The position numbers and the translations under genes are program-made. Below, one piece after another: positions 1 through 47,565 of a stretch of DNA of 47,565 bases. The stretch spans positions 1-47,565 of the forward strand of contig FCNA01000007.1 of the NCBI GenBank assembly GCA_900018345.1. The letters run 5' to 3'. The stretch comes from Clostridiales bacterium CHKCI006. GTDB lineage: Bacteria > Bacillota_I > Bacilli_A > Erysipelotrichales > Coprobacillaceae. The number at the start of each line of letters is the position of its first letter. Within the stretch, counting starts at the first letter, position 1. Below the pieces are notes generated by a model, which was not told the origin of the DNA, did not search any database, and worked only from the letters and a program-made list of their open reading frames with translations.

Positions 1-127
1 CCACAATCACATATTCTGTAGTTTACAGGATATCGTCACCGTAATCAACCACGGATAGAAGGTTGATAGAAAGGAGAAGGTATACTGTAAGTGACCCCCT
101 TAGATGGGACACTTATAATATACCAGG
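1..127 (+). promoter_or_regulatory. Structured leader repeat, copy 1 (pseudoknot plus hairpin)
   Basis: This segment is nearly identical to 20414-20541 and shares its core with 28824-28902. CCGT (39-42) can pair with ACGG (51-54). The loop ATCAACC (44-50) can pair with GGTTGAT (61-67), giving an H-type pseudoknot with a 1-nt first loop and a 6-nt last loop. A second stem pairs GGTATA (79-84) with TATACC (119-124). The ribosome-binding site of the GH1 gene (AGGAAG, 125-130) follows at once. Similarity to copy 2 stops at 127. The left edge lies outside the window. It could be a cis-acting RNA or the end of a mobile element. Confidence 0.6.
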
Positions 128-135
128 AAGAATAA

Positions 136-1605
<1,470 letters not shown>

Positions 1606-1618
1606 TTTTCCTTACTTG

Positions 1619-1648
1619 AGGCGATATAGGCAATCTATGTCGCCTTTT
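1619..1648 (+). terminator. Intrinsic terminator after GH1 paralogue 1
   Basis: AGGCGATATAG and CTATGTCGCCT form a stem with one G-T pair and a 5-nt loop, followed by TTTT. Confidence 0.8.
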
Positions 1649-1650
1649 CG

Positions 1651-2123
1651 TATGAAAAAGTCTTTCCACCACCAGACCTGCCACCGCTAAGGGCATTATT
1701 CTCATGTATGGTTCTTCATCAGACACAAGTCCTCTTTACTTCAATTGTGGTATAGAGCTGGGTGTACGAGATATAGCCTTCATGAAGTGTCCTGTCGGTC
1801 AGCTCACAGTAAATTCCACTTTCCAGTTTGTCTTCCTATTGCTAAAAATGGTCTTGATACTTTCCTAAAGAGATTTCACAGCTTTCTGTGTCCATTTGAT
1901 AATCAATTTTAGAAAATCAGACGTGTTACCCTTGATCTGCTCTGCAGGTCATTGAAAAGGGAACAGTCCTATGTTCAATAGCAGGAGAACTGCATAAATA
2001 GGAGCGGTATACTATACAAGGATCTTGTCGCTGGCTCTGATACGCTTTCTCATGAATTTGTATAGGTCCATAAACACCTCTTTCTGGATGTGGAAAAACG
2101 GTCAACCGTATAGATTAACCGCT
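1651..2123 (-). pseudogene. FtsK/TcpA-like conjugation ATPase relic
   Basis: No open frame survives, but minus-strand pieces resemble the N-terminal half of the FtsK/SpoIIIE-type coupling ATPase of Tn916-like elements (Orf21 family). Near 1654-1691 a glycine-rich Walker A stretch, SGGGKTFSY, follows a PLAVAG segment in a shifted frame. Upstream is an open piece containing YISYTQLYTTIEV. Near 2010-2075 is a basic KRIRASDK segment and then a hydrophobic run interrupted by TAG. Several stops and frameshifts show it is dead. The assignment rests on motif memory, so the family is moderately certain only. Confidence 0.45.
1886..2123. repeat. Long direct repeat of relic DNA, copy 1
   Basis: About 240 bp is repeated at 3105-3347 with perhaps 85% identity, flanking the M23 peptidase gene. 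Both copies carry the same in-frame TAG in the KRIR...SDKI reading frame, so they were probably already non-coding, or shared that mutation, when duplicated. Both end in a GCGGT...ACCGCT inverted repeat. Confidence 0.75.
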
Positions 2124-2130
2124 CGATGAC

Positions 2131-3003
2131 TTATTTTTGATTTTCTACTATTTGTCCCCTGCTGATATGTGAGTCTGCTTTTACGGTCGTGTAATTGATT
2201 ATCTTTGTAAACCAAATCGGCAGGCTTGCAGAGAAAAGAAAACTCTTTCCTTGTTGTACTTGAAAATGTATATGCGGTTCGCTTGTGTTACCGCTATTGC
2301 CACAGCAGGCTATCTGTTGTCCCCGACATACTTTATCGCCTAAATTCACACAAAAGCTGTCTTTTTTGATATGTGCGATGGTACTATATTCATGCTTTGT
2401 GTGCTGAATAACAATATAATTTCCTCTTACGTCAGAAGCACTACATAATACCTCCTGCTCCTCTGGGATAGGAGTATCTTCAAAAAGATTTTTGATTTCA
2501 ACTACTATGCCGTCAGCAGGAGATAAAACGGGTTTCCCGTAGCAGAAGTAATCAGATACGGATTTCCCGTCCCCATGAAATGTTTTTCCATTTTCCACAA
2601 CGAAAAAGTCATACGCATATCGTTGATTGCAGATAAACCAAGAATGGGAAGTTTCTCTATCTATTCCGCCGTTTGCCACAGTCCAGCATCCCGTAAATGG
2701 AAGACTATATAAAGTCTGTGGTTTATAATTACGGATATTAGGCAGACAAAACAAGTTACGTACATATATCACGGGTATTCCAATCAACATACCTATATTT
2801 TGAGACAAGAATTTCAAGGCGATTGCTGTTTCATCTGTGCTTTCTGTTCGTATCAAAATAATAAAAGACAGAACAAAATCTATGATTGCCAGCAGAAAAA
2901 ACAGATAGAATAACCTCAACACTGGAATATCAAGGAATGTTCCAAGAAAACCGATCAATCCTAGCCAATACATCTTTTTTATGATTTTTGTAAAAGTCTC
3001 CAC
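2131..3003 (-). CDS. Membrane-anchored M23 metallopeptidase
   Basis: This 290-residue protein has about three N-terminal hydrophobic segments (residues 12-50 and 70-82) and a C-terminal LytM/M23 domain (about 100-250). The domain would cleave peptidoglycan cross-bridges or a peptide substrate outside the membrane. Candidate zinc ligands are H120, D132 and H246 in the HIH motif (244-246), with H211 as the usual extra histidine. The start is GTG at 3003; GGGAG lies about 12 nt upstream, so initiation may be weak. It is flanked by two copies of a 240-bp relic repeat and sits within an element scar, so it is probably cargo. Substrate is unknown. Confidence 0.82.
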   Translation of the reverse strand: METFTKIIKKMYWLGLIGFLGTFLDIPVLRLFYLFFLLAIIDFVLSFIILIRTESTDETAIALKFLSQNIGMLIGIPVIYVRNLFCLPNIRNYKPQTLYSLPFTGCWTVANGGIDRETSHSWFICNQRYAYDFFVVENGKTFHGDGKSVSDYFCYGKPVLSPADGIVVEIKNLFEDTPIPEEQEVLCSASDVRGNYIVIQHTKHEYSTIAHIKKDSFCVNLGDKVCRGQQIACCGNSGNTSEPHIHFQVQQGKSFLFSASLPIWFTKIINYTTVKADSHISRGQIVENQK

Positions 3004-3104
3004 TAATTATCATCACTCCCATATTGCCTTGTTCTCATTATATAGGAACTAGAAATGGCAGGCAATACATATCAGCATTTATCTGCCATCCTTGCAGAGC
3101 AGCG

Positions 3105-3347
3105 TTCTATGTCCATTTGATAATCGGTTTTAGAAAACCAGACATTTTTTCCCTTGATCTGCGCTGCAGATCAGTGAAAAGACAACTGTCCCATGTTCAA
3201 TAGCAGGAGAACTGCACGAACAGAAGCGGTATACTATACAAAGATCTTGTCGCTGGATCTGATACGCTTTCCCTTGTATTTGTATAGGTTCAGAAAATTC
3301 CTTTTTCTGGATATGGAATAAGCGGTCAACCGTATAGACTAACCGCT
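3105..3347. repeat. Long direct repeat of relic DNA, copy 2
   Basis: Partner of 1886-2123. The minus-strand reading again gives a KRIRSSDKIF piece, TAG, then a short hydrophobic run, as in the N-terminus of Tn916 Orf21-like proteins. The stretch 3004-3104 between the peptidase start and this repeat shows nothing recognisable. Confidence 0.7.
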
Positions 3348-3355
3348 TATCAATA

Positions 3356-3690
3356 TAGAAATATTCAATTGTTTTTCGTTGAAGTTATAGCCTGCGCCTA
3401 GACAGTCATAGTATATTTTGAATTTGCCGGTCAGGTTCAATTTTAACTCGTCGTTTTCTGATAAATGAAGTCAGATTGCGTGCGTCTGTTACATTAACAT
3501 ATCTTCAAACATACTCATAAAGCTGTTCTTTTGTCAATACCTGTCCTTTGTGAGAAAACAGAAAAAAAGTAAGTCAAATTCTTTAGCTGTCATAGCAATA
3601 ATATGTCTATTTTCCGAAATGCAGATACGATAATATGGATTGAGTATAAAACGATGGTTGCTTATTTTAAATAGGTAGAAGCATTTGAAA
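3356..3690 (-). pseudogene. OmpR-family response regulator, C-terminal remnant
   Basis: Minus-strand translation gives a winged-helix segment typical of OmpR/PhoB regulators: TAKEFDLLFFLFSHKGQV, then LTKEQLYEYV, a stop where family members have Trp, then LTSFIRKRR and KIEPD. A further piece in a shifted frame near 3360-3410 reads LGAGYNF, the family's usual VWGxGYxF ending. The receiver domain is absent. Stops and frameshifts make this a clear pseudogene. It may have belonged to the same lost element as the neighbouring peptidase. The 90 bp between 3691 and 3780 hold nothing I recognise. Confidence 0.75.
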
Positions 3691-3780
3691 ATGTTGTTGA
3701 AAGCCGCTCAACTGTCTGCTGATATCATTGCCCCTCGTTGTTGGTAAATTCAACGATTAACATTTTCAAAAATAAATCCC

Positions 3781-4536
3781 TTATTCGTATTTCTTTCCAA
3801 CAATATACGTTGCTACTATAAGCCCGGCAAGTAAAATAAGTATGGAAGGATATTTTATGCTATTCCATAAATCAACTCCACCGATTGAAATACAAAGATA
3901 ACAAAGAATAGGAGCAAGAATAGCGACACCTAATGTAAACAGTCGGAATACAGTTAATACATATATCCAATTTCCGTTATTAAACGCTAATCCTGGCATA
4001 TGTATTTTGAATACTCCCTGTGAAACAAAATTGATCTTATCTTTATCATAATAGGTTGGCAACACTTCTTTTACGAAAATACAGCAAACTGCAAATATGA
4101 GCATGAGGAAAGAAATATATATACTATCACGCATTTGTTCTATGGTTATTCCAGAAACAGTCATTAAAATAGCTTGTGCAATCACCACGCCGATTGTAAT
4201 AAGAAATGCGTAAATCCAGTTCTTCTTTCGTTGACGAATAGTATCACGCACTGACAGATCTAAAGAATTGATAACAAGTTTTTCTACTTCATCAGTGTTC
4301 AGTGAATTATTTTCGCTTATTTTTTCACCTTTCAAAAGTTCTGTTACGGTTATGCCAAGCACATCAGCGATAGGCATAAGCAATGTCACATTAGGCATAC
4401 TGTTCCCTCTTTCCCATTTACTGACTGTTTTGTCCGACACGAACAATTTATCAGCTAGTTCCTTTTGCGTCATTGATTTTTCTTTTCGCATCTCACTAAG
4501 AAATTTTCCAAATTTTTCATTGTTGATTTGATACAT
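3781..4536 (-). CDS. XRE-family regulator with C-terminal membrane domain
   Basis: The 251-residue protein has an N-terminal Cro/C1-type helix-turn-helix (residues 8-65; MTQKELADKLFVSDKTVSKWE). Its C-terminal half has about four hydrophobic helices (roughly 108-128, 137-157, 192-216, 228-247). This architecture is common in Bacillota accessory DNA, where the membrane part may sense envelope or peptide signals. The ATG at 4536 has AGGAGG 9 nt upstream. It lies alone between a dead response regulator and a decayed small gene, so its original target may have been lost. Target and signal are unknown. Confidence 0.85.
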   Translation of the reverse strand: MYQINNEKFGKFLSEMRKEKSMTQKELADKLFVSDKTVSKWERGNSMPNVTLLMPIADVLGITVTELLKGEKISENNSLNTDEVEKLVINSLDLSVRDTIRQRKKNWIYAFLITIGVVIAQAILMTVSGITIEQMRDSIYISFLMLIFAVCCIFVKEVLPTYYDKDKINFVSQGVFKIHMPGLAFNNGNWIYVLTVFRLFTLGVAILAPILCYLCISIGGVDLWNSIKYPSILILLAGLIVATYIVGKKYE

Positions 4537-4611
4537 TTATTTACACCTCCTAAGGTCATTTTAGCCATTGATGGGATCATAGGCAATCTACTAACAGGAG
4601 AGTTGCCTTAT

Positions 4612-4797
4612 TTTACTCGCCTTTAAGGAGATTTCTTATTTTTCTGCTGCCTCTGCGAAGCGTAGTACTGTGGATTGCCTGCGGGCTGACCGCCTTTATT
4701 TTTCTTCGCAATGTCGTCAGTTCTCTAAACGTCGCAAGACAAGTTGTAACTTCTTGTCACGGGAAACGAAGCAACCATTGACACGCTGTTGCGCCAT
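4612..4797 (-). pseudogene. Decayed small element-encoded gene
   Basis: An ATG at 4797 with AGGAGAG upstream opens a 26-codon frame beginning MAQQRVNGCFVS and ending at TGA. After a shift of frame the minus strand stays open and ends QYYASQRQQKNKKSP near 4612. Short charged proteins of this kind occur in integrative elements, but I do not recognise the family. The rest of 4537-5000 has no gene. Near 4835-4875 there is an AT-rich palindromic patch (ATATATT...AAATATAT). Confidence 0.35.
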
Positions 4798-4999
4798 GTC
4801 ATTCTCTCCTGCAAACGCTAAGTTAACAATCAGGCACGATATATTTCAATATTTCTATAAAAATATATCGATGGTCCATGTTTTTATTCAGGCTGATGGT
4901 GTGATACCTGCACTCAAACTGTCAAGGGCAGGTAAATGCTAAAAGCACCTTGAGTGTTCGTGCGCTGACAGGTGGGTGGCGGACAATCAGATTTTTAGA

Positions 5000-5026
5000 T
5001 AAAAAAGCGAGAGTGATCTCGCTTTA
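5000..5026 (-). terminator. Intrinsic terminator for the 5030-5380 gene
   Basis: AAAGCGAGA and TCTCGCTTT form a 9-bp stem with a GTGA loop. On the minus strand the stem is followed by a run of T. Confidence 0.85.
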
Positions 5027-5029
5027 ACG

Positions 5030-5380
5030 TCAAAGGGATTGCTTGATAAAAGTGGTCAGAGCTAGAATCGCATTCAGAAAACACCAGGTTGCCCAAATGT
5101 GTAGATCCTGATAATTCCCGGCATAAGTGACTCCCAGATACGCGGCGATTCCAAAAATGATTGCCAGATAAAGATTGCGTTGATTTTTATTCTCATTACG
5201 AGATAAAAAGGACATGATACCTCCCGCCATCATTAGGATCGCGACGAGTAAACCGGCAGTTCCGCTCATTTCGCCGTTTTGAGTGATTAGATTAAACACA
5301 CCGGACAAAGCCAACTGTAGCATGACTAAAAAGCTAAAAAGTATTGATAACATGCCAGCAATCCATTTCCATGTACGCAT
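5030..5380 (-). CDS. Small four-helix membrane protein
   Basis: A 116-residue hydrophobic protein with about four transmembrane helices (near residues 7-30, 43-60, 70-88, 93-110) and a short NENKNQ loop. It resembles small DUF4064-like membrane proteins, but that is only a guess. I take the ATG at 5380 rather than the upstream TTG because AGGAGG lies about 6 nt before it. It diverges from the Rrf2 regulator, with 135 bp between the two starts containing an inverted repeat, so it may be that regulator's target. It has its own terminator. Function unknown. Confidence 0.7.
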   Translation of the reverse strand: MRTWKWIAGMLSILFSFLVMLQLALSGVFNLITQNGEMSGTAGLLVAILMMAGGIMSFLSRNENKNQRNLYLAIIFGIAAYLGVTYAGNYQDLHIWATWCFLNAILALTTFIKQSL

Positions 5381-5454
5381 ATTCTCCCTCCTCAAGTCTT
5401 TCTTATTGTATCGAAAAGAAGCTGTAAATGCAATGCGAAAGCAGTGAAATACTT

Positions 5455-5492
5455 ATGTAATCATTGACATTACATTGAAAAACAGGTAGAAT
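5455..5492 (+). promoter_or_regulatory. Rrf2 promoter with overlapping operator
   Basis: TTGACA (5464-5469) and TAGAAT (5487-5492) are 17 bp apart. A perfect inverted repeat, ATGTAAT (5455-5461) and ATTACAT (5469-5475), straddles the -35 box, as expected for an autorepressor site. Confidence 0.7.
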
Positions 5493-5515
5493 AAAATAAG
5501 AAAGGAATGATGAAA

Positions 5516-5971
5516 ATGCAGATATCCAGTCGCTTTACGATTGCGGTTCATATTTTTGCGTGTATTGATACATTTGGAAAAGATCATAAGATGACCAGTG
5601 ATTTTTTAGCTGGCAGTGTGAATGTCAATCCTGTGATCATTCGTAAGATCATGTCTTCCTTAAGGGATGCCAATTTGATTCATGTTCAAAGAGGGACAGG
5701 GGGAATCACGATTGCAAAACCGTTAGAAGAGATCACACTTTATGATATTTACCGTGCGGTGGACTGTGTGGAAAGTGGCGAACTTTTCCATTTTCATGAT
5801 AATCCGAATGAGAATTGTCCAGTGGGAAAGAATATTCACCTTATTTTGGATGATAAATTGATGCGTGTTCAAGCCGCGATGGAGAATGAGTTGAAATCAA
5901 TCACTTTGCAAGAGGTGTTAGCAGATACAAGAAAATATGTCCAGGCATCTATGAGCTCTGCCTCTTCATAG
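5516..5971 (+). CDS. Rrf2-family transcriptional regulator
   Basis: The 151-residue protein starts MQISSRFTIAVHIF, the typical Rrf2 opening, with a winged helix in the first 70 residues (RGTGGITIAKPLEEITLYDIY). Family members sense iron-sulfur status, nitric oxide, cysteine or other stress. Only C84 and C101 lie in the effector region, not the three cysteines of IscR, so a cluster-free YwnA-like regulator is more likely. Of three nearby ATGs I chose 5516, which lies 9 nt from AAAGGA; the ATG at 5507 touches the ribosome-binding site. An inverted repeat over the -35 box suggests autorepression, possibly with control of the divergent membrane protein. Confidence 0.9.
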   Translation: MQISSRFTIAVHIFACIDTFGKDHKMTSDFLAGSVNVNPVIIRKIMSSLRDANLIHVQRGTGGITIAKPLEEITLYDIYRAVDCVESGELFHFHDNPNENCPVGKNIHLILDDKLMRVQAAMENELKSITLQEVLADTRKYVQASMSSASS

Positions 5972-6090
5972 GTGCTTTTTTTGGTTATCCTGTAATGCTT
6001 ACTTGGTGGTTTTGAACTGAAAATTAAGAATTTACCCATTTTTCAGATTGTTTACGTTTAGTGAAAATAGTTAAAAAAAAGAGAATTTGA

Positions 6091-6118
6091 TGAAAACGCT
6101 TCGATAATAAGGTATAAT
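6091..6118 (+). promoter_or_regulatory. cre-like site and -10 box ahead of GH1 paralogue 2
   Basis: TGAAAACGCTTCGA (6091-6104) matches the CcpA site consensus TGWNANCGNTNNCA except for one position (G for C at position 13). TATAAT lies at 6113-6118. A CcpA site just upstream of -10 would mean repression by preferred sugars. No good -35 box at 17 bp is visible. Confidence 0.55.
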
Positions 6119-6130
6119 AGAATCAGGTAA

Positions 6131-7627
<1,497 letters not shown>

Positions 7628-7632
7628 CAAAC

Positions 7633-7660
7633 AGCCCCTATTTGACAAGGGGCTCTTTTT
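7633..7660 (+). terminator. Intrinsic terminator after GH1 paralogue 2
   Basis: AGCCCCT and AGGGGCT form a perfect 7-bp stem, followed by CTTTTT. Confidence 0.9.
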
Positions 7661-7678
7661 CAGAAAGGGGTATGTGAA

Positions 7679-8422
7679 TTGGAAAAGTACATTGAAATTC
7701 AAATGAAAGAAGGAGTTTTAAGAGGAATGTGGCATGTACCTGATCGGGAAAGTTATCCTTTGGTGATCATGCTGCATGGGTTTACTGCCAATCGGAACGG
7801 CCCACGGTTTGCCTTTGTGAGATTAGCACGCGAATTAGAGAAATGCGGGATCGGTTCTGTTCGTTTTGATTTTTTAGGCAGTGGTGAGAGTGACCTTGAT
7901 TTTGTGGATATGACTTTTAGTAAGGAATTGGAGCAGGCCATCTGTATTTTAGAAACGATGTCTAAGCATGCCGAAGTGTCGCAGATCTATCTGCTTGGAC
8001 ATAGTATGGGCGGGGCGCTGGCCGGTCAATTAGCGGCAAAATTTCCAGATGTGATTCAAAAATGTGTGCTCTGGGCACCGGCGTTCTGTATGCCTCAGTT
8101 GATTGGGGCCATGTCTACGCAAATTAGTCCTTTAGAAAACGGCTGCTATGACTGCAAGGGACTGGATCTTTCCCAGGCTTTTGTGGATGAGATGCTGCAG
8201 TTAGATCTATACAGTGGATTGAATCAATATCGTCATCCATTAATGATTATCCATGGTACAGAGGATCCAACGGTTCCTTATGTCAGCTCAAAGCAATACC
8301 TGAAAGCGTATGGGCGCGAGGATATAGACTTTAAACCATTGGAGAAAGGCTCACACAATTACGAGGTATATCGTGAGGTCCATTTTGTTTTGGATCATAC
8401 ACTTGCCTTTTTCTGTTCCTGA
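7679..8422 (+). CDS. Alpha/beta-hydrolase, carboxylesterase-like
   Basis: A 247-residue single-domain alpha/beta hydrolase. LHGFTANRNG (32-41) forms the oxyanion region. GHSMGG holds the nucleophile S109, D197 lies in GTEDPTVP, and H226 in GSHNY completes the triad. Size and motifs resemble cinnamoyl/feruloyl esterases of gut bacteria, but other acyl esters are possible. No signal peptide is present, so it acts in the cytoplasm. The likely start is TTG at 7679, 8 nt after AAAGGGG; the next ATG is 24 nt further in and lacks a site. It follows the GH1 gene after a terminator and ends at a bidirectional terminator. Confidence 0.85.
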   Translation: MEKYIEIQMKEGVLRGMWHVPDRESYPLVIMLHGFTANRNGPRFAFVRLARELEKCGIGSVRFDFLGSGESDLDFVDMTFSKELEQAICILETMSKHAEVSQIYLLGHSMGGALAGQLAAKFPDVIQKCVLWAPAFCMPQLIGAMSTQISPLENGCYDCKGLDLSQAFVDEMLQLDLYSGLNQYRHPLMIIHGTEDPTVPYVSSKQYLKAYGREDIDFKPLEKGSHNYEVYREVHFVLDHTLAFFCS

Positions 8423-8434
8423 TCTTGCGCAATG

Positions 8435-8459
8435 AAAAAAGCCCTTGGTGGGCTTTTTA
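8435..8459. terminator. Bidirectional terminator between convergent genes
   Basis: AAAAAAGCCC and GGGCTTTTT around a TTGGT loop serve the esterase on the plus strand and the 8457-9191 gene on the minus strand. Confidence 0.85.
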
Positions 8460-9191
8460 TTCATGTCTGCGATATTTAACGATCTGATAGATAGCGATGA
8501 TGAAAAGAATATAGGAAATACCCAAACAGGGAAAATAGAACGTGTTGGGTAAGTAACCGACAGCAGGGTGGGCAAGAGCCGTGATCCCAATGCTGATCAA
8601 TAAGACACAGAGACTGATGCCTAGATACATCGGACGATGATTGGGTGGTATCTCAACCATGGATCGATAGCTTGGAATTCGCTCTAAACAAACGAGAAGT
8701 GTTTCTAAATCGGGATAATTCCTGCCTACGATGAGTGTAAAAGGTTGGGCTTTTTCATCACGACAACTAAGGATCAAACGATGTCTGCGTTCGATCTTGT
8801 CATCTATATAGGCGATCTGTCTGGCTACATCGGGCACAAGTGCATATTTGTCGATCCAGGCGAGATATTGTTCTAGATCACGAGCGAGATGCTTAGGTTT
8901 CTTAGTGAAATAAGGCGAAGACTGCCGGATATCGATCACATAAAGCTGATGCTGTTGATCCTCGATAAAAAGCAGACTGGCTTCCTGTACCAGAAAACCA
9001 AGTTGAATGGCTAGAAAAATCGTCACAGCGACGGTAATCATGCAGCCAAGCAGGATCAGCATCGGGGAATGGATCCCTAAAAAAGTCAAGAGAATGGTGA
9101 GCGCCAGGCTGAGAAGCACAAGGGCAAAGACGCCTAGATAAAGGGCATAGGCATAATGCTTCGGTTGAGTGAGGATCAGCCAGGTTTTCAC
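8457..9191 (-). CDS. Membrane protein translationally coupled to murQ
   Basis: A 244-residue protein with two N-terminal transmembrane helices (about 14-38 and 43-66), a soluble middle (about 70-180) and two C-terminal helices (about 187-207 and 217-238). It has no recognised motif. The start is GTG at 9191; the preceding murQ stop overlaps it in the sequence GTGA, and AGGCGG lies about 5 nt before it. Tight coupling suggests a shared role with MurQ, perhaps in the envelope or in amino-sugar uptake, but that is inference. The middle part contains DDKIERRHRLILSCR and may be a PH-like fold; I cannot confirm this. Confidence 0.7.
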   Translation of the reverse strand: MKTWLILTQPKHYAYALYLGVFALVLLSLALTILLTFLGIHSPMLILLGCMITVAVTIFLAIQLGFLVQEASLLFIEDQQHQLYVIDIRQSSPYFTKKPKHLARDLEQYLAWIDKYALVPDVARQIAYIDDKIERRHRLILSCRDEKAQPFTLIVGRNYPDLETLLVCLERIPSYRSMVEIPPNHRPMYLGISLCVLLISIGITALAHPAVGYLPNTFYFPCLGISYILFIIAIYQIVKYRRHE

Positions 9192-10087
9192 GAAAGCCGC
9201 CTGATAACAGCAGCGACGTTGCCGTTTTCCTCTTCCAACATTTGGTCACAGGCTTCTCGCGTGGCCTGACTTAAAAGCATACAGATAGCCGTCTTGACAG
9301 AGTGACCGCTTTGTTCAAAGGCAGCCTTGGCTTCTGCTAAAGAAACACCGGTGGCTTCCTGGATGATCCGAATGGCACGAGCAACCAGCTTTGCATTGGT
9401 AGGCTGTACATCGACCATCAAATTTTGGTAGACCTTGCCGGCATGAATCATTAATGTGGTGCTGATCATATTGAGGATCATTTTTTGAGCAGTCCCGGCT
9501 TTCATCCGCGTACTTCCAGTCACGACTTCCGGACCGGTCACGGCTTCAATGCTGATATCTGCAGCTTTGGAAATCTCGGCCTGTTGAACACAGGCAATCG
9601 CACCGGTCAATGCACCGATGGTATGCGCGTAAGTGAGCCCACCTAACACATAAGGCGTTCTTCCGCTGGCGGCCAGGCCGATGACGGTATCTGTCGGATT
9701 CAGCTGCAGTGCTTCTAAATCCTGTCTGGCAAGGTTTGGATCATCTTCAGCCCCTTCTTTGGCCTTCAACAGGGCTTCGTAGCCGCCGGCGATCAGTCCC
9801 TGAAACAATGTTGGAGAAACACCGTAAGTAGGCGGACACTCGCTGGCATCCAATACCCCTAGACGACCACTTGTCCCGGCACCGATATAGATCACGCGCC
9901 CTCCCTGCTGCATGCGCGGTTGGATGTGATCGATAAGACGGGCAATTTCAGGCAGACAACGCTGTACACATAAAGCGATTTGCTGATCTTCCTTGTTGAT
10001 GATCTTGAGGATTTGCATCGTATCCATCGTGTCGATCTGCATGGAGGCTGGGTTTCTTTGTTCTGTATTGAGTTGATTGAGTTTCAT
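9188..10087 (-). CDS. murQ: N-acetylmuramic acid 6-phosphate etherase
   Basis: MurQ removes the lactyl ether from MurNAc-6-phosphate to give GlcNAc-6-phosphate and D-lactate, recycling or scavenging peptidoglycan sugar. The 299-residue protein starts at the ATG at 10087, with AAGGAG about 9 nt upstream; the KLNQLNTEQRNPAS opening is typical. The SIS domain shows IYIGAGTSGRLGVLDASECP, with E83, and E114 in EGAEDD, the two catalytic glutamates known from E. coli MurQ. TGSTRMKAGTAQK is also diagnostic. It lies 46 bp downstream of a nagB-like gene and overlaps a membrane-protein gene. No MurP transporter is in the window. Confidence 0.97.
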   Translation of the reverse strand: MKLNQLNTEQRNPASMQIDTMDTMQILKIINKEDQQIALCVQRCLPEIARLIDHIQPRMQQGGRVIYIGAGTSGRLGVLDASECPPTYGVSPTLFQGLIAGGYEALLKAKEGAEDDPNLARQDLEALQLNPTDTVIGLAASGRTPYVLGGLTYAHTIGALTGAIACVQQAEISKAADISIEAVTGPEVVTGSTRMKAGTAQKMILNMISTTLMIHAGKVYQNLMVDVQPTNAKLVARAIRIIQEATGVSLAEAKAAFEQSGHSVKTAICMLLSQATREACDQMLEEENGNVAAVIRRLS

Positions 10088-10102
10088 TTTTCCATCTCCT
10101 TG

Positions 10103-10130
10103 AAAAAGACTTGCCGTTAGACAAGTCTTC
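10103..10130 (-). terminator. Terminator-like hairpin between nagB-like gene and murQ
   Basis: AAGACTTG and CAAGTCTT form a perfect 8-bp stem, with TTTTT following on the minus strand. It lies in the 46-bp gap before murQ, so it may lower murQ expression relative to the upstream gene. No separate murQ promoter is evident. Confidence 0.65.
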
Positions 10131-10133
10131 ATA

Positions 10134-10856
10134 TTATAAACGCTGATAGTCTTCCGGGTTCAATAAGCTGGCTGCATCTTCATCACAGATGACGGTGCAG
10201 TTTGGATGCAGCTTGAGGACGGTTGCCGGAATCTCATTGCTGATTGGGCTATCTAAGACCTTCTTTAAGATTTCAGCTTTTTCTTTCCCGTTCACGATCA
10301 TGACAAGATGTTTCACACGCATCAGGCTCTTTGGTCCCATGGTGAGATCATATGGCTGCTGTGGACGCTCTGGATAACCAACCGGATTCAGTTTTAATTT
10401 ATCCGTATGTAAGACACGATAGGTGTAGCTGTCTAATGGTGTTGTTCTTGGGCAGTTGCCGCAGAAATGGCCATCCCAGCCTAGCCCGATCACCATGACA
10501 TCAATACCGCCGGCCTGCCGGATCTCGTCATCATAAGTTTCCCAGTTATCCGCTGTCGTAATGTGGACGCGTTCATCCGGAATGTTGGCTGGACCAAAGA
10601 AAAGCTCCTGCATTTCTTTCCAGTTTCCGCCATGGCTGCCATCTTCATATGGCGCATCATCAAACAGATAATACTGGATATCCTTGAATTTCTCCTGATC
10701 TTTGACATACGGAATCATCATTTTGTACATCGTACGAGGTGAACGTCCGGAAGTCAAAGAGATATTGACCCGTTTGTCCTGCATCATGGCACCTAAAAGG
10801 ATCATCATGGCACTTTCGCTCATTTTTTCTTCATTTTTTTCGATAATCAGTTTCAT
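10134..10856 (-). CDS. Glucosamine-6-phosphate deaminase-like (NagB family) protein
   Basis: A 240-residue member of the NagB/6-phosphogluconolactonase fold. NagB converts glucosamine-6-phosphate to fructose-6-phosphate and ammonia. The protein keeps LTSGRSPRTMY (34-44, sugar-phosphate loop), FDD (65-67) and GLGWDGHFCGNCP with D128 and H130. The DGHFCGN form differs from the classic DGHIAFNEP and resembles YieK-type proteins of uncertain substrate. The ATG at 10856 has GGAGGG about 5 nt upstream, and a sigma-A promoter precedes it. Together with murQ it fits conversion of amino sugars into glycolysis, though nagA is not here. Confidence 0.85.
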   Translation of the reverse strand: MKLIIEKNEEKMSESAMMILLGAMMQDKRVNISLTSGRSPRTMYKMMIPYVKDQEKFKDIQYYLFDDAPYEDGSHGGNWKEMQELFFGPANIPDERVHITTADNWETYDDEIRQAGGIDVMVIGLGWDGHFCGNCPRTTPLDSYTYRVLHTDKLKLNPVGYPERPQQPYDLTMGPKSLMRVKHLVMIVNGKEKAEILKKVLDSPISNEIPATVLKLHPNCTVICDEDAASLLNPEDYQRL

Positions 10857-10893
10857 AGTTACCCTCCATTCTAAACCGCTTTCATCTAATTTA

Positions 10894-10922
10894 AGTATAG
10901 CTAGAATTTCGCAAGCGGTCAA
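10894..10922 (-). promoter_or_regulatory. Sigma-A promoter for the nagB-like/murQ unit
   Basis: On the minus strand TTGACC (10917-10922) and TATACT (10894-10899) are 17 bp apart. Transcription would start about 30 nt before the nagB-like start codon. Confidence 0.75.
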
Positions 10923-10924
10923 GC

Positions 10925-10951
10925 AAAACTCTATTCCCAAAGGAGAGTTTT
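10925..10951. promoter_or_regulatory. Dyad in the nagB-like/MerR divergent region
   Basis: AAAACTCT (10925-10932) and AGAGTTTT (10944-10951) form a perfect inverted repeat with an 11-bp spacer. It lies just upstream of the nagB-like -35 box and upstream of the MerR start. ACTCTATTCC within it recurs at 11827-11836. This is a candidate MerR binding site. Confidence 0.6.
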
Positions 10952-10977
10952 GTGTTAGAATGAAAGGGGTGAGACAA

Positions 10978-11814
10978 ATGCCAAAACTCAGTATCGGTCA
11001 GATGGCAAAAATGAATCAGATCAGCGTGCAGACCTTACGTCTATATGATAAGATGGGCTTATTGCAGCCGGCTTATATTAATCAGGAGACAGGCTATCGC
11101 TATTATGATATGAAACAGAACGCGACCTTGGATATGATTCAATATATGAAAGGGGCCGGGATGACCTTAAAAGAGATCAGCCATGTTTTTGAACAGAAGG
11201 ACTATTCGTTATTAAATCGTATGCTGCAAAACCATCTGCATCAAATCGATCAGGAGGTCGAAGCGCTGCATTTAAAACAGAAGGCCATTCAGCGCATGAT
11301 TTGCAGTTATGATCGCTATTTGAAATCCCCGCCTGATGGCGTCATGACGCTGGAATATATTGAAGAGCGAAAGATCTATTCTCATATGACCACCATTAAT
11401 TTCTATGAAGAAGGGATCGAAGCTTATGAGAATATTCTGCTTCAGTTAAAACAGGAGATGAAGAAGCACGGGGTGTCTGAGTATTACTATTACAATGCTG
11501 GTACGACGATCTTCATTGATGATTTTCTAGCGAAACGCACGGTTTCCCAGGAAATATTTGTCTTTGTGGATAAGGACTGTCAAAGTCAATATTTACAGAT
11601 CCTCCCAGCGAATCTTTATGTGTGTATGTATTGTGATGATTTTGATAAAGAGAAGGATTATATTCCTCAGATCCATCAATATTTACAGGATCATGACCTG
11701 AAAATGATAGGTGATTATATTTGTGAAGTAGTGACTGAGCTGCCTAGGAACAAAGGCCAGAAACGTGAAATGTTCTTACGTCTGCAGGTTCCGGTTGAAT
11801 TTGTGAAAAAATAA
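10978..11814 (+). CDS. MerR-family regulator with effector-binding domain
   Basis: A 278-residue protein with an N-terminal MerR winged helix (SIGQMAKMNQISVQTLRLYDKMGLL), the DNA-binding wing ending TGYRYYD, a coiled-coil linker (about 85-120) and a C-terminal GyrI/BmrR-like effector domain. Such regulators bend DNA at promoters with long spacers and respond to small organic ligands. The ATG at 10978 has AAAGGGG 8 nt upstream. Its own upstream region and the promoter of the downstream dehydrogenase share ACTCTATTCC, so the next gene is the likely target and autoregulation is plausible. The ligand is unknown. Confidence 0.9.
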   Translation: MPKLSIGQMAKMNQISVQTLRLYDKMGLLQPAYINQETGYRYYDMKQNATLDMIQYMKGAGMTLKEISHVFEQKDYSLLNRMLQNHLHQIDQEVEALHLKQKAIQRMICSYDRYLKSPPDGVMTLEYIEERKIYSHMTTINFYEEGIEAYENILLQLKQEMKKHGVSEYYYYNAGTTIFIDDFLAKRTVSQEIFVFVDKDCQSQYLQILPANLYVCMYCDDFDKEKDYIPQIHQYLQDHDLKMIGDYICEVVTELPRNKGQKREMFLRLQVPVEFVKK

Positions 11815-11823
11815 TCATTCTTC

Positions 11824-11850
11824 TTGACTCTATTCCGACAATATACTTTA
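11824..11850 (+). promoter_or_regulatory. Promoter of the dehydrogenase gene with MerR-like box
   Basis: TTGACT (11824-11829) overlaps ACTCTATTCC (11827-11836), which is also found in the MerR upstream dyad. A TATCAT -10 candidate lies 19 bp on, the long spacer typical of MerR-controlled promoters. The -10 choice is not unique. Confidence 0.5.
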
Positions 11851-11896
11851 TCATAATAGTAGATAATAAAAGCACACAGAGGAATGGAGGATCGTT

Positions 11897-12931
11897 ATGG
11901 AAAAAGAAAAAATCAGAGTTGTGCAGTATGGTTGCGGTAAGATGGCGAAATACACGTTGCGTTATCTTTATGAAAAAGGTGCCGAAATAGTGGGAGCCAT
12001 TGATGTCAATCCGGAAGTGGTTGGCATGGACGTTGGCGATTACGCTGAATTAGGTGTGAAGACAGGCGTGATCATTTCCAGTGATGCAGACGCTGTTTTA
12101 GATAGCTGCGATGCAGATATTGCCGTTGTGACTTTATTCAGTTTTGTGGAAGATTGCTATGAGATGTTTGAAAAATGCGTCACGCGTGGGATCAATGTCA
12201 TTACGACTTGTGAAGAAGCCATCTATCCATGGACGACGGCTTCTAAGCTCACGAATCAATTAGATCGTCTGGCTAAGGAAAATGGTTGTACGATCGTGGG
12301 CAGCGGGATGCAGGATATCTTCTGGATCAATATGGTTGCCGGTGTTGCCGCAGGCTGTCATACGATCAAAAAGATCGAAGGTGCTGTCAGCTATAATGTT
12401 GAGGACTATGGCTTAGCGCTGGCTAAGGCGCATGGTGCTGGCTTCACTCCAGAACAGTTTGAAGCAGAAGTGGCCCATCCAACCGAAGTGGTGCCATCCT
12501 ACGTATGGAATTCAAATGAAGCCTTAGCGAATAAACTAGGCTTAACGATTATTTCTAACACACAGAAATGTGTTCCATATTTCTATGATGAAGATCTGTA
12601 TTCAGCGACTTTAGGGGAAACGATTCCTAAAGGAAACTGTATTGGGATGAGTGCGGTTGTCACAACAGAAACTTATCAGGGAATCACTTTGGAAACACAG
12701 TGTATTGGTAAGGTTTATGGTCCAGATGATGGCGATATGTGTGACTGGAAGATCATCGGTGAACCGGATGTCGAGTTCCATGTGGTGAAACCTGCCACCG
12801 TTGAACATACTTGTGCAACGATCGTAAACCGTATCCCAACGGTTCTGAGTGCACCAGCAGGCTATATTACAGCTGAAAAACTGGATGAATTAGCTTATCT
12901 GACTTATCCAATGCATTTATATTTAGACTAA
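11897..12931 (+). CDS. NAD(P)-dependent dihydrodipicolinate-reductase-like dehydrogenase
   Basis: A 344-residue cytoplasmic oxidoreductase with an N-terminal Rossmann fold ([18 protein letters not shown], about 7-24; acidic end of the second strand at AIDVNP). It belongs to the family holding dihydrodipicolinate reductase-like enzymes and 2,4-diaminopentanoate dehydrogenase. The latter acts in clostridial ornithine fermentation; whether this protein shares that substrate is unclear, as no ornithine genes are nearby. The C-terminal half supplies the substrate site ([22 protein letters not shown]). The ATG at 11897 follows GGAGG. It lies directly downstream of a MerR gene and is its probable target. 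Confidence 0.8.
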
Positions 12932-12941
12932 ATTAGCATTC

Positions 12942-12975
12942 GAGTTATCCGCAAACATGTGGATAACTCTTTTTT
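12942..12975 (+). terminator. Intrinsic terminator after the dehydrogenase
   Basis: GAGTTATCC and GGATAACTC form a perfect 9-bp stem, followed by TTTTTT. Confidence 0.92.
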
Positions 12976-13035
12976 CAATGCTTCAATCGTCCATTGAATC
13001 AGCCATAGGGTGGAAAACAGCGTCGTCATAAAAAG

Positions 13036-13067
13036 AAAAAGGAGAACGATATCGCTGATCATTCTCC
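13036..13067 (-). terminator. Terminator overlapping the HxlR gene end
   Basis: GGAGAA and TTCTCC with inner GAT/ATC pairs form a hairpin. On the minus strand it is followed by TTTTTC. It overlaps the last codons of the HxlR gene. Confidence 0.7.
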
Positions 13068-13391
13068 CTGATTTTGATTGAGATATTGTAGTCCCCAGGT
13101 TTCCATGGACTGAATGATGGGCTTCATGGAGCGCCCCAAATCGCTGAGGGCATATTCTACATGGGGTGGTACCTCCGGAAAAACAGTTCGTGTGATGAGC
13201 CCATCTTTTTCCATCGAACGCAAACTATCGGTTAACACCTTTTGGCTGATGCCTTCCAGGTCTTTTCGCAGTTCGTTAAAGCGCCAGGGACGAGCCATGA
13301 GATTGCGTAAAATCAATAATTTCCATTTGCTTCCAATGAGCTGAACGGTCGTTGCGACGGGACAGACAGGCATATTTTCTTTTGCAATCAT
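13059..13391 (-). CDS. HxlR-family transcriptional regulator
   Basis: A 110-residue winged-helix protein with the family's N-terminal CPV motif (VCPVATTVQLIGSKWKLLIL), helix-turn-helix (RFNELRKDLEGISQKVLTDSLRSME) and beta-wing (GLITRTVFPEVPPHVEYALSDLG). HxlR proteins often sense reactive electrophiles or redox stress through this cysteine and control a divergent oxidoreductase. I chose the ATG at 13391, about 8 nt after GGAGG; the ATG at 13406 overlaps the ribosome-binding site. A sigma-A promoter lies upstream. No intact divergent target remains, only a 40-codon ORF. Confidence 0.92.
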   Translation of the reverse strand: MIAKENMPVCPVATTVQLIGSKWKLLILRNLMARPWRFNELRKDLEGISQKVLTDSLRSMEKDGLITRTVFPEVPPHVEYALSDLGRSMKPIIQSMETWGLQYLNQNQGE

Positions 13392-13431
13392 GAATCTTCC
13401 CTCCATTCATTTCCAGTTGTCGTCTATATTT

Positions 13432-13460
13432 ATTATAGGATACGATCCCCCTTTTTGCAA
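13432..13460 (-). promoter_or_regulatory. Sigma-A promoter of the HxlR gene
   Basis: On the minus strand TTGCAA (13455-13460) and TATAAT (13432-13437) are separated by 17 bp. Confidence 0.8.
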
Positions 13461-13505
13461 GAAATCTAACATCGTTGCATATGATCAAAATAAACAGGAG
13501 GATCG

Positions 13506-13628
13506 ATGCTTCGTGCATGGTTAATCGGTGAGGTCATCCTATTTGTAAGCCACCGGGCAAAGGTCTCGCATGAGAAGCACCTGTTTACGCCAGCAGTCAA
13601 AAAGAGAAAGTCCCCTACAGTGAAGTGA
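13506..13628 (+). CDS. Possible 40-residue ORF divergent from HxlR
   Basis: ATG at 13506 follows AGGAGG by 4 nt and opens a 40-codon frame starting MLRAWLIGEVILF and ending in a basic tail (VKKRKSPTVK). HxlR genes usually face an oxidoreductase, so this may be the relic of one or a genuine small protein. No similarity is recognised. Confidence 0.25.
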   Translation: MLRAWLIGEVILFVSHRAKVSHEKHLFTPAVKKRKSPTVK

Positions 13629-13663
13629 AAAAAATGTGCTATAATAATGTTCGAGGTGGTGTT

Positions 13664-14374
13664 ATGAGTAAGTATACGTTGATATATCGAGATTTGCTGG
13701 ATATGATGAGATCTGGAGAGATCGCGGCCTATTCCTACTTGCCTAGTGAGAATGAATTGATGAAAATTTATGGTGCTTCGCGAGATACCATTCGCAAGGC
13801 TTTGAACTTATTACTCCAGGACGGCTATATCCAAAAGCAGAAAGGGAAAGGATCACTGGTTCTTGAACAAAATAAGATTGCTTTTCCGGTTTCCGGGCTG
13901 ACAAGCTTTAAAGAACTGGCAGGAACCATGCATGCTTCAGTACAAACAGATGTGCACTGCTTTGAAAAGATCGTCGCAGATACACATTTAAAACAGGAAC
14001 TCTATATGGACCAGGGCGAGGTTTATCATATCGAAAGAATTCGCGAGATCGATGGAGAAAAAGTTATCCTGGATACAGATTATATCAATGCCAAGATCAT
14101 TCCTGGTCTGACAGAAGAGATTGCCGGCGATTCTATCTATGAATATATAGAAAAAGTCTTGAAGTTAAAGGTCTCTTTTGCCAGAAAAGAAATTACGGTT
14201 CATCCGGCTTCATCTCATGAACGCCAGTTGTTAGATATGGCTGACCATGATTTACTGGTTTGTGTCAAGACATACGCCTATTTAGATGATGCAACACTCT
14301 TTCAATATACTGAATCCAAACATCGCCCGGATAAATTCCGCTTCGTAGAATTTGCCCGCAGAAGTCCCGTTTAG
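13664..14374 (+). CDS. treR: GntR/UTRA trehalose operon regulator TreR-like
   Basis: A 236-residue repressor with an N-terminal GntR winged helix (YSYLPSENELMKIYGASRD, RKALNLLLQDGYIQ) and a C-terminal UTRA sugar-phosphate-binding domain (about 85-230; VYHIERIREIDGEKVILD). TreR of Bacillus binds trehalose-6-phosphate and releases the tre operator. The ATG at 13664 has AGGTGG 4 nt upstream and is preferred to an upstream ATG with no site; TATAAT lies at 13640-13645. The next gene encodes trehalose-6-phosphate hydrolase behind two palindromic boxes, which supports the assignment. A terminator separates the two. Confidence 0.85.
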   Translation: MSKYTLIYRDLLDMMRSGEIAAYSYLPSENELMKIYGASRDTIRKALNLLLQDGYIQKQKGKGSLVLEQNKIAFPVSGLTSFKELAGTMHASVQTDVHCFEKIVADTHLKQELYMDQGEVYHIERIREIDGEKVILDTDYINAKIIPGLTEEIAGDSIYEYIEKVLKLKVSFARKEITVHPASSHERQLLDMADHDLLVCVKTYAYLDDATLFQYTESKHRPDKFRFVEFARRSPV

Positions 14375-14456
14375 AAGTCAAAATCAATCGTGTGACAACT
14401 GAAGCAATCAGCGATAAGAAAGTGATCCTGAGCTTCAGTGCCCAATTTGACAGATC

Positions 14457-14487
14457 AATCAGTTACGACAGTAGCTGATTTTTTTTT
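14457..14487 (+). terminator. Intrinsic terminator after treR
   Basis: ATCAGTTAC and GTAGCTGAT form a 9-bp stem with one G-T pair and a GACA loop, followed by a long T-run. Confidence 0.88.
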
Positions 14488-14542
14488 GGCTGATCGTGCG
14501 GTCTAAAGGGTTCAAAGCGTAGACAGTCAGCTTTGTTTAATC

Positions 14543-14592
14543 TTGACAAACATATATGTATCCGTTAGAATAAACCTGTCTAACATATACGT
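14543..14592 (+). promoter_or_regulatory. treC promoter with twin TreR-like operators
   Basis: TTGACA (14543-14548) and TAGAAT (14566-14571) are 17 bp apart. A perfect palindrome ACATATATGT (14550-14559) fills the spacer and a near copy ACATATACGT (14583-14592) lies 33 bp on, about three helical turns. This fits cooperative repression by the neighbouring TreR. Confidence 0.8.
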
Positions 14593-14651
14593 ACAAGTTT
14601 AAAGTGTGGTTTAGAACGAAACTTTTTTCAATGGGAAAGGATATGAGGAAA

Positions 14652-16289
14652 ATGGCTAATTTTCATGATAAGGTTGTCTATCAGATCTATCCAAAATCAT
14701 TCTGTGATACGAATCATGATGGGTTGGGAGATATTAAAGGAGTGACATCGAAGCTCGATTATCTGGCTTATTTAGGTGTCGATTATTTATGGTTAAATCC
14801 TTTTTTCGTTTCTCCGCAAAAGGATGGCGGCTACGATATTACGGATTATCGAAAGATCGATCCTGCCTATGGCACCATGGAGGATCTGGAGGAACTGATT
14901 GCTGAAGCGAAAAAACGGCATATTTATCTGATGTTTGATATGGTGTTCAATCATACTTCAACGACGCATGACTGGTTTAAGCAAGCTTTAACGGGAAATG
15001 AAAAATACCAGCAGTACTATTATTTTGTCAAGGGCAAGGAAGATGGCTCCATGCCTACTAACTGGGAGTCCAAGTTCGGCGGTCCGGTATGGCAATATGT
15101 TGAAGATCTGGATGCATACTATTTACATCTCTTTGATCCTACCCAGGCAGATCTGAACTGGAAAAATCCTGAGGTGCGCCAGGAACTGGCAGATATCGTG
15201 AATTTCTGGATTGATAAAGGAGTCAAAGGGTTCCGTTTTGATGTCATCAATTTAATTGATAAAGTGGCTTTTGAGGATGATTTCGAAGGGGTCGGCAAAC
15301 GCTTCTATACAGATGGTCCGCTGGTTCATTCGTATCTGCATGAATTAAATCGACGTTCCTTTGGTCAACATGAGGATATCGTGACAGTAGGGGAAATGTC
15401 CGCTACCAGCATTACGAACTGTGTCGGTTATACGAAGCCGGAGAATCAGGAGCTCCAGATGACCTTTCAATTTCATCATCTCAAAGTCGATTATCAGAAT
15501 AAAGAGAAATGGACACATATGCCCTTTGATTTTCAGGAGCTCAAGCAGCTGTTGAATGACTGGCAGACAGGCATGGAGAAGGGGCAGGGCTGGAATGCCT
15601 TGTTCTGGAACTGCCATGATCAGCCGCGTTCTGTCTCCCGTTTTGGAAATGATAAAGAATATCATAAAGAATCCGCAAAAATGCTGGCAACAGTGATGCA
15701 TATGCAAAGAGGAACACCCTACATCTATCAGGGCGAGGAAATCGGGATGACGAATAATTACTTTACGGATATCCATCAGTATCGTGATGTGGAAAGCATT
15801 AACTATTACCATATTTTAAAAGAGAGGGGCTTAAGCGAAGAAGAAGTTCAGCAGATCCTACAGGACAAGTCCAGAGATAATGCTCGTTCCCCGATGCAAT
15901 GGACAAGGGACGGCGGATTCTCAGATGTCGAACCTTGGATGGAGATGAATCCCAATCACGTGACGATCAATGTGGAAGATAGTATCCAGGATGCTGATTC
16001 GATCCTTCACTATTATCGTCGACTGATCCAACTTAGAAAACAGTATCCCATTATCAGTGAAGGCAGCTATGAACCAATTTTGCCTGATCATCCCTCTATC
16101 TATGCCTTTAAGCGGACTTATCAGAACGAAGTGATGATTGTTCTGAATCATTTTTATGATAAAGAAGTTCAGCTGTCATTGGATGGTATCGAAGATTATG
16201 AGGTGTTGATTTCCAATTATCCTTCTCACACATTGACACCTAAGCTAGTCTTAAGACCATATGAGAGCCTGGTCCTCTATAAAAAATAA
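14652..16289 (+). CDS. treC: Trehalose-6-phosphate hydrolase (alpha,alpha-phosphotrehalase)
   Basis: A GH13 enzyme of 545 residues, close to the length of Bacillus TreA. It hydrolyses trehalose-6-phosphate from a PTS to glucose and glucose-6-phosphate. VVYQIYPKSF opens the barrel. The nucleophile is D197 (GFRFDVIN), the acid/base E248 (TVGEMS) and the third carboxylate D323 (NCHDQPR). I chose the ATG at 14652 from family alignment; an ATG at 14643 sits too close to AAAGG, and the GTG at 14604 gives an atypical N-terminus. It is controlled by the twin operators upstream. No treP-type transporter is in the window, so uptake must be encoded elsewhere. Other oligo-1,6-glucosidases are similar, but the TreR neighbour favours TreC. 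Confidence 0.88.
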   Translation: MANFHDKVVYQIYPKSFCDTNHDGLGDIKGVTSKLDYLAYLGVDYLWLNPFFVSPQKDGGYDITDYRKIDPAYGTMEDLEELIAEAKKRHIYLMFDMVFNHTSTTHDWFKQALTGNEKYQQYYYFVKGKEDGSMPTNWESKFGGPVWQYVEDLDAYYLHLFDPTQADLNWKNPEVRQELADIVNFWIDKGVKGFRFDVINLIDKVAFEDDFEGVGKRFYTDGPLVHSYLHELNRRSFGQHEDIVTVGEMSATSITNCVGYTKPENQELQMTFQFHHLKVDYQNKEKWTHMPFDFQELKQLLNDWQTGMEKGQGWNALFWNCHDQPRSVSRFGNDKEYHKESAKMLATVMHMQRGTPYIYQGEEIGMTNNYFTDIHQYRDVESINYYHILKERGLSEEEVQQILQDKSRDNARSPMQWTRDGGFSDVEPWMEMNPNHVTINVEDSIQDADSILHYYRRLIQLRKQYPIISEGSYEPILPDHPSIYAFKRTYQNEVMIVLNHFYDKEVQLSLDGIEDYEVLISNYPSHTLTPKLVLRPYESLVLYKK

Positions 16290-16308
16290 AGATATTTTGT
16301 CAATATTG

Positions 16309-16339
16309 AGATATCCTTCAAAAACAAGGATATCTTTTT
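16309..16339 (+). terminator. Intrinsic terminator after treC
   Basis: AGATATCC and GGATATCT form an 8-bp stem followed by TTTT. Confidence 0.88.
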
Positions 16340-16427
16340 CATTTAACAATTCATAAACATTTCAAAATTAATTTGGAAAACTCCGCTACTTATAATATGC
16401 CTGTCAAATGAAGGAGGCAGAACAAGT

Positions 16428-16799
16428 ATGAAAAAGAAAGATTTTGTAACATTCATTTTAAGTACGATCGGTGGTATTTTATTTGGTTTGGGCATGTGTA
16501 TGGCATTGTTGCCAGAGTGGTATGCGATGACGCAGGGGATCGTGATTGGTGTAGTTGGGTTAGTCGTTTTACTGATCATGGTCTTGGTTCGTCGTAAGAT
16601 GGATGGGAAACCAGCCATTGTCATTAATGGCAAAGCAATTGGGATCACGTTCTTTGGTGTTGTCAGTACGATCATCTTTGGTGTAGGTATGTGTATGACC
16701 ATGATCTGGAATATGATGGTTCCGGGGATTGTCGTTGGTATGATCGGCATTGTCGCTTTACTTTGTCTGATCCCATTCGTCAAAGGTTTAAAGGATTAG
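16428..16799 (+). CDS. Small four-helix membrane protein with internal duplication
   Basis: A 123-residue hydrophobic protein. Two halves each carry FG(L/V)GMCM followed by a second helix starting G(I/M)V(I/V)G, so it looks like a tandem duplication of a two-helix unit. The ATG at 16428 has AAGGAGG 11 nt upstream and TATAAT lies at 16391-16396. It is the first of three closely spaced small genes. I recognise no family and cannot assign a function; a membrane-stress or small transporter-like role is only a guess. Confidence 0.75.
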   Translation: MKKKDFVTFILSTIGGILFGLGMCMALLPEWYAMTQGIVIGVVGLVVLLIMVLVRRKMDGKPAIVINGKAIGITFFGVVSTIIFGVGMCMTMIWNMMVPGIVVGMIGIVALLCLIPFVKGLKD

Positions 16800-16810
16800 G
16801 AGGTCGTGTG

Positions 16811-16897
16811 ATGTCTAAATGGATGGTAAGTGCAGTGGCCGGGATTGTCACCCTGGCAACAGTAGCGATTGTGATTAAGAAAAGAAAGGCTTATTAG
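16811..16897 (+). CDS. 28-residue single-helix membrane microprotein
   Basis: ATG at 16811 lies 7 nt after AGGAGG, which overlaps the stop of the preceding gene. The peptide has one hydrophobic helix (WMVSAVAGIVTLATVAIVI) and a basic tail (KKRKAY). The strong ribosome-binding site, tight spacing and transmembrane composition support a real gene. It could anchor or modulate a partner from the same operon. Confidence 0.65.
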   Translation: MSKWMVSAVAGIVTLATVAIVIKKRKAY

Positions 16898-16908
16898 GAG
16901 GAAATGCA

Positions 16909-17163
16909 ATGGCGAAATCAAAAATAGTAAAAGTAAATGCAAAAATTGCCGAAGAAGTCGTAGGTGGTTATAAGAGAATTGAAGATGGCGTAGTAGGAAG
17001 CTATCAAAAAATTGAAGACAGTGTTGTCGGTGGCTTTACTAAGATGACGGATTATTTTGTCGATCAATTTCTGACACGTGAAGGTGAAAGTGTCGAAGAA
17101 GCCAAGGCTCGCCTGCAAAAAGAACAGCAGGAAAGAGAAAAAAAGCATGAAGCTGGACAATAG
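16909..17163 (+). CDS. 84-residue KIED-repeat protein
   Basis: A small soluble protein with repeated units RIEDGVVGSYQ and KIEDSVVGGFTK (about residues 21-46), preceded by a partial EEVVGGYK and followed by VDQFLTREGESVEEAKARL and a charged coil-like tail. Similar short proteins with VVGGYKKIED repeats occur widely in gut Bacillota, often near redox genes, with no known role to my knowledge. The ATG at 16909 follows AGGAGG by about 7 nt, 11 nt after the microprotein stop, so the three small genes form one operon. It ends at a strong terminator. Confidence 0.85.
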   Translation: MAKSKIVKVNAKIAEEVVGGYKRIEDGVVGSYQKIEDSVVGGFTKMTDYFVDQFLTREGESVEEAKARLQKEQQEREKKHEAGQ

Positions 17164-17173
17164 GTCATGGATC

Positions 17174-17199
17174 AGCGTGCCTGGGGGCATGCTTTTTTT
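17174..17199 (+). terminator. Intrinsic terminator after the small-protein operon
   Basis: AGCGTGCC and GGCATGCT form an 8-bp stem with one wobble pair, followed by TTTTTTT. Confidence 0.9.
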
Positions 17200-17254
17200 G
17201 CCCTTCTTCATCAACGCATTCACAATGCATCAAGATGATTTTTGAAAAAAAGGC

Positions 17255-17285
17255 TTGACCGATAGTTGCTATCGGTTGTTATACT
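17255..17285 (+). promoter_or_regulatory. MerR-type promoter with perfect dyad
   Basis: TTGACC (17255-17260) and TATACT (17280-17285) are 19 bp apart, the stretched spacer typical of MerR-controlled promoters. ACCGATAG-TTG-CTATCGGT (17258-17276) is a perfect inverted repeat inside it. No MerR gene is adjacent; the one at 10978 has a different box. Confidence 0.75.
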
Positions 17286-17312
17286 AAAAGAGAGTAGAGG
17301 AGGAGATCGTGT

Positions 17313-18077
17313 ATGCTATTTTATTTTACGGGAACAGGTAACTGCTTATATGCAGCTAAACAGCTGGAGTCAGATCCAATCAGCATTCCACAGGTGATCC
17401 ACCAGGAGAATTTAGTTTTTGAGGATGAGAAAATTGGTATCGTTGCCCCTGTTTATGGTCATGAAGTCCCTTCAATGGTGAAGGAGTTTATGCATAAGGC
17501 CACTTTCAAGACCGCTTATTTCTATATGGTCCTGACCTATGGAAATCGTCATGGTGGGGCGGCTTTATTAGCCAAACAGCTTTGTGCAGAATGTGGGATT
17601 GAACCTGCGTATATCAATGTCCTCTTAATGGTGGATAACTGGCTGCCTGCTTTCGATATGGATGAACAAAGACAGATTGATAAAAAAGTGGAATCTCAAT
17701 TAGATGCCATCAAAGCAGATCTTGATGAAGGAAAACGCATCATTTCAAAAGTCACAGAAGAAGATATGGCGGCACATCAGGGATTTGTAGACAGAATGGC
17801 CAGTCAGCCATCAGATGCCTGGCAGCATTTATTAAAGGTGACAGAAAAATGTATCGGTTGTGGTATTTGTGCCAAAGTTTGTCCATCTGCTTCGATGCGT
17901 ATCGTCGATGGAAAAGCGGTACATACACCAGGAAATTGTCAGACCTGCCTGGCATGTATTCATGCCTGTCCGCAGAATGCTATTTCTTTAACCGTACCTG
18001 AAAAGAATCCCAATGCCAGATACCGTAATGAACATATTAGCTTACAGGAAATCATCAAAGCCAATCAGCAGGCTTAA
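17313..18077 (+). CDS. EFR1-type ferredoxin with flavodoxin-like domain
   Basis: A 254-residue cytoplasmic electron carrier. The N-terminal half is flavodoxin-like (LFYFTGTGNCLYAA binds the FMN phosphate; APVYGHEVPSMVKEF follows). The C-terminal end carries two [4Fe-4S] motifs: C180, C183, C186, C190 and C209, C212, C215, C219. EFR1 proteins of anaerobes are thought to move electrons between flavin and iron-sulfur partners; partners are unknown. The ATG at 17313 follows AGAGGAGGAG. It is transcribed from the MerR-type promoter upstream and closes with a terminator, so it is probably an inducible single-gene unit. Confidence 0.92.
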   Translation: MLFYFTGTGNCLYAAKQLESDPISIPQVIHQENLVFEDEKIGIVAPVYGHEVPSMVKEFMHKATFKTAYFYMVLTYGNRHGGAALLAKQLCAECGIEPAYINVLLMVDNWLPAFDMDEQRQIDKKVESQLDAIKADLDEGKRIISKVTEEDMAAHQGFVDRMASQPSDAWQHLLKVTEKCIGCGICAKVCPSASMRIVDGKAVHTPGNCQTCLACIHACPQNAISLTVPEKNPNARYRNEHISLQEIIKANQQA

Positions 18078-18083
18078 GCACAG

Positions 18084-18116
18084 AACCTTTCCAGCCTATG
18101 GAGAGGTTTTTCTTTT
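18084..18116 (+). terminator. Intrinsic terminator after the EFR1 gene
   Basis: ACCTTTCC and GGAGAGGT pair (one wobble), followed by TTTTTCTTTTT. The following 18120-18376 holds scattered stops and no gene that I can recognise. Confidence 0.75.
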
Positions 18117-18376
18117 TGTTTTAGGAGGATGCGAAAATCATATTATGAGAACATCGACTAAATCAATTAATTGTGAGTGGAAAAGAAAATCTGGGAGTTC
18201 AGCAGAAAATTCGTCGTAAGATTCAGTAATTAAAACAAGAAAAGAAAGCTGCTTAAAATAGCGCTGTGACTGGTAAAGCAAAAGCGCATCCTGTCTTAAC
18301 AGACTGGGGCTCGCCTTTAAAATGAGAAAATGCTACGGAATGATTGATTTAACGGTGAAGGACATCTTGTCTCAAC

Positions 18377-18405
18377 TTGTATTTTAGACTTAATTGTGTT
18401 ATGAT
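18377..18405 (+). promoter_or_regulatory. Promoter of the T-box leader
   Basis: TTGTAT (18377-18382) and TATGAT (18400-18405) are 17 bp apart. Transcription would start near 18412. Confidence 0.75.
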
Positions 18406-18411
18406 GACACA

Positions 18412-18647
18412 AAGCATTGACGAGGAGAAGTATGTTTGTTTTTTAGGATAGAGAGTTATCGGCTGGTGGAAGATAATCTGAAAGCAGGCAGAAAGACACC
18501 TAAGAGCTGCTTTTCTGAACGAAGTAGGAAAAGCCGGTTTGCGCCGTTAACGAATGAGTGATGAGATGCTCTAGGCATCTTGTAAGATGGGTGGTACCGC
18601 GGATTCAACAGTTATTCGTCCCTATGTGGGTGATAACTGTTTTTTTG
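18412..18647 (+). promoter_or_regulatory. T-box riboswitch with GAAC specifier
   Basis: The 14-nt T-box TGGGTGGTACCGCG lies at 18588-18601. Stem I is closed by CGGCT (about 18456) and AGCCG (about 18532). The specifier region reads CTGAACGAAGTAGG: GAA (18517-18519, Glu) and AAC (18518-18520, Asn) overlap by a one-base shift. The terminator pairs AACAGTTAT (18607-18615) with ATAACTGTT (18633-18641) before a T-run. Uncharged tRNA should stabilise the antiterminator and switch on the synthetase gene. AAC fits a gene that charges tRNA-Asn with Asp. Confidence 0.93.
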
Positions 18648-18667
18648 TTGATGAGGAGGTACATCGT

Positions 18668-19981
18668 ATGAAAACCATTGCTTTTAAAGATTTAGACCAT
18701 TATTTAGGACAGACGATCCGCATCGATGGATTTGTGTCTCGCATTCGTGACTTGAAATATGTGCAGTTTATGATTGTGCGAGATATAAGCGGAGAAGTTC
18801 AGGTCACGCTTGAGAAAAATGAAGAAAACCAAAAGTGGAATGAACTCGTGTCTCATTTGACCTGTGAAAGTACCGTGAAGATTGAAGGACTGCTGGCTTA
18901 TAATGAAAAAGTGAAATTACGTCACATGGAATTGCTTCCCACAAGCATCGAAGTGACCAGTTACAGTGAAGAAGAACTGCCATTACAATATCAGGATGCG
19001 CATTCGGCTTTACTGGATACGCGTTTAAATTATCGCTTTTTAGATCTGCGGCGTCAGGCGAATCAGCTGATGTTTCAGGTTCAGACAAGCCTGGTGCAGG
19101 GCATGCGGGATTTTGTTTTACAACAAGGCTTTATAGAGATCCATACACCAAAGATGATCGGTGCTGCCAGTGAGTCTGGTTCAGAGGTGTTCAAACTTCA
19201 ATACTTTGATCGGGAAGCCTATCTGGCCCAAAGTCCTCAGTTTTATAAACAGATGGCCATTGCCGCTGGCTTCGAAAAAGTGTTTGAAATTGCTCCGGCT
19301 TTCCGTGCAGAAAACTCCAATTCCTATCGGCATAGTACAGAATTTACTTCTTTTGATATCGAGTTTAGCTATATTGATTCCTATGAAGAAGTGATGGACT
19401 TTGAAGAAGATCTGTTGATCGCAGGCTTGCGTCGTGTCAAAGAACAATATGGCAAGCCAATCAAGGAAGTATTTGGGGTTGAGGTCACTGTGCCGACCAA
19501 ACCGTTCCCACGTATCAAATTGGCCGATCTTTATCAGGCGCTGAAGGAAAAATATGGATTTGAAATGAATTATGAAGATGTCGGTGACATGAACGCACAG
19601 TCTGAAAAATTGGCTAGTCAGTATGCCATGGAGACTTATCATCATCCTTTCCTTTTTGTCACAGATTATCATGCCAGCAAGCGTGCCTTTTATCACCTGC
19701 GCAAACATGGTGTCCCACAGGGATATGATTTGATCTGGAAGGGCTGTGAGATCACAACAGGCGCCCAGCGTGAACATCGCTATGCGCAATTGTGCCAACA
19801 AGCCTCTGAAAAGGGCTTGGGAGAAGATGTCAAATTTTATCTGGAGTTCTTTAAATACGGCTGTCCGCCCCATGGTGGATTTGCTTTAGGCATCGATCGT
19901 CTGACCATGCTTCTTTTGGAGACAGGGTCGTTAAAAGAGACGATGTTCTTATTCAGAGGCCCTGACCGCATTGAGCCTTAA
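18668..19981 (+). CDS. aspS2: Archaeal-type aspartyl-tRNA synthetase (probably non-discriminating)
   Basis: A 437-residue class IIb synthetase, the short archaeal form without the large bacterial insertion. An N-terminal OB-fold binds the anticodon (GFVSRIRDLKYVQFMIVRD). Motif 2 is FRAENSNSYRHSTEF and motif 3 is GGFALGIDRLTMLL. AspS2 enzymes attach Asp to tRNA-Asn (and often tRNA-Asp); GatCAB then amidates Asp-tRNA-Asn to Asn-tRNA-Asn. The T-box with an AAC/GAA specifier supports this. The ATG at 18668 lies 7 nt after AGGAGG. GatCAB is not in the window. The tRNA selectivity is inferred from context, not shown. Confidence 0.92.
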   Translation: MKTIAFKDLDHYLGQTIRIDGFVSRIRDLKYVQFMIVRDISGEVQVTLEKNEENQKWNELVSHLTCESTVKIEGLLAYNEKVKLRHMELLPTSIEVTSYSEEELPLQYQDAHSALLDTRLNYRFLDLRRQANQLMFQVQTSLVQGMRDFVLQQGFIEIHTPKMIGAASESGSEVFKLQYFDREAYLAQSPQFYKQMAIAAGFEKVFEIAPAFRAENSNSYRHSTEFTSFDIEFSYIDSYEEVMDFEEDLLIAGLRRVKEQYGKPIKEVFGVEVTVPTKPFPRIKLADLYQALKEKYGFEMNYEDVGDMNAQSEKLASQYAMETYHHPFLFVTDYHASKRAFYHLRKHGVPQGYDLIWKGCEITTGAQREHRYAQLCQQASEKGLGEDVKFYLEFFKYGCPPHGGFALGIDRLTMLLLETGSLKETMFLFRGPDRIEP

Positions 19982-20029
19982 TTTCATATGCAATAAAAAG
20001 GCGTCTTTTACAAAGTGTAGAAGATGAAA

Positions 20030-20125
20030 ACGGCGGCAGCTTTGAGCCACTAAAATCGCGCTAATTTGCGTCAAAAAATCGGAATAGCTTGAGCCACCTG
20101 AATCGCTCTTTATTGCGCCACCTTC
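20030..20125. mobile_element. IS21-like terminal repeats, relic
   Basis: Two direct units begin TTGAGCCAC at 20042 and 20089 and continue with a shared AATCGC and TTTGCG pattern, spaced 47 bp. Multiple directly repeated end sites of this kind are typical of IS21-family insertion sequences. No istA/istB is attached on this side, but an istA fragment lies at 20542-20769. Confidence 0.5.
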
Positions 20126-20183
20126 TTTTAGGCAAAATGGGATTAAGCAACAGCACTTTTCTCATTTAGCTGTTGCCCTAAAA
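20126..20183 (+). promoter_or_regulatory. Nested hairpin abutting a ribosome-binding site
   Basis: TTTTAGG (20126-20132) pairs with CCTAAAA (20177-20183), and inside it GCAACAG (20147-20153) pairs with CTGTTGC (20170-20176). The outer stem ends inside the AAAGGAGG site of the following small ORF, so folding could limit translation. Confidence 0.5.
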
Positions 20184-20197
20184 GGAGGTGCATTTAT

Positions 20198-20404
20198 ATG
20201 CACAAGAAGATGAGAGAGATAGCAGAATTAAAAGCAAGGAGAAACACGACCTTTCAAAATAAGATACATGTGATGTGCAACCAACAGCCTTATTCAACAA
20301 AACCTGGTGCAAAATACGAATTCAAGACCCATCTAACTAATCACTGTTTGAGAATAAGGAGTGGTGAGTTCCTCCTTGAAGTAGTCAAAGCCACAGTGGG
20401 ATAA
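20198..20404 (+). CDS. Unrecognised 68-residue basic protein
   Basis: ATG at 20198 lies 10 nt after AAAGGAGG. The product is rich in Lys and Arg at its N-terminus (MHKKMREIAELKARRN) with no known motif and no membrane segment. It sits between IS21-like ends and a copy of the structured leader repeat, so it may be an element passenger or a fragment. A nested hairpin covers its translation start. I do not recognise a family. Confidence 0.4.
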   Translation: MHKKMREIAELKARRNTTFQNKIHVMCNQQPYSTKPGAKYEFKTHLTNHCLRIRSGEFLLEVVKATVG

Positions 20405-20413
20405 AATACAAAT

Positions 20414-20541
20414 CCACAATCACATATTCTGTAGTTTACAGGATATCGTATCGTCACCGTAATCAACCACGGGTAGAAGGTTGATAGAAAGAAGGTATAC
20501 TGTGAGTGACCCCTTAGATGGGACACTTATAATATATCAGG
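20414..20541 (+). promoter_or_regulatory. Structured leader repeat, copy 2
   Basis: About 95% identical to 1-127, with a small ATCGT duplication near 20446-20455. The pseudoknot stems are intact: CCGT (20457-20460) with ACGG (20469-20472), and ATCAACC (20462-20468) with GGTTGAT (20479-20485). It runs directly into a truncated istA reading frame without that gene's own start, so this copy has no proper gene to control. Confidence 0.6.
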
Positions 20542-20769
20542 GCTGAGCAATAGAAGTGTTGTAGAGAAAACTGGATATGCACGAAACACGGTCAATAAGA
20601 TCGTCAAGCAGATTAATGAATCTAGATTGACTGATGACAAAGTCAGAAATTTGAGTGACCAAATGTTAAGCGAGCACTTTAATGACCATCTTAATGTCCA
20701 TCAATTCAAGGATATCCTGAAACGAAAAGCAGGCGAATCCATAGAAGTGGGTTGGGCTGGTCAGCGCCC
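20542..20769 (+). pseudogene. IS21 istA N-terminal fragment
   Basis: The plus strand reads GLSNRSVVEKTGYARNTVNK and continues in frame to about residue 75 (RKAGESIEVGWAGQRP). This matches the helix-turn-helix and start of the catalytic region of IS21-family IstA transposases. The first dozen residues and everything after about 20769 are missing; the frame then runs into unrelated antisense DNA. It is a dead transposase. Confidence 0.7.
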
Positions 20770-20779
20770 ACATTGGAGC

Positions 20780-21325
20780 GATCCAGATACCGTAGCGACT
20801 GATCAGCTGACGGATATCAGCTTACCCTCCTATGGCAGACTCCCCGATCTTCTCAAGAGCTGCCCGCAGTTGGTCAGAATTTGCCCTCCCATTGTTGATA
20901 TCAGAAATCAGCCTGTTGCCAAGCACATCCGCATAATCATCAACTTCCGTTCCGGTAGCAGCAAATATTTTTTCCAGTTTTGCCGTATTCTGTGTGAAAA
21001 TGCTTCCTGTCCCGTCTGTAGCTCGGGTAGGTCGGCCTTGTATTCATTTAGCTTCCCACGGGGTTCCTCAATCTTCCGCTGAAACGCCTGGTATTTATCC
21101 GCCCCGATATCTCCATGGGAAAAGGCAGCAGTCACCTGTTTCTTGGCAGCTTCCAGAGTTGACAGCTTTTCTTCTGTCTGGCTGACTGCCTAGGCCAGCA
21201 GTACTGTATGAGAAGGATCGAGTTTCAGGAGGTTGTTCACATCATTTAAGGCAGACTGTGTTTTCATGACGGATGAAATGACGTTCTTAAGTACTGTGGT
21301 ATCGCCACAAATCTCCACTGTAATA
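20780..21325 (-). pseudogene. Phage tail tape-measure protein relic
   Basis: Minus-strand translation gives a series typical of the N-terminus of siphophage tape-measure proteins: ISSVMKTQSALNDVNNLLKL, DPSHTVLLA, a stop (TAG), then AVSQTEEKLSTLEAAKKQVT, SHGDIGADKYQAFQRKIEE and LNEYKADLPELQTGQ. A frameshift leads to ATGTEVDDYADVLGNRLI. Stops and truncation at both ends show it is dead. It implies a lost or partly transferred prophage and is richer in GC than the host genes around it. Confidence 0.7.
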
Positions 21326-21381
21326 CTACCTTTACCTCCTTATGTAGTTGTAAACAAATTTATAATTTTGCTTGCAATTGC

Positions 21382-21411
21382 TTGCATTAGTAAAAGAAAA
21401 AAGGATATAAT
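21382..21411 (+). promoter_or_regulatory. Promoter of the toxin-antitoxin operon
   Basis: TTGCAT (21382-21387) and TATAAT (21406-21411) are 18 bp apart. The -35 overlaps a direct repeat, CTTGCAATTG and CTTGCATTAG (21371-21390), a possible antitoxin binding site. Confidence 0.6.
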
Positions 21412-21434
21412 ATAGCCAAAGGAGTGTGATAGAT

Positions 21435-21740
21435 ATGGCAAATACATCCGCAGTTTATGCCCGCATTGATACGGAGTTAAAAGAAAACGCTGAAAGAATC
21501 CTTTCTCAGCTTGGGATTTCCCCGTCCAGCGCAATACAGATGCTTTACAGTCAGATTGTACTGAAAAAGGGAATGCCCTTTGAACTTCGCCTGCCCTCCA
21601 CAAAACCCACCGCGGTCGGAGGCATGACCCGTGAGCAGCTGGACGCAGAGCTTATGAAAGGCATGGAGTCCATGAAATCTGGCGTAACCTATACGGCAGA
21701 TGAGGTGGATGCCGAATTAAAACGGGAATTCGGTATATGA
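21435..21740 (+). CDS. RelB/DinJ-family antitoxin
   Basis: A 101-residue antitoxin. The N-terminal ribbon-helix-helix (SAVYARIDTELKENAERILSQLGISPSSAIQMLYSQIV) dimerises on its own promoter; the C-terminal tail (TADEVDAELKREFGI) should wrap the toxin. The ATG at 21435 has AAAGGAG 10 nt upstream. It overlaps the toxin start by four bases (ATGA), so the pair is translationally coupled. A repeat at the -35 box is a candidate operator. Base composition suggests recent arrival with the flanking mobile debris. Confidence 0.92.
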   Translation: MANTSAVYARIDTELKENAERILSQLGISPSSAIQMLYSQIVLKKGMPFELRLPSTKPTAVGGMTREQLDAELMKGMESMKSGVTYTADEVDAELKREFGI

Positions 21741-22069
21741 ACGGTACCTATTTCGTTATCTACTCCCCGGATGCCAAAGATGATCTGAGAGAGATTTATT
21801 CTTACATCGCCTATGATCTGCAGGCACCAAAGACCGCAGAGGGCCAGGTAAACCGTATCCGGAAAGAAATCAGGTCGCTTGATTTTATGCCATCCCGGCA
21901 TGCTGTCGTGGATTGGGAACCGTGGAAAAGCATGGGGATGCATCGGATGCCGGTAGATCATTTTGTCGTCTATTATGCCGTAAATGACAGCAGCCGCACG
22001 GTAACTGTGATCCGAATTTTCTACGGTGGCAGGGATGTTGAGGGCATCATTCAGGCAGAACGTGAATAA
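21737..22069 (+). CDS. RelE/ParE-superfamily toxin
   Basis: A 110-residue toxin. VIYSPDAKDDLREIYSYIAYDL and the ending VTVIRIFYGGRDVEGII are typical of the RelE/ParE fold. RelE members cut mRNA on the ribosome and ParE members poison gyrase; sequence alone does not decide, though the FYGGRD ending is common in ParE-like plasmid-stability toxins. It is full length and its partner is intact, so the module may be active. A terminator follows directly. Confidence 0.9.
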   Translation: MNGTYFVIYSPDAKDDLREIYSYIAYDLQAPKTAEGQVNRIRKEIRSLDFMPSRHAVVDWEPWKSMGMHRMPVDHFVVYYAVNDSSRTVTVIRIFYGGRDVEGIIQAERE

Positions 22070-22074
22070 CCCGC

Positions 22075-22106
22075 AAAAAGGAATAGCAGAGTCGCTGTTC
22101 CTTTTT
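22075..22106 (+). terminator. Terminator after the toxin-antitoxin operon
   Basis: AAAAAGGAATAGC and GCTGTTCCTTTTT form a long stem with one wobble pair, ending in T-run. Confidence 0.85.
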
Positions 22107-22109
22107 ACG

Positions 22110-22225
22110 TTCAGAACTTATCAAAGTCCTCCTGGGGGGCCAGTCTTTTATATTTCACGCCGTCATTGCTTTCTCCGTCCACATATCCAGAACCAGCCCA
22201 ACAATGATATCTTCAGATCATAGAA
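22110..22225 (-). pseudogene. Unidentified C-terminal gene fragment
   Basis: On the minus strand an open piece, GYVDGESNDGVKYKRLAP followed by QEDFDKF and a stop, ends near 22112. Upstream the frame is lost within about 40 bp. It looks like the tail of an element-encoded protein that I cannot name. Confidence 0.3.
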
Positions 22226-22228
22226 TAA

Positions 22229-22500
22229 GCTATAGATTTACGAGAGCAAATCTATAGCATCAATGGGCCTTTCCCCGCAGCTTGCTGCATAGTGCCCCAT
22301 GAACTATGTTATAATGGTTTTCTTAAAAATCATTATTCGGAACCCAGTAGGTTTCGACCACATCAGTGAATGGGGGCGATTTTATTGAAGATTCCAATAA
22401 AATCGCTCTAGGGAAACGAAGTTTATAATACCCCGCAGAAATGTCCAGCGGACATTTCGGATCTTGACCCGGGGTAGTTTATTTAATAAACCGAATAAAG
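22229..22500 (+). ncRNA. Hairpin-rich non-coding tract, possible structured RNA
   Basis: At least five inverted repeats follow each other: GCTATAGATTT/AAATCTATAGC (22229-22258, perfect); GCAGC/GCTGC nested in ATGGG/CCCAT (about 22262-22303); a TATAAT box near 22313-22318 and an AATG...CATT hairpin; GCGATTTTATT/AATAAAATCGC (22377-22407); and TACCCCG/CGGGGTA enclosing GAAATGTCC/GGACATTTC (about 22430-22480). No reading frame crosses it. It may be an RNA or an end of a mobile element. The AT-rich stretch 22501-22868 shows nothing I can support. Confidence 0.4.
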
Positions 22501-22868
22501 ACTATCATCTCCCATCAAGTAAATCCAACAGCGGCATGTTCAGTTAATGGCAATTATCTAACAGATTCTATACTGTATTAAATTTCACATTCAGCAGATA
22601 AACTGATATTATCTAGATAATTTAGAAGATGTCTCTAATAAAGATGGATGTTATCTTATCTTTAACATTATTCTGTAAATATAATGCCTTTGAAGTTAAA
22701 TAATATAGTGGCGCAATTTCAAGCGATTTGACTAGTTAATATTAACGGGATTTGCTGGGACAAAACAGTCCGACGGAAGTGACTCAAAAACTCCGATGTA
22801 TTCAGAAGACGTTTTTTTGACATTAAACATATTCCGTTTAGTTATATGAACGCATAATACATAAGTAT

Positions 22869-22897
22869 TTTACATACTTAGCTTCATTAGTTATACT
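22869..22897 (+). promoter_or_regulatory. Promoter of the MFS gene
   Basis: TTTACA (22869-22874) and TATACT (22892-22897) are 17 bp apart, just upstream of the ribosome-binding site. Confidence 0.65.
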
Positions 22898-22923
22898 GTA
22901 AGCGTATAGGATAGGAGATGCTT

Positions 22924-24096
22924 ATGGAAAAAAGAAAAGAAAAATTAGGTTTTGTTATGATGTTTGTCTTTATTGTGATGAACTTTGTCATGTCCATGTC
23001 CGGGACACTCTTTAATGGAATCTTGGACCGGATTGCCATTACGATGCAGATTGATGTGGCCATGACCGGGTATCTGACGTCTTTGTATGCCTATGGTGCG
23101 ATTGGCGCACCACTGTTGTTGCTGGTATTTAGAAAGTGGTCGAGATCGTTAATGCTGAAAGGGACACTGTTATGTAACATGCTTTTTGGGGTATTGTCCA
23201 TTGTCGCTACGAGCTTTCCGCTGCTATTACTTGCTCGCTTCATGCTTGGTTTATTTGGTACGGCTTATGGTGTCTTAGCGACAACCAGTATTGCGGCATT
23301 ATCACCGCCTGAGCGTGTCGGTAAGAATTTGTCTTTGCTGATTGCGGGCGGTGCAGCCAGTCTTATGGTGGGCGTGCCTTTGTGCCGCATTTTGATCCAT
23401 GCTTACAGCTGGCAAAGCATTTATCTGTTCTTGATCTTGTTGATGGCTGGTGGCTTTCTTTATTTTGCTTTCTGCTTGCCGGAGATAGGACAGGAAAAAG
23501 AAGCCTTGCATTTACACCAGGAGCTTCAGATGGTAAAAGTGCATGATGTGTGGATGGTCTTACTTTGTTCGCTGATTACCTTTATTGGTTATGAGGCGTT
23601 CTATACTTATTTGACACCTTATATCGTTGCCTTTTTCCCTGCGCTAGAACCAGCGATGAGCCTCATATTAGTTATGATCGGTGCTTGTAGTTTTTTAGGC
23701 AACTTGCTGGGTGGTGTCGCTTGTGACCGGATGGGTTATCGTCAAGCTTTATGGGTGAGCTCCTTACTGGAGATCGTAATCAGTATCGTGATCTTTTTGA
23801 CAACCGCTCATCTATATCTGAATCTGTTCTTTATCTTCTTGTGGATGTTTAATGGCTGGTTTATTGGTTTACAGCTGAATACGGGAATCAATATTGTCAC
23901 TAATCGCCAATCCAATTTACTGGTTTCCATCAATGGTTCAGTTATCCAGTTTGCCCAGGCCCTAGGTGCCTCTTTGGCCTCCATGATCATTAGTGGTGCC
24001 GGGATTGCTTTCAATATCCTTTTACCGATCATTACCTCAGTAATGGTTGCGGGACTCATGTGTTATCGACCAAAAAAGAGTAGATATATCAACTAA
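22924..24096 (+). CDS. MFS transporter (AraJ/YdhP-like exporter)
   Basis: A 390-residue membrane protein with about 12 transmembrane helices, the usual size for the drug/sugar efflux branch of the major facilitator superfamily. The helix 2-3 loop region (YGAIGAPLLLLVFRKWSRS) and RFMLGLFGTAYGVLATTSIAAL of helix 4-5 fit the DHA family. It probably exports a small molecule by proton antiport; the substrate is unknown. I chose the ATG at 22924 because AGGAG touches the ATG at 22918 but lies 6 nt before this one. It has its own promoter, and a small membrane protein follows 53 bp later. Confidence 0.88.
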   Translation: MEKRKEKLGFVMMFVFIVMNFVMSMSGTLFNGILDRIAITMQIDVAMTGYLTSLYAYGAIGAPLLLLVFRKWSRSLMLKGTLLCNMLFGVLSIVATSFPLLLLARFMLGLFGTAYGVLATTSIAALSPPERVGKNLSLLIAGGAASLMVGVPLCRILIHAYSWQSIYLFLILLMAGGFLYFAFCLPEIGQEKEALHLHQELQMVKVHDVWMVLLCSLITFIGYEAFYTYLTPYIVAFFPALEPAMSLILVMIGACSFLGNLLGGVACDRMGYRQALWVSSLLEIVISIVIFLTTAHLYLNLFFIFLWMFNGWFIGLQLNTGINIVTNRQSNLLVSINGSVIQFAQALGASLASMIISGAGIAFNILLPIITSVMVAGLMCYRPKKSRYIN

Positions 24097-24149
24097 AATG
24101 GGAGATTTATCCGATTCGAAATGCTATAATGAGGGTAAGAGGTGATACC

Positions 24150-24473
24150 ATGGATACAAACAAGATCATCAGATTATTGAGTTGGTTATGCGTGCCCTTG
24201 ATCGTGCTCCAGTGGTATTTTAAGATGGTCTGGCTGAAATTAGACTATTCGGGTTTAGAGCATATCTGTTGGTTATCGTTACTGTATTTTGGTGCCTATG
24301 CTTATGCTTTTCGATCATCGACATGGTATGGGCGATATTTGCCGATGTGGCTGATCTGGCTGGTCCTTAATGGTGTGATGGCTTTGACGCTGGGAAATGT
24401 CAATGTATGGTTGTCAATCGACCTATGGGTCAATCTTCTACTAACCCTTTATCTTAAGTATACACAGCAGTGA
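24150..24473 (+). CDS. Small membrane protein, unknown function
   Basis: A 107-residue protein with four likely helices (about 9-25, 37-55, 63-85, 90-105), rich in Trp and Leu (IRLLSWLCVPLIVLQWYFK). The ATG at 24150 has AGAGGTGA a few bases upstream; TATAAT lies at 24125-24130. It may be co-expressed with or simply follow the MFS gene. I recognise no family. It converges with the third GH1 gene and its terminator. Confidence 0.7.
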   Translation: MDTNKIIRLLSWLCVPLIVLQWYFKMVWLKLDYSGLEHICWLSLLYFGAYAYAFRSSTWYGRYLPMWLIWLVLNGVMALTLGNVNVWLSIDLWVNLLLTLYLKYTQQ

Positions 24474-24573
24474 ATTTGGCTTGCTGCAGATGCCCAAGTG
24501 CTTTTAGATCCATTGCCCTGCTGATAAAAAAGGCCAGGCATCCCATGGCAGTGCAGCTTGGAGGAGTTATCAC

Positions 24574-24622
24574 AAAAAAAGGACGGTTTCTATCAGTCAT
24601 AGACTGATGAATTCCGTCCTTT
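24574..24622 (-). terminator. Terminator of GH1 paralogue 3
   Basis: AAAGGACGG and CCGTCCTTT enclose an inner ATCAGTC/GACTGAT stem. On the minus strand the T-run follows. It may also stop plus-strand transcription. Confidence 0.9.
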
Positions 24623-24664
24623 TGCTTTATTTGAAACAATGGTTTTACGGTCTTGCAAACATGC

Positions 24665-26146
<1,482 letters not shown>

Positions 26147-26162
26147 TTATTTTCATGATTTT

Positions 26163-26178
26163 ATTATAAGCGATTTCA
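26163..26178 (-). promoter_or_regulatory. cre-like site over the -10 box of GH1 paralogue 3
   Basis: TATAAGCGATTTCA (26165-26178, plus orientation) fits the CcpA consensus TGWNANCGNTNNCA with one mismatch. The minus-strand TATAAT (26163-26168) overlaps it. No good -35 box is visible at 17 bp, which suggests activator dependence. The remaining 26179-26475 shows only AT-rich DNA. Confidence 0.55.
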
Positions 26179-26491
26179 ATTCAAATGGGGAGCATTTTTA
26201 ATATTTTGAAAATTCTTTTTCAATTCCTGCCTTTGGTTACTGATCATTTGATGGCAGTCTTTTGGTTATAAATGACCAGACAAGGACCTTGTCAGGTGTC
26301 AATATGAATTGCCATACATAGTCAGTTTTAAAAGATATACGATTCGTTTTATTTGCATTTTTGTTCTAAATAAATATACGATTGAATGTACAGATGCCTT
26401 TAAGAGATTGTTAAAAAGCAGAAATGTATAACCTTTTGTTTGAAAAAGATGATGAAATCGATTACAATATACATAAAGGCGGTGAGCGCAA

Positions 26492-27361
26492 ATGTATATC
26501 CAGACACAAACGAAATTCGACCAGTTTCAGGGAGACGAGCTCTCCAGTTTGTTGAAGCAAATGAGCTTTAAGATCAATTACTTTGGGGTGTGGGAAAGTC
26601 GGTATGAAAAAGATCGTAATTACATCTCCAATGATATAGAAATTCTCTATTACAAAAAGGGCGGAACACGGATCATGTTGGGTGAAAAAGAGTATGACTG
26701 TCCCGAAAAGAGCTTTTTAGTCTTAGAGCCTTATCAGTTGAATACGTCACTTTCTCAAATCGAAGATGATTTCACCTATTACTATTTTCACTTTGAAATA
26801 GAGCCTGTTGCTTTACAGCGCCAGTTTTTGTCACTGCTGACTAGACATGGCAACTTGATCTATGCAAGTGAAGTCATGGATTTTGCAGATACATTTGATC
26901 ATCTGCTCAAAGAGGTCGAAGATAAACAAAGTGGCTATACGAGTGTGATTACCTCCGTACTTATTCATGTGATTGTCGAGTTAACGAGAGCACAAATGAA
27001 ACGAGTGAACAATGAAAAAGTTCGCTTGATTCATTCTCCCTATATTAAGCTTATCAATGAAGCGATGCACTATATCCAGACGCATCTCTATGAACCGATT
27101 CGCCTGGCGGCGGTATCGCGTGCTTTAGGTGTTTCGATTAGTGTACTGTATAAGGCCTTTATTGATGTGTTAGCTGTTCCGCCAGCAACTTATATTCAGC
27201 AGCAAAAGATACATGTAGCCCAGAAGAAGTTGGTTGAGGGCGATAGTGTCAACCAAATTTCCCGGGAATTAGGATACTCCTCTGCTTATCATTTGTCACG
27301 CGCTTTTAAGCAAGTGACAGGGGTGAGTCCCCGGGAATATAAGAAAAATATCGAGATTTAA
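26492..27361 (+). CDS. AraC-family regulator, likely of the divergent GH1 gene
   Basis: A 289-residue regulator with an N-terminal cupin-like sensing domain (about 30-120; GTRIMLGEKEYDCPEKSFLVLEP split over residues near 58-80) and a C-terminal double helix-turn-helix (about 190-288; LAAVSRALGVSISVLYKAF and ISRELGYSSAYHLSRAFK, ending GVSPREYKK). AraC proteins with this layout induce sugar genes. The ATG at 26492 follows AAAGGCGGTGAG. It is divergent from GH1 paralogue 3, which lacks a good -35, so activation of that gene is a reasonable inference. The inducer is unknown. Confidence 0.92.
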   Translation: MYIQTQTKFDQFQGDELSSLLKQMSFKINYFGVWESRYEKDRNYISNDIEILYYKKGGTRIMLGEKEYDCPEKSFLVLEPYQLNTSLSQIEDDFTYYYFHFEIEPVALQRQFLSLLTRHGNLIYASEVMDFADTFDHLLKEVEDKQSGYTSVITSVLIHVIVELTRAQMKRVNNEKVRLIHSPYIKLINEAMHYIQTHLYEPIRLAAVSRALGVSISVLYKAFIDVLAVPPATYIQQQKIHVAQKKLVEGDSVNQISRELGYSSAYHLSRAFKQVTGVSPREYKKNIEI

Positions 27362-27385
27362 AAAAGCACCTGTGGGTGCTTTAAT
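27361..27385. terminator. Bidirectional terminator, AraC / alkylsulfatase-like
   Basis: AAAGCACC and GGTGCTTT form a perfect 8-bp stem between convergent genes, with A-rich and T-rich flanks. Confidence 0.75.
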
Positions 27386-28622
27386 CATTTTCTAATAGTT
27401 GTGCCTGACAAATATAGTAATGGCGGCCATTCGCTGATGTTTCTTGAGAAGCAAGACCTCGGAGTGCCTGCGCTTTGAGATGGGGATCTTCTAAAAGATC
27501 GGCTAATTCACAGGCAAGCTGATAATGTGCTTGCGAAAGAAGTTCCTGAATGCGTAAGGTTAGTTTTTCTTTTCCAATCAAAGAGACGAGCTCCTGGTGA
27601 TAAAGGGCTTGGGGCGTCATATTCAAGCTGGTGGGATTACCGTCGAACCAGCCAACATAGCCATTGTAGATAGCGCGGACAGACCAGCTCACAGTTCCAT
27701 AATATTCTTGTAGATAAGCGCAGTTTTGCCATTTTTCAGGCAGCTTGACGTTTTCGACGATTTCATTGAGTGTGAGACCAGCTTTCATCAGACGCAAAGT
27801 CTCTTTGAGTACAAAATCTATGGCATCACGATAGTTGGTCAGCACTTCATGAATCTGTTCCGGACCGCTAATCATTTCCATATGTCCAGTAAGCAGATAG
27901 TCAGCTGGATAGGCGAGCATACGATCCAGACTGTCGACCCAGGTGGCAATATCGCGATAAGGAGTTCCTCTGAGCGCATAAAGATTTGGCCAGCAGGCAT
28001 AGAAATTATCCGCACAACAAAGGATGCGCATGTCTTCTATCCAAATAAAGATTTCATCATCACACTCTCCTGGAGCACGTACCAGTTTGAGTGTGATACC
28101 ATCAATCGTGCGAGTGACTTCTTCTTCCGCATAGAGTGTCGTTGGTGCCAGTGGCTCCATATGACCATGAATAAAGTCTTCTCGTTTGCCTATTCCTTGA
28201 CTGATGGCCTCTTCATCGCTTAACTGATAGCCAAATTGATAGTTAGCGCGCTGATTGAGTAAACTGGAAAGTTCCTGATAATATTTAGGTGGGTTTTTTA
28301 GTGCGCGAAAGGCAATGATTTCTTTTACACTGTCTTTAAAAGCACCGGCTCCACCACGATGATCTGGATGCCCATGTGTATAGATAATGGTTCTTACGGG
28401 TAAATGAAATGTGTCGTTGATGAGTTGCTTGAGCTGTGAGGCTCGTTCTACATTATCTAAGGTATCGACTAAGATAATGGATGTCTCTGCTTTAATGGCG
28501 ATTGCGTTACTGTGGCCCAGACCGGCAACATGTAAAACGCGATCGTGGATCAAAGTGGCCTTATATTGATGATGTTGTTGTGAGAAAGCGCGTAGGCGTT
28601 CTTCTCCATTTGTTACTAACAT
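27381..28622 (-). CDS. Alkylsulfatase-like metallo-beta-lactamase-fold hydrolase
   Basis: A 413-residue binuclear zinc hydrolase. THGHPDH (82-88) gives the metal ligands; APGECDDEIFIWI, CCADNFYACWPN and LLTGH match the linear alkyl/aryl-sulfatase branch (SdsA/BDS1 type), and the region after about 290 fits its helical dimerisation domain. Members cleave alkyl sulfate esters. The C-terminal SCP2-like domain of the roughly 650-residue enzymes is absent, and there is no signal peptide, so substrate and location may differ. The ATG at 28622 follows GGAGGTG by about 5 nt; TATAAT lies upstream on the minus strand. Confidence 0.8.
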   Translation of the reverse strand: MLVTNGEERLRAFSQQHHQYKATLIHDRVLHVAGLGHSNAIAIKAETSIILVDTLDNVERASQLKQLINDTFHLPVRTIIYTHGHPDHRGGAGAFKDSVKEIIAFRALKNPPKYYQELSSLLNQRANYQFGYQLSDEEAISQGIGKREDFIHGHMEPLAPTTLYAEEEVTRTIDGITLKLVRAPGECDDEIFIWIEDMRILCCADNFYACWPNLYALRGTPYRDIATWVDSLDRMLAYPADYLLTGHMEMISGPEQIHEVLTNYRDAIDFVLKETLRLMKAGLTLNEIVENVKLPEKWQNCAYLQEYYGTVSWSVRAIYNGYVGWFDGNPTSLNMTPQALYHQELVSLIGKEKLTLRIQELLSQAHYQLACELADLLEDPHLKAQALRGLASQETSANGRHYYICQAQLLEND

Positions 28623-28732
28623 AGTTACACCTCCATAAATTAGATTATAACATACCTTTTTAAAAAAAGAAAAAGGTTTTCCTGGTTTGCATATACTAAC
28701 TAAAAGGTGACGAAAAAATAATGAATCTATGC

Positions 28733-28738
28733 TAAAAT
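28733..28738 (+). promoter_or_regulatory. Extended -10 box ahead of leader copy 3
   Basis: TGCTAAAAT (28730-28738) is an extended -10 form. Transcription from here would give a leader of about 170 nt containing the pseudoknot element. No clear -35 is seen. Confidence 0.4.
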
Positions 28739-28823
28739 GGAAGAGAAAGGAATGAGGATGATAGTTTCTTCTGGAAGTCGATTGACCCCTGGGAACAATA
28801 TGATCCTTATTCAACATCGCTGA

Positions 28824-28902
28824 TTTTACAGTGAGGTTAAGCCGTCATCAATCACGGATCAAAAAGGTTGATAGAAAGGTATAAGGGCATTGATAAGATA
28901 CC
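28824..28902 (+). promoter_or_regulatory. Structured leader repeat, copy 3 (diverged)
   Basis: The outside has diverged from copies 1 and 2, but the core is kept: CCGT (28842-28845) pairs with ACGG (28854-28857), and ATCAATC (28847-28853) pairs with GGTTGAT (28866-28872), with one C-to-T change tolerated as a G-U pair. ATAGAAAGG follows, then GGTAT (28878-28882) pairs with ATACC (28898-28902). The start codon of the HMA protein lies 12 nt further on. Conservation of pairing rather than of flanks points to a functional RNA. Confidence 0.6.
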
Positions 28903-28914
28903 CTAGGTGTGCAT

Positions 28915-29175
28915 ATGGAAAAAGTGACGTTGACAATTGATGGGATGATGTGTGGAATGTGCGAAAGTCATATATGTGATGCGATTCGTAAGAACTTTGA
29001 AGTAAAAAAAGTAACCGCGTCACATAAAAAAAAGGAAGCCGTTGTGTTAACTGACTTGCCTTTACCTAAAGCGCAGATGAAAAAAGTATTGGGTGCGCTA
29101 GGCTATACCCTTGTCGATATGCGTAGCGAGCCTTATGCTCCTAAGACGGGGTTGAAGAGACTATTTGGAAAATGA
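28915..29175 (+). CDS. Heavy-metal-associated (CopZ-like) domain protein
   Basis: An 86-residue cytoplasmic protein with a ferredoxin-like HMA domain: VTLTIDGMMCGMCESH carries the CxxC metal-binding pair, and the family's second half ends LGALGYTLVDM. Such proteins chaperone copper(I) or a similar ion to a P-type ATPase. A 15-residue basic tail (TGLKRLFGK) is extra. The ATG at 28915 follows AGGTG by 5 nt and the last stem of the structured leader by 12 nt. No ATPase gene is adjacent. Confidence 0.88.
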   Translation: MEKVTLTIDGMMCGMCESHICDAIRKNFEVKKVTASHKKKEAVVLTDLPLPKAQMKKVLGALGYTLVDMRSEPYAPKTGLKRLFGK

Positions 29176-29778
29176 AATACATTGAGATTTAACGGCGTAA
29201 AGATAATTCATCAATCGTGTTGTGACCAGATGGTGTTAACGTAGATGATTTATCGTCTAGTTGGAGCATGACAAGAAAAATGTCTAAATGATTGCAGCAG
29301 ATAAAGGAAGTATTGATACGAAATGCTTCCCTTTTTTGACTGTAAAAAAGCTTTCTAATCAGCTGTGTAGGGTTTCATGCGTGATTTTAGATTATCCTCT
29401 CTTTCTCATTGATTCCATACTAATCTTTAGTTAGATACCGGTCGCCAGTGCGTTTATTTCAAAGTTCTTTGACTCTTTAATATAACTCTGTCTTTTTTAA
29501 TCCCTTTATGGAAAACCTGCGTTGATTCTTTCGCTGGTATGATCTTGAGTGCTTGGGCAAAGCATGGATAAGCAGCTTTAAGCCCTGTATTCTTCTTTGT
29601 CATTGTTTATTTTTTTCTAGGCTATATTGGTTTTAAACAACCTATACCTGCATATCGTAAAACAAGTGTGTCAATTAGAGAGGCATTGGTTATCTCATTG
29701 GCACACTTTATTCGACAGCTCTCCACTAGCTGATCTTTTTCTTCTGACAGTGAAAGGCATGTCTTTTGATGATATTTT
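29176..29778. other. 600-bp stretch without a convincing gene
   Basis: A terminator-like hairpin (GGAAGTAT/ATGCTTCC plus CTTTTTT, 29306-29337) probably ends the HMA transcript. A minus-strand piece near 29640-29770 reads LSLSEEKDQLVESCRI and SLIDTLVLRYAG, which has the pattern of a ribbon-helix-helix protein but no proper start; it may be a relic. Nothing else is seen. Confidence 0.5.
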
Positions 29779-30789
29779 TTATTCTTTTTTAAGCCAGTGA
29801 TTGGAGAAGGTTTTCTTTTCTGATTCGACATAACCGCGATGTCCATGTACTTCCAGTTGATTCAAAGCGGCTTCTAGCGATGCAAATTCCTCCTCGCTTA
29901 ATTCAACATCCGCACTTGCCAGGTTTTCTAAGATCCTTCCTTTATTTTTAGAACCCGGAATTGGAACCACATTCGGATATTTATGCAGCATCCAGGCTAA
30001 GCTGATCTGTGCGTTGGTGGCCTGTTTCTTTTGGGCATAAGTGGTTAATAAGTCAATGATAGGCTGATTAGCGACGATATTTTCTTTAGATAATTGAGGT
30101 ACCCATTTGCGCACGTCATCGCCCTCGAATTTGGTTTCAGTTGTTACTTTACCGGATAAAAAACCGCTCGCAATCGGTGAGAAAGGAACGACCCCAATAT
30201 TGTTTTCCAAACAATATGGGAAGATCTTCTTTTCACATCCTCTTTCCATCATGGAGTAGATGTTCTGTACTGCCGTTACTGGGGTGATGCGATGCGCGCG
30301 ATCCAATAAATCGACATCTACCTGGGATAAGCCCCAGCCCTTGATCAGACCTTCATCAATGAATTTTCCCATGATACGAGCGATATCTTCGATGGCGATC
30401 GCTTCATTGACACGATGCAGATAATAAAGGTCGATATAATCGGTGCGTAGATTCTGCATGGATTGTTGGAGATGACGACGCATCAGAGTTTCTAAAGGCT
30501 CTTTACTAAGCTCCTGGTCATGTAGATGAAGTTTAGTAGCCAGGACAACTTCTTTTCTGAAGGGTTCGATGGCTTTACCGACAAGCTCTTCATTATGGCC
30601 GGGATAGAACTGCTCACGTCCATAAGTTTCAGCGGTATCAAAGAAGGTACAGCCAGCTTCATCATAAGCTGCTCGAATGGCTTCGATGGCTTCACTTTCA
30701 GCAGGCACTTTCCCATAACCATGGGAAAATCCCATGCATCCCATACCGATGGCGGATACTTCTAAATCTCTGATTTTTCTTGTTTTCAT
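29779..30789 (-). CDS. Aldo/keto reductase
   Basis: A 336-residue NADPH-dependent reductase of the (beta/alpha)8 aldo-keto family, reducing aldehydes or ketones in the cytoplasm. The tetrad is D51 and Y56 (FFDTAETYG), K86 (LATKLHL) and H125 (LYYLHR). IPGSKNKGRILENL binds the cofactor 2'-phosphate. It resembles the YhdN/IolS-like branch. The ATG at 30789 has AAGGAGG 8 nt upstream. It diverges from a LysR gene across 173 bp and is its probable target, as is common for stress-induced reductases. Substrate unknown. Confidence 0.93.
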   Translation of the reverse strand: MKTRKIRDLEVSAIGMGCMGFSHGYGKVPAESEAIEAIRAAYDEAGCTFFDTAETYGREQFYPGHNEELVGKAIEPFRKEVVLATKLHLHDQELSKEPLETLMRRHLQQSMQNLRTDYIDLYYLHRVNEAIAIEDIARIMGKFIDEGLIKGWGLSQVDVDLLDRAHRITPVTAVQNIYSMMERGCEKKIFPYCLENNIGVVPFSPIASGFLSGKVTTETKFEGDDVRKWVPQLSKENIVANQPIIDLLTTYAQKKQATNAQISLAWMLHKYPNVVPIPGSKNKGRILENLASADVELSEEEFASLEAALNQLEVHGHRGYVESEKKTFSNHWLKKE

Positions 30790-30962
30790 CTGTTGACCTC
30801 CTTGGTTCTCTGTTGAATTAAAAGCATTGAATAATTCACCGTTTTTTGTAAAGAACGAGCGCTTTTTTAGACAACTATATTGTAATGTAAAATGAGTGGC
30901 AAAGGAAGTATCCATTTGTTATAATGGTATAAACGATATGGTTGATGCGAGGAGGAGTATCG

Positions 30963-31850
30963 ATGTATAATCGGCATTTAGATATATTGATGATGGTCGT
31001 AGAAAAAGGGAGCTTTGCGAAAGCGGCCGAAGCTTTGTTTATTTCCTCGACAGCGGTGATGAAACAGATCAATCTATTGGAGGATGAGCTGGGGGTCGTC
31101 TTGTTTAAACGAACAAATCATGGGGTAGAATTGACAGAGGAAGGAAAGAGCATTTATCAGGATGCAAAGAAGATCATTCGTTTATCTCAACAGGCGATTG
31201 AGAAAGCCAAACAGATGGGCCAAAAGACGATCCGGATTGGTTCATCCCTCATGCGCCCGGCGCGGACGATTATGGAAATATGGGCTGAGATTCGGACAGC
31301 ATATCCATCGATTCAATTGGAGATCGTTCCTTTTGATGATGCCCATGAAAGCTATTTGCGTTTATTGAATCATCTAGGTGAAGATATTGATATTGTTGCG
31401 GGCACTTTTCCAACTACATTATGGAACTGTCAATGCCGCGTGCTCCCCTTAGAAAGGATGCCGATCATGATTGCTGCGCCGCTGCATCACCCATTGGCGC
31501 AAAAGAAATGTTTGACATGGCAGGACCTGGATGGTCAAACACTTTTTGTGGTAGAGAAAGGGGAAACGGAGTATGTTGATTGTCTGCGGGAAGAGATTGT
31601 TAAAAATCATCCGCTGATTCATATTCAGAATGTTTCTTCATATGATACAAAGACCTTTAATGCGTGTGAACGTAGCGGCAGTTTGATGCTTAGTACGCAG
31701 ACCTGGCGCGATCTCCATCCTTCTTTAGTGACGATCCCGGTGGATTGGGATTTTACGATTCCTTATGGTGTGCTTTACCCAATGCACCCTACGCCAGCTG
31801 TCCAAACATTTTTGAAGGCTTTAGTGAATCATCGGCAGAATCACGAATGA
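30963..31850 (+). CDS. LysR-family transcriptional regulator
   Basis: A 295-residue regulator with the N-terminal LysR winged helix (MMVVEKGSFAKAAEALFIS, AVMKQINLLEDELGVVLFKR) and a periplasmic-binding-like effector domain from about residue 90. LysR proteins are tetramers that usually activate a divergent gene when a ligand binds. The ATG at 30963 follows GAGGAGGAG. TATAAT at 30920-30925 is the likely -10. It is divergent from the aldo/keto reductase. Ligand unknown. Confidence 0.94.
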   Translation: MYNRHLDILMMVVEKGSFAKAAEALFISSTAVMKQINLLEDELGVVLFKRTNHGVELTEEGKSIYQDAKKIIRLSQQAIEKAKQMGQKTIRIGSSLMRPARTIMEIWAEIRTAYPSIQLEIVPFDDAHESYLRLLNHLGEDIDIVAGTFPTTLWNCQCRVLPLERMPIMIAAPLHHPLAQKKCLTWQDLDGQTLFVVEKGETEYVDCLREEIVKNHPLIHIQNVSSYDTKTFNACERSGSLMLSTQTWRDLHPSLVTIPVDWDFTIPYGVLYPMHPTPAVQTFLKALVNHRQNHE

Positions 31851-31962
31851 TGATTTGAAATTGTGTGATTTGTTTCTTGTCTGTAAAGTTCATGAAAAAT
31901 TCAAAAACACTATACATAATGGATAGCATAGTTTATGATTTAGGTCTAAGGGGTGTATTTCG

Positions 31963-34900
31963 ATGCTTCAAGTTAAGAATATTCATAAAGAATATCGCAC
32001 AGGCAATTTGGTCCAGAAGGCGTTAGATGGAGTCAGTCTGAATTTAAGAGATAACGAATTCGTGGCGATCCTGGGACCGAGCGGTTCGGGAAAGACGACG
32101 TTTTTGAATATTATTGGTGGGTTGGATCGGTATGATGAGGGCGATCTGATTATTAATGGAATCTCGACAAAGAAATATAAAGATCGCGACTGGGATTCTT
32201 ATCGTAACCATACAATTGGGTTTGTTTTCCAGAGTTATAACCTGATTCCGCATCAGACGATCTTGGCGAATGTCGAATTGGCCTTAACGATTTCCGGTGT
32301 TTCCAAGTCCGAACGACGCCAGCGAGCTCAGCATGCCCTGGAGCAGGTAGGGTTAGGCGAGCAAGGACATAAAAAACCGAATCAACTTTCCGGTGGTCAG
32401 ATGCAGCGTGTGGCGATTGCGCGTGCGCTTGTCAATGATCCGGATATCCTGCTGGCCGATGAGCCAACCGGAGCTCTGGATAGTGTAACCAGCGTACAGG
32501 TAATGGAACTTTTGAAGGAAGTGGCGAAAGATCGTCTAGTCGTGATGGTTACGCATAACCCGGAACTTGCAGAAGAGTATGCGACCCGTATCGTTGAATT
32601 ACGCGATGGAAGGATCCGCCGTGACAGTGATCCGTTCGAAGTGGATGATGCAATCCTGGCTGAGCCAAAACATCAGAATATGGGGAAATCATCGATGTCA
32701 TGGCTGACATCGCTAGCCTTGAGCTTTAATAACTTAAAGACCAAGAAAGGAAGAACTTTCCTGACAGCTTTTGCAGGATCGATTGGGATTATCGGGATCG
32801 CCTTGATCCTGTCACTTTCCACCGGTGTGAATCAGTATATTCAATCGATTGAGGAGGAAACCCTGTCGGAATATCCGCTTACCATTACAAGTACTGGTAT
32901 TGATCTGACTGGTATGATGCTGGATATGGCTTCGGGATCTGAACAGGAGACAAGCGAGGACCAAATTCAGATATTTGATATGCTGACCAATATGTTCTCA
33001 AAGATTGGTTCGAACGATATTGCTTCTCTGAAGACTTATTTTGATGACAACGGTGGGAATATCAATGATTATGTCAATTCTATTGAGTATGAGTATAATA
33101 TCTCTCCACAAATTTATAGTGCGAACACAGAAACGGTGCGGCAGGTACATCCAGACCAGTCGTTTACTTCGATTGGCCTAGGCTCCTCTAGCAGCAGCAA
33201 TAGTCTGATGTCCTCGATGATGAGTACTAATGTCTTTTCACAGATGCCAGAAGATCCGGATCTGTATATGAATAGTTATGATGTCAAGGCAGGGCGCTGG
33301 CCTGAAAATCGTAATGAATGTGTACTTGTTTTGACTGCTAATGGCAGTATGAGTGATTTCATGCTGTATACATTAGGTCTCAGAGATTTTTCGGAGCTGG
33401 ATGAAATGGTCAATGCCTTTGCGCGTGAAGAAAATGTGACGGTACCAGAGGATATGGGAACCTACACTTATGATGATATCCTGGGAATTACGTTTAAGGT
33501 CGTCAATGCCTATGATTATTATCGTTACGATGAAACCTATGGGGTGTATGTAGATAAGACAGATGATACAGCTTATATGCAGGAATTGATACAAAATGGT
33601 GAAGATCTGACGATCGTGGGAGTCGTTCAGCCAAGTACAGATGCGAATGCTGCGATGCTGACAACAGGCATCTGTTATCCTGCGAGCTTGACAGAACATG
33701 TGATCAATGAAGCATCCAATAGCGAGATCGTTCAAAAACAATTAGCTGATCCAACGATCGATGTATTTACAGGCAACAATTTTAATAGCACAGATACACA
33801 GTCTTTTGATCTGAATTCCATCTTTACAATCGATACAGCGACATTACAGAGTGCTTTCCGGTTTGATACCAGCGCTTTAAGTGCCGGATTAGGCAATCTG
33901 GATCTGAGCGGGGTCACTTTAGATTTAAATACTTTACCAGAGTTCAACTGGGAGAACCTGTTTAAAGATATGCACTTTGAACTCTCTGAAGAAAGTCTGA
34001 AAGGATTCAGCGAACGGCTTCAGAATCATTTCCAGCAATATCTGACTAGTCATGGCTATACCGATGAGACACAGATGGGCACTTATTTCTTAGAATACAT
34101 CCAATCAGATGAGACCCAAGCTTATCTGCAGACGGAGTTGCAGGGACTGTTGGATGAGAGCGGCTTGTTGAGCCAGTTTGAAAGCAATTTACAGCAGGAG
34201 ATGCAAACGGTGCTTTCCCAATATGGGGCAAGCCTGACAAGCTCATTAGAACAGCAGATCTCCAGTCAATTACAGGCGCAAATGAGCCAACTGGCCGGAA
34301 ATATGCAAAATGCGATCTCCATTGATGCGGATAAGTTCGCCCAGGCGATTCAAGTCAATATGACAGAGGAAGAACTCTCAGAATTGATGCTGTCGATGAT
34401 GAGCCGAGAAACCACTACTTATGAAAGCAATCTTTCGAAGCTGCAGTATGCAAGCTTTGATTCACCAAGTTCGATAAGCATCTATCCATTAGACTTTGAA
34501 AGTAAGCAGGAAGTGATCAATATTCTGGATACCTATAATGAGAGAATGCAGGCAACCGATGAAGAAAAGGTCATTGCTTACACAGATTATGTCGGGACAC
34601 TGATGTCTTCTGTGACCGATATCGTTAATGTGATCAGCTATGTGCTGGTGGCTTTCGTAGCGATTTCGTTGATCGTTTCCAGTATCATGATTGGGGTCAT
34701 TACGTATATCAGTGTTCTGGAGAGAAAGAAAGAAATTGGTATCCTGCGTGCTATCGGCGCCAGCAAGCGGAATATTTCACAGGTCTTTAATGCTGAAACC
34801 TTTATTATCGGTTTATTGGCCGGTGCAATTGGCATAGGCATCACCTGTATCCTATTAATTCCGGGCAATATGATCATTCACGATATTGCCGGAACAACGG

Positions 34901-35037
34901 ATGTGTCCGCGATCCTGCCGGTTCAGGCAGCCGTTATCCTGGTCTTGCTGAGTGTGATCCTGACGATCCTGGGTGGTCTGATTCCTTCCAGCAAGGCCGC
35001 CAAAGAAGATCCGGTCAAAGCGTTACGAACAGAATAA
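31963..35037 (+). CDS. MacB-like ABC transporter, ATPase fused to FtsX permease
   Basis: A 1024-residue fusion. The N-terminal ATPase (1-230) has Walker A GPSGSGKTT (38-46), signature LSGGQ (141-145), Walker B ILLADE (161-166) and H197. Then come one transmembrane helix (about 262-283), a very large outside domain (about 285-880) and three C-terminal helices of the FtsX fold (about 888-915, 937-962, 980-1004). MacB-type proteins are mechanotransmitters that act on substrates outside the membrane, such as peptides or lipoproteins. The outside domain is far larger than in MacB and rich in Ser, Asp and Gln, with helical repeats around 720-800. It has the ATG at 31963 after AAGGGGTG, and stands alone with a strong terminator. 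Confidence 0.92.
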   Translation: MLQVKNIHKEYRTGNLVQKALDGVSLNLRDNEFVAILGPSGSGKTTFLNIIGGLDRYDEGDLIINGISTKKYKDRDWDSYRNHTIGFVFQSYNLIPHQTILANVELALTISGVSKSERRQRAQHALEQVGLGEQGHKKPNQLSGGQMQRVAIARALVNDPDILLADEPTGALDSVTSVQVMELLKEVAKDRLVVMVTHNPELAEEYATRIVELRDGRIRRDSDPFEVDDAILAEPKHQNMGKSSMSWLTSLALSFNNLKTKKGRTFLTAFAGSIGIIGIALILSLSTGVNQYIQSIEEETLSEYPLTITSTGIDLTGMMLDMASGSEQETSEDQIQIFDMLTNMFSKIGSNDIASLKTYFDDNGGNINDYVNSIEYEYNISPQIYSANTETVRQVHPDQSFTSIGLGSSSSSNSLMSSMMSTNVFSQMPEDPDLYMNSYDVKAGRWPENRNECVLVLTANGSMSDFMLYTLGLRDFSELDEMVNAFAREENVTVPEDMGTYTYDDILGITFKVVNAYDYYRYDETYGVYVDKTDDTAYMQELIQNGEDLTIVGVVQPSTDANAAMLTTGICYPASLTEHVINEASNSEIVQKQLADPTIDVFTGNNFNSTDTQSFDLNSIFTIDTATLQSAFRFDTSALSAGLGNLDLSGVTLDLNTLPEFNWENLFKDMHFELSEESLKGFSERLQNHFQQYLTSHGYTDETQMGTYFLEYIQSDETQAYLQTELQGLLDESGLLSQFESNLQQEMQTVLSQYGASLTSSLEQQISSQLQAQMSQLAGNMQNAISIDADKFAQAIQVNMTEEELSELMLSMMSRETTTYESNLSKLQYASFDSPSSISIYPLDFESKQEVINILDTYNERMQATDEEKVIAYTDYVGTLMSSVTDIVNVISYVLVAFVAISLIVSSIMIGVITYISVLERKKEIGILRAIGASKRNISQVFNAETFIIGLLAGAIGIGITCILLIPGNMIIHDIAGTTDVSAILPVQAAVILVLLSVILTILGGLIPSSKAAKEDPVKALRTE

Positions 35038-35047
35038 TGAAGATATG

Positions 35048-35093
35048 AGCTGAAACAAAAGAAGAGAAATCTTCGCTTGTTTCAGCTTTTTTT
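35048..35093 (+). terminator. Intrinsic terminator after the ABC fusion gene
   Basis: AGCTGAAACAA and TTGTTTCAGCT form an 11-bp stem followed by a T-run. Confidence 0.92.
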
Positions 35094-35220
35094 GATAATG
35101 AAGAGTAGCGTGGCAGATGACAAAACAAATCCATATGCAGGAAAAGTCCGGCAAATCCCATGGGATTGTGGTTGATGGGTGTCATGTGTTAGGGTATGGG
35201 ACTAGGTGTACCTTTTTGGT

Positions 35221-35250
35221 TTGCGTTGTATAGGAGGGTCGTGCTATAAT
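35221..35250 (+). promoter_or_regulatory. Promoter of the rlmI-like gene
   Basis: TTGCGT (35221-35226) and TATAAT (35245-35250) are 18 bp apart. Confidence 0.65.
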
Positions 35251-35283
35251 AAAAATATATTATCGTGAGAAAGGGGTTAATTC

Positions 35284-36486
35284 ATGGCAATAGTCAAATT
35301 AAAAAAAGGAGAAGGACGTACCGTTAGTGCCGGAGGCCTATGGATATTCGATAATGAAATTGATACAATCAGTGGTGACTATGTGAATGGGGAGGTAGTC
35401 AAAGTCATTGCCTGGAATGATTATCCACTTGGACAAGGGATGCTGAGTTTAAACAGTAAGATTCGTATTCGACTCTTGACCCGTGATGCCGATGCAGTGA
35501 TCGATGATGCCTTTTGGTATCACCGCTTGTCCCAGGCCTGGGAATATCGCAAAAAAACAGTCGATACTTCCAGCTGTCGCCTTGTCTTTGGGGAGGCGGA
35601 CTTTATGCCCGGTATTGTGATTGATAAATTTGAAGATGTGCTGGTCATTGAATCTTTATTTTACGGTATAGATCGTCTCAAAGGGAGATTGCTGGATATC
35701 TTAAAGACGATCTTAGCACAGGACGGCATTGTGATTCGCGGTATCTATGAGCGTAGTGACGCTAAGGTCCGTGAACAGGAGGGACTGCCCAGATATAAAG
35801 GTCTGCTCAGTGCACCATTTGATACGAAGGTGCCGATCGTAGAGAATGGGGTTCATTATTTAGTAGATGTTGAGAATGGTCAGAAGACAGGCTTTTTCTT
35901 AGATCAAAAATATAATCGATTGGCGATCCAAAGAATCTGTAAGGAGGCCACGGTACTCGATTGTTTTACCCACACAGGGTCTTTTGCCTTGAACGCAGCC
36001 TACGGTGGTGCGCGTGAGGTCTTAGCTGTGGATGCTTCAGAGCTCGCCATTGAGCAGGCGCGGGAGAATGCACGTCTGAATCATTTTGAAGATCGTGTGA
36101 CTTTTCAAGTAGCGGATGTCTTCGATTTCTTACCTGCGTTAGAAGAGAAAAAAAAGCAGTTTGATGTCGTTATCCTGGATCCGCCAGCGTTTACCAAGTC
36201 GCGCCATTCAATCAAAAATGCTGTCAAAGGATACCGCGAGATCAATACGCGCGGCATGCGCCTGGTAAAGTCCGGTGGCTATTTGGCGACATGTTCTTGT
36301 TCTCATTTCATGGATCCGGAATTATTTAGTAAGACGATTGCTCAAGCGGCTAAGAATGCGCATAAACGCTTGCGTCAGGTCGAATTTCGCCAGCAGGCAC
36401 CGGATCATCCGATCCTCTGGGCTGGTCAGAGCGATGAGTCCAATTATTTGAAGTTTTATATTTTTCAGGTTTGCGATGAATTCTAA
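35284..36486 (+). CDS. rlmI: RlmI-type 23S rRNA (cytosine-5)-methyltransferase
   Basis: A 400-residue enzyme. An N-terminal PUA domain (about 1-75) binds RNA and a C-terminal Rossmann methyltransferase uses S-adenosylmethionine. VENGQKTGFFLDQ (family signature), VLDCFTHTGSFALNAA (cofactor loop), VILDPPAFTKS (motif IV) and ATCSCSHFM (catalytic Cys region) fit RlmI, which methylates C1962 of 23S rRNA. The ATG at 35284 follows AAAGGGG. The next gene starts 23 bp downstream, so this and the following two genes may form one operon: methyltransferase, sensor kinase, metallo-hydrolase. Position specificity is inferred from the family. Confidence 0.9.
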   Translation: MAIVKLKKGEGRTVSAGGLWIFDNEIDTISGDYVNGEVVKVIAWNDYPLGQGMLSLNSKIRIRLLTRDADAVIDDAFWYHRLSQAWEYRKKTVDTSSCRLVFGEADFMPGIVIDKFEDVLVIESLFYGIDRLKGRLLDILKTILAQDGIVIRGIYERSDAKVREQEGLPRYKGLLSAPFDTKVPIVENGVHYLVDVENGQKTGFFLDQKYNRLAIQRICKEATVLDCFTHTGSFALNAAYGGAREVLAVDASELAIEQARENARLNHFEDRVTFQVADVFDFLPALEEKKKQFDVVILDPPAFTKSRHSIKNAVKGYREINTRGMRLVKSGGYLATCSCSHFMDPELFSKTIAQAAKNAHKRLRQVEFRQQAPDHPILWAGQSDESNYLKFYIFQVCDEF

Positions 36487-36509
36487 TAGCAATTGGGGGG
36501 TGTGACGCA

Positions 36510-37691
36510 TTGGTAATCGCAAAACTCAGGCGACGCTTTATCGGTATAGCGATGGGTTCTATGTTTGCTGTCTTGTTCTTGATCGTAGCCGCTATCAATG
36601 GTTTGAACTATCGCCATTTGATCGAGGATACCGATCGCTTGATCGAAAAAGTTTATATCCATTGCGATGAAGACCTTTTCTCTGGGAAACCTTTCGATTC
36701 ACGTTTTTATTTTGTACGCTTTGATCAGGAGGGTGTCGTTCAGAAAGTGAACACTAGCCAAATCAGAGATGTGGATGACGAGGAAGCTATCGCAGAAGCA
36801 ACTTCTGTCCTTGATTCTACCGTAGGGTTCAGATCCCATTTTCGCTATCGGGTGTATGATGATGAAGGTGGGAAGATCGTCATCTTCTTGAACTGTGAGC
36901 ACCAGCTGGATATTTTTCAGAATTTCTTTTTAAGCAGTATTCTTGTCTCTTTATTTGGTCTGGCAGCCGTGTTTATCCTGATTGTGATCATTTCTAAACT
37001 GGTGTTCAAGTCTGTTATTGAAAATGATATGCGCCAAAAGCAGCTGATTACGAACGCCGGACATGAACTTAAAACACCACTGGCAATCATTCAGGCAAAT
37101 GCTGATATGATAGAACTGGAACTAGGTGAAAATGAATGGACCAAGGGCATTGAAGCCCAGGTAAAGCGCATGACCGACCTGACGAATGATCTGATGATGC
37201 TGGCAAGGACTGAAGAAGGGGTCAAGATGGTCATGCAGACATTTGACTTGTCCGCTGTTTATGCGGAAATGGCAGCTTCTTTTGAGGGTCTTGCCATTAC
37301 GAATGGAATGCAGCTAAAATATCATATTGAACCGGATATCCATTTCTATGGCAATCAAAAATACTTGTCTGAATTGTTGTCCATTTTCCTGGAAAATGCT
37401 TTAAAATATGCCAGCCCACAAGCGGTGATTACTTTGGATCTTTACCGTAAAGCCAATCGTCTATATTTGAGTGTAACGAATCCAACCGAACAGGATCTGA
37501 ATCAGGATCTCAATCATTGGTTTGATCGTTTTTATCGCCAATCCGGCAAGAGCGGTAAGTCTGGATATGGTTTAGGGTTGGCAATCGCTAAAGCCATTAC
37601 CATGGCGCATCAGGGTGAGATCAGTGCGCATAAAAAAGGGGAGAAGACACTTGAGATGCGGGTGATCTTGCCCTATCGACAGTCAAAATAA
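36510..37691 (+). CDS. Orphan sensor histidine kinase
   Basis: A 393-residue membrane kinase with two transmembrane helices (about 10-30 and 139-166) bracketing a roughly 105-residue outside sensor. Then come the phospho-acceptor H185 in NAGHELKTPL, the N box LENALKYA and G box GYGLGLAIAK. TTG at 36510 is the likely start, about 9 nt after a GGGGGG run. No response regulator gene is adjacent, which is unusual for this HisKA/HATPase layout. It lies between rlmI and a metallo-hydrolase with small gaps, so it is probably co-transcribed with them. Confidence 0.9.
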   Translation: MVIAKLRRRFIGIAMGSMFAVLFLIVAAINGLNYRHLIEDTDRLIEKVYIHCDEDLFSGKPFDSRFYFVRFDQEGVVQKVNTSQIRDVDDEEAIAEATSVLDSTVGFRSHFRYRVYDDEGGKIVIFLNCEHQLDIFQNFFLSSILVSLFGLAAVFILIVIISKLVFKSVIENDMRQKQLITNAGHELKTPLAIIQANADMIELELGENEWTKGIEAQVKRMTDLTNDLMMLARTEEGVKMVMQTFDLSAVYAEMAASFEGLAITNGMQLKYHIEPDIHFYGNQKYLSELLSIFLENALKYASPQAVITLDLYRKANRLYLSVTNPTEQDLNQDLNHWFDRFYRQSGKSGKSGYGLGLAIAKAITMAHQGEISAHKKGEKTLEMRVILPYRQSK

Positions 37692-37706
37692 AGGAGGATC
37701 TTGGAT

Positions 37707-38531
37707 ATGGCTTACTTGACGACATATCAGGTTTGTGAGATTGCCAGAGATACCTATGTGATCAATGAAGCTGGCATGGCGGCGATGTTTTTAGTCATCG
37801 GTGAAGAACGGGCGCTTTTGATCGATACTGGAGTGGGCATGACCGATCTGCCGGCATTGATACGTTCATTGACACCTCTTCCCTATGATGTGGTTTTGAC
37901 GCATGGACATTTGGATCATATTGGAGGTGCAGCTCAGTTTAGTGAAGTGTATGTTCATCCGGCTGATGCCTCTTCTTTACAACCGATCGATTATGATGCG
38001 ATCGCTGCGTACGTAGATCTCTTATTAGAGATGGGATCTAAGGATGTCTATCACTGTACACGTGAGGATATCTATCGTACACCTCAGATGCCCCGTTTAA
38101 AAGCCTTGCAAGAGGGCATGGTCTTTGATCTTGGCGGCAGGACCTTAGAGGTCATAGAAACGCCGGGCCATACGGCAGGAAGCTGCTCACTGATTGATAC
38201 GCGTGAGCGCATCCTGTTCTCGGGTGATGCCTGCAATGTCAATCTTCTCTGTCTGGAAGAGAGTGTAACGACCTTGAAACAAGGGTTGATGAAAATCAAG
38301 GTTCATGAAAATTTGTTTGATCGTAATTTTAACGGACACGTGGGTTACGCCGGTCATCCTTATACGATGGCCATGCCTGTATCGGTATTGGATGATGCCT
38401 TACAGGCTTGTGAGATCATCATCCGTGCCAGTCAGCCTTTTGTGGATGAGGGCATGGTCTTTGGTTCGAAGGCTTCTTCGATAACTTATGGAAAAGTTAA
38501 GATCAGTTTTGACCCTAAACATATCATGTAG
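37707..38531 (+). CDS. Metallo-beta-lactamase-fold hydrolase
   Basis: A 274-residue cytoplasmic zinc hydrolase with THGHLDH (65-71), TPGHTAGS (third ligand His) and SGDACN (Asp bridging ligand). It resembles hydroxyacylglutathione hydrolase-like or lactonase-type family members; substrate unknown. I chose the ATG at 37707, 9 nt after AGGAGG, over a TTG at 37701 that is too close. It starts 15 bp after the kinase stop, indicating an operon. A terminator overlaps its stop codon. Confidence 0.88.
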   Translation: MAYLTTYQVCEIARDTYVINEAGMAAMFLVIGEERALLIDTGVGMTDLPALIRSLTPLPYDVVLTHGHLDHIGGAAQFSEVYVHPADASSLQPIDYDAIAAYVDLLLEMGSKDVYHCTREDIYRTPQMPRLKALQEGMVFDLGGRTLEVIETPGHTAGSCSLIDTRERILFSGDACNVNLLCLEESVTTLKQGLMKIKVHENLFDRNFNGHVGYAGHPYTMAMPVSVLDDALQACEIIIRASQPFVDEGMVFGSKASSITYGKVKISFDPKHIM

Positions 38532-38550
38532 ATGACGTGATATGTTTTTT
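38518..38550 (+). terminator. Terminator overlapping the metallo-hydrolase stop
   Basis: AACATATCA and TGATATGTT form a perfect 9-bp stem with T-run; the gene's stop codon lies in the loop region. Confidence 0.85.
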
Positions 38551-38616
38551 CACAATTTCTGCTCAAAACACATCAAAAAAAGAGTATAATGTAATCAAGA
38601 TGGAGGGAAGAGAATC

Positions 38617-40131
38617 ATGAAATGCGAAAAATGCGGATATGTGAATGAGGCTGGGGCCAAGTTTTGTGCGAAATGCGGATCCCCTTTGTCCAGTCAGCCA
38701 CCGAAAAAGAAAAAACCATGGAAGCTATGGCTTATTGCCATACTCGTTATCATCCTTGCCTGTGCGGCAGCTATCTGGCTGATCTTTTTGAGGCCGCAGG
38801 AGAAGTCTTATGCTTCGATACTGGAGGAAGCCCAGCGCTATGTGACGGAATTGAATTTTGAAGAAGCGGAAACATTGTATCTGGAGGCCATCGATATCGA
38901 ACCTAAGAAGGCCGAAGCCTATGTTTCACTGGCGAATATGTATATTGAAAACGAAGAACCGGAAAAAGCCGTTTCTATTATGATGGAAGCTGAGGAAAAT
39001 GTTGCAGAGGAAGAGCAGCCAGCCATCGAGGATCAAAAAACAGAGATGGAAGATAATGGGGTGGTTGTTGCCTGGGTCACCGATGCTTATTCAGACTATA
39101 AGGTCATTACCTCAACGATACCTGAAACCAAAGTATGTTATCATATTCCTCACATTAACCTGAGTCGTGGGAAGGCAGATGCCATCAACCAGGAAATATA
39201 TGATGAACTGTATGCTTTGCTTGACGAGCAAGTCTATCAGCAGCTGGAAGAGATGCCGGATGCAGAACCATCCTTGAACCGCATGCTTTATGCCTGGGGT
39301 CGAGCCCAGGATGTGATCTCGATCAATGTTTTGACCAGTCCGTATTATCATTATCCTGAATACCGTATCTATAATGTCTCCATGAGTACGGGTCAGGCAT
39401 TGAGCGATGAAGAATTGCTGAGTATCATGAGCATGACAGACGAAACATTCAGGGAAACAGTCAAACAAGTCCTGACCGATCATATGAACGATTGGAAATC
39501 GGAGTTGCCATCCGAATCAGAATATATTACAGAAGAGATGATCACTAATGTGGTCAATCAAACGATTGCTGATGAAAATGTCGCAGAGGCTAGACCTTAT
39601 CTCAATGCCAATGGGGAACTCTGCTTTGTTGTTAGAGTTTATTCTATTGCCGGTGCTGGTTCCTACTGGACCTTATTCAATAGTGTTTCCGGGGAAATAG
39701 AGCCGGACATCGTCTGTCAGGTCAATCATGAAAGCGCCAATAATAGCGATACCTCTTTGAATCTGACCGAGGGCTATTGGGAGAATCGAATTCAATCCCG
39801 TAATGTTATCCGATTCAACAGTAACTGGACCGTGGATGTCTATCAGGTCAATGATCTGTTAGGTGAAGTGACAGAGGATAATCTGAGTTATGTTCGAACT
39901 GATTCATTCAGCTATAATGGGGAACAGTTGACGATTACCTGGGATAATGGCTATACAACTGGTCAGACAGAACTGGAGCTTATGTCTGTTCGAGAGGTTC
40001 TGGAACTGAATCCGGGAATGAGCTATGTTTTGAGTGAGCTCGATCCTGATGAACAAATGCTATATGAATCATCCTGGGTCAGTACCGATATACTTACCGA
40101 TGAACCAATATATTATTATCCAGTCTCTTAG
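38617..40131 (+). CDS. Zinc-ribbon/TPR membrane protein
   Basis: A 504-residue protein. A zinc ribbon (C3, C6, C17, C20) and Pro/Lys linker face the cytoplasm, followed by one transmembrane helix (about 36-54). Two to three TPR-like helices (about 62-125; EEAETLYLEAIDIEPKKAEAYVS) and a large outside domain (about 150-504) come next, with DUF3298/RsiV-like features such as YHIPHINL and SGEIE. Anti-sigma or envelope-sensing roles are known for similar domains, but nothing proves one here. The ATG at 38617 follows GGAGGGA; TATAAT lies at 38585-38590. The last 140 residues are repeated almost exactly at 42361-42786. Confidence 0.8.
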   Translation: MKCEKCGYVNEAGAKFCAKCGSPLSSQPPKKKKPWKLWLIAILVIILACAAAIWLIFLRPQEKSYASILEEAQRYVTELNFEEAETLYLEAIDIEPKKAEAYVSLANMYIENEEPEKAVSIMMEAEENVAEEEQPAIEDQKTEMEDNGVVVAWVTDAYSDYKVITSTIPETKVCYHIPHINLSRGKADAINQEIYDELYALLDEQVYQQLEEMPDAEPSLNRMLYAWGRAQDVISINVLTSPYYHYPEYRIYNVSMSTGQALSDEELLSIMSMTDETFRETVKQVLTDHMNDWKSELPSESEYITEEMITNVVNQTIADENVAEARPYLNANGELCFVVRVYSIAGAGSYWTLFNSVSGEIEPDIVCQVNHESANNSDTSLNLTEGYWENRIQSRNVIRFNSNWTVDVYQVNDLLGEVTEDNLSYVRTDSFSYNGEQLTITWDNGYTTGQTELELMSVREVLELNPGMSYVLSELDPDEQMLYESSWVSTDILTDEPIYYYPVS

Positions 40132-40187
40132 TATTTATGCTGGAGTCTTGGATGTGGTTGAAAGCCTGTGCTAAATCAGAACTATTG
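39712..40187 (+). repeat. 476-bp direct repeat, copy A
   Basis: Covers the 3' part of the TPR gene and 56 bp beyond it. Copy B (42361-42836) has the same length and differs at only a handful of sites plus a few bases around the stop codon, where copy B reads two codons further. Similarity begins at GTCTGTCAGG and ends at AACTATTG in both. Confidence 0.95.
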
Positions 40188-40218
40188 AGCCAAAATATTA
40201 TTATCAGGTGCAAGATTA

Positions 40219-40248
40219 AATCCTTATCTACTTAGATAGGGATTTTTT
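40219..40248 (+). terminator. Intrinsic terminator after the TPR gene
   Basis: AATCCTTATCT and AGATAGGGATT form an 11-bp stem with one wobble pair, followed by TTTTT. It is absent downstream of copy B of the repeat. Confidence 0.88.
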
Positions 40249-40354
40249 GATGGAAAGTTTTGCAATGAGGGTGGTTACTGACAGCATTTGGTATTTGTTT
40301 GCTTTATTCTAAATGAAGTGAGCAATCACTTTTGAATTAGCTAAATATGTGATA

Positions 40355-40403
40355 TAAAAGGCTTACATTTTATGTTGCGATAGGTCTGATATTCGAATAT
40401 AAT
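40355..40403 (+). promoter_or_regulatory. RpiR-array promoter A with conserved upstream box
   Basis: TTGCGA (40375-40380) and TATAAT (40398-40403) are 17 bp apart. A 23-bp box, TAAAAGGCTTACATTTTATG plus TTG (40355-40377), overlaps the -35. It recurs exactly at 43270-43292 with the same spacing. Confidence 0.75.
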
Positions 40404-40492
40404 GGAATTGTTTGGAATAGTCCGACTATGTTTGTGTGATTTTTACTTGAACAAAATGGGAAAATGGGGCGATGGAAGAGGGTGGATACACT

Positions 40493-40882
40493 TTGAATAA
40501 CTTGATTACTTCGCTATTGTTATTTATCAATAATCCTGAAGTCCGGGATACTGATTATCAAATCGCTAGTTGTCTGTTAGAACATTGTTATGAGATCAAA
40601 AACATGACAATTCAGGAATTGGCTGAGAAGAGTTATGTTTCTGTTTCGACGATCAATCGCTTTCTCAAGATGTATGGATTTAGTCGTTATTCGATTTTTA
40701 AAAGTGTCTTTTATCAGCATGTTCTTTCCCGTTATAATCAAATGAGGGGACGTTTATCAGAGTGGATGTCTGGTCAGGTTGAATGTATGCTGCATACGGT
40801 CTTATCAGAAGCGGCATATCGTCGAGTTACAGATTCAGTACGACAGTATGGAAAGGCAGAGATTTTATCTCAGAGGATATAG
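40493..40882 (+). pseudogene. Truncated RpiR/MurR-family regulator
   Basis: The first 118 or so residues match the intact regulator at 43420 closely: NNLITSLL, FINNPEVRDTDYQIASCLL, then the helix-turn-helix LAEKSYVSVSTINRFLK and GFSRYSIFK. After TDSVRQYG the match stops and an unrelated 10-residue tail ends the frame, so the sugar-phosphate-binding SIS domain is gone. TTG at 40493 corresponds to the partner's ATG. The isolated DNA-binding domain could still compete for operators if made. The break lies about 210 bp before the fic gene, which suggests that the fic insertion caused it. Confidence 0.85.
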
Positions 40883-41019
40883 TGACGGCATTACATATCT
40901 AAAAAAGACTGGCATGCTGTAAAATGAGCATTTGATGAAGGCAGTATGTAATCATTCTATACCGCTTTTTATAAGTTTCTGCACATTGTTCCCTCATACC
41001 TGCATAATTTATTCTTTTT

Positions 41020-41084
41020 TATATGCATATAAAACGGAGATAGCTTGATTTTCTGCATATAATAAGCTACAATAATATGCAGAA
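41020..41084 (+). promoter_or_regulatory. fic promoter with palindromic operators
   Basis: TTGATT (41045-41050) and TACAAT (41068-41073) are 17 bp apart. A perfect inverted repeat, TTCTGCATAT (41051-41060) and ATATGCAGAA (41075-41084), brackets the -10. A 12-bp palindrome TATATGCATATA lies upstream at 41020-41031. All share ATATGCA, as expected for one dimeric regulator. Confidence 0.75.
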
Positions 41085-41097
41085 AGGATGGTGCGAT

Positions 41098-42144
41098 ATG
41101 AGGAAATTCGATTACTCTTTTTTAAACAACGGCTTACTGCCTGCAAATTTTGTGAATCTTACTTCAAATATTTCGGCATTGAAAACAATGGCGGGAGTGC
41201 GAAAAGAGGAATATACCCAAATTTTTACGGAGTTAGAGGCAGTTGCAAAGGTACAGTCGATTAAGAGTTCTAATGCTATTGAGGGTATTGTTACGAGTGA
41301 TGAGCGTATCGTTGCGATTGTCAATCAAAACAGTGCCCCGTTAAATCATAACGAGGCGGAAATCGCCGGTTATAGGGACGCCTTAAATGAAATTCATTTG
41401 GGCTTTGAACATATTGATTTCAGAGAGCGTGATATTTTACGCTTGCACGAAATAATGATGTCCTTTGCCGGATATGAATACGGCGGTCAATACAAAACCG
41501 ATGACAATGTGATTTTGGAGATCGACGCTGACGGCAACAGACGGGTTCGTTTTCGTCCTACACCGGCCGATGAAACGCCAAAGGCAATGGAACAATTAGA
41601 ACTGGCTTATATGGAAGCTCGCAGTGACGCCAATATCAACCAGCTTTTACTGATTCCCTGCGTGATTTTGGATTTCCTTTGCATACACCCGTTTCGGGAC
41701 GGAAACGGTAGAATGTCGCGGCTGCTCTCTCTGCTGCTTCTTTATAAAAACGGGTTCGACGCAGGAAAGTATGTGTCCTTTGAGGAACAAATCAATAACT
41801 ACAAAGCCTATTATTATGAATCGCTCCGTCAATCCTCGATTGGTTGGGAAACAAACGAAAACAGCTACTTCCCATTTATCGAAAATTTCTTGTCCACCCT
41901 TTATATGTGCTATAAGGAACTCGATAAGCGTTTCGCTGTTGTTCACGGAAAGAAGATTACAAAGAAAGCCCGTGTGGAGGCTACAATATTAAATAGTTTG
42001 ACGCCGCTTTCCAAAGCGGAGATATGTAAGATTCTACCCGATGTCAGCCCGACCACCGTTGAAGCTGTCCTCGGTGCTATGGTAAAAAGCGGTACGATAA
42101 AACGTATCGGCTCGTCGAGGTCGACACGGTATATAAAGGCATAA
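41098..42144 (+). CDS. Fic-domain AMP-transferase with winged-helix tail
   Basis: A 348-residue protein. The Fic core carries HPFRDGNGR (197-205), the complete motif for transfer of AMP from ATP to a target hydroxyl. SSNAIEG (57-63) matches the inhibitory (S/T)xxxE(G/N) helix, located N-terminally as in class II Fic proteins, so activity is probably self-limited. The C-terminal 60 residues (LTPLSKAEICKILPDVSPTTVEAVLGAMVKSG split across about 295-330) form a winged helix. The ATG at 41098 follows AAAGGATGG. The gene's GC content is above that of its neighbours and it interrupts a duplicated locus, so it arrived by transfer. The palindromic operators suggest autoregulation. Confidence 0.93.
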   Translation: MRKFDYSFLNNGLLPANFVNLTSNISALKTMAGVRKEEYTQIFTELEAVAKVQSIKSSNAIEGIVTSDERIVAIVNQNSAPLNHNEAEIAGYRDALNEIHLGFEHIDFRERDILRLHEIMMSFAGYEYGGQYKTDDNVILEIDADGNRRVRFRPTPADETPKAMEQLELAYMEARSDANINQLLLIPCVILDFLCIHPFRDGNGRMSRLLSLLLLYKNGFDAGKYVSFEEQINNYKAYYYESLRQSSIGWETNENSYFPFIENFLSTLYMCYKELDKRFAVVHGKKITKKARVEATILNSLTPLSKAEICKILPDVSPTTVEAVLGAMVKSGTIKRIGSSRSTRYIKA

Positions 42145-42159
42145 TGCAGGGTGAATAAA

Positions 42160-42267
42160 ATGGATGTGTTATCATTCAGAACTGAAATAAGGCGACTGAT
42201 AGAATGACGGCAAGAAGGGGAATATTGGGATTTCAAAAAAGAGTGGTATCAAAACCAATGTCATTAA
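42160..42267 (+). pseudogene. AlbA_2/Schlafen-like domain gene, N-terminal relic
   Basis: An ATG at 42160 opens MDVLSFRTEIRRLIE, then TGA, then RQEGEYWDFKKEWYQNQ and a stop. The pattern E-x-WDFK-KEWY matches the start of AlbA_2 (Schlafen-type) DNA-binding proteins, which often travel with defence or accessory genes. The rest is missing. It probably came in with the fic gene. Confidence 0.5.
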
Positions 42268-42360
42268 GTTAGAGGATGGCGTGGAACTTTAAGGATTAAA
42301 TTAAGGTATCAATTCAAGCGTGAATCAAATATGAAAAGAAAAGGGATTCGATTACATGAT

Positions 42361-42786
42361 GTCTGTCAGGTCAATCATGAAAGCGCCAATAATAGCGATA
42401 CCTCTTTGAATCTGACCGAGGGCTATTGGGAGAATCGAATTCAATCCCGTAATGTTATCCGATTCAACAGTAACTGGACCGTGGATGTCTATCAGGTCAA
42501 TGATCTGTTAGGTGAAGTGACAGAGGATAATCTGAGTTATGTTCGAACCGATACATTCAGCTATAATGGGGAACAGTTGACGATTACGTGGGATAATGGC
42601 TATACAACTGGTCAGACAGAACTGGAGCTTATGTCTGTTCGAGAGGTTCTGGAACTGAATCCGGGAATGAGCTATGTTTTGAGTGAGCTCGATCCTGATG
42701 AACAAATGCTATACGAATCATCCTGGGTCAGTACCGATACCCTTACCGATGAACCAATATATTATTATCCAGTCTCTGAGCGTTGA
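42361..42786 (+). pseudogene. Duplicated 3' end of the zinc-ribbon/TPR gene
   Basis: About 140 codons from CQVNHESANNSDTSL to the end of the TPR protein, nearly identical to 39712-40131, but without zinc ribbon, membrane helix or TPR part. A chance ATG at 42331 keeps it open with ten unrelated residues, without a ribosome-binding site or signal peptide. It is a non-functional remnant of a segmental duplication. Confidence 0.85.
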
Positions 42787-42836
42787 TGATGGAGTCTTGG
42801 ATGTGGTTGAAAGCCTGTGCTAAATCAGAACTATTG
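42361..42836 (+). repeat. 476-bp direct repeat, copy B
   Basis: Partner of 39712-40187. Beyond 42836 the sequence differs, with a new hairpin (AGGCTCGAA/TTCGAGCCT then GTTTT, 42891-42932) that may act as a terminator. From 42933 to 43269 only AT-rich DNA is seen. Confidence 0.95.
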
Positions 42837-43269
42837 CTGAAAAATAATTGAGTGAGATGCAGCATATTTAGAAGTAAATACGAAAGAGAAAGGCTCGAAA
42901 GGTATTTAATATATACTGTTCGAGCCTGTTTTATGCCAAAACTGATTCATCTTTATAATACACAAATTCGCTAAATATAGAAAAAATGAAAGAAAAAGTA
43001 GACATTTTTACGCTGTTGTGTGGATATAATGAAACAGATCTTAATTTTAAATAGAATAACTGGTTCCATAGAAACAAAGATAGTGAATAAATTCAAAAAG
43101 CAGATAATAACATAGTGAATGATAAATTCTACTTTTACGTGCATAGGCAAATGTCAATGAGATAATCAGAAATCCATTAGCGGATGCTTGGGAAAAGAAA
43201 GTTTGTTTTAATCAAAATTATTGATAATGATGTATTTGAAATAGCAAAATATGCTAAAAAAAGTCTGAT

Positions 43270-43318
43270 TAAAAGGCTTACATTTTATGTTGATATAGGT
43301 TTTTCTTTCTGATATATT
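43270..43318 (+). promoter_or_regulatory. RpiR-array promoter B with conserved upstream box
   Basis: TTGATA (43290-43295) and TATATT (43313-43318) are 17 bp apart. The same 23-bp box as at 40355 overlaps the -35 (43270-43292). A shared box ahead of two paralogous regulators is a candidate autoregulatory site; TACATTTTATG has dyad symmetry. Confidence 0.75.
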
Positions 43319-43419
43319 AGAATTGATTGAGAAAATTAATAGTCACCATGTGATTCTATATGGATAAGATGAGAACTGTATGATATGTCAGAAAATGGAA
43401 AAGAGGGTGTAGAAGCACT

Positions 43420-44181
43420 ATGAATAATTTAATTACTTCACTGCTAATATTTATCAACAATCCAGAGGTACGTGATACTGATTATCAGATTGCAAGTTGT
43501 CTATTATCACATTGCCATGATATTAGACATATGACGATACAGGAACTCGCGGAGAAAAGTTATGTGTCTGTTTCAACAATCAATCGCTTTTTGAAAATAT
43601 TTGGTTTTAGCAGATACTCTATTTTTAAAGAAGTCTTAAATCAGCACGTTCATGTTCGTTATAGTCAAATGATGGAGCGCTTATCCGAGCAAATGCCCAA
43701 TCAAGTTGAATCTTTACTGCAGGCTGTCTTATCTGAGGATACTTATTATCAGGTGGCTGATAAAGTTCGATTGGAACATTTATGTGAGTCGATAGCGAAA
43801 GCTGAACGGTTGATTTTGGTTGGTTCAGACGAGATGATTGCAGCATCTTTACGATTTCAAGGGGATTTTGTGGTAATGGGTAAGACCGTTTTAAAAGATT
43901 CAATGTATCCAGGGAATCGATTTACACCTAAATCCTCAGATTTAGTTCTTATTTTCTCAATGACGGGTAGAATTTTTGAGCTAAGTTATGGTTTGCTGGC
44001 AAGCTTGCAGTCAGAAGAGCCAGAAATTTATATGTGTGGCCACTATAATTTTTTAGAAAGTGAGCAGTTCTTTCTACCGATTCCTGAAGCAGTTGATGAA
44101 GTGGTTGAAAATATGATTTTAGATTATTATTTGACGCGTATTACCTATCATTATGCGGCGAGGTATGGGCATGATTGTTGA
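43420..44181 (+). CDS. RpiR/MurR-family regulator (array member 1)
   Basis: A 253-residue protein with an N-terminal RpiR helix-turn-helix (about 28-75; MTIQELAEKSYVSVSTINRF) and a C-terminal SIS-like domain (about 110-245; RLILVGSDEMIAASLRFQGDF, DLVLIFSMTGR) that binds phosphosugars in the family. The ATG at 43420 follows GAGGGTG. Its coding sequence overlaps the next regulator by 11 bp, so the two are co-translated. The sequence ahead resembles that of the truncated copy at 40493. Target unknown; the secreted esterase downstream or the TPR protein upstream are candidates. Confidence 0.85.
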   Translation: MNNLITSLLIFINNPEVRDTDYQIASCLLSHCHDIRHMTIQELAEKSYVSVSTINRFLKIFGFSRYSIFKEVLNQHVHVRYSQMMERLSEQMPNQVESLLQAVLSEDTYYQVADKVRLEHLCESIAKAERLILVGSDEMIAASLRFQGDFVVMGKTVLKDSMYPGNRFTPKSSDLVLIFSMTGRIFELSYGLLASLQSEEPEIYMCGHYNFLESEQFFLPIPEAVDEVVENMILDYYLTRITYHYAARYGHDC

Positions 44182-44878
44182 TCAATTAAATTTATTTAAA
44201 GCCATTTCAGAGTTTGACAGTATCGACTATATTCTTTCTGCTTATATGCTGGATCATTGGAAAGAGGTTTGTACGGATAAAATGACAGTCTTGGTTGAGA
44301 AAACCGGCGTTTCTAAATCAACGCTTGCGCGCTTCTGCAAAAAGTTGGGTTATCGCAGTTTCACAGAGGTTCAATATGCCTTGTATTATGAGATGAATGT
44401 ATCATCAAAAATGACTTTCTCAAAAAATTGTCTGGTTTTAGATTCAACATTAAAAAAGACATTAAAGACCAAAAAAAGAATCATTGTTCTAGGTGCCGTA
44501 AGTCCCTTGGCTGTTCTATTAAACTACGTTCCCTTTTTCAAGGAAGCACAATGTGAGTTGATATTAAAATTAAAAGGTGGTAGCATTATTGATTTTATGA
44601 CGCAAAATCAGGTTAATCAAGATGATTTAATTGTCTACGTCTCATTACATAAAAGTAATTTAGAATTACAAGTCGATTATTTAGGATTATACAATGATCT
44701 GATTTTTTGGGTATACTCACATCAAATAGATTTTCTATACATAGGGAAAATGGCCGTCCGGCATGACATGACATCCGCTTTTATTCCAATTAAAACAGAA
44801 CTTCTTTCGGATTGTCTATGTCAGCTTTCTTTGGTTTTTGAGAGTATTCTTTCATATCTTTATCAACGGGATTCGTAA
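44171..44878 (+). CDS. Diverged RpiR-like regulator (array member 2)
   Basis: A 235-residue protein. The helix-turn-helix (about 33-70; VEKTGVSKSTLARFCKKLGYRSF) is clear, but the C-terminal half is only weakly SIS-like (RIIVLGAVSPLAVLLNYVPF, DDLIVYVSLHKSNLELQ), so ligand binding may be altered or lost. I chose the ATG at 44171, 7 nt after GGCGAGG, giving an 11-bp overlap with the preceding gene. Coupling to its paralogue suggests possible hetero-oligomers. Confidence 0.75.
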   Translation: MIVDQLNLFKAISEFDSIDYILSAYMLDHWKEVCTDKMTVLVEKTGVSKSTLARFCKKLGYRSFTEVQYALYYEMNVSSKMTFSKNCLVLDSTLKKTLKTKKRIIVLGAVSPLAVLLNYVPFFKEAQCELILKLKGGSIIDFMTQNQVNQDDLIVYVSLHKSNLELQVDYLGLYNDLIFWVYSHQIDFLYIGKMAVRHDMTSAFIPIKTELLSDCLCQLSLVFESILSYLYQRDS

Positions 44879-44970
44879 CCAGTTAAACGGTAAATATCAA
44901 GGTCTATAGCGTTTGAATTGATTCATGTAATATTGTGTGATAAATCATGATTAGAGAGTGAGGGATAATA

Positions 44971-45759
44971 ATGGATAGTTCACAGTTGTTGGTTTTTTTT
45001 AAATTCTGCAACGAGCATTTAACGAATTTGAATGAGTATCAGATCGCTCAGGCATTAATCAGTCATATAAGGGATATCGAATCTGTGACACAGGAGGATA
45101 TCGCCCGCCAGGCCAACATCTCGGTTGCTTCGGTTAGTCGTTTTATCCATCGTGCAGGGTTTACTTCATTTCAGGATTTTAAACATAAGATCGAGATATT
45201 TAATCATGATTTGCGCATGCATCGCATTTTAGATCATACTCTACGCTTTATGCGCTATTCTGTTCAGGATATGACTGCCGAATTATATCAGGATGCCTGT
45301 ACGCATCTACAAGAAACCTATGAAAACTTAGATCTTGAAAAGTTAAAACAGATTGTATCACGTTTAAAAGCAAGTAAACAAATTGTTCTTTTGGGAGATG
45401 ACCATGAATTACAGGATTTTTATACCTTTCAGATCGATTGTCTTGCCAATGGTATCTCCACATATATGGTCAGTATATGGGAAGCCGAGAATGTGATGCC
45501 CTCTGTTTTAAACGAACAGGATACATTGTTATATTTAGAATTGTATGAGAGATGGCGTTCAGATAAAGTGGTCGAAGCGATGATGAAGGTCAAACAAATG
45601 GGGGTTCAAATTGTCGCCGTTGCGCAAGAAGCCAACAGTTTAGAGAATATAGCAGATATTACTCTATCCTATGGGAAAAAACATACGCTCAATGATGGCT
45701 ATTACTCGCTTCCGCTTTTGAGTCGTCTATTCTCAGAACTAATCTATCATACCTTTTAG
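44971..45759 (+). CDS. RpiR/MurR-family regulator (array member 3)
   Basis: A 262-residue protein with an RpiR helix-turn-helix (about 35-75; VTQEDIARQANISVASVSRFIHRAGF) and a SIS-like domain (about 115-255; KQIVLLGDDHELQDFYTFQ, DTLLYLELYERW). The SIS part is diverged, like that of array member 2. The ATG at 44971 follows GAGGGAT. It starts 92 bp after member 2 and ends in a terminator; the secreted esterase gene follows. It is less similar to members 1 and 2 than the truncated copy is to member 1. Confidence 0.82.
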   Translation: MDSSQLLVFFKFCNEHLTNLNEYQIAQALISHIRDIESVTQEDIARQANISVASVSRFIHRAGFTSFQDFKHKIEIFNHDLRMHRILDHTLRFMRYSVQDMTAELYQDACTHLQETYENLDLEKLKQIVSRLKASKQIVLLGDDHELQDFYTFQIDCLANGISTYMVSIWEAENVMPSVLNEQDTLLYLELYERWRSDKVVEAMMKVKQMGVQIVAVAQEANSLENIADITLSYGKKHTLNDGYYSLPLLSRLFSELIYHTF

Positions 45760-45789
45760 AGTCACTTATGGTTTGGTAAGTGGCTTTTT
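45760..45789 (+). terminator. Terminator after the RpiR array
   Basis: AGTCACTTA and TAAGTGGCT form a 9-bp stem with one wobble pair, followed by TTTT. Confidence 0.85.
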
Positions 45790-45931
45790 AATTATGTTTT
45801 TTTGTCTGAACATCTCTTGGTACAAATTAATGAAAGATATCATCATTAAATGTATAGATACTTACATTATTTGAAAGTGACTTAAATAAATGTACAGTTT
45901 ATTACAAATAAAGGTTGCTGCTTTCAGTTTT

Positions 45932-45965
45932 GATCATCGCTTTCATCTTTTACTTTTTTTATAAT
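45932..45965 (+). promoter_or_regulatory. Promoter region of the secreted esterase
   Basis: TATAAT lies at 45960-45965. GATCATCGCTTTCA (45932-45945) matches the right half of a cre site (ATCGCTTTCA) but misses its first two positions, so catabolite control is only a possibility. No good -35 is seen. Confidence 0.4.
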
Positions 45966-46016
45966 AGAGATAGTGAGATATACAGGTATCCAAATATAAC
46001 GCAGAGGAGGTAAAAG

Positions 46017-47462
46017 ATGAAAGGACAGCGTATGTTTCTGGCTGCTGCAATGGCTTTCTCACTCATTGTACCGGGACCAATGACGACCATGGTGGCGCAG
46101 GCAGAAGAAAAAACGGATTATAAACCGGGAGTCACAGTAGAAGCAAATCAGAATCCTGATTGGAAGGCGCCTTATCAGGCAACCTTTGTTTATGATCCGG
46201 ATGAGAATGGAAAGACAATCGAATCTATTGAATTAGTGGGTGGATTCTTCTGGTATAAACCAGAGGAAGTAGGTAATTATCAAGCTTCCGGGGACAACAG
46301 CAATATTCCTGTTTACAGTGCTTATGAATGGGAACCGGGAATGTTTGTCGCGAACATGGTTACGAACGAAGCAGACACGCCAGTTTATCAAATGACGGAC
46401 GAAGATAACGATGGAGATTACGAGATTACCATTCCATTGGAAGGTAACTTATACTTCTATGATTACAAAATTCAATATGAAGGCGAAGCAGAGCCAGTTA
46501 CCGTCAAAGATCCTGCCAACTTGCCTGAAGCGACACCGGGAAGCGGCAGTGACGCAGGACATAGTTTAGTATACGTAGGTGATCCTACAAATACATCTGA
46601 TGGACAAGAGTATATTTATGCAAGAAACGATCAGAAAGGTAAAGTAGAGTGGAAACCATATACTGGTGCGGACGGGAAGACGCAGTATCTTGGTGTTTAT
46701 ACACCTTATGGTTATGATTCAAGTAAAACTTACAAAACGATTTATGTATCCCATGGTGGCGGCGGAAATGAAAACGAATGGATGACCATTGGTGCCATTC
46801 CTAACATCATGGACAACCTGGTTGCCGATGGCTTAACGGAGCCAGCTGTTGTAGTCACAATGAACAATACCTATTATGGATGGGATAAAGACAGTATTCA
46901 AAAGAATATTCTAGAATGCATCATTCCTTTTGTTGAAGCAAACTACAGCGTTTCTAAAAATGCGAATGACCGTGCCTTCTGCGGCTTATCTGCAGGTAGC
47001 CAGGTTACTAATGATTTAGCTATGACCTCAGCCAATCAGTTTGGTTATTTTGGATCATTCTCAGGAGGAAGCAGCAATAAGTCTGCAAAGGATTATGATG
47101 TCGATCAGCTGAATAAAGATGTTCTTTATATTACAGCCGGTAATCTGGATATGGCATATAACAACAATATTGGAAATAGTGTCAAAGATTTCACGGCCTT
47201 CTATGATAGTATTGGCGTCGAATATGATTTTGATTTATTGAAGGGTGCGCATGACTGGTTTGTATGGCGTGAATCGTTCACGAATTTTGCCAAGGATTAC
47301 TTATGGACAAATTCTGAACCAGATTATGAAGAGGAAATCACAAATACACCTTCAAATTATAAAGCGGGTGTAACGGTAGAGGAAAATACAGAGGATGAAT
47401 ATGTAGCTGATTACCAGTTATCCTTTGTTTATGAAGATAAGTGTGAAACAAAACAAAGCTAA
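46017..47462 (+). CDS. Secreted esterase with N-terminal beta-sandwich module, truncated
   Basis: A 481-residue exported protein. The signal peptide ends AQA-EE (cleavage after A29). A beta-sandwich module (about 34-165, CBM48/E-set-like, with FVYDPD and FFWYKPE) precedes an esterase-D type alpha/beta domain (about 195-430): HGGGGNENEW forms the oxyanion site, S325 is in GLSAGS, D378 in AGNLDMA and H412 in GAHDWFVW. Such enzymes deacylate plant xylans or similar glycans. From residue 446 a second module starts (NYKAGVTVEEN, YQLSFVYED), echoing residues 34-60, but the frame stops after KCETKQS. The longer multidomain parent seems cut short. Strong AGAGGAGG precedes the ATG at 46017. Confidence 0.88.
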   Translation: MKGQRMFLAAAMAFSLIVPGPMTTMVAQAEEKTDYKPGVTVEANQNPDWKAPYQATFVYDPDENGKTIESIELVGGFFWYKPEEVGNYQASGDNSNIPVYSAYEWEPGMFVANMVTNEADTPVYQMTDEDNDGDYEITIPLEGNLYFYDYKIQYEGEAEPVTVKDPANLPEATPGSGSDAGHSLVYVGDPTNTSDGQEYIYARNDQKGKVEWKPYTGADGKTQYLGVYTPYGYDSSKTYKTIYVSHGGGGNENEWMTIGAIPNIMDNLVADGLTEPAVVVTMNNTYYGWDKDSIQKNILECIIPFVEANYSVSKNANDRAFCGLSAGSQVTNDLAMTSANQFGYFGSFSGGSSNKSAKDYDVDQLNKDVLYITAGNLDMAYNNNIGNSVKDFTAFYDSIGVEYDFDLLKGAHDWFVWRESFTNFAKDYLWTNSEPDYEEEITNTPSNYKAGVTVEENTEDEYVADYQLSFVYEDKCETKQS

Positions 47463-47565
47463 ACTGCATAAAAAAAGACAAACCTAAAAACAAGTTTGAA
47501 TTATGTTTGAAAAAAACAAAAATAGATTATTCTAATTTAGTTAATTTAGAAACGTCAAATCCTGA

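What the first reader, a model, noticed from the sequence alone, without database searches (positions are those of the whole stretch)
1..127. Small pseudoknot-plus-hairpin leader RNA repeated ahead of unrelated genes
Seen directly: three copies (1-127, 20414-20541, 28824-28902) share CCGT-N-ATCAAYC-ACGG, 6-8 nt, GGTTGAT, then ATAGAAAG and, downstream, GGTAT...ATAYC. The loop of the CCGT/ACGG hairpin is complementary to GGTTGAT over 7 bp. This gives a textbook H-type pseudoknot: 1-nt loop across the deep groove, 6-8 nt loop across the shallow groove. Copy 3 has lost most flanking similarity but keeps both stems, one change being a G-U pair. In copies 1 and 3 the second hairpin ends 0-2 nt before the ribosome-binding site, of a GH1 enzyme and a CopZ-like protein respectively. 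Compact pseudoknots just before a start codon are how preQ1-I-like riboswitches act. Inference: a cis-acting RNA controlling translation, perhaps undescribed; or the end of a mobile element.
Basis: partly seen in the sequence, partly recalled or inferred. Interest (0 to 1): 0.8.

Follow-up and report, generated by a model that had tools for sequence, protein, structure and literature searches.

The report
Ribosome-site-targeting insertion element's leader RNA
The repeated RNA is one end of a jumping gene of the IS110 family that, guided by its own RNA, inserts into the ribosome-binding sites of bacterial genes and carries a small folded leader that ends up just in front of the interrupted gene, perhaps keeping that gene usable.

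Summary
The three copies are real and the pseudoknot is supported by covariation: 10 of 11 pairs change on both sides across 28 sequences. It is not a riboswitch regulon. It is the outer ~95 nt of the left end (LE) of a ~1.67-kb IS110-family element found across Erysipelotrichales. One empty site, plus the flanks of many copies, show that the element inserts inside Shine-Dalgarno (SD) sequences with LE facing the start codon: 49 of 67 distinct insertions have an ATG with an open frame 4-16 nt after the junction, against 12% of control windows. The LE also encodes a predicted bridge RNA whose two target guides track each element's flanks (permutation 0/10,000 for both). G-U versus A-C pairs (15 v 2 in intact copies) place the selected pseudoknot on the host-gene mRNA strand, whereas bridge-RNA stems favour the other strand. 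Copy 1 is an element end before a GH1 gene, copy 2 a transposase-less remnant, copy 3 an old solo end before a CopZ-like gene whose orthologues lack it. IS900 is a precedent for targeting translation-initiation signals; the outward leader module appears undescribed. Its function, keeping the downstream mRNA stable or translated, is inferred.

The parts
1..124 (+). Copy 1: terminal part of the LE of the IS110-family element, shown on the host-gene strand (the transposase lies further left, off the contig, on the - strand)
   Evidence: Six identical copies, four of which continue upstream into an IS110 transposase start; element boundary from the empty site in G015
39..54 (+). Copy 1: P1 stem CCGT/ACGG (39-42 with 51-54) and the 5' strand of P2 (44-50)
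   Evidence: covariation
61..67 (+). Copy 1: 3' strand of P2, GGTTGAT
68..76 (+). Copy 1: internal Shine-Dalgarno-like AGAAAGGAG (SD1), no consistent start codon behind it
   Evidence: AGAAAGG directly follows P2 in 59 of 68 leaders
79..124 (+). Copy 1: hairpin GGTATA...TATACC; its 3' arm is the LE tip
   Evidence: -19.4 kcal/mol; tip defined by the element boundary
125..126 (+). Core dinucleotide AG (CT on the recombinase strand) of the insertion in front of the GH1 gene
   Evidence: By analogy with the empty site in G015 and the flank table
127..138 (+). Remainder of the target ribosome-binding site and spacer of the GH1 gene
   Evidence: Sequence GAAGAATAAACA before ATG 139
139..1605 (+). 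GH1 family enzyme, the gene in front of which the element sits
   Evidence: PF00232 E 7.5e-133
20241..20538 (+). Copy 2: element remnant without transposase; bridge-RNA region (on the - strand) followed by the leader module
   Evidence: 91% identity over the last 127 nt, similarity upstream to the transposase start
20457..20485 (+). Copy 2: pseudoknot (P1 20457-20460/20469-20472, P2 20462-20468/20479-20485)
20541..20840 (+). Interrupted reading frame to the right of copy 2 (LSNRSVVEKTGYARNTVNKIV...), no start codon of its own at the junction
   Evidence: no Pfam match for the fragment
28842..28872 (+). Copy 3: solo pseudoknot, all 11 pairs formed, one G-U
28873..28914 (+). Copy 3: SD1 (AGAAAGG), shortened hairpin, CTAGGTG and spacer up to the start codon
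28915..29175 (+). CopZ-like (HMA) protein behind copy 3
   Evidence: PF00403 E 3.6e-08; orthologues lack the leader

Best explanation
The motif is the outward-facing terminal module of the left end of an IS110-family element that is guided by its own bridge RNA into Shine-Dalgarno (SD) sequences. Shown by comparison: the element (LE tip CTGGTATATT..., RE ...TATAGTTAG, core CT/AG) inserts inside SDs with LE towards the start codon, and two guide segments upstream of the recombinase gene match the flanks of each element. Insertion cuts the SD, but the junction CCAG^GAGG rebuilds one, so the gene keeps a ribosome site and gains a new 5' leader: pseudoknot, internal SD (AGAAAGGAG), hairpin, rebuilt SD, AUG. 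The pseudoknot is conserved as RNA on the host-gene strand. Inferred: the leader acts in the mRNA of the interrupted gene. The pseudoknot with its A-rich loop, plus an SD that has no proper start codon, would stabilise the message or load ribosomes (like a STAB-SD), and the hairpin would shield the rebuilt start site from the antisense element RNA upstream; this would lower the cost of insertion. Ends left behind after loss of the rest of the element, such as copy 3, serve as 5' leaders of unrelated genes.
For: Empty versus filled site in G015, core AG inside AAAGAAAG^GAG. Full repeat of ~1.67 kb with an IS110 transposase. 49 of 67 distinct insertions have an ATG opening a frame of at least 40 codons 4-16 nt after the core, against 11.7% of control windows. 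Joined flanks read as SDs. Guide-flank agreement 175/203 and 141/216, 0 of 10,000 permutations for each. Pseudoknot: 10 of 11 pairs with double changes, slid controls 1-3. Gene-strand G-U 15 v A-C 2 in intact leaders; bridge-RNA stems favour G-U on the other strand. SD1 directly after P2 in 59 of 68 leaders. Relatives in Streptococcus gallolyticus target SDs without the module. Orthologues of solo-leader genes lack it.
Against: No transcript data: that host mRNAs carry the leader is not shown, and no conserved outward promoter was found. The strand test rests on few G-U/A-C cells; the subset found by protein similarity alone gives about 5 to 1. About a quarter of distinct insertions have no clear ATG frame. 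Solo copies were found with a model of the motif, so their intactness is partly selection by the search. Only one true empty site was found. The stabilising role is an analogy.
Confidence: 0.68

Rival explanations
1. The pseudoknot is a structural 5' domain of the bridge RNA (recombinase strand), made from the RE-LE junction promoter of the circular form; its place before host start codons is a by-product of SD targeting.
For: It lies in the non-coding end that encodes the bridge RNA; a junction promoter TTGATT-17-TATATT is formed in the circle and its transcript would include the motif; the topology is kept in a sister clade with other letters; published bridge RNAs have a 5' stem-loop (PMC11208160).
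Against: Gene-strand G-U excess (15 v 2), opposite to the bridge-RNA stems; a second promoter TTGATT-17-TAnnAT lies between the pseudoknot and the target-binding loop; S. gallolyticus relatives lack the module; solos without bridge RNA keep it.
Confidence: 0.2
2. The conserved CTCCTTTCT on the recombinase strand pairs with the transposase's own Shine-Dalgarno GAAAGGA in long transcripts and represses its translation; the neighbouring pseudoknot assists.
For: RNAalifold pairs TCCTTTC with GAAAGGA before the transposase start in 20 elements, 134 of 140 cells Watson-Crick.
Against: Both partners are nearly invariant, so nothing covaries; elements with changed letters such as L108 and L118 show no matching change; it does not explain the gene-strand bias or the solos.
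Confidence: 0.06
3. A ligand-binding riboswitch or protein-binding leader native to the host, which the element happened to capture.
For: Compact pseudoknot beside an SD, covariation, solos before genes.
Against: No Rfam match; unrelated downstream genes; orthologues of two solo-leader genes lack it, 0 of 19 and 0 of 8; most copies adjoin the element.
Confidence: 0.03
4. The inverted repeats are DNA features of the element end (recombinase binding or extrusion), and the RNA-like pairing is incidental.
For: The motif is within ~95 nt of the recombining end.
Against: A pseudoknot topology with covariation, an A-rich loop and strand-biased G-U pairs is not expected of a DNA site; relatives recombine without it.
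Confidence: 0.03

Closest known systems
IS900 (IS110 family, Mycobacterium avium subsp. paratuberculosis)
   Same: IS110-family element reported to target translation-initiation signals (Doran 1997, cited in PMC8141618); target motif CATGNNNNNNTCTCCTT, i.e. start codon and anti-SD, read in the same orientation.
   Different: Here the insertion is within the SD itself, the guides are identified, and LE carries a covarying pseudoknot leader. IS900 is described with an antisense frame (hed); whether its end holds such a leader was not tested.
IS110/IS621 bridge-RNA elements (and seekRNA elements such as ISEc21)
   Same: DEDD recombinase, guide RNA from the non-coding end upstream of the gene, two target guides plus donor guides, CT core, promoter across the RE-LE junction (PMC11208160, PMC11187229).
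   Different: Longer LE with an outward leader module on the other strand, a second promoter before the target loop, and a target kept to SDs while the guide letters drift.
STAB-SD of cry3A (Bacillus thuringiensis)
   Same: An SD-like sequence in a 5' UTR that has no consistent start codon behind it (PMC4113751).
   Different: Here it is joined to a pseudoknot and a hairpin and comes with a mobile element; stabilisation is not shown.
preQ1-I type riboswitches
   Same: Compact H-type pseudoknot with an A-rich loop next to an SD.
   Different: No Rfam match, no gene coherence, sporadic and mobile.

Membership tests
IS110 family | DEDD transposase (PF01548 + PF02371) | tested here: met
   G003 element PF01548 4.7e-36, PF02371 2.5e-20; the N-terminus next to the window's own element type is cut by a contig end and scores 25.2 bits, below the cut-off of 29
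IS110 family | Conservative insertion at a dinucleotide core, no target-site duplication beyond it | tested here: met
   Empty site in G015, core AG/CT
IS110 family | Guide RNA upstream of the recombinase with guides matching both sides of the target | tested here: met
   Permutation test, 0 of 10,000; the RNA itself has not been observed
IS110 family | Promoter reconstituted across the RE-LE junction | tested here: met
   TTGATT-17-TATATT by consensus only
IS110 family | Circular intermediate and guide-dependent recombination | not testable with these tools
   Needs an experiment
IS900-type targeting of translation starts | SD and start codon at the insertion site in a fixed orientation | tested here: met
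   49 of 67 distinct insertions, control 11.7%; flanks
IS900-type targeting of translation starts | Close sequence relationship to IS900 | not tested
   IS900 was not compared
preQ1-I or other Rfam riboswitch | Match to the family covariance model | tested here: not met
   No Rfam match for the copies
preQ1-I or other Rfam riboswitch | Coherent set of downstream genes kept across species | tested here: not met
   Unrelated genes; orthologues lack the leader
STAB-SD | SD in the 5' UTR that does not start translation | tested here: inconclusive
   No consistent start codon, but 27 of 59 have some ATG/GTG/TTG 4-12 nt behind
STAB-SD | 30S binding that blocks RNase J | not testable with these tools
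   Needs an experiment

The most novel reading that the evidence does not exclude
A clade of RNA-guided IS110 elements whose guides change yet always address Shine-Dalgarno sequences, and which carries an outward-facing, structured mRNA leader (pseudoknot, non-initiating SD, hairpin) replacing the 5' UTR it cuts off, so that the host gene stays expressed; ends left behind become new 5' leaders of host genes.
Probability: 0.5. Interest if true: 0.78.

Novelty: new variant of a known kind. Interest (0 to 1): 0.66.

Why it matters
It ties bridge-RNA-guided recombination to translation. Shine-Dalgarno sites are among the most numerous conserved motifs in a genome, so elements addressed to them have very many targets, each just before a gene. 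An element that also brings a replacement leader would be a way of limiting damage to the host, and a source of ready-made 5' UTRs, which the solo copies appear to be. It gives a natural series of guide-target pairs for IS110 biology, with one conserved purpose and drifting letters, and a small covarying RNA family absent from Rfam.

Tried and rejected
Riboswitch or regulon: rejected on gene incoherence, orthologues without the leader, and Rfam. LoaP/NusG-type antitermination leader: considered because one solo precedes a polysaccharide gene, dropped when the other downstream genes proved unrelated. IS3-like reading of the hairpin (GTGACCCC...GGGACAC): dropped when the neighbouring protein proved to be IS110. 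Short leader peptide started by SD1: start codons vary in position and frame. Outward promoter in LE: no consistent match. A first exact pattern with a wrong spacer found nothing (my error). Viral contigs: no relative. Plasmids: one 28-nt chance match. A first reading of the guide as the AAGGAG...CTCCTT hairpin of the C100 element was replaced by the two-guide reading that passed the permutation test. Start-codon search with a first orientation error for minus-strand loci was redone.

Full report
OBSERVATION. The motif CCGTNATCAAYCACGG occurs three times in the window (39, 20457, 28842), 0.16 expected with two mismatches allowed. Each copy is followed by 6-8 nt, GGTTGAT and AGAAAG. The reported pairing and hairpins are there. 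Rfam has no match for the copies.

THE REPEAT IN ITS GENOME. The genome (3.33 Mb, 164 contigs) holds six identical 127-nt copies, all within a few hundred bases of a contig end, one 91% copy (copy 2), and divergent copies on C89 (copy 3), C69, C103 and C156. In four of the six, the sequence upstream runs into the start of an IS110-family transposase on the opposite strand (MLTIGIDIGKNSHFF...). The window's first base therefore lies inside a repeated element that broke the assembly; the 127-nt overlap looks like an assembly word length (inference).

THE ELEMENT. A covariance model from four copies found the motif in 28 of 43 genomes of the family at a permissive E of 0.5; the hits used below have E of about 1e-3 or better. 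With full flanks the repeats span about 1.67 kb: three copies in G003 are identical from -1570 to about +95 relative to the motif, and G015 is similar. A duplicated region of G015 supplies an empty site: ATCTAAAGAAAGGAGAGTCTACTC uninterrupted, against ...AAAGAAAG|CTAACTATATAAAAATCAAG ... AATATACCAG|GAGAGTCTACTC with the element. The shared core is AG, CT on the recombinase strand, the core used by IS621. Transposase: PF01548 E 4.7e-36 and PF02371. Named hosts include Traorella massiliensis (more than ten copies), Thomasclavelia, Holdemanella, Sharpea, Merdibacter and Ructibacterium. A second model found the motif in 45 of 316 genomes of the order at E below 0.001.

TARGET. In 31 elements with both flanks readable, the joined flanks read like ...aataaagg[AG]gaattatATG; the longest match to AAAGGAGG is 4-7 nt. 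Of 67 distinct insertions 49 have an ATG opening a frame of at least 40 codons 4-16 nt after the core, against 11.7% of control windows from the same sequences. The element thus lands inside Shine-Dalgarno sequences with its LE towards the gene. LE ends ...ATACC[AG], and with host GAGG this rebuilds AGGAGG.

BRIDGE RNA (PREDICTED). Between LE and the transposase start, aligned elements share a region whose stems use G-U rather than A-C on the recombinase strand (16:0, 15:2, 38:1; RNAalifold leans this way by itself). Two variable segments match the flanks. One equals the left flank plus core (L107 TTTGGAG/TTTGGAG, L141 AAGGTAT/AAGGTAT, G052 AGGCAG/AGGCAG): 175 of 203 letters agree, permuted mean 102, maximum 134. 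The other is the reverse complement of the right flank: 141 of 216, permuted mean 101, maximum 123. No permutation of 10,000 reaches either. The register of the guides was set by eye before the test, which inflates the absolute agreement somewhat but is the same for every element. A sister clade (43-52% identity) includes members with an AT core, again at SDs, and Streptococcus gallolyticus relatives (34%) also sit at GGAG...ATG. The guides drift; the kind of target does not. The layout follows the bridge-RNA and seekRNA papers (PMC11208160, PMC11187229). A sigma-70-like promoter is formed across the RE-LE junction (TTGATT-17-TATATT), and another, TTGATT-17-TAnnAT, lies just before the target-binding loop in most elements.

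THE LEADER MODULE. On the host-gene strand LE reads: P1-P2 pseudoknot, SD-like AGAAAGGA(G), hairpin, AG core. In 28 diverse sequences 97% of cells pair, 10 of 11 pairs show double changes, in 28 cells against 6.6 in shuffles; slid controls have 1 to 3 such pairs. A sister sub-clade has wholly different letters but the same topology and the same AGAAAGGA. Which strand is selected? In leaders with at most one non-Watson-Crick pair, G-U exceeds A-C on the gene strand 15 to 2 (one-sided P 0.001), and with at most two 22 to 6. G-U and A-C were scored alike in the fit. A single A-C in place of a G-U would cost a few bits out of about 45-70, so ascertainment by the model explains little; but the subset found by protein similarity alone gives only about 5 to 1. 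The loop spanning P2 is 59% A. The S. gallolyticus elements lack the module although they have a bridge-RNA region. I conclude that the pseudoknot is probably an mRNA-side structure, not a core part of the bridge RNA.

SOLO COPIES. Of the distinct leaders 21 show no trace of the element upstream within the stretch examined; 13 of these keep the pseudoknot with at most one odd pair, and several keep a shortened hairpin before the start codon. They precede unrelated genes: HMA/CopZ-like, Fe/Mn superoxide dismutase, polysaccharide epimerase. Orthologues lack the leader: 0 of 19 for the copy-3 gene and 0 of 8 for the dismutase. They look like left-behind ends in use as 5' leaders, not an inherited regulon. 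Because they were found with a model of the motif, decayed solos are under-counted, so their intactness alone does not prove selection.

THE WINDOW. Copy 1 (1-124) is LE in front of a GH1 gene (139-1605). Copy 2 (about 20241-20538) lacks the transposase; its left flank AAGCAAGGAG contains the CAAGGAG guide of the C100 element, and the frame on its right (LSNRSVVEKTGYARNTVNKIV...) has no start at the junction, so it sits in an SD-like stretch of an interrupted frame. Copy 3 is an old solo before the CopZ-like gene at 28915.

MECHANISM. Shown by comparison: mobile IS110 end, SD targeting, guide-flank agreement, covarying pseudoknot. Supported but not settled: gene-strand action. Inferred: after insertion the gene's mRNA begins in or crosses LE; the pseudoknot and the SD without a start codon stabilise it or load ribosomes (STAB-SD of cry3A is the model, PMC4113751), and the hairpin separates this from the rebuilt SD. 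I found no conserved outward promoter, so transcription must come from read-through or from chance promoters. Rivals: bridge-RNA 5' domain (0.2), sequestration of the transposase SD by CTCCTTTCT (0.06), captured riboswitch (0.03), DNA-level feature (0.03).

KNOWN OR NEW. IS900 was reported in 1997 to target translation initiation signals, and its target motif CATGNNNNNNTCTCCTT shows start codon and anti-SD (PMC8141618). Targeting SDs by an IS110 element is thus not new. What I did not find in the papers that could be searched is guide-level evidence for it, or a structured outward leader. Most subscription literature and all preprints were outside the search.

Noticed in passing
L153-L181 (Streptococcus gallolyticus BI02): Many IS110 elements, ~34% identical in the transposase, also sit at SDs before start codons (GGAGGATACCAAATG, GGAGACTAAAATG, GGAGGAAAATGTCATG) but have a short LE without the pseudoknot module.
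   Followed up: partly
L139, L140, L141, L145, L150: A sister clade (43-47% identity) appears to use core AT instead of CT/AG, still at SD-like targets, with a pseudoknot of entirely different letters.
   Followed up: partly
window 79-124 and relatives: The 5' arm of the hairpin often contains TTGTAA, CTGTAA or similar, a start-stop-like pair behind SD1; it follows from complementarity to the LE tip and may be coincidence.
   Followed up: no
window 18408-18626: T-box leader in front of a class II aminoacyl-tRNA synthetase gene (18587-19981).
   Followed up: no
window 21737-22069: ParE-like toxin gene near copy 2.
   Followed up: no
L102 (C69 of the window's genome): Small A+T-rich contig with a solo leader before a polysaccharide epimerase gene; the assembly is 3.6% contaminated, so it may belong to another organism.
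   Followed up: no
recombinase strand of the LE, e.g. L107-L134: The conserved CTCCTTTCT can pair with the transposase's own Shine-Dalgarno GAAAGGA in a long transcript.
   Followed up: partly
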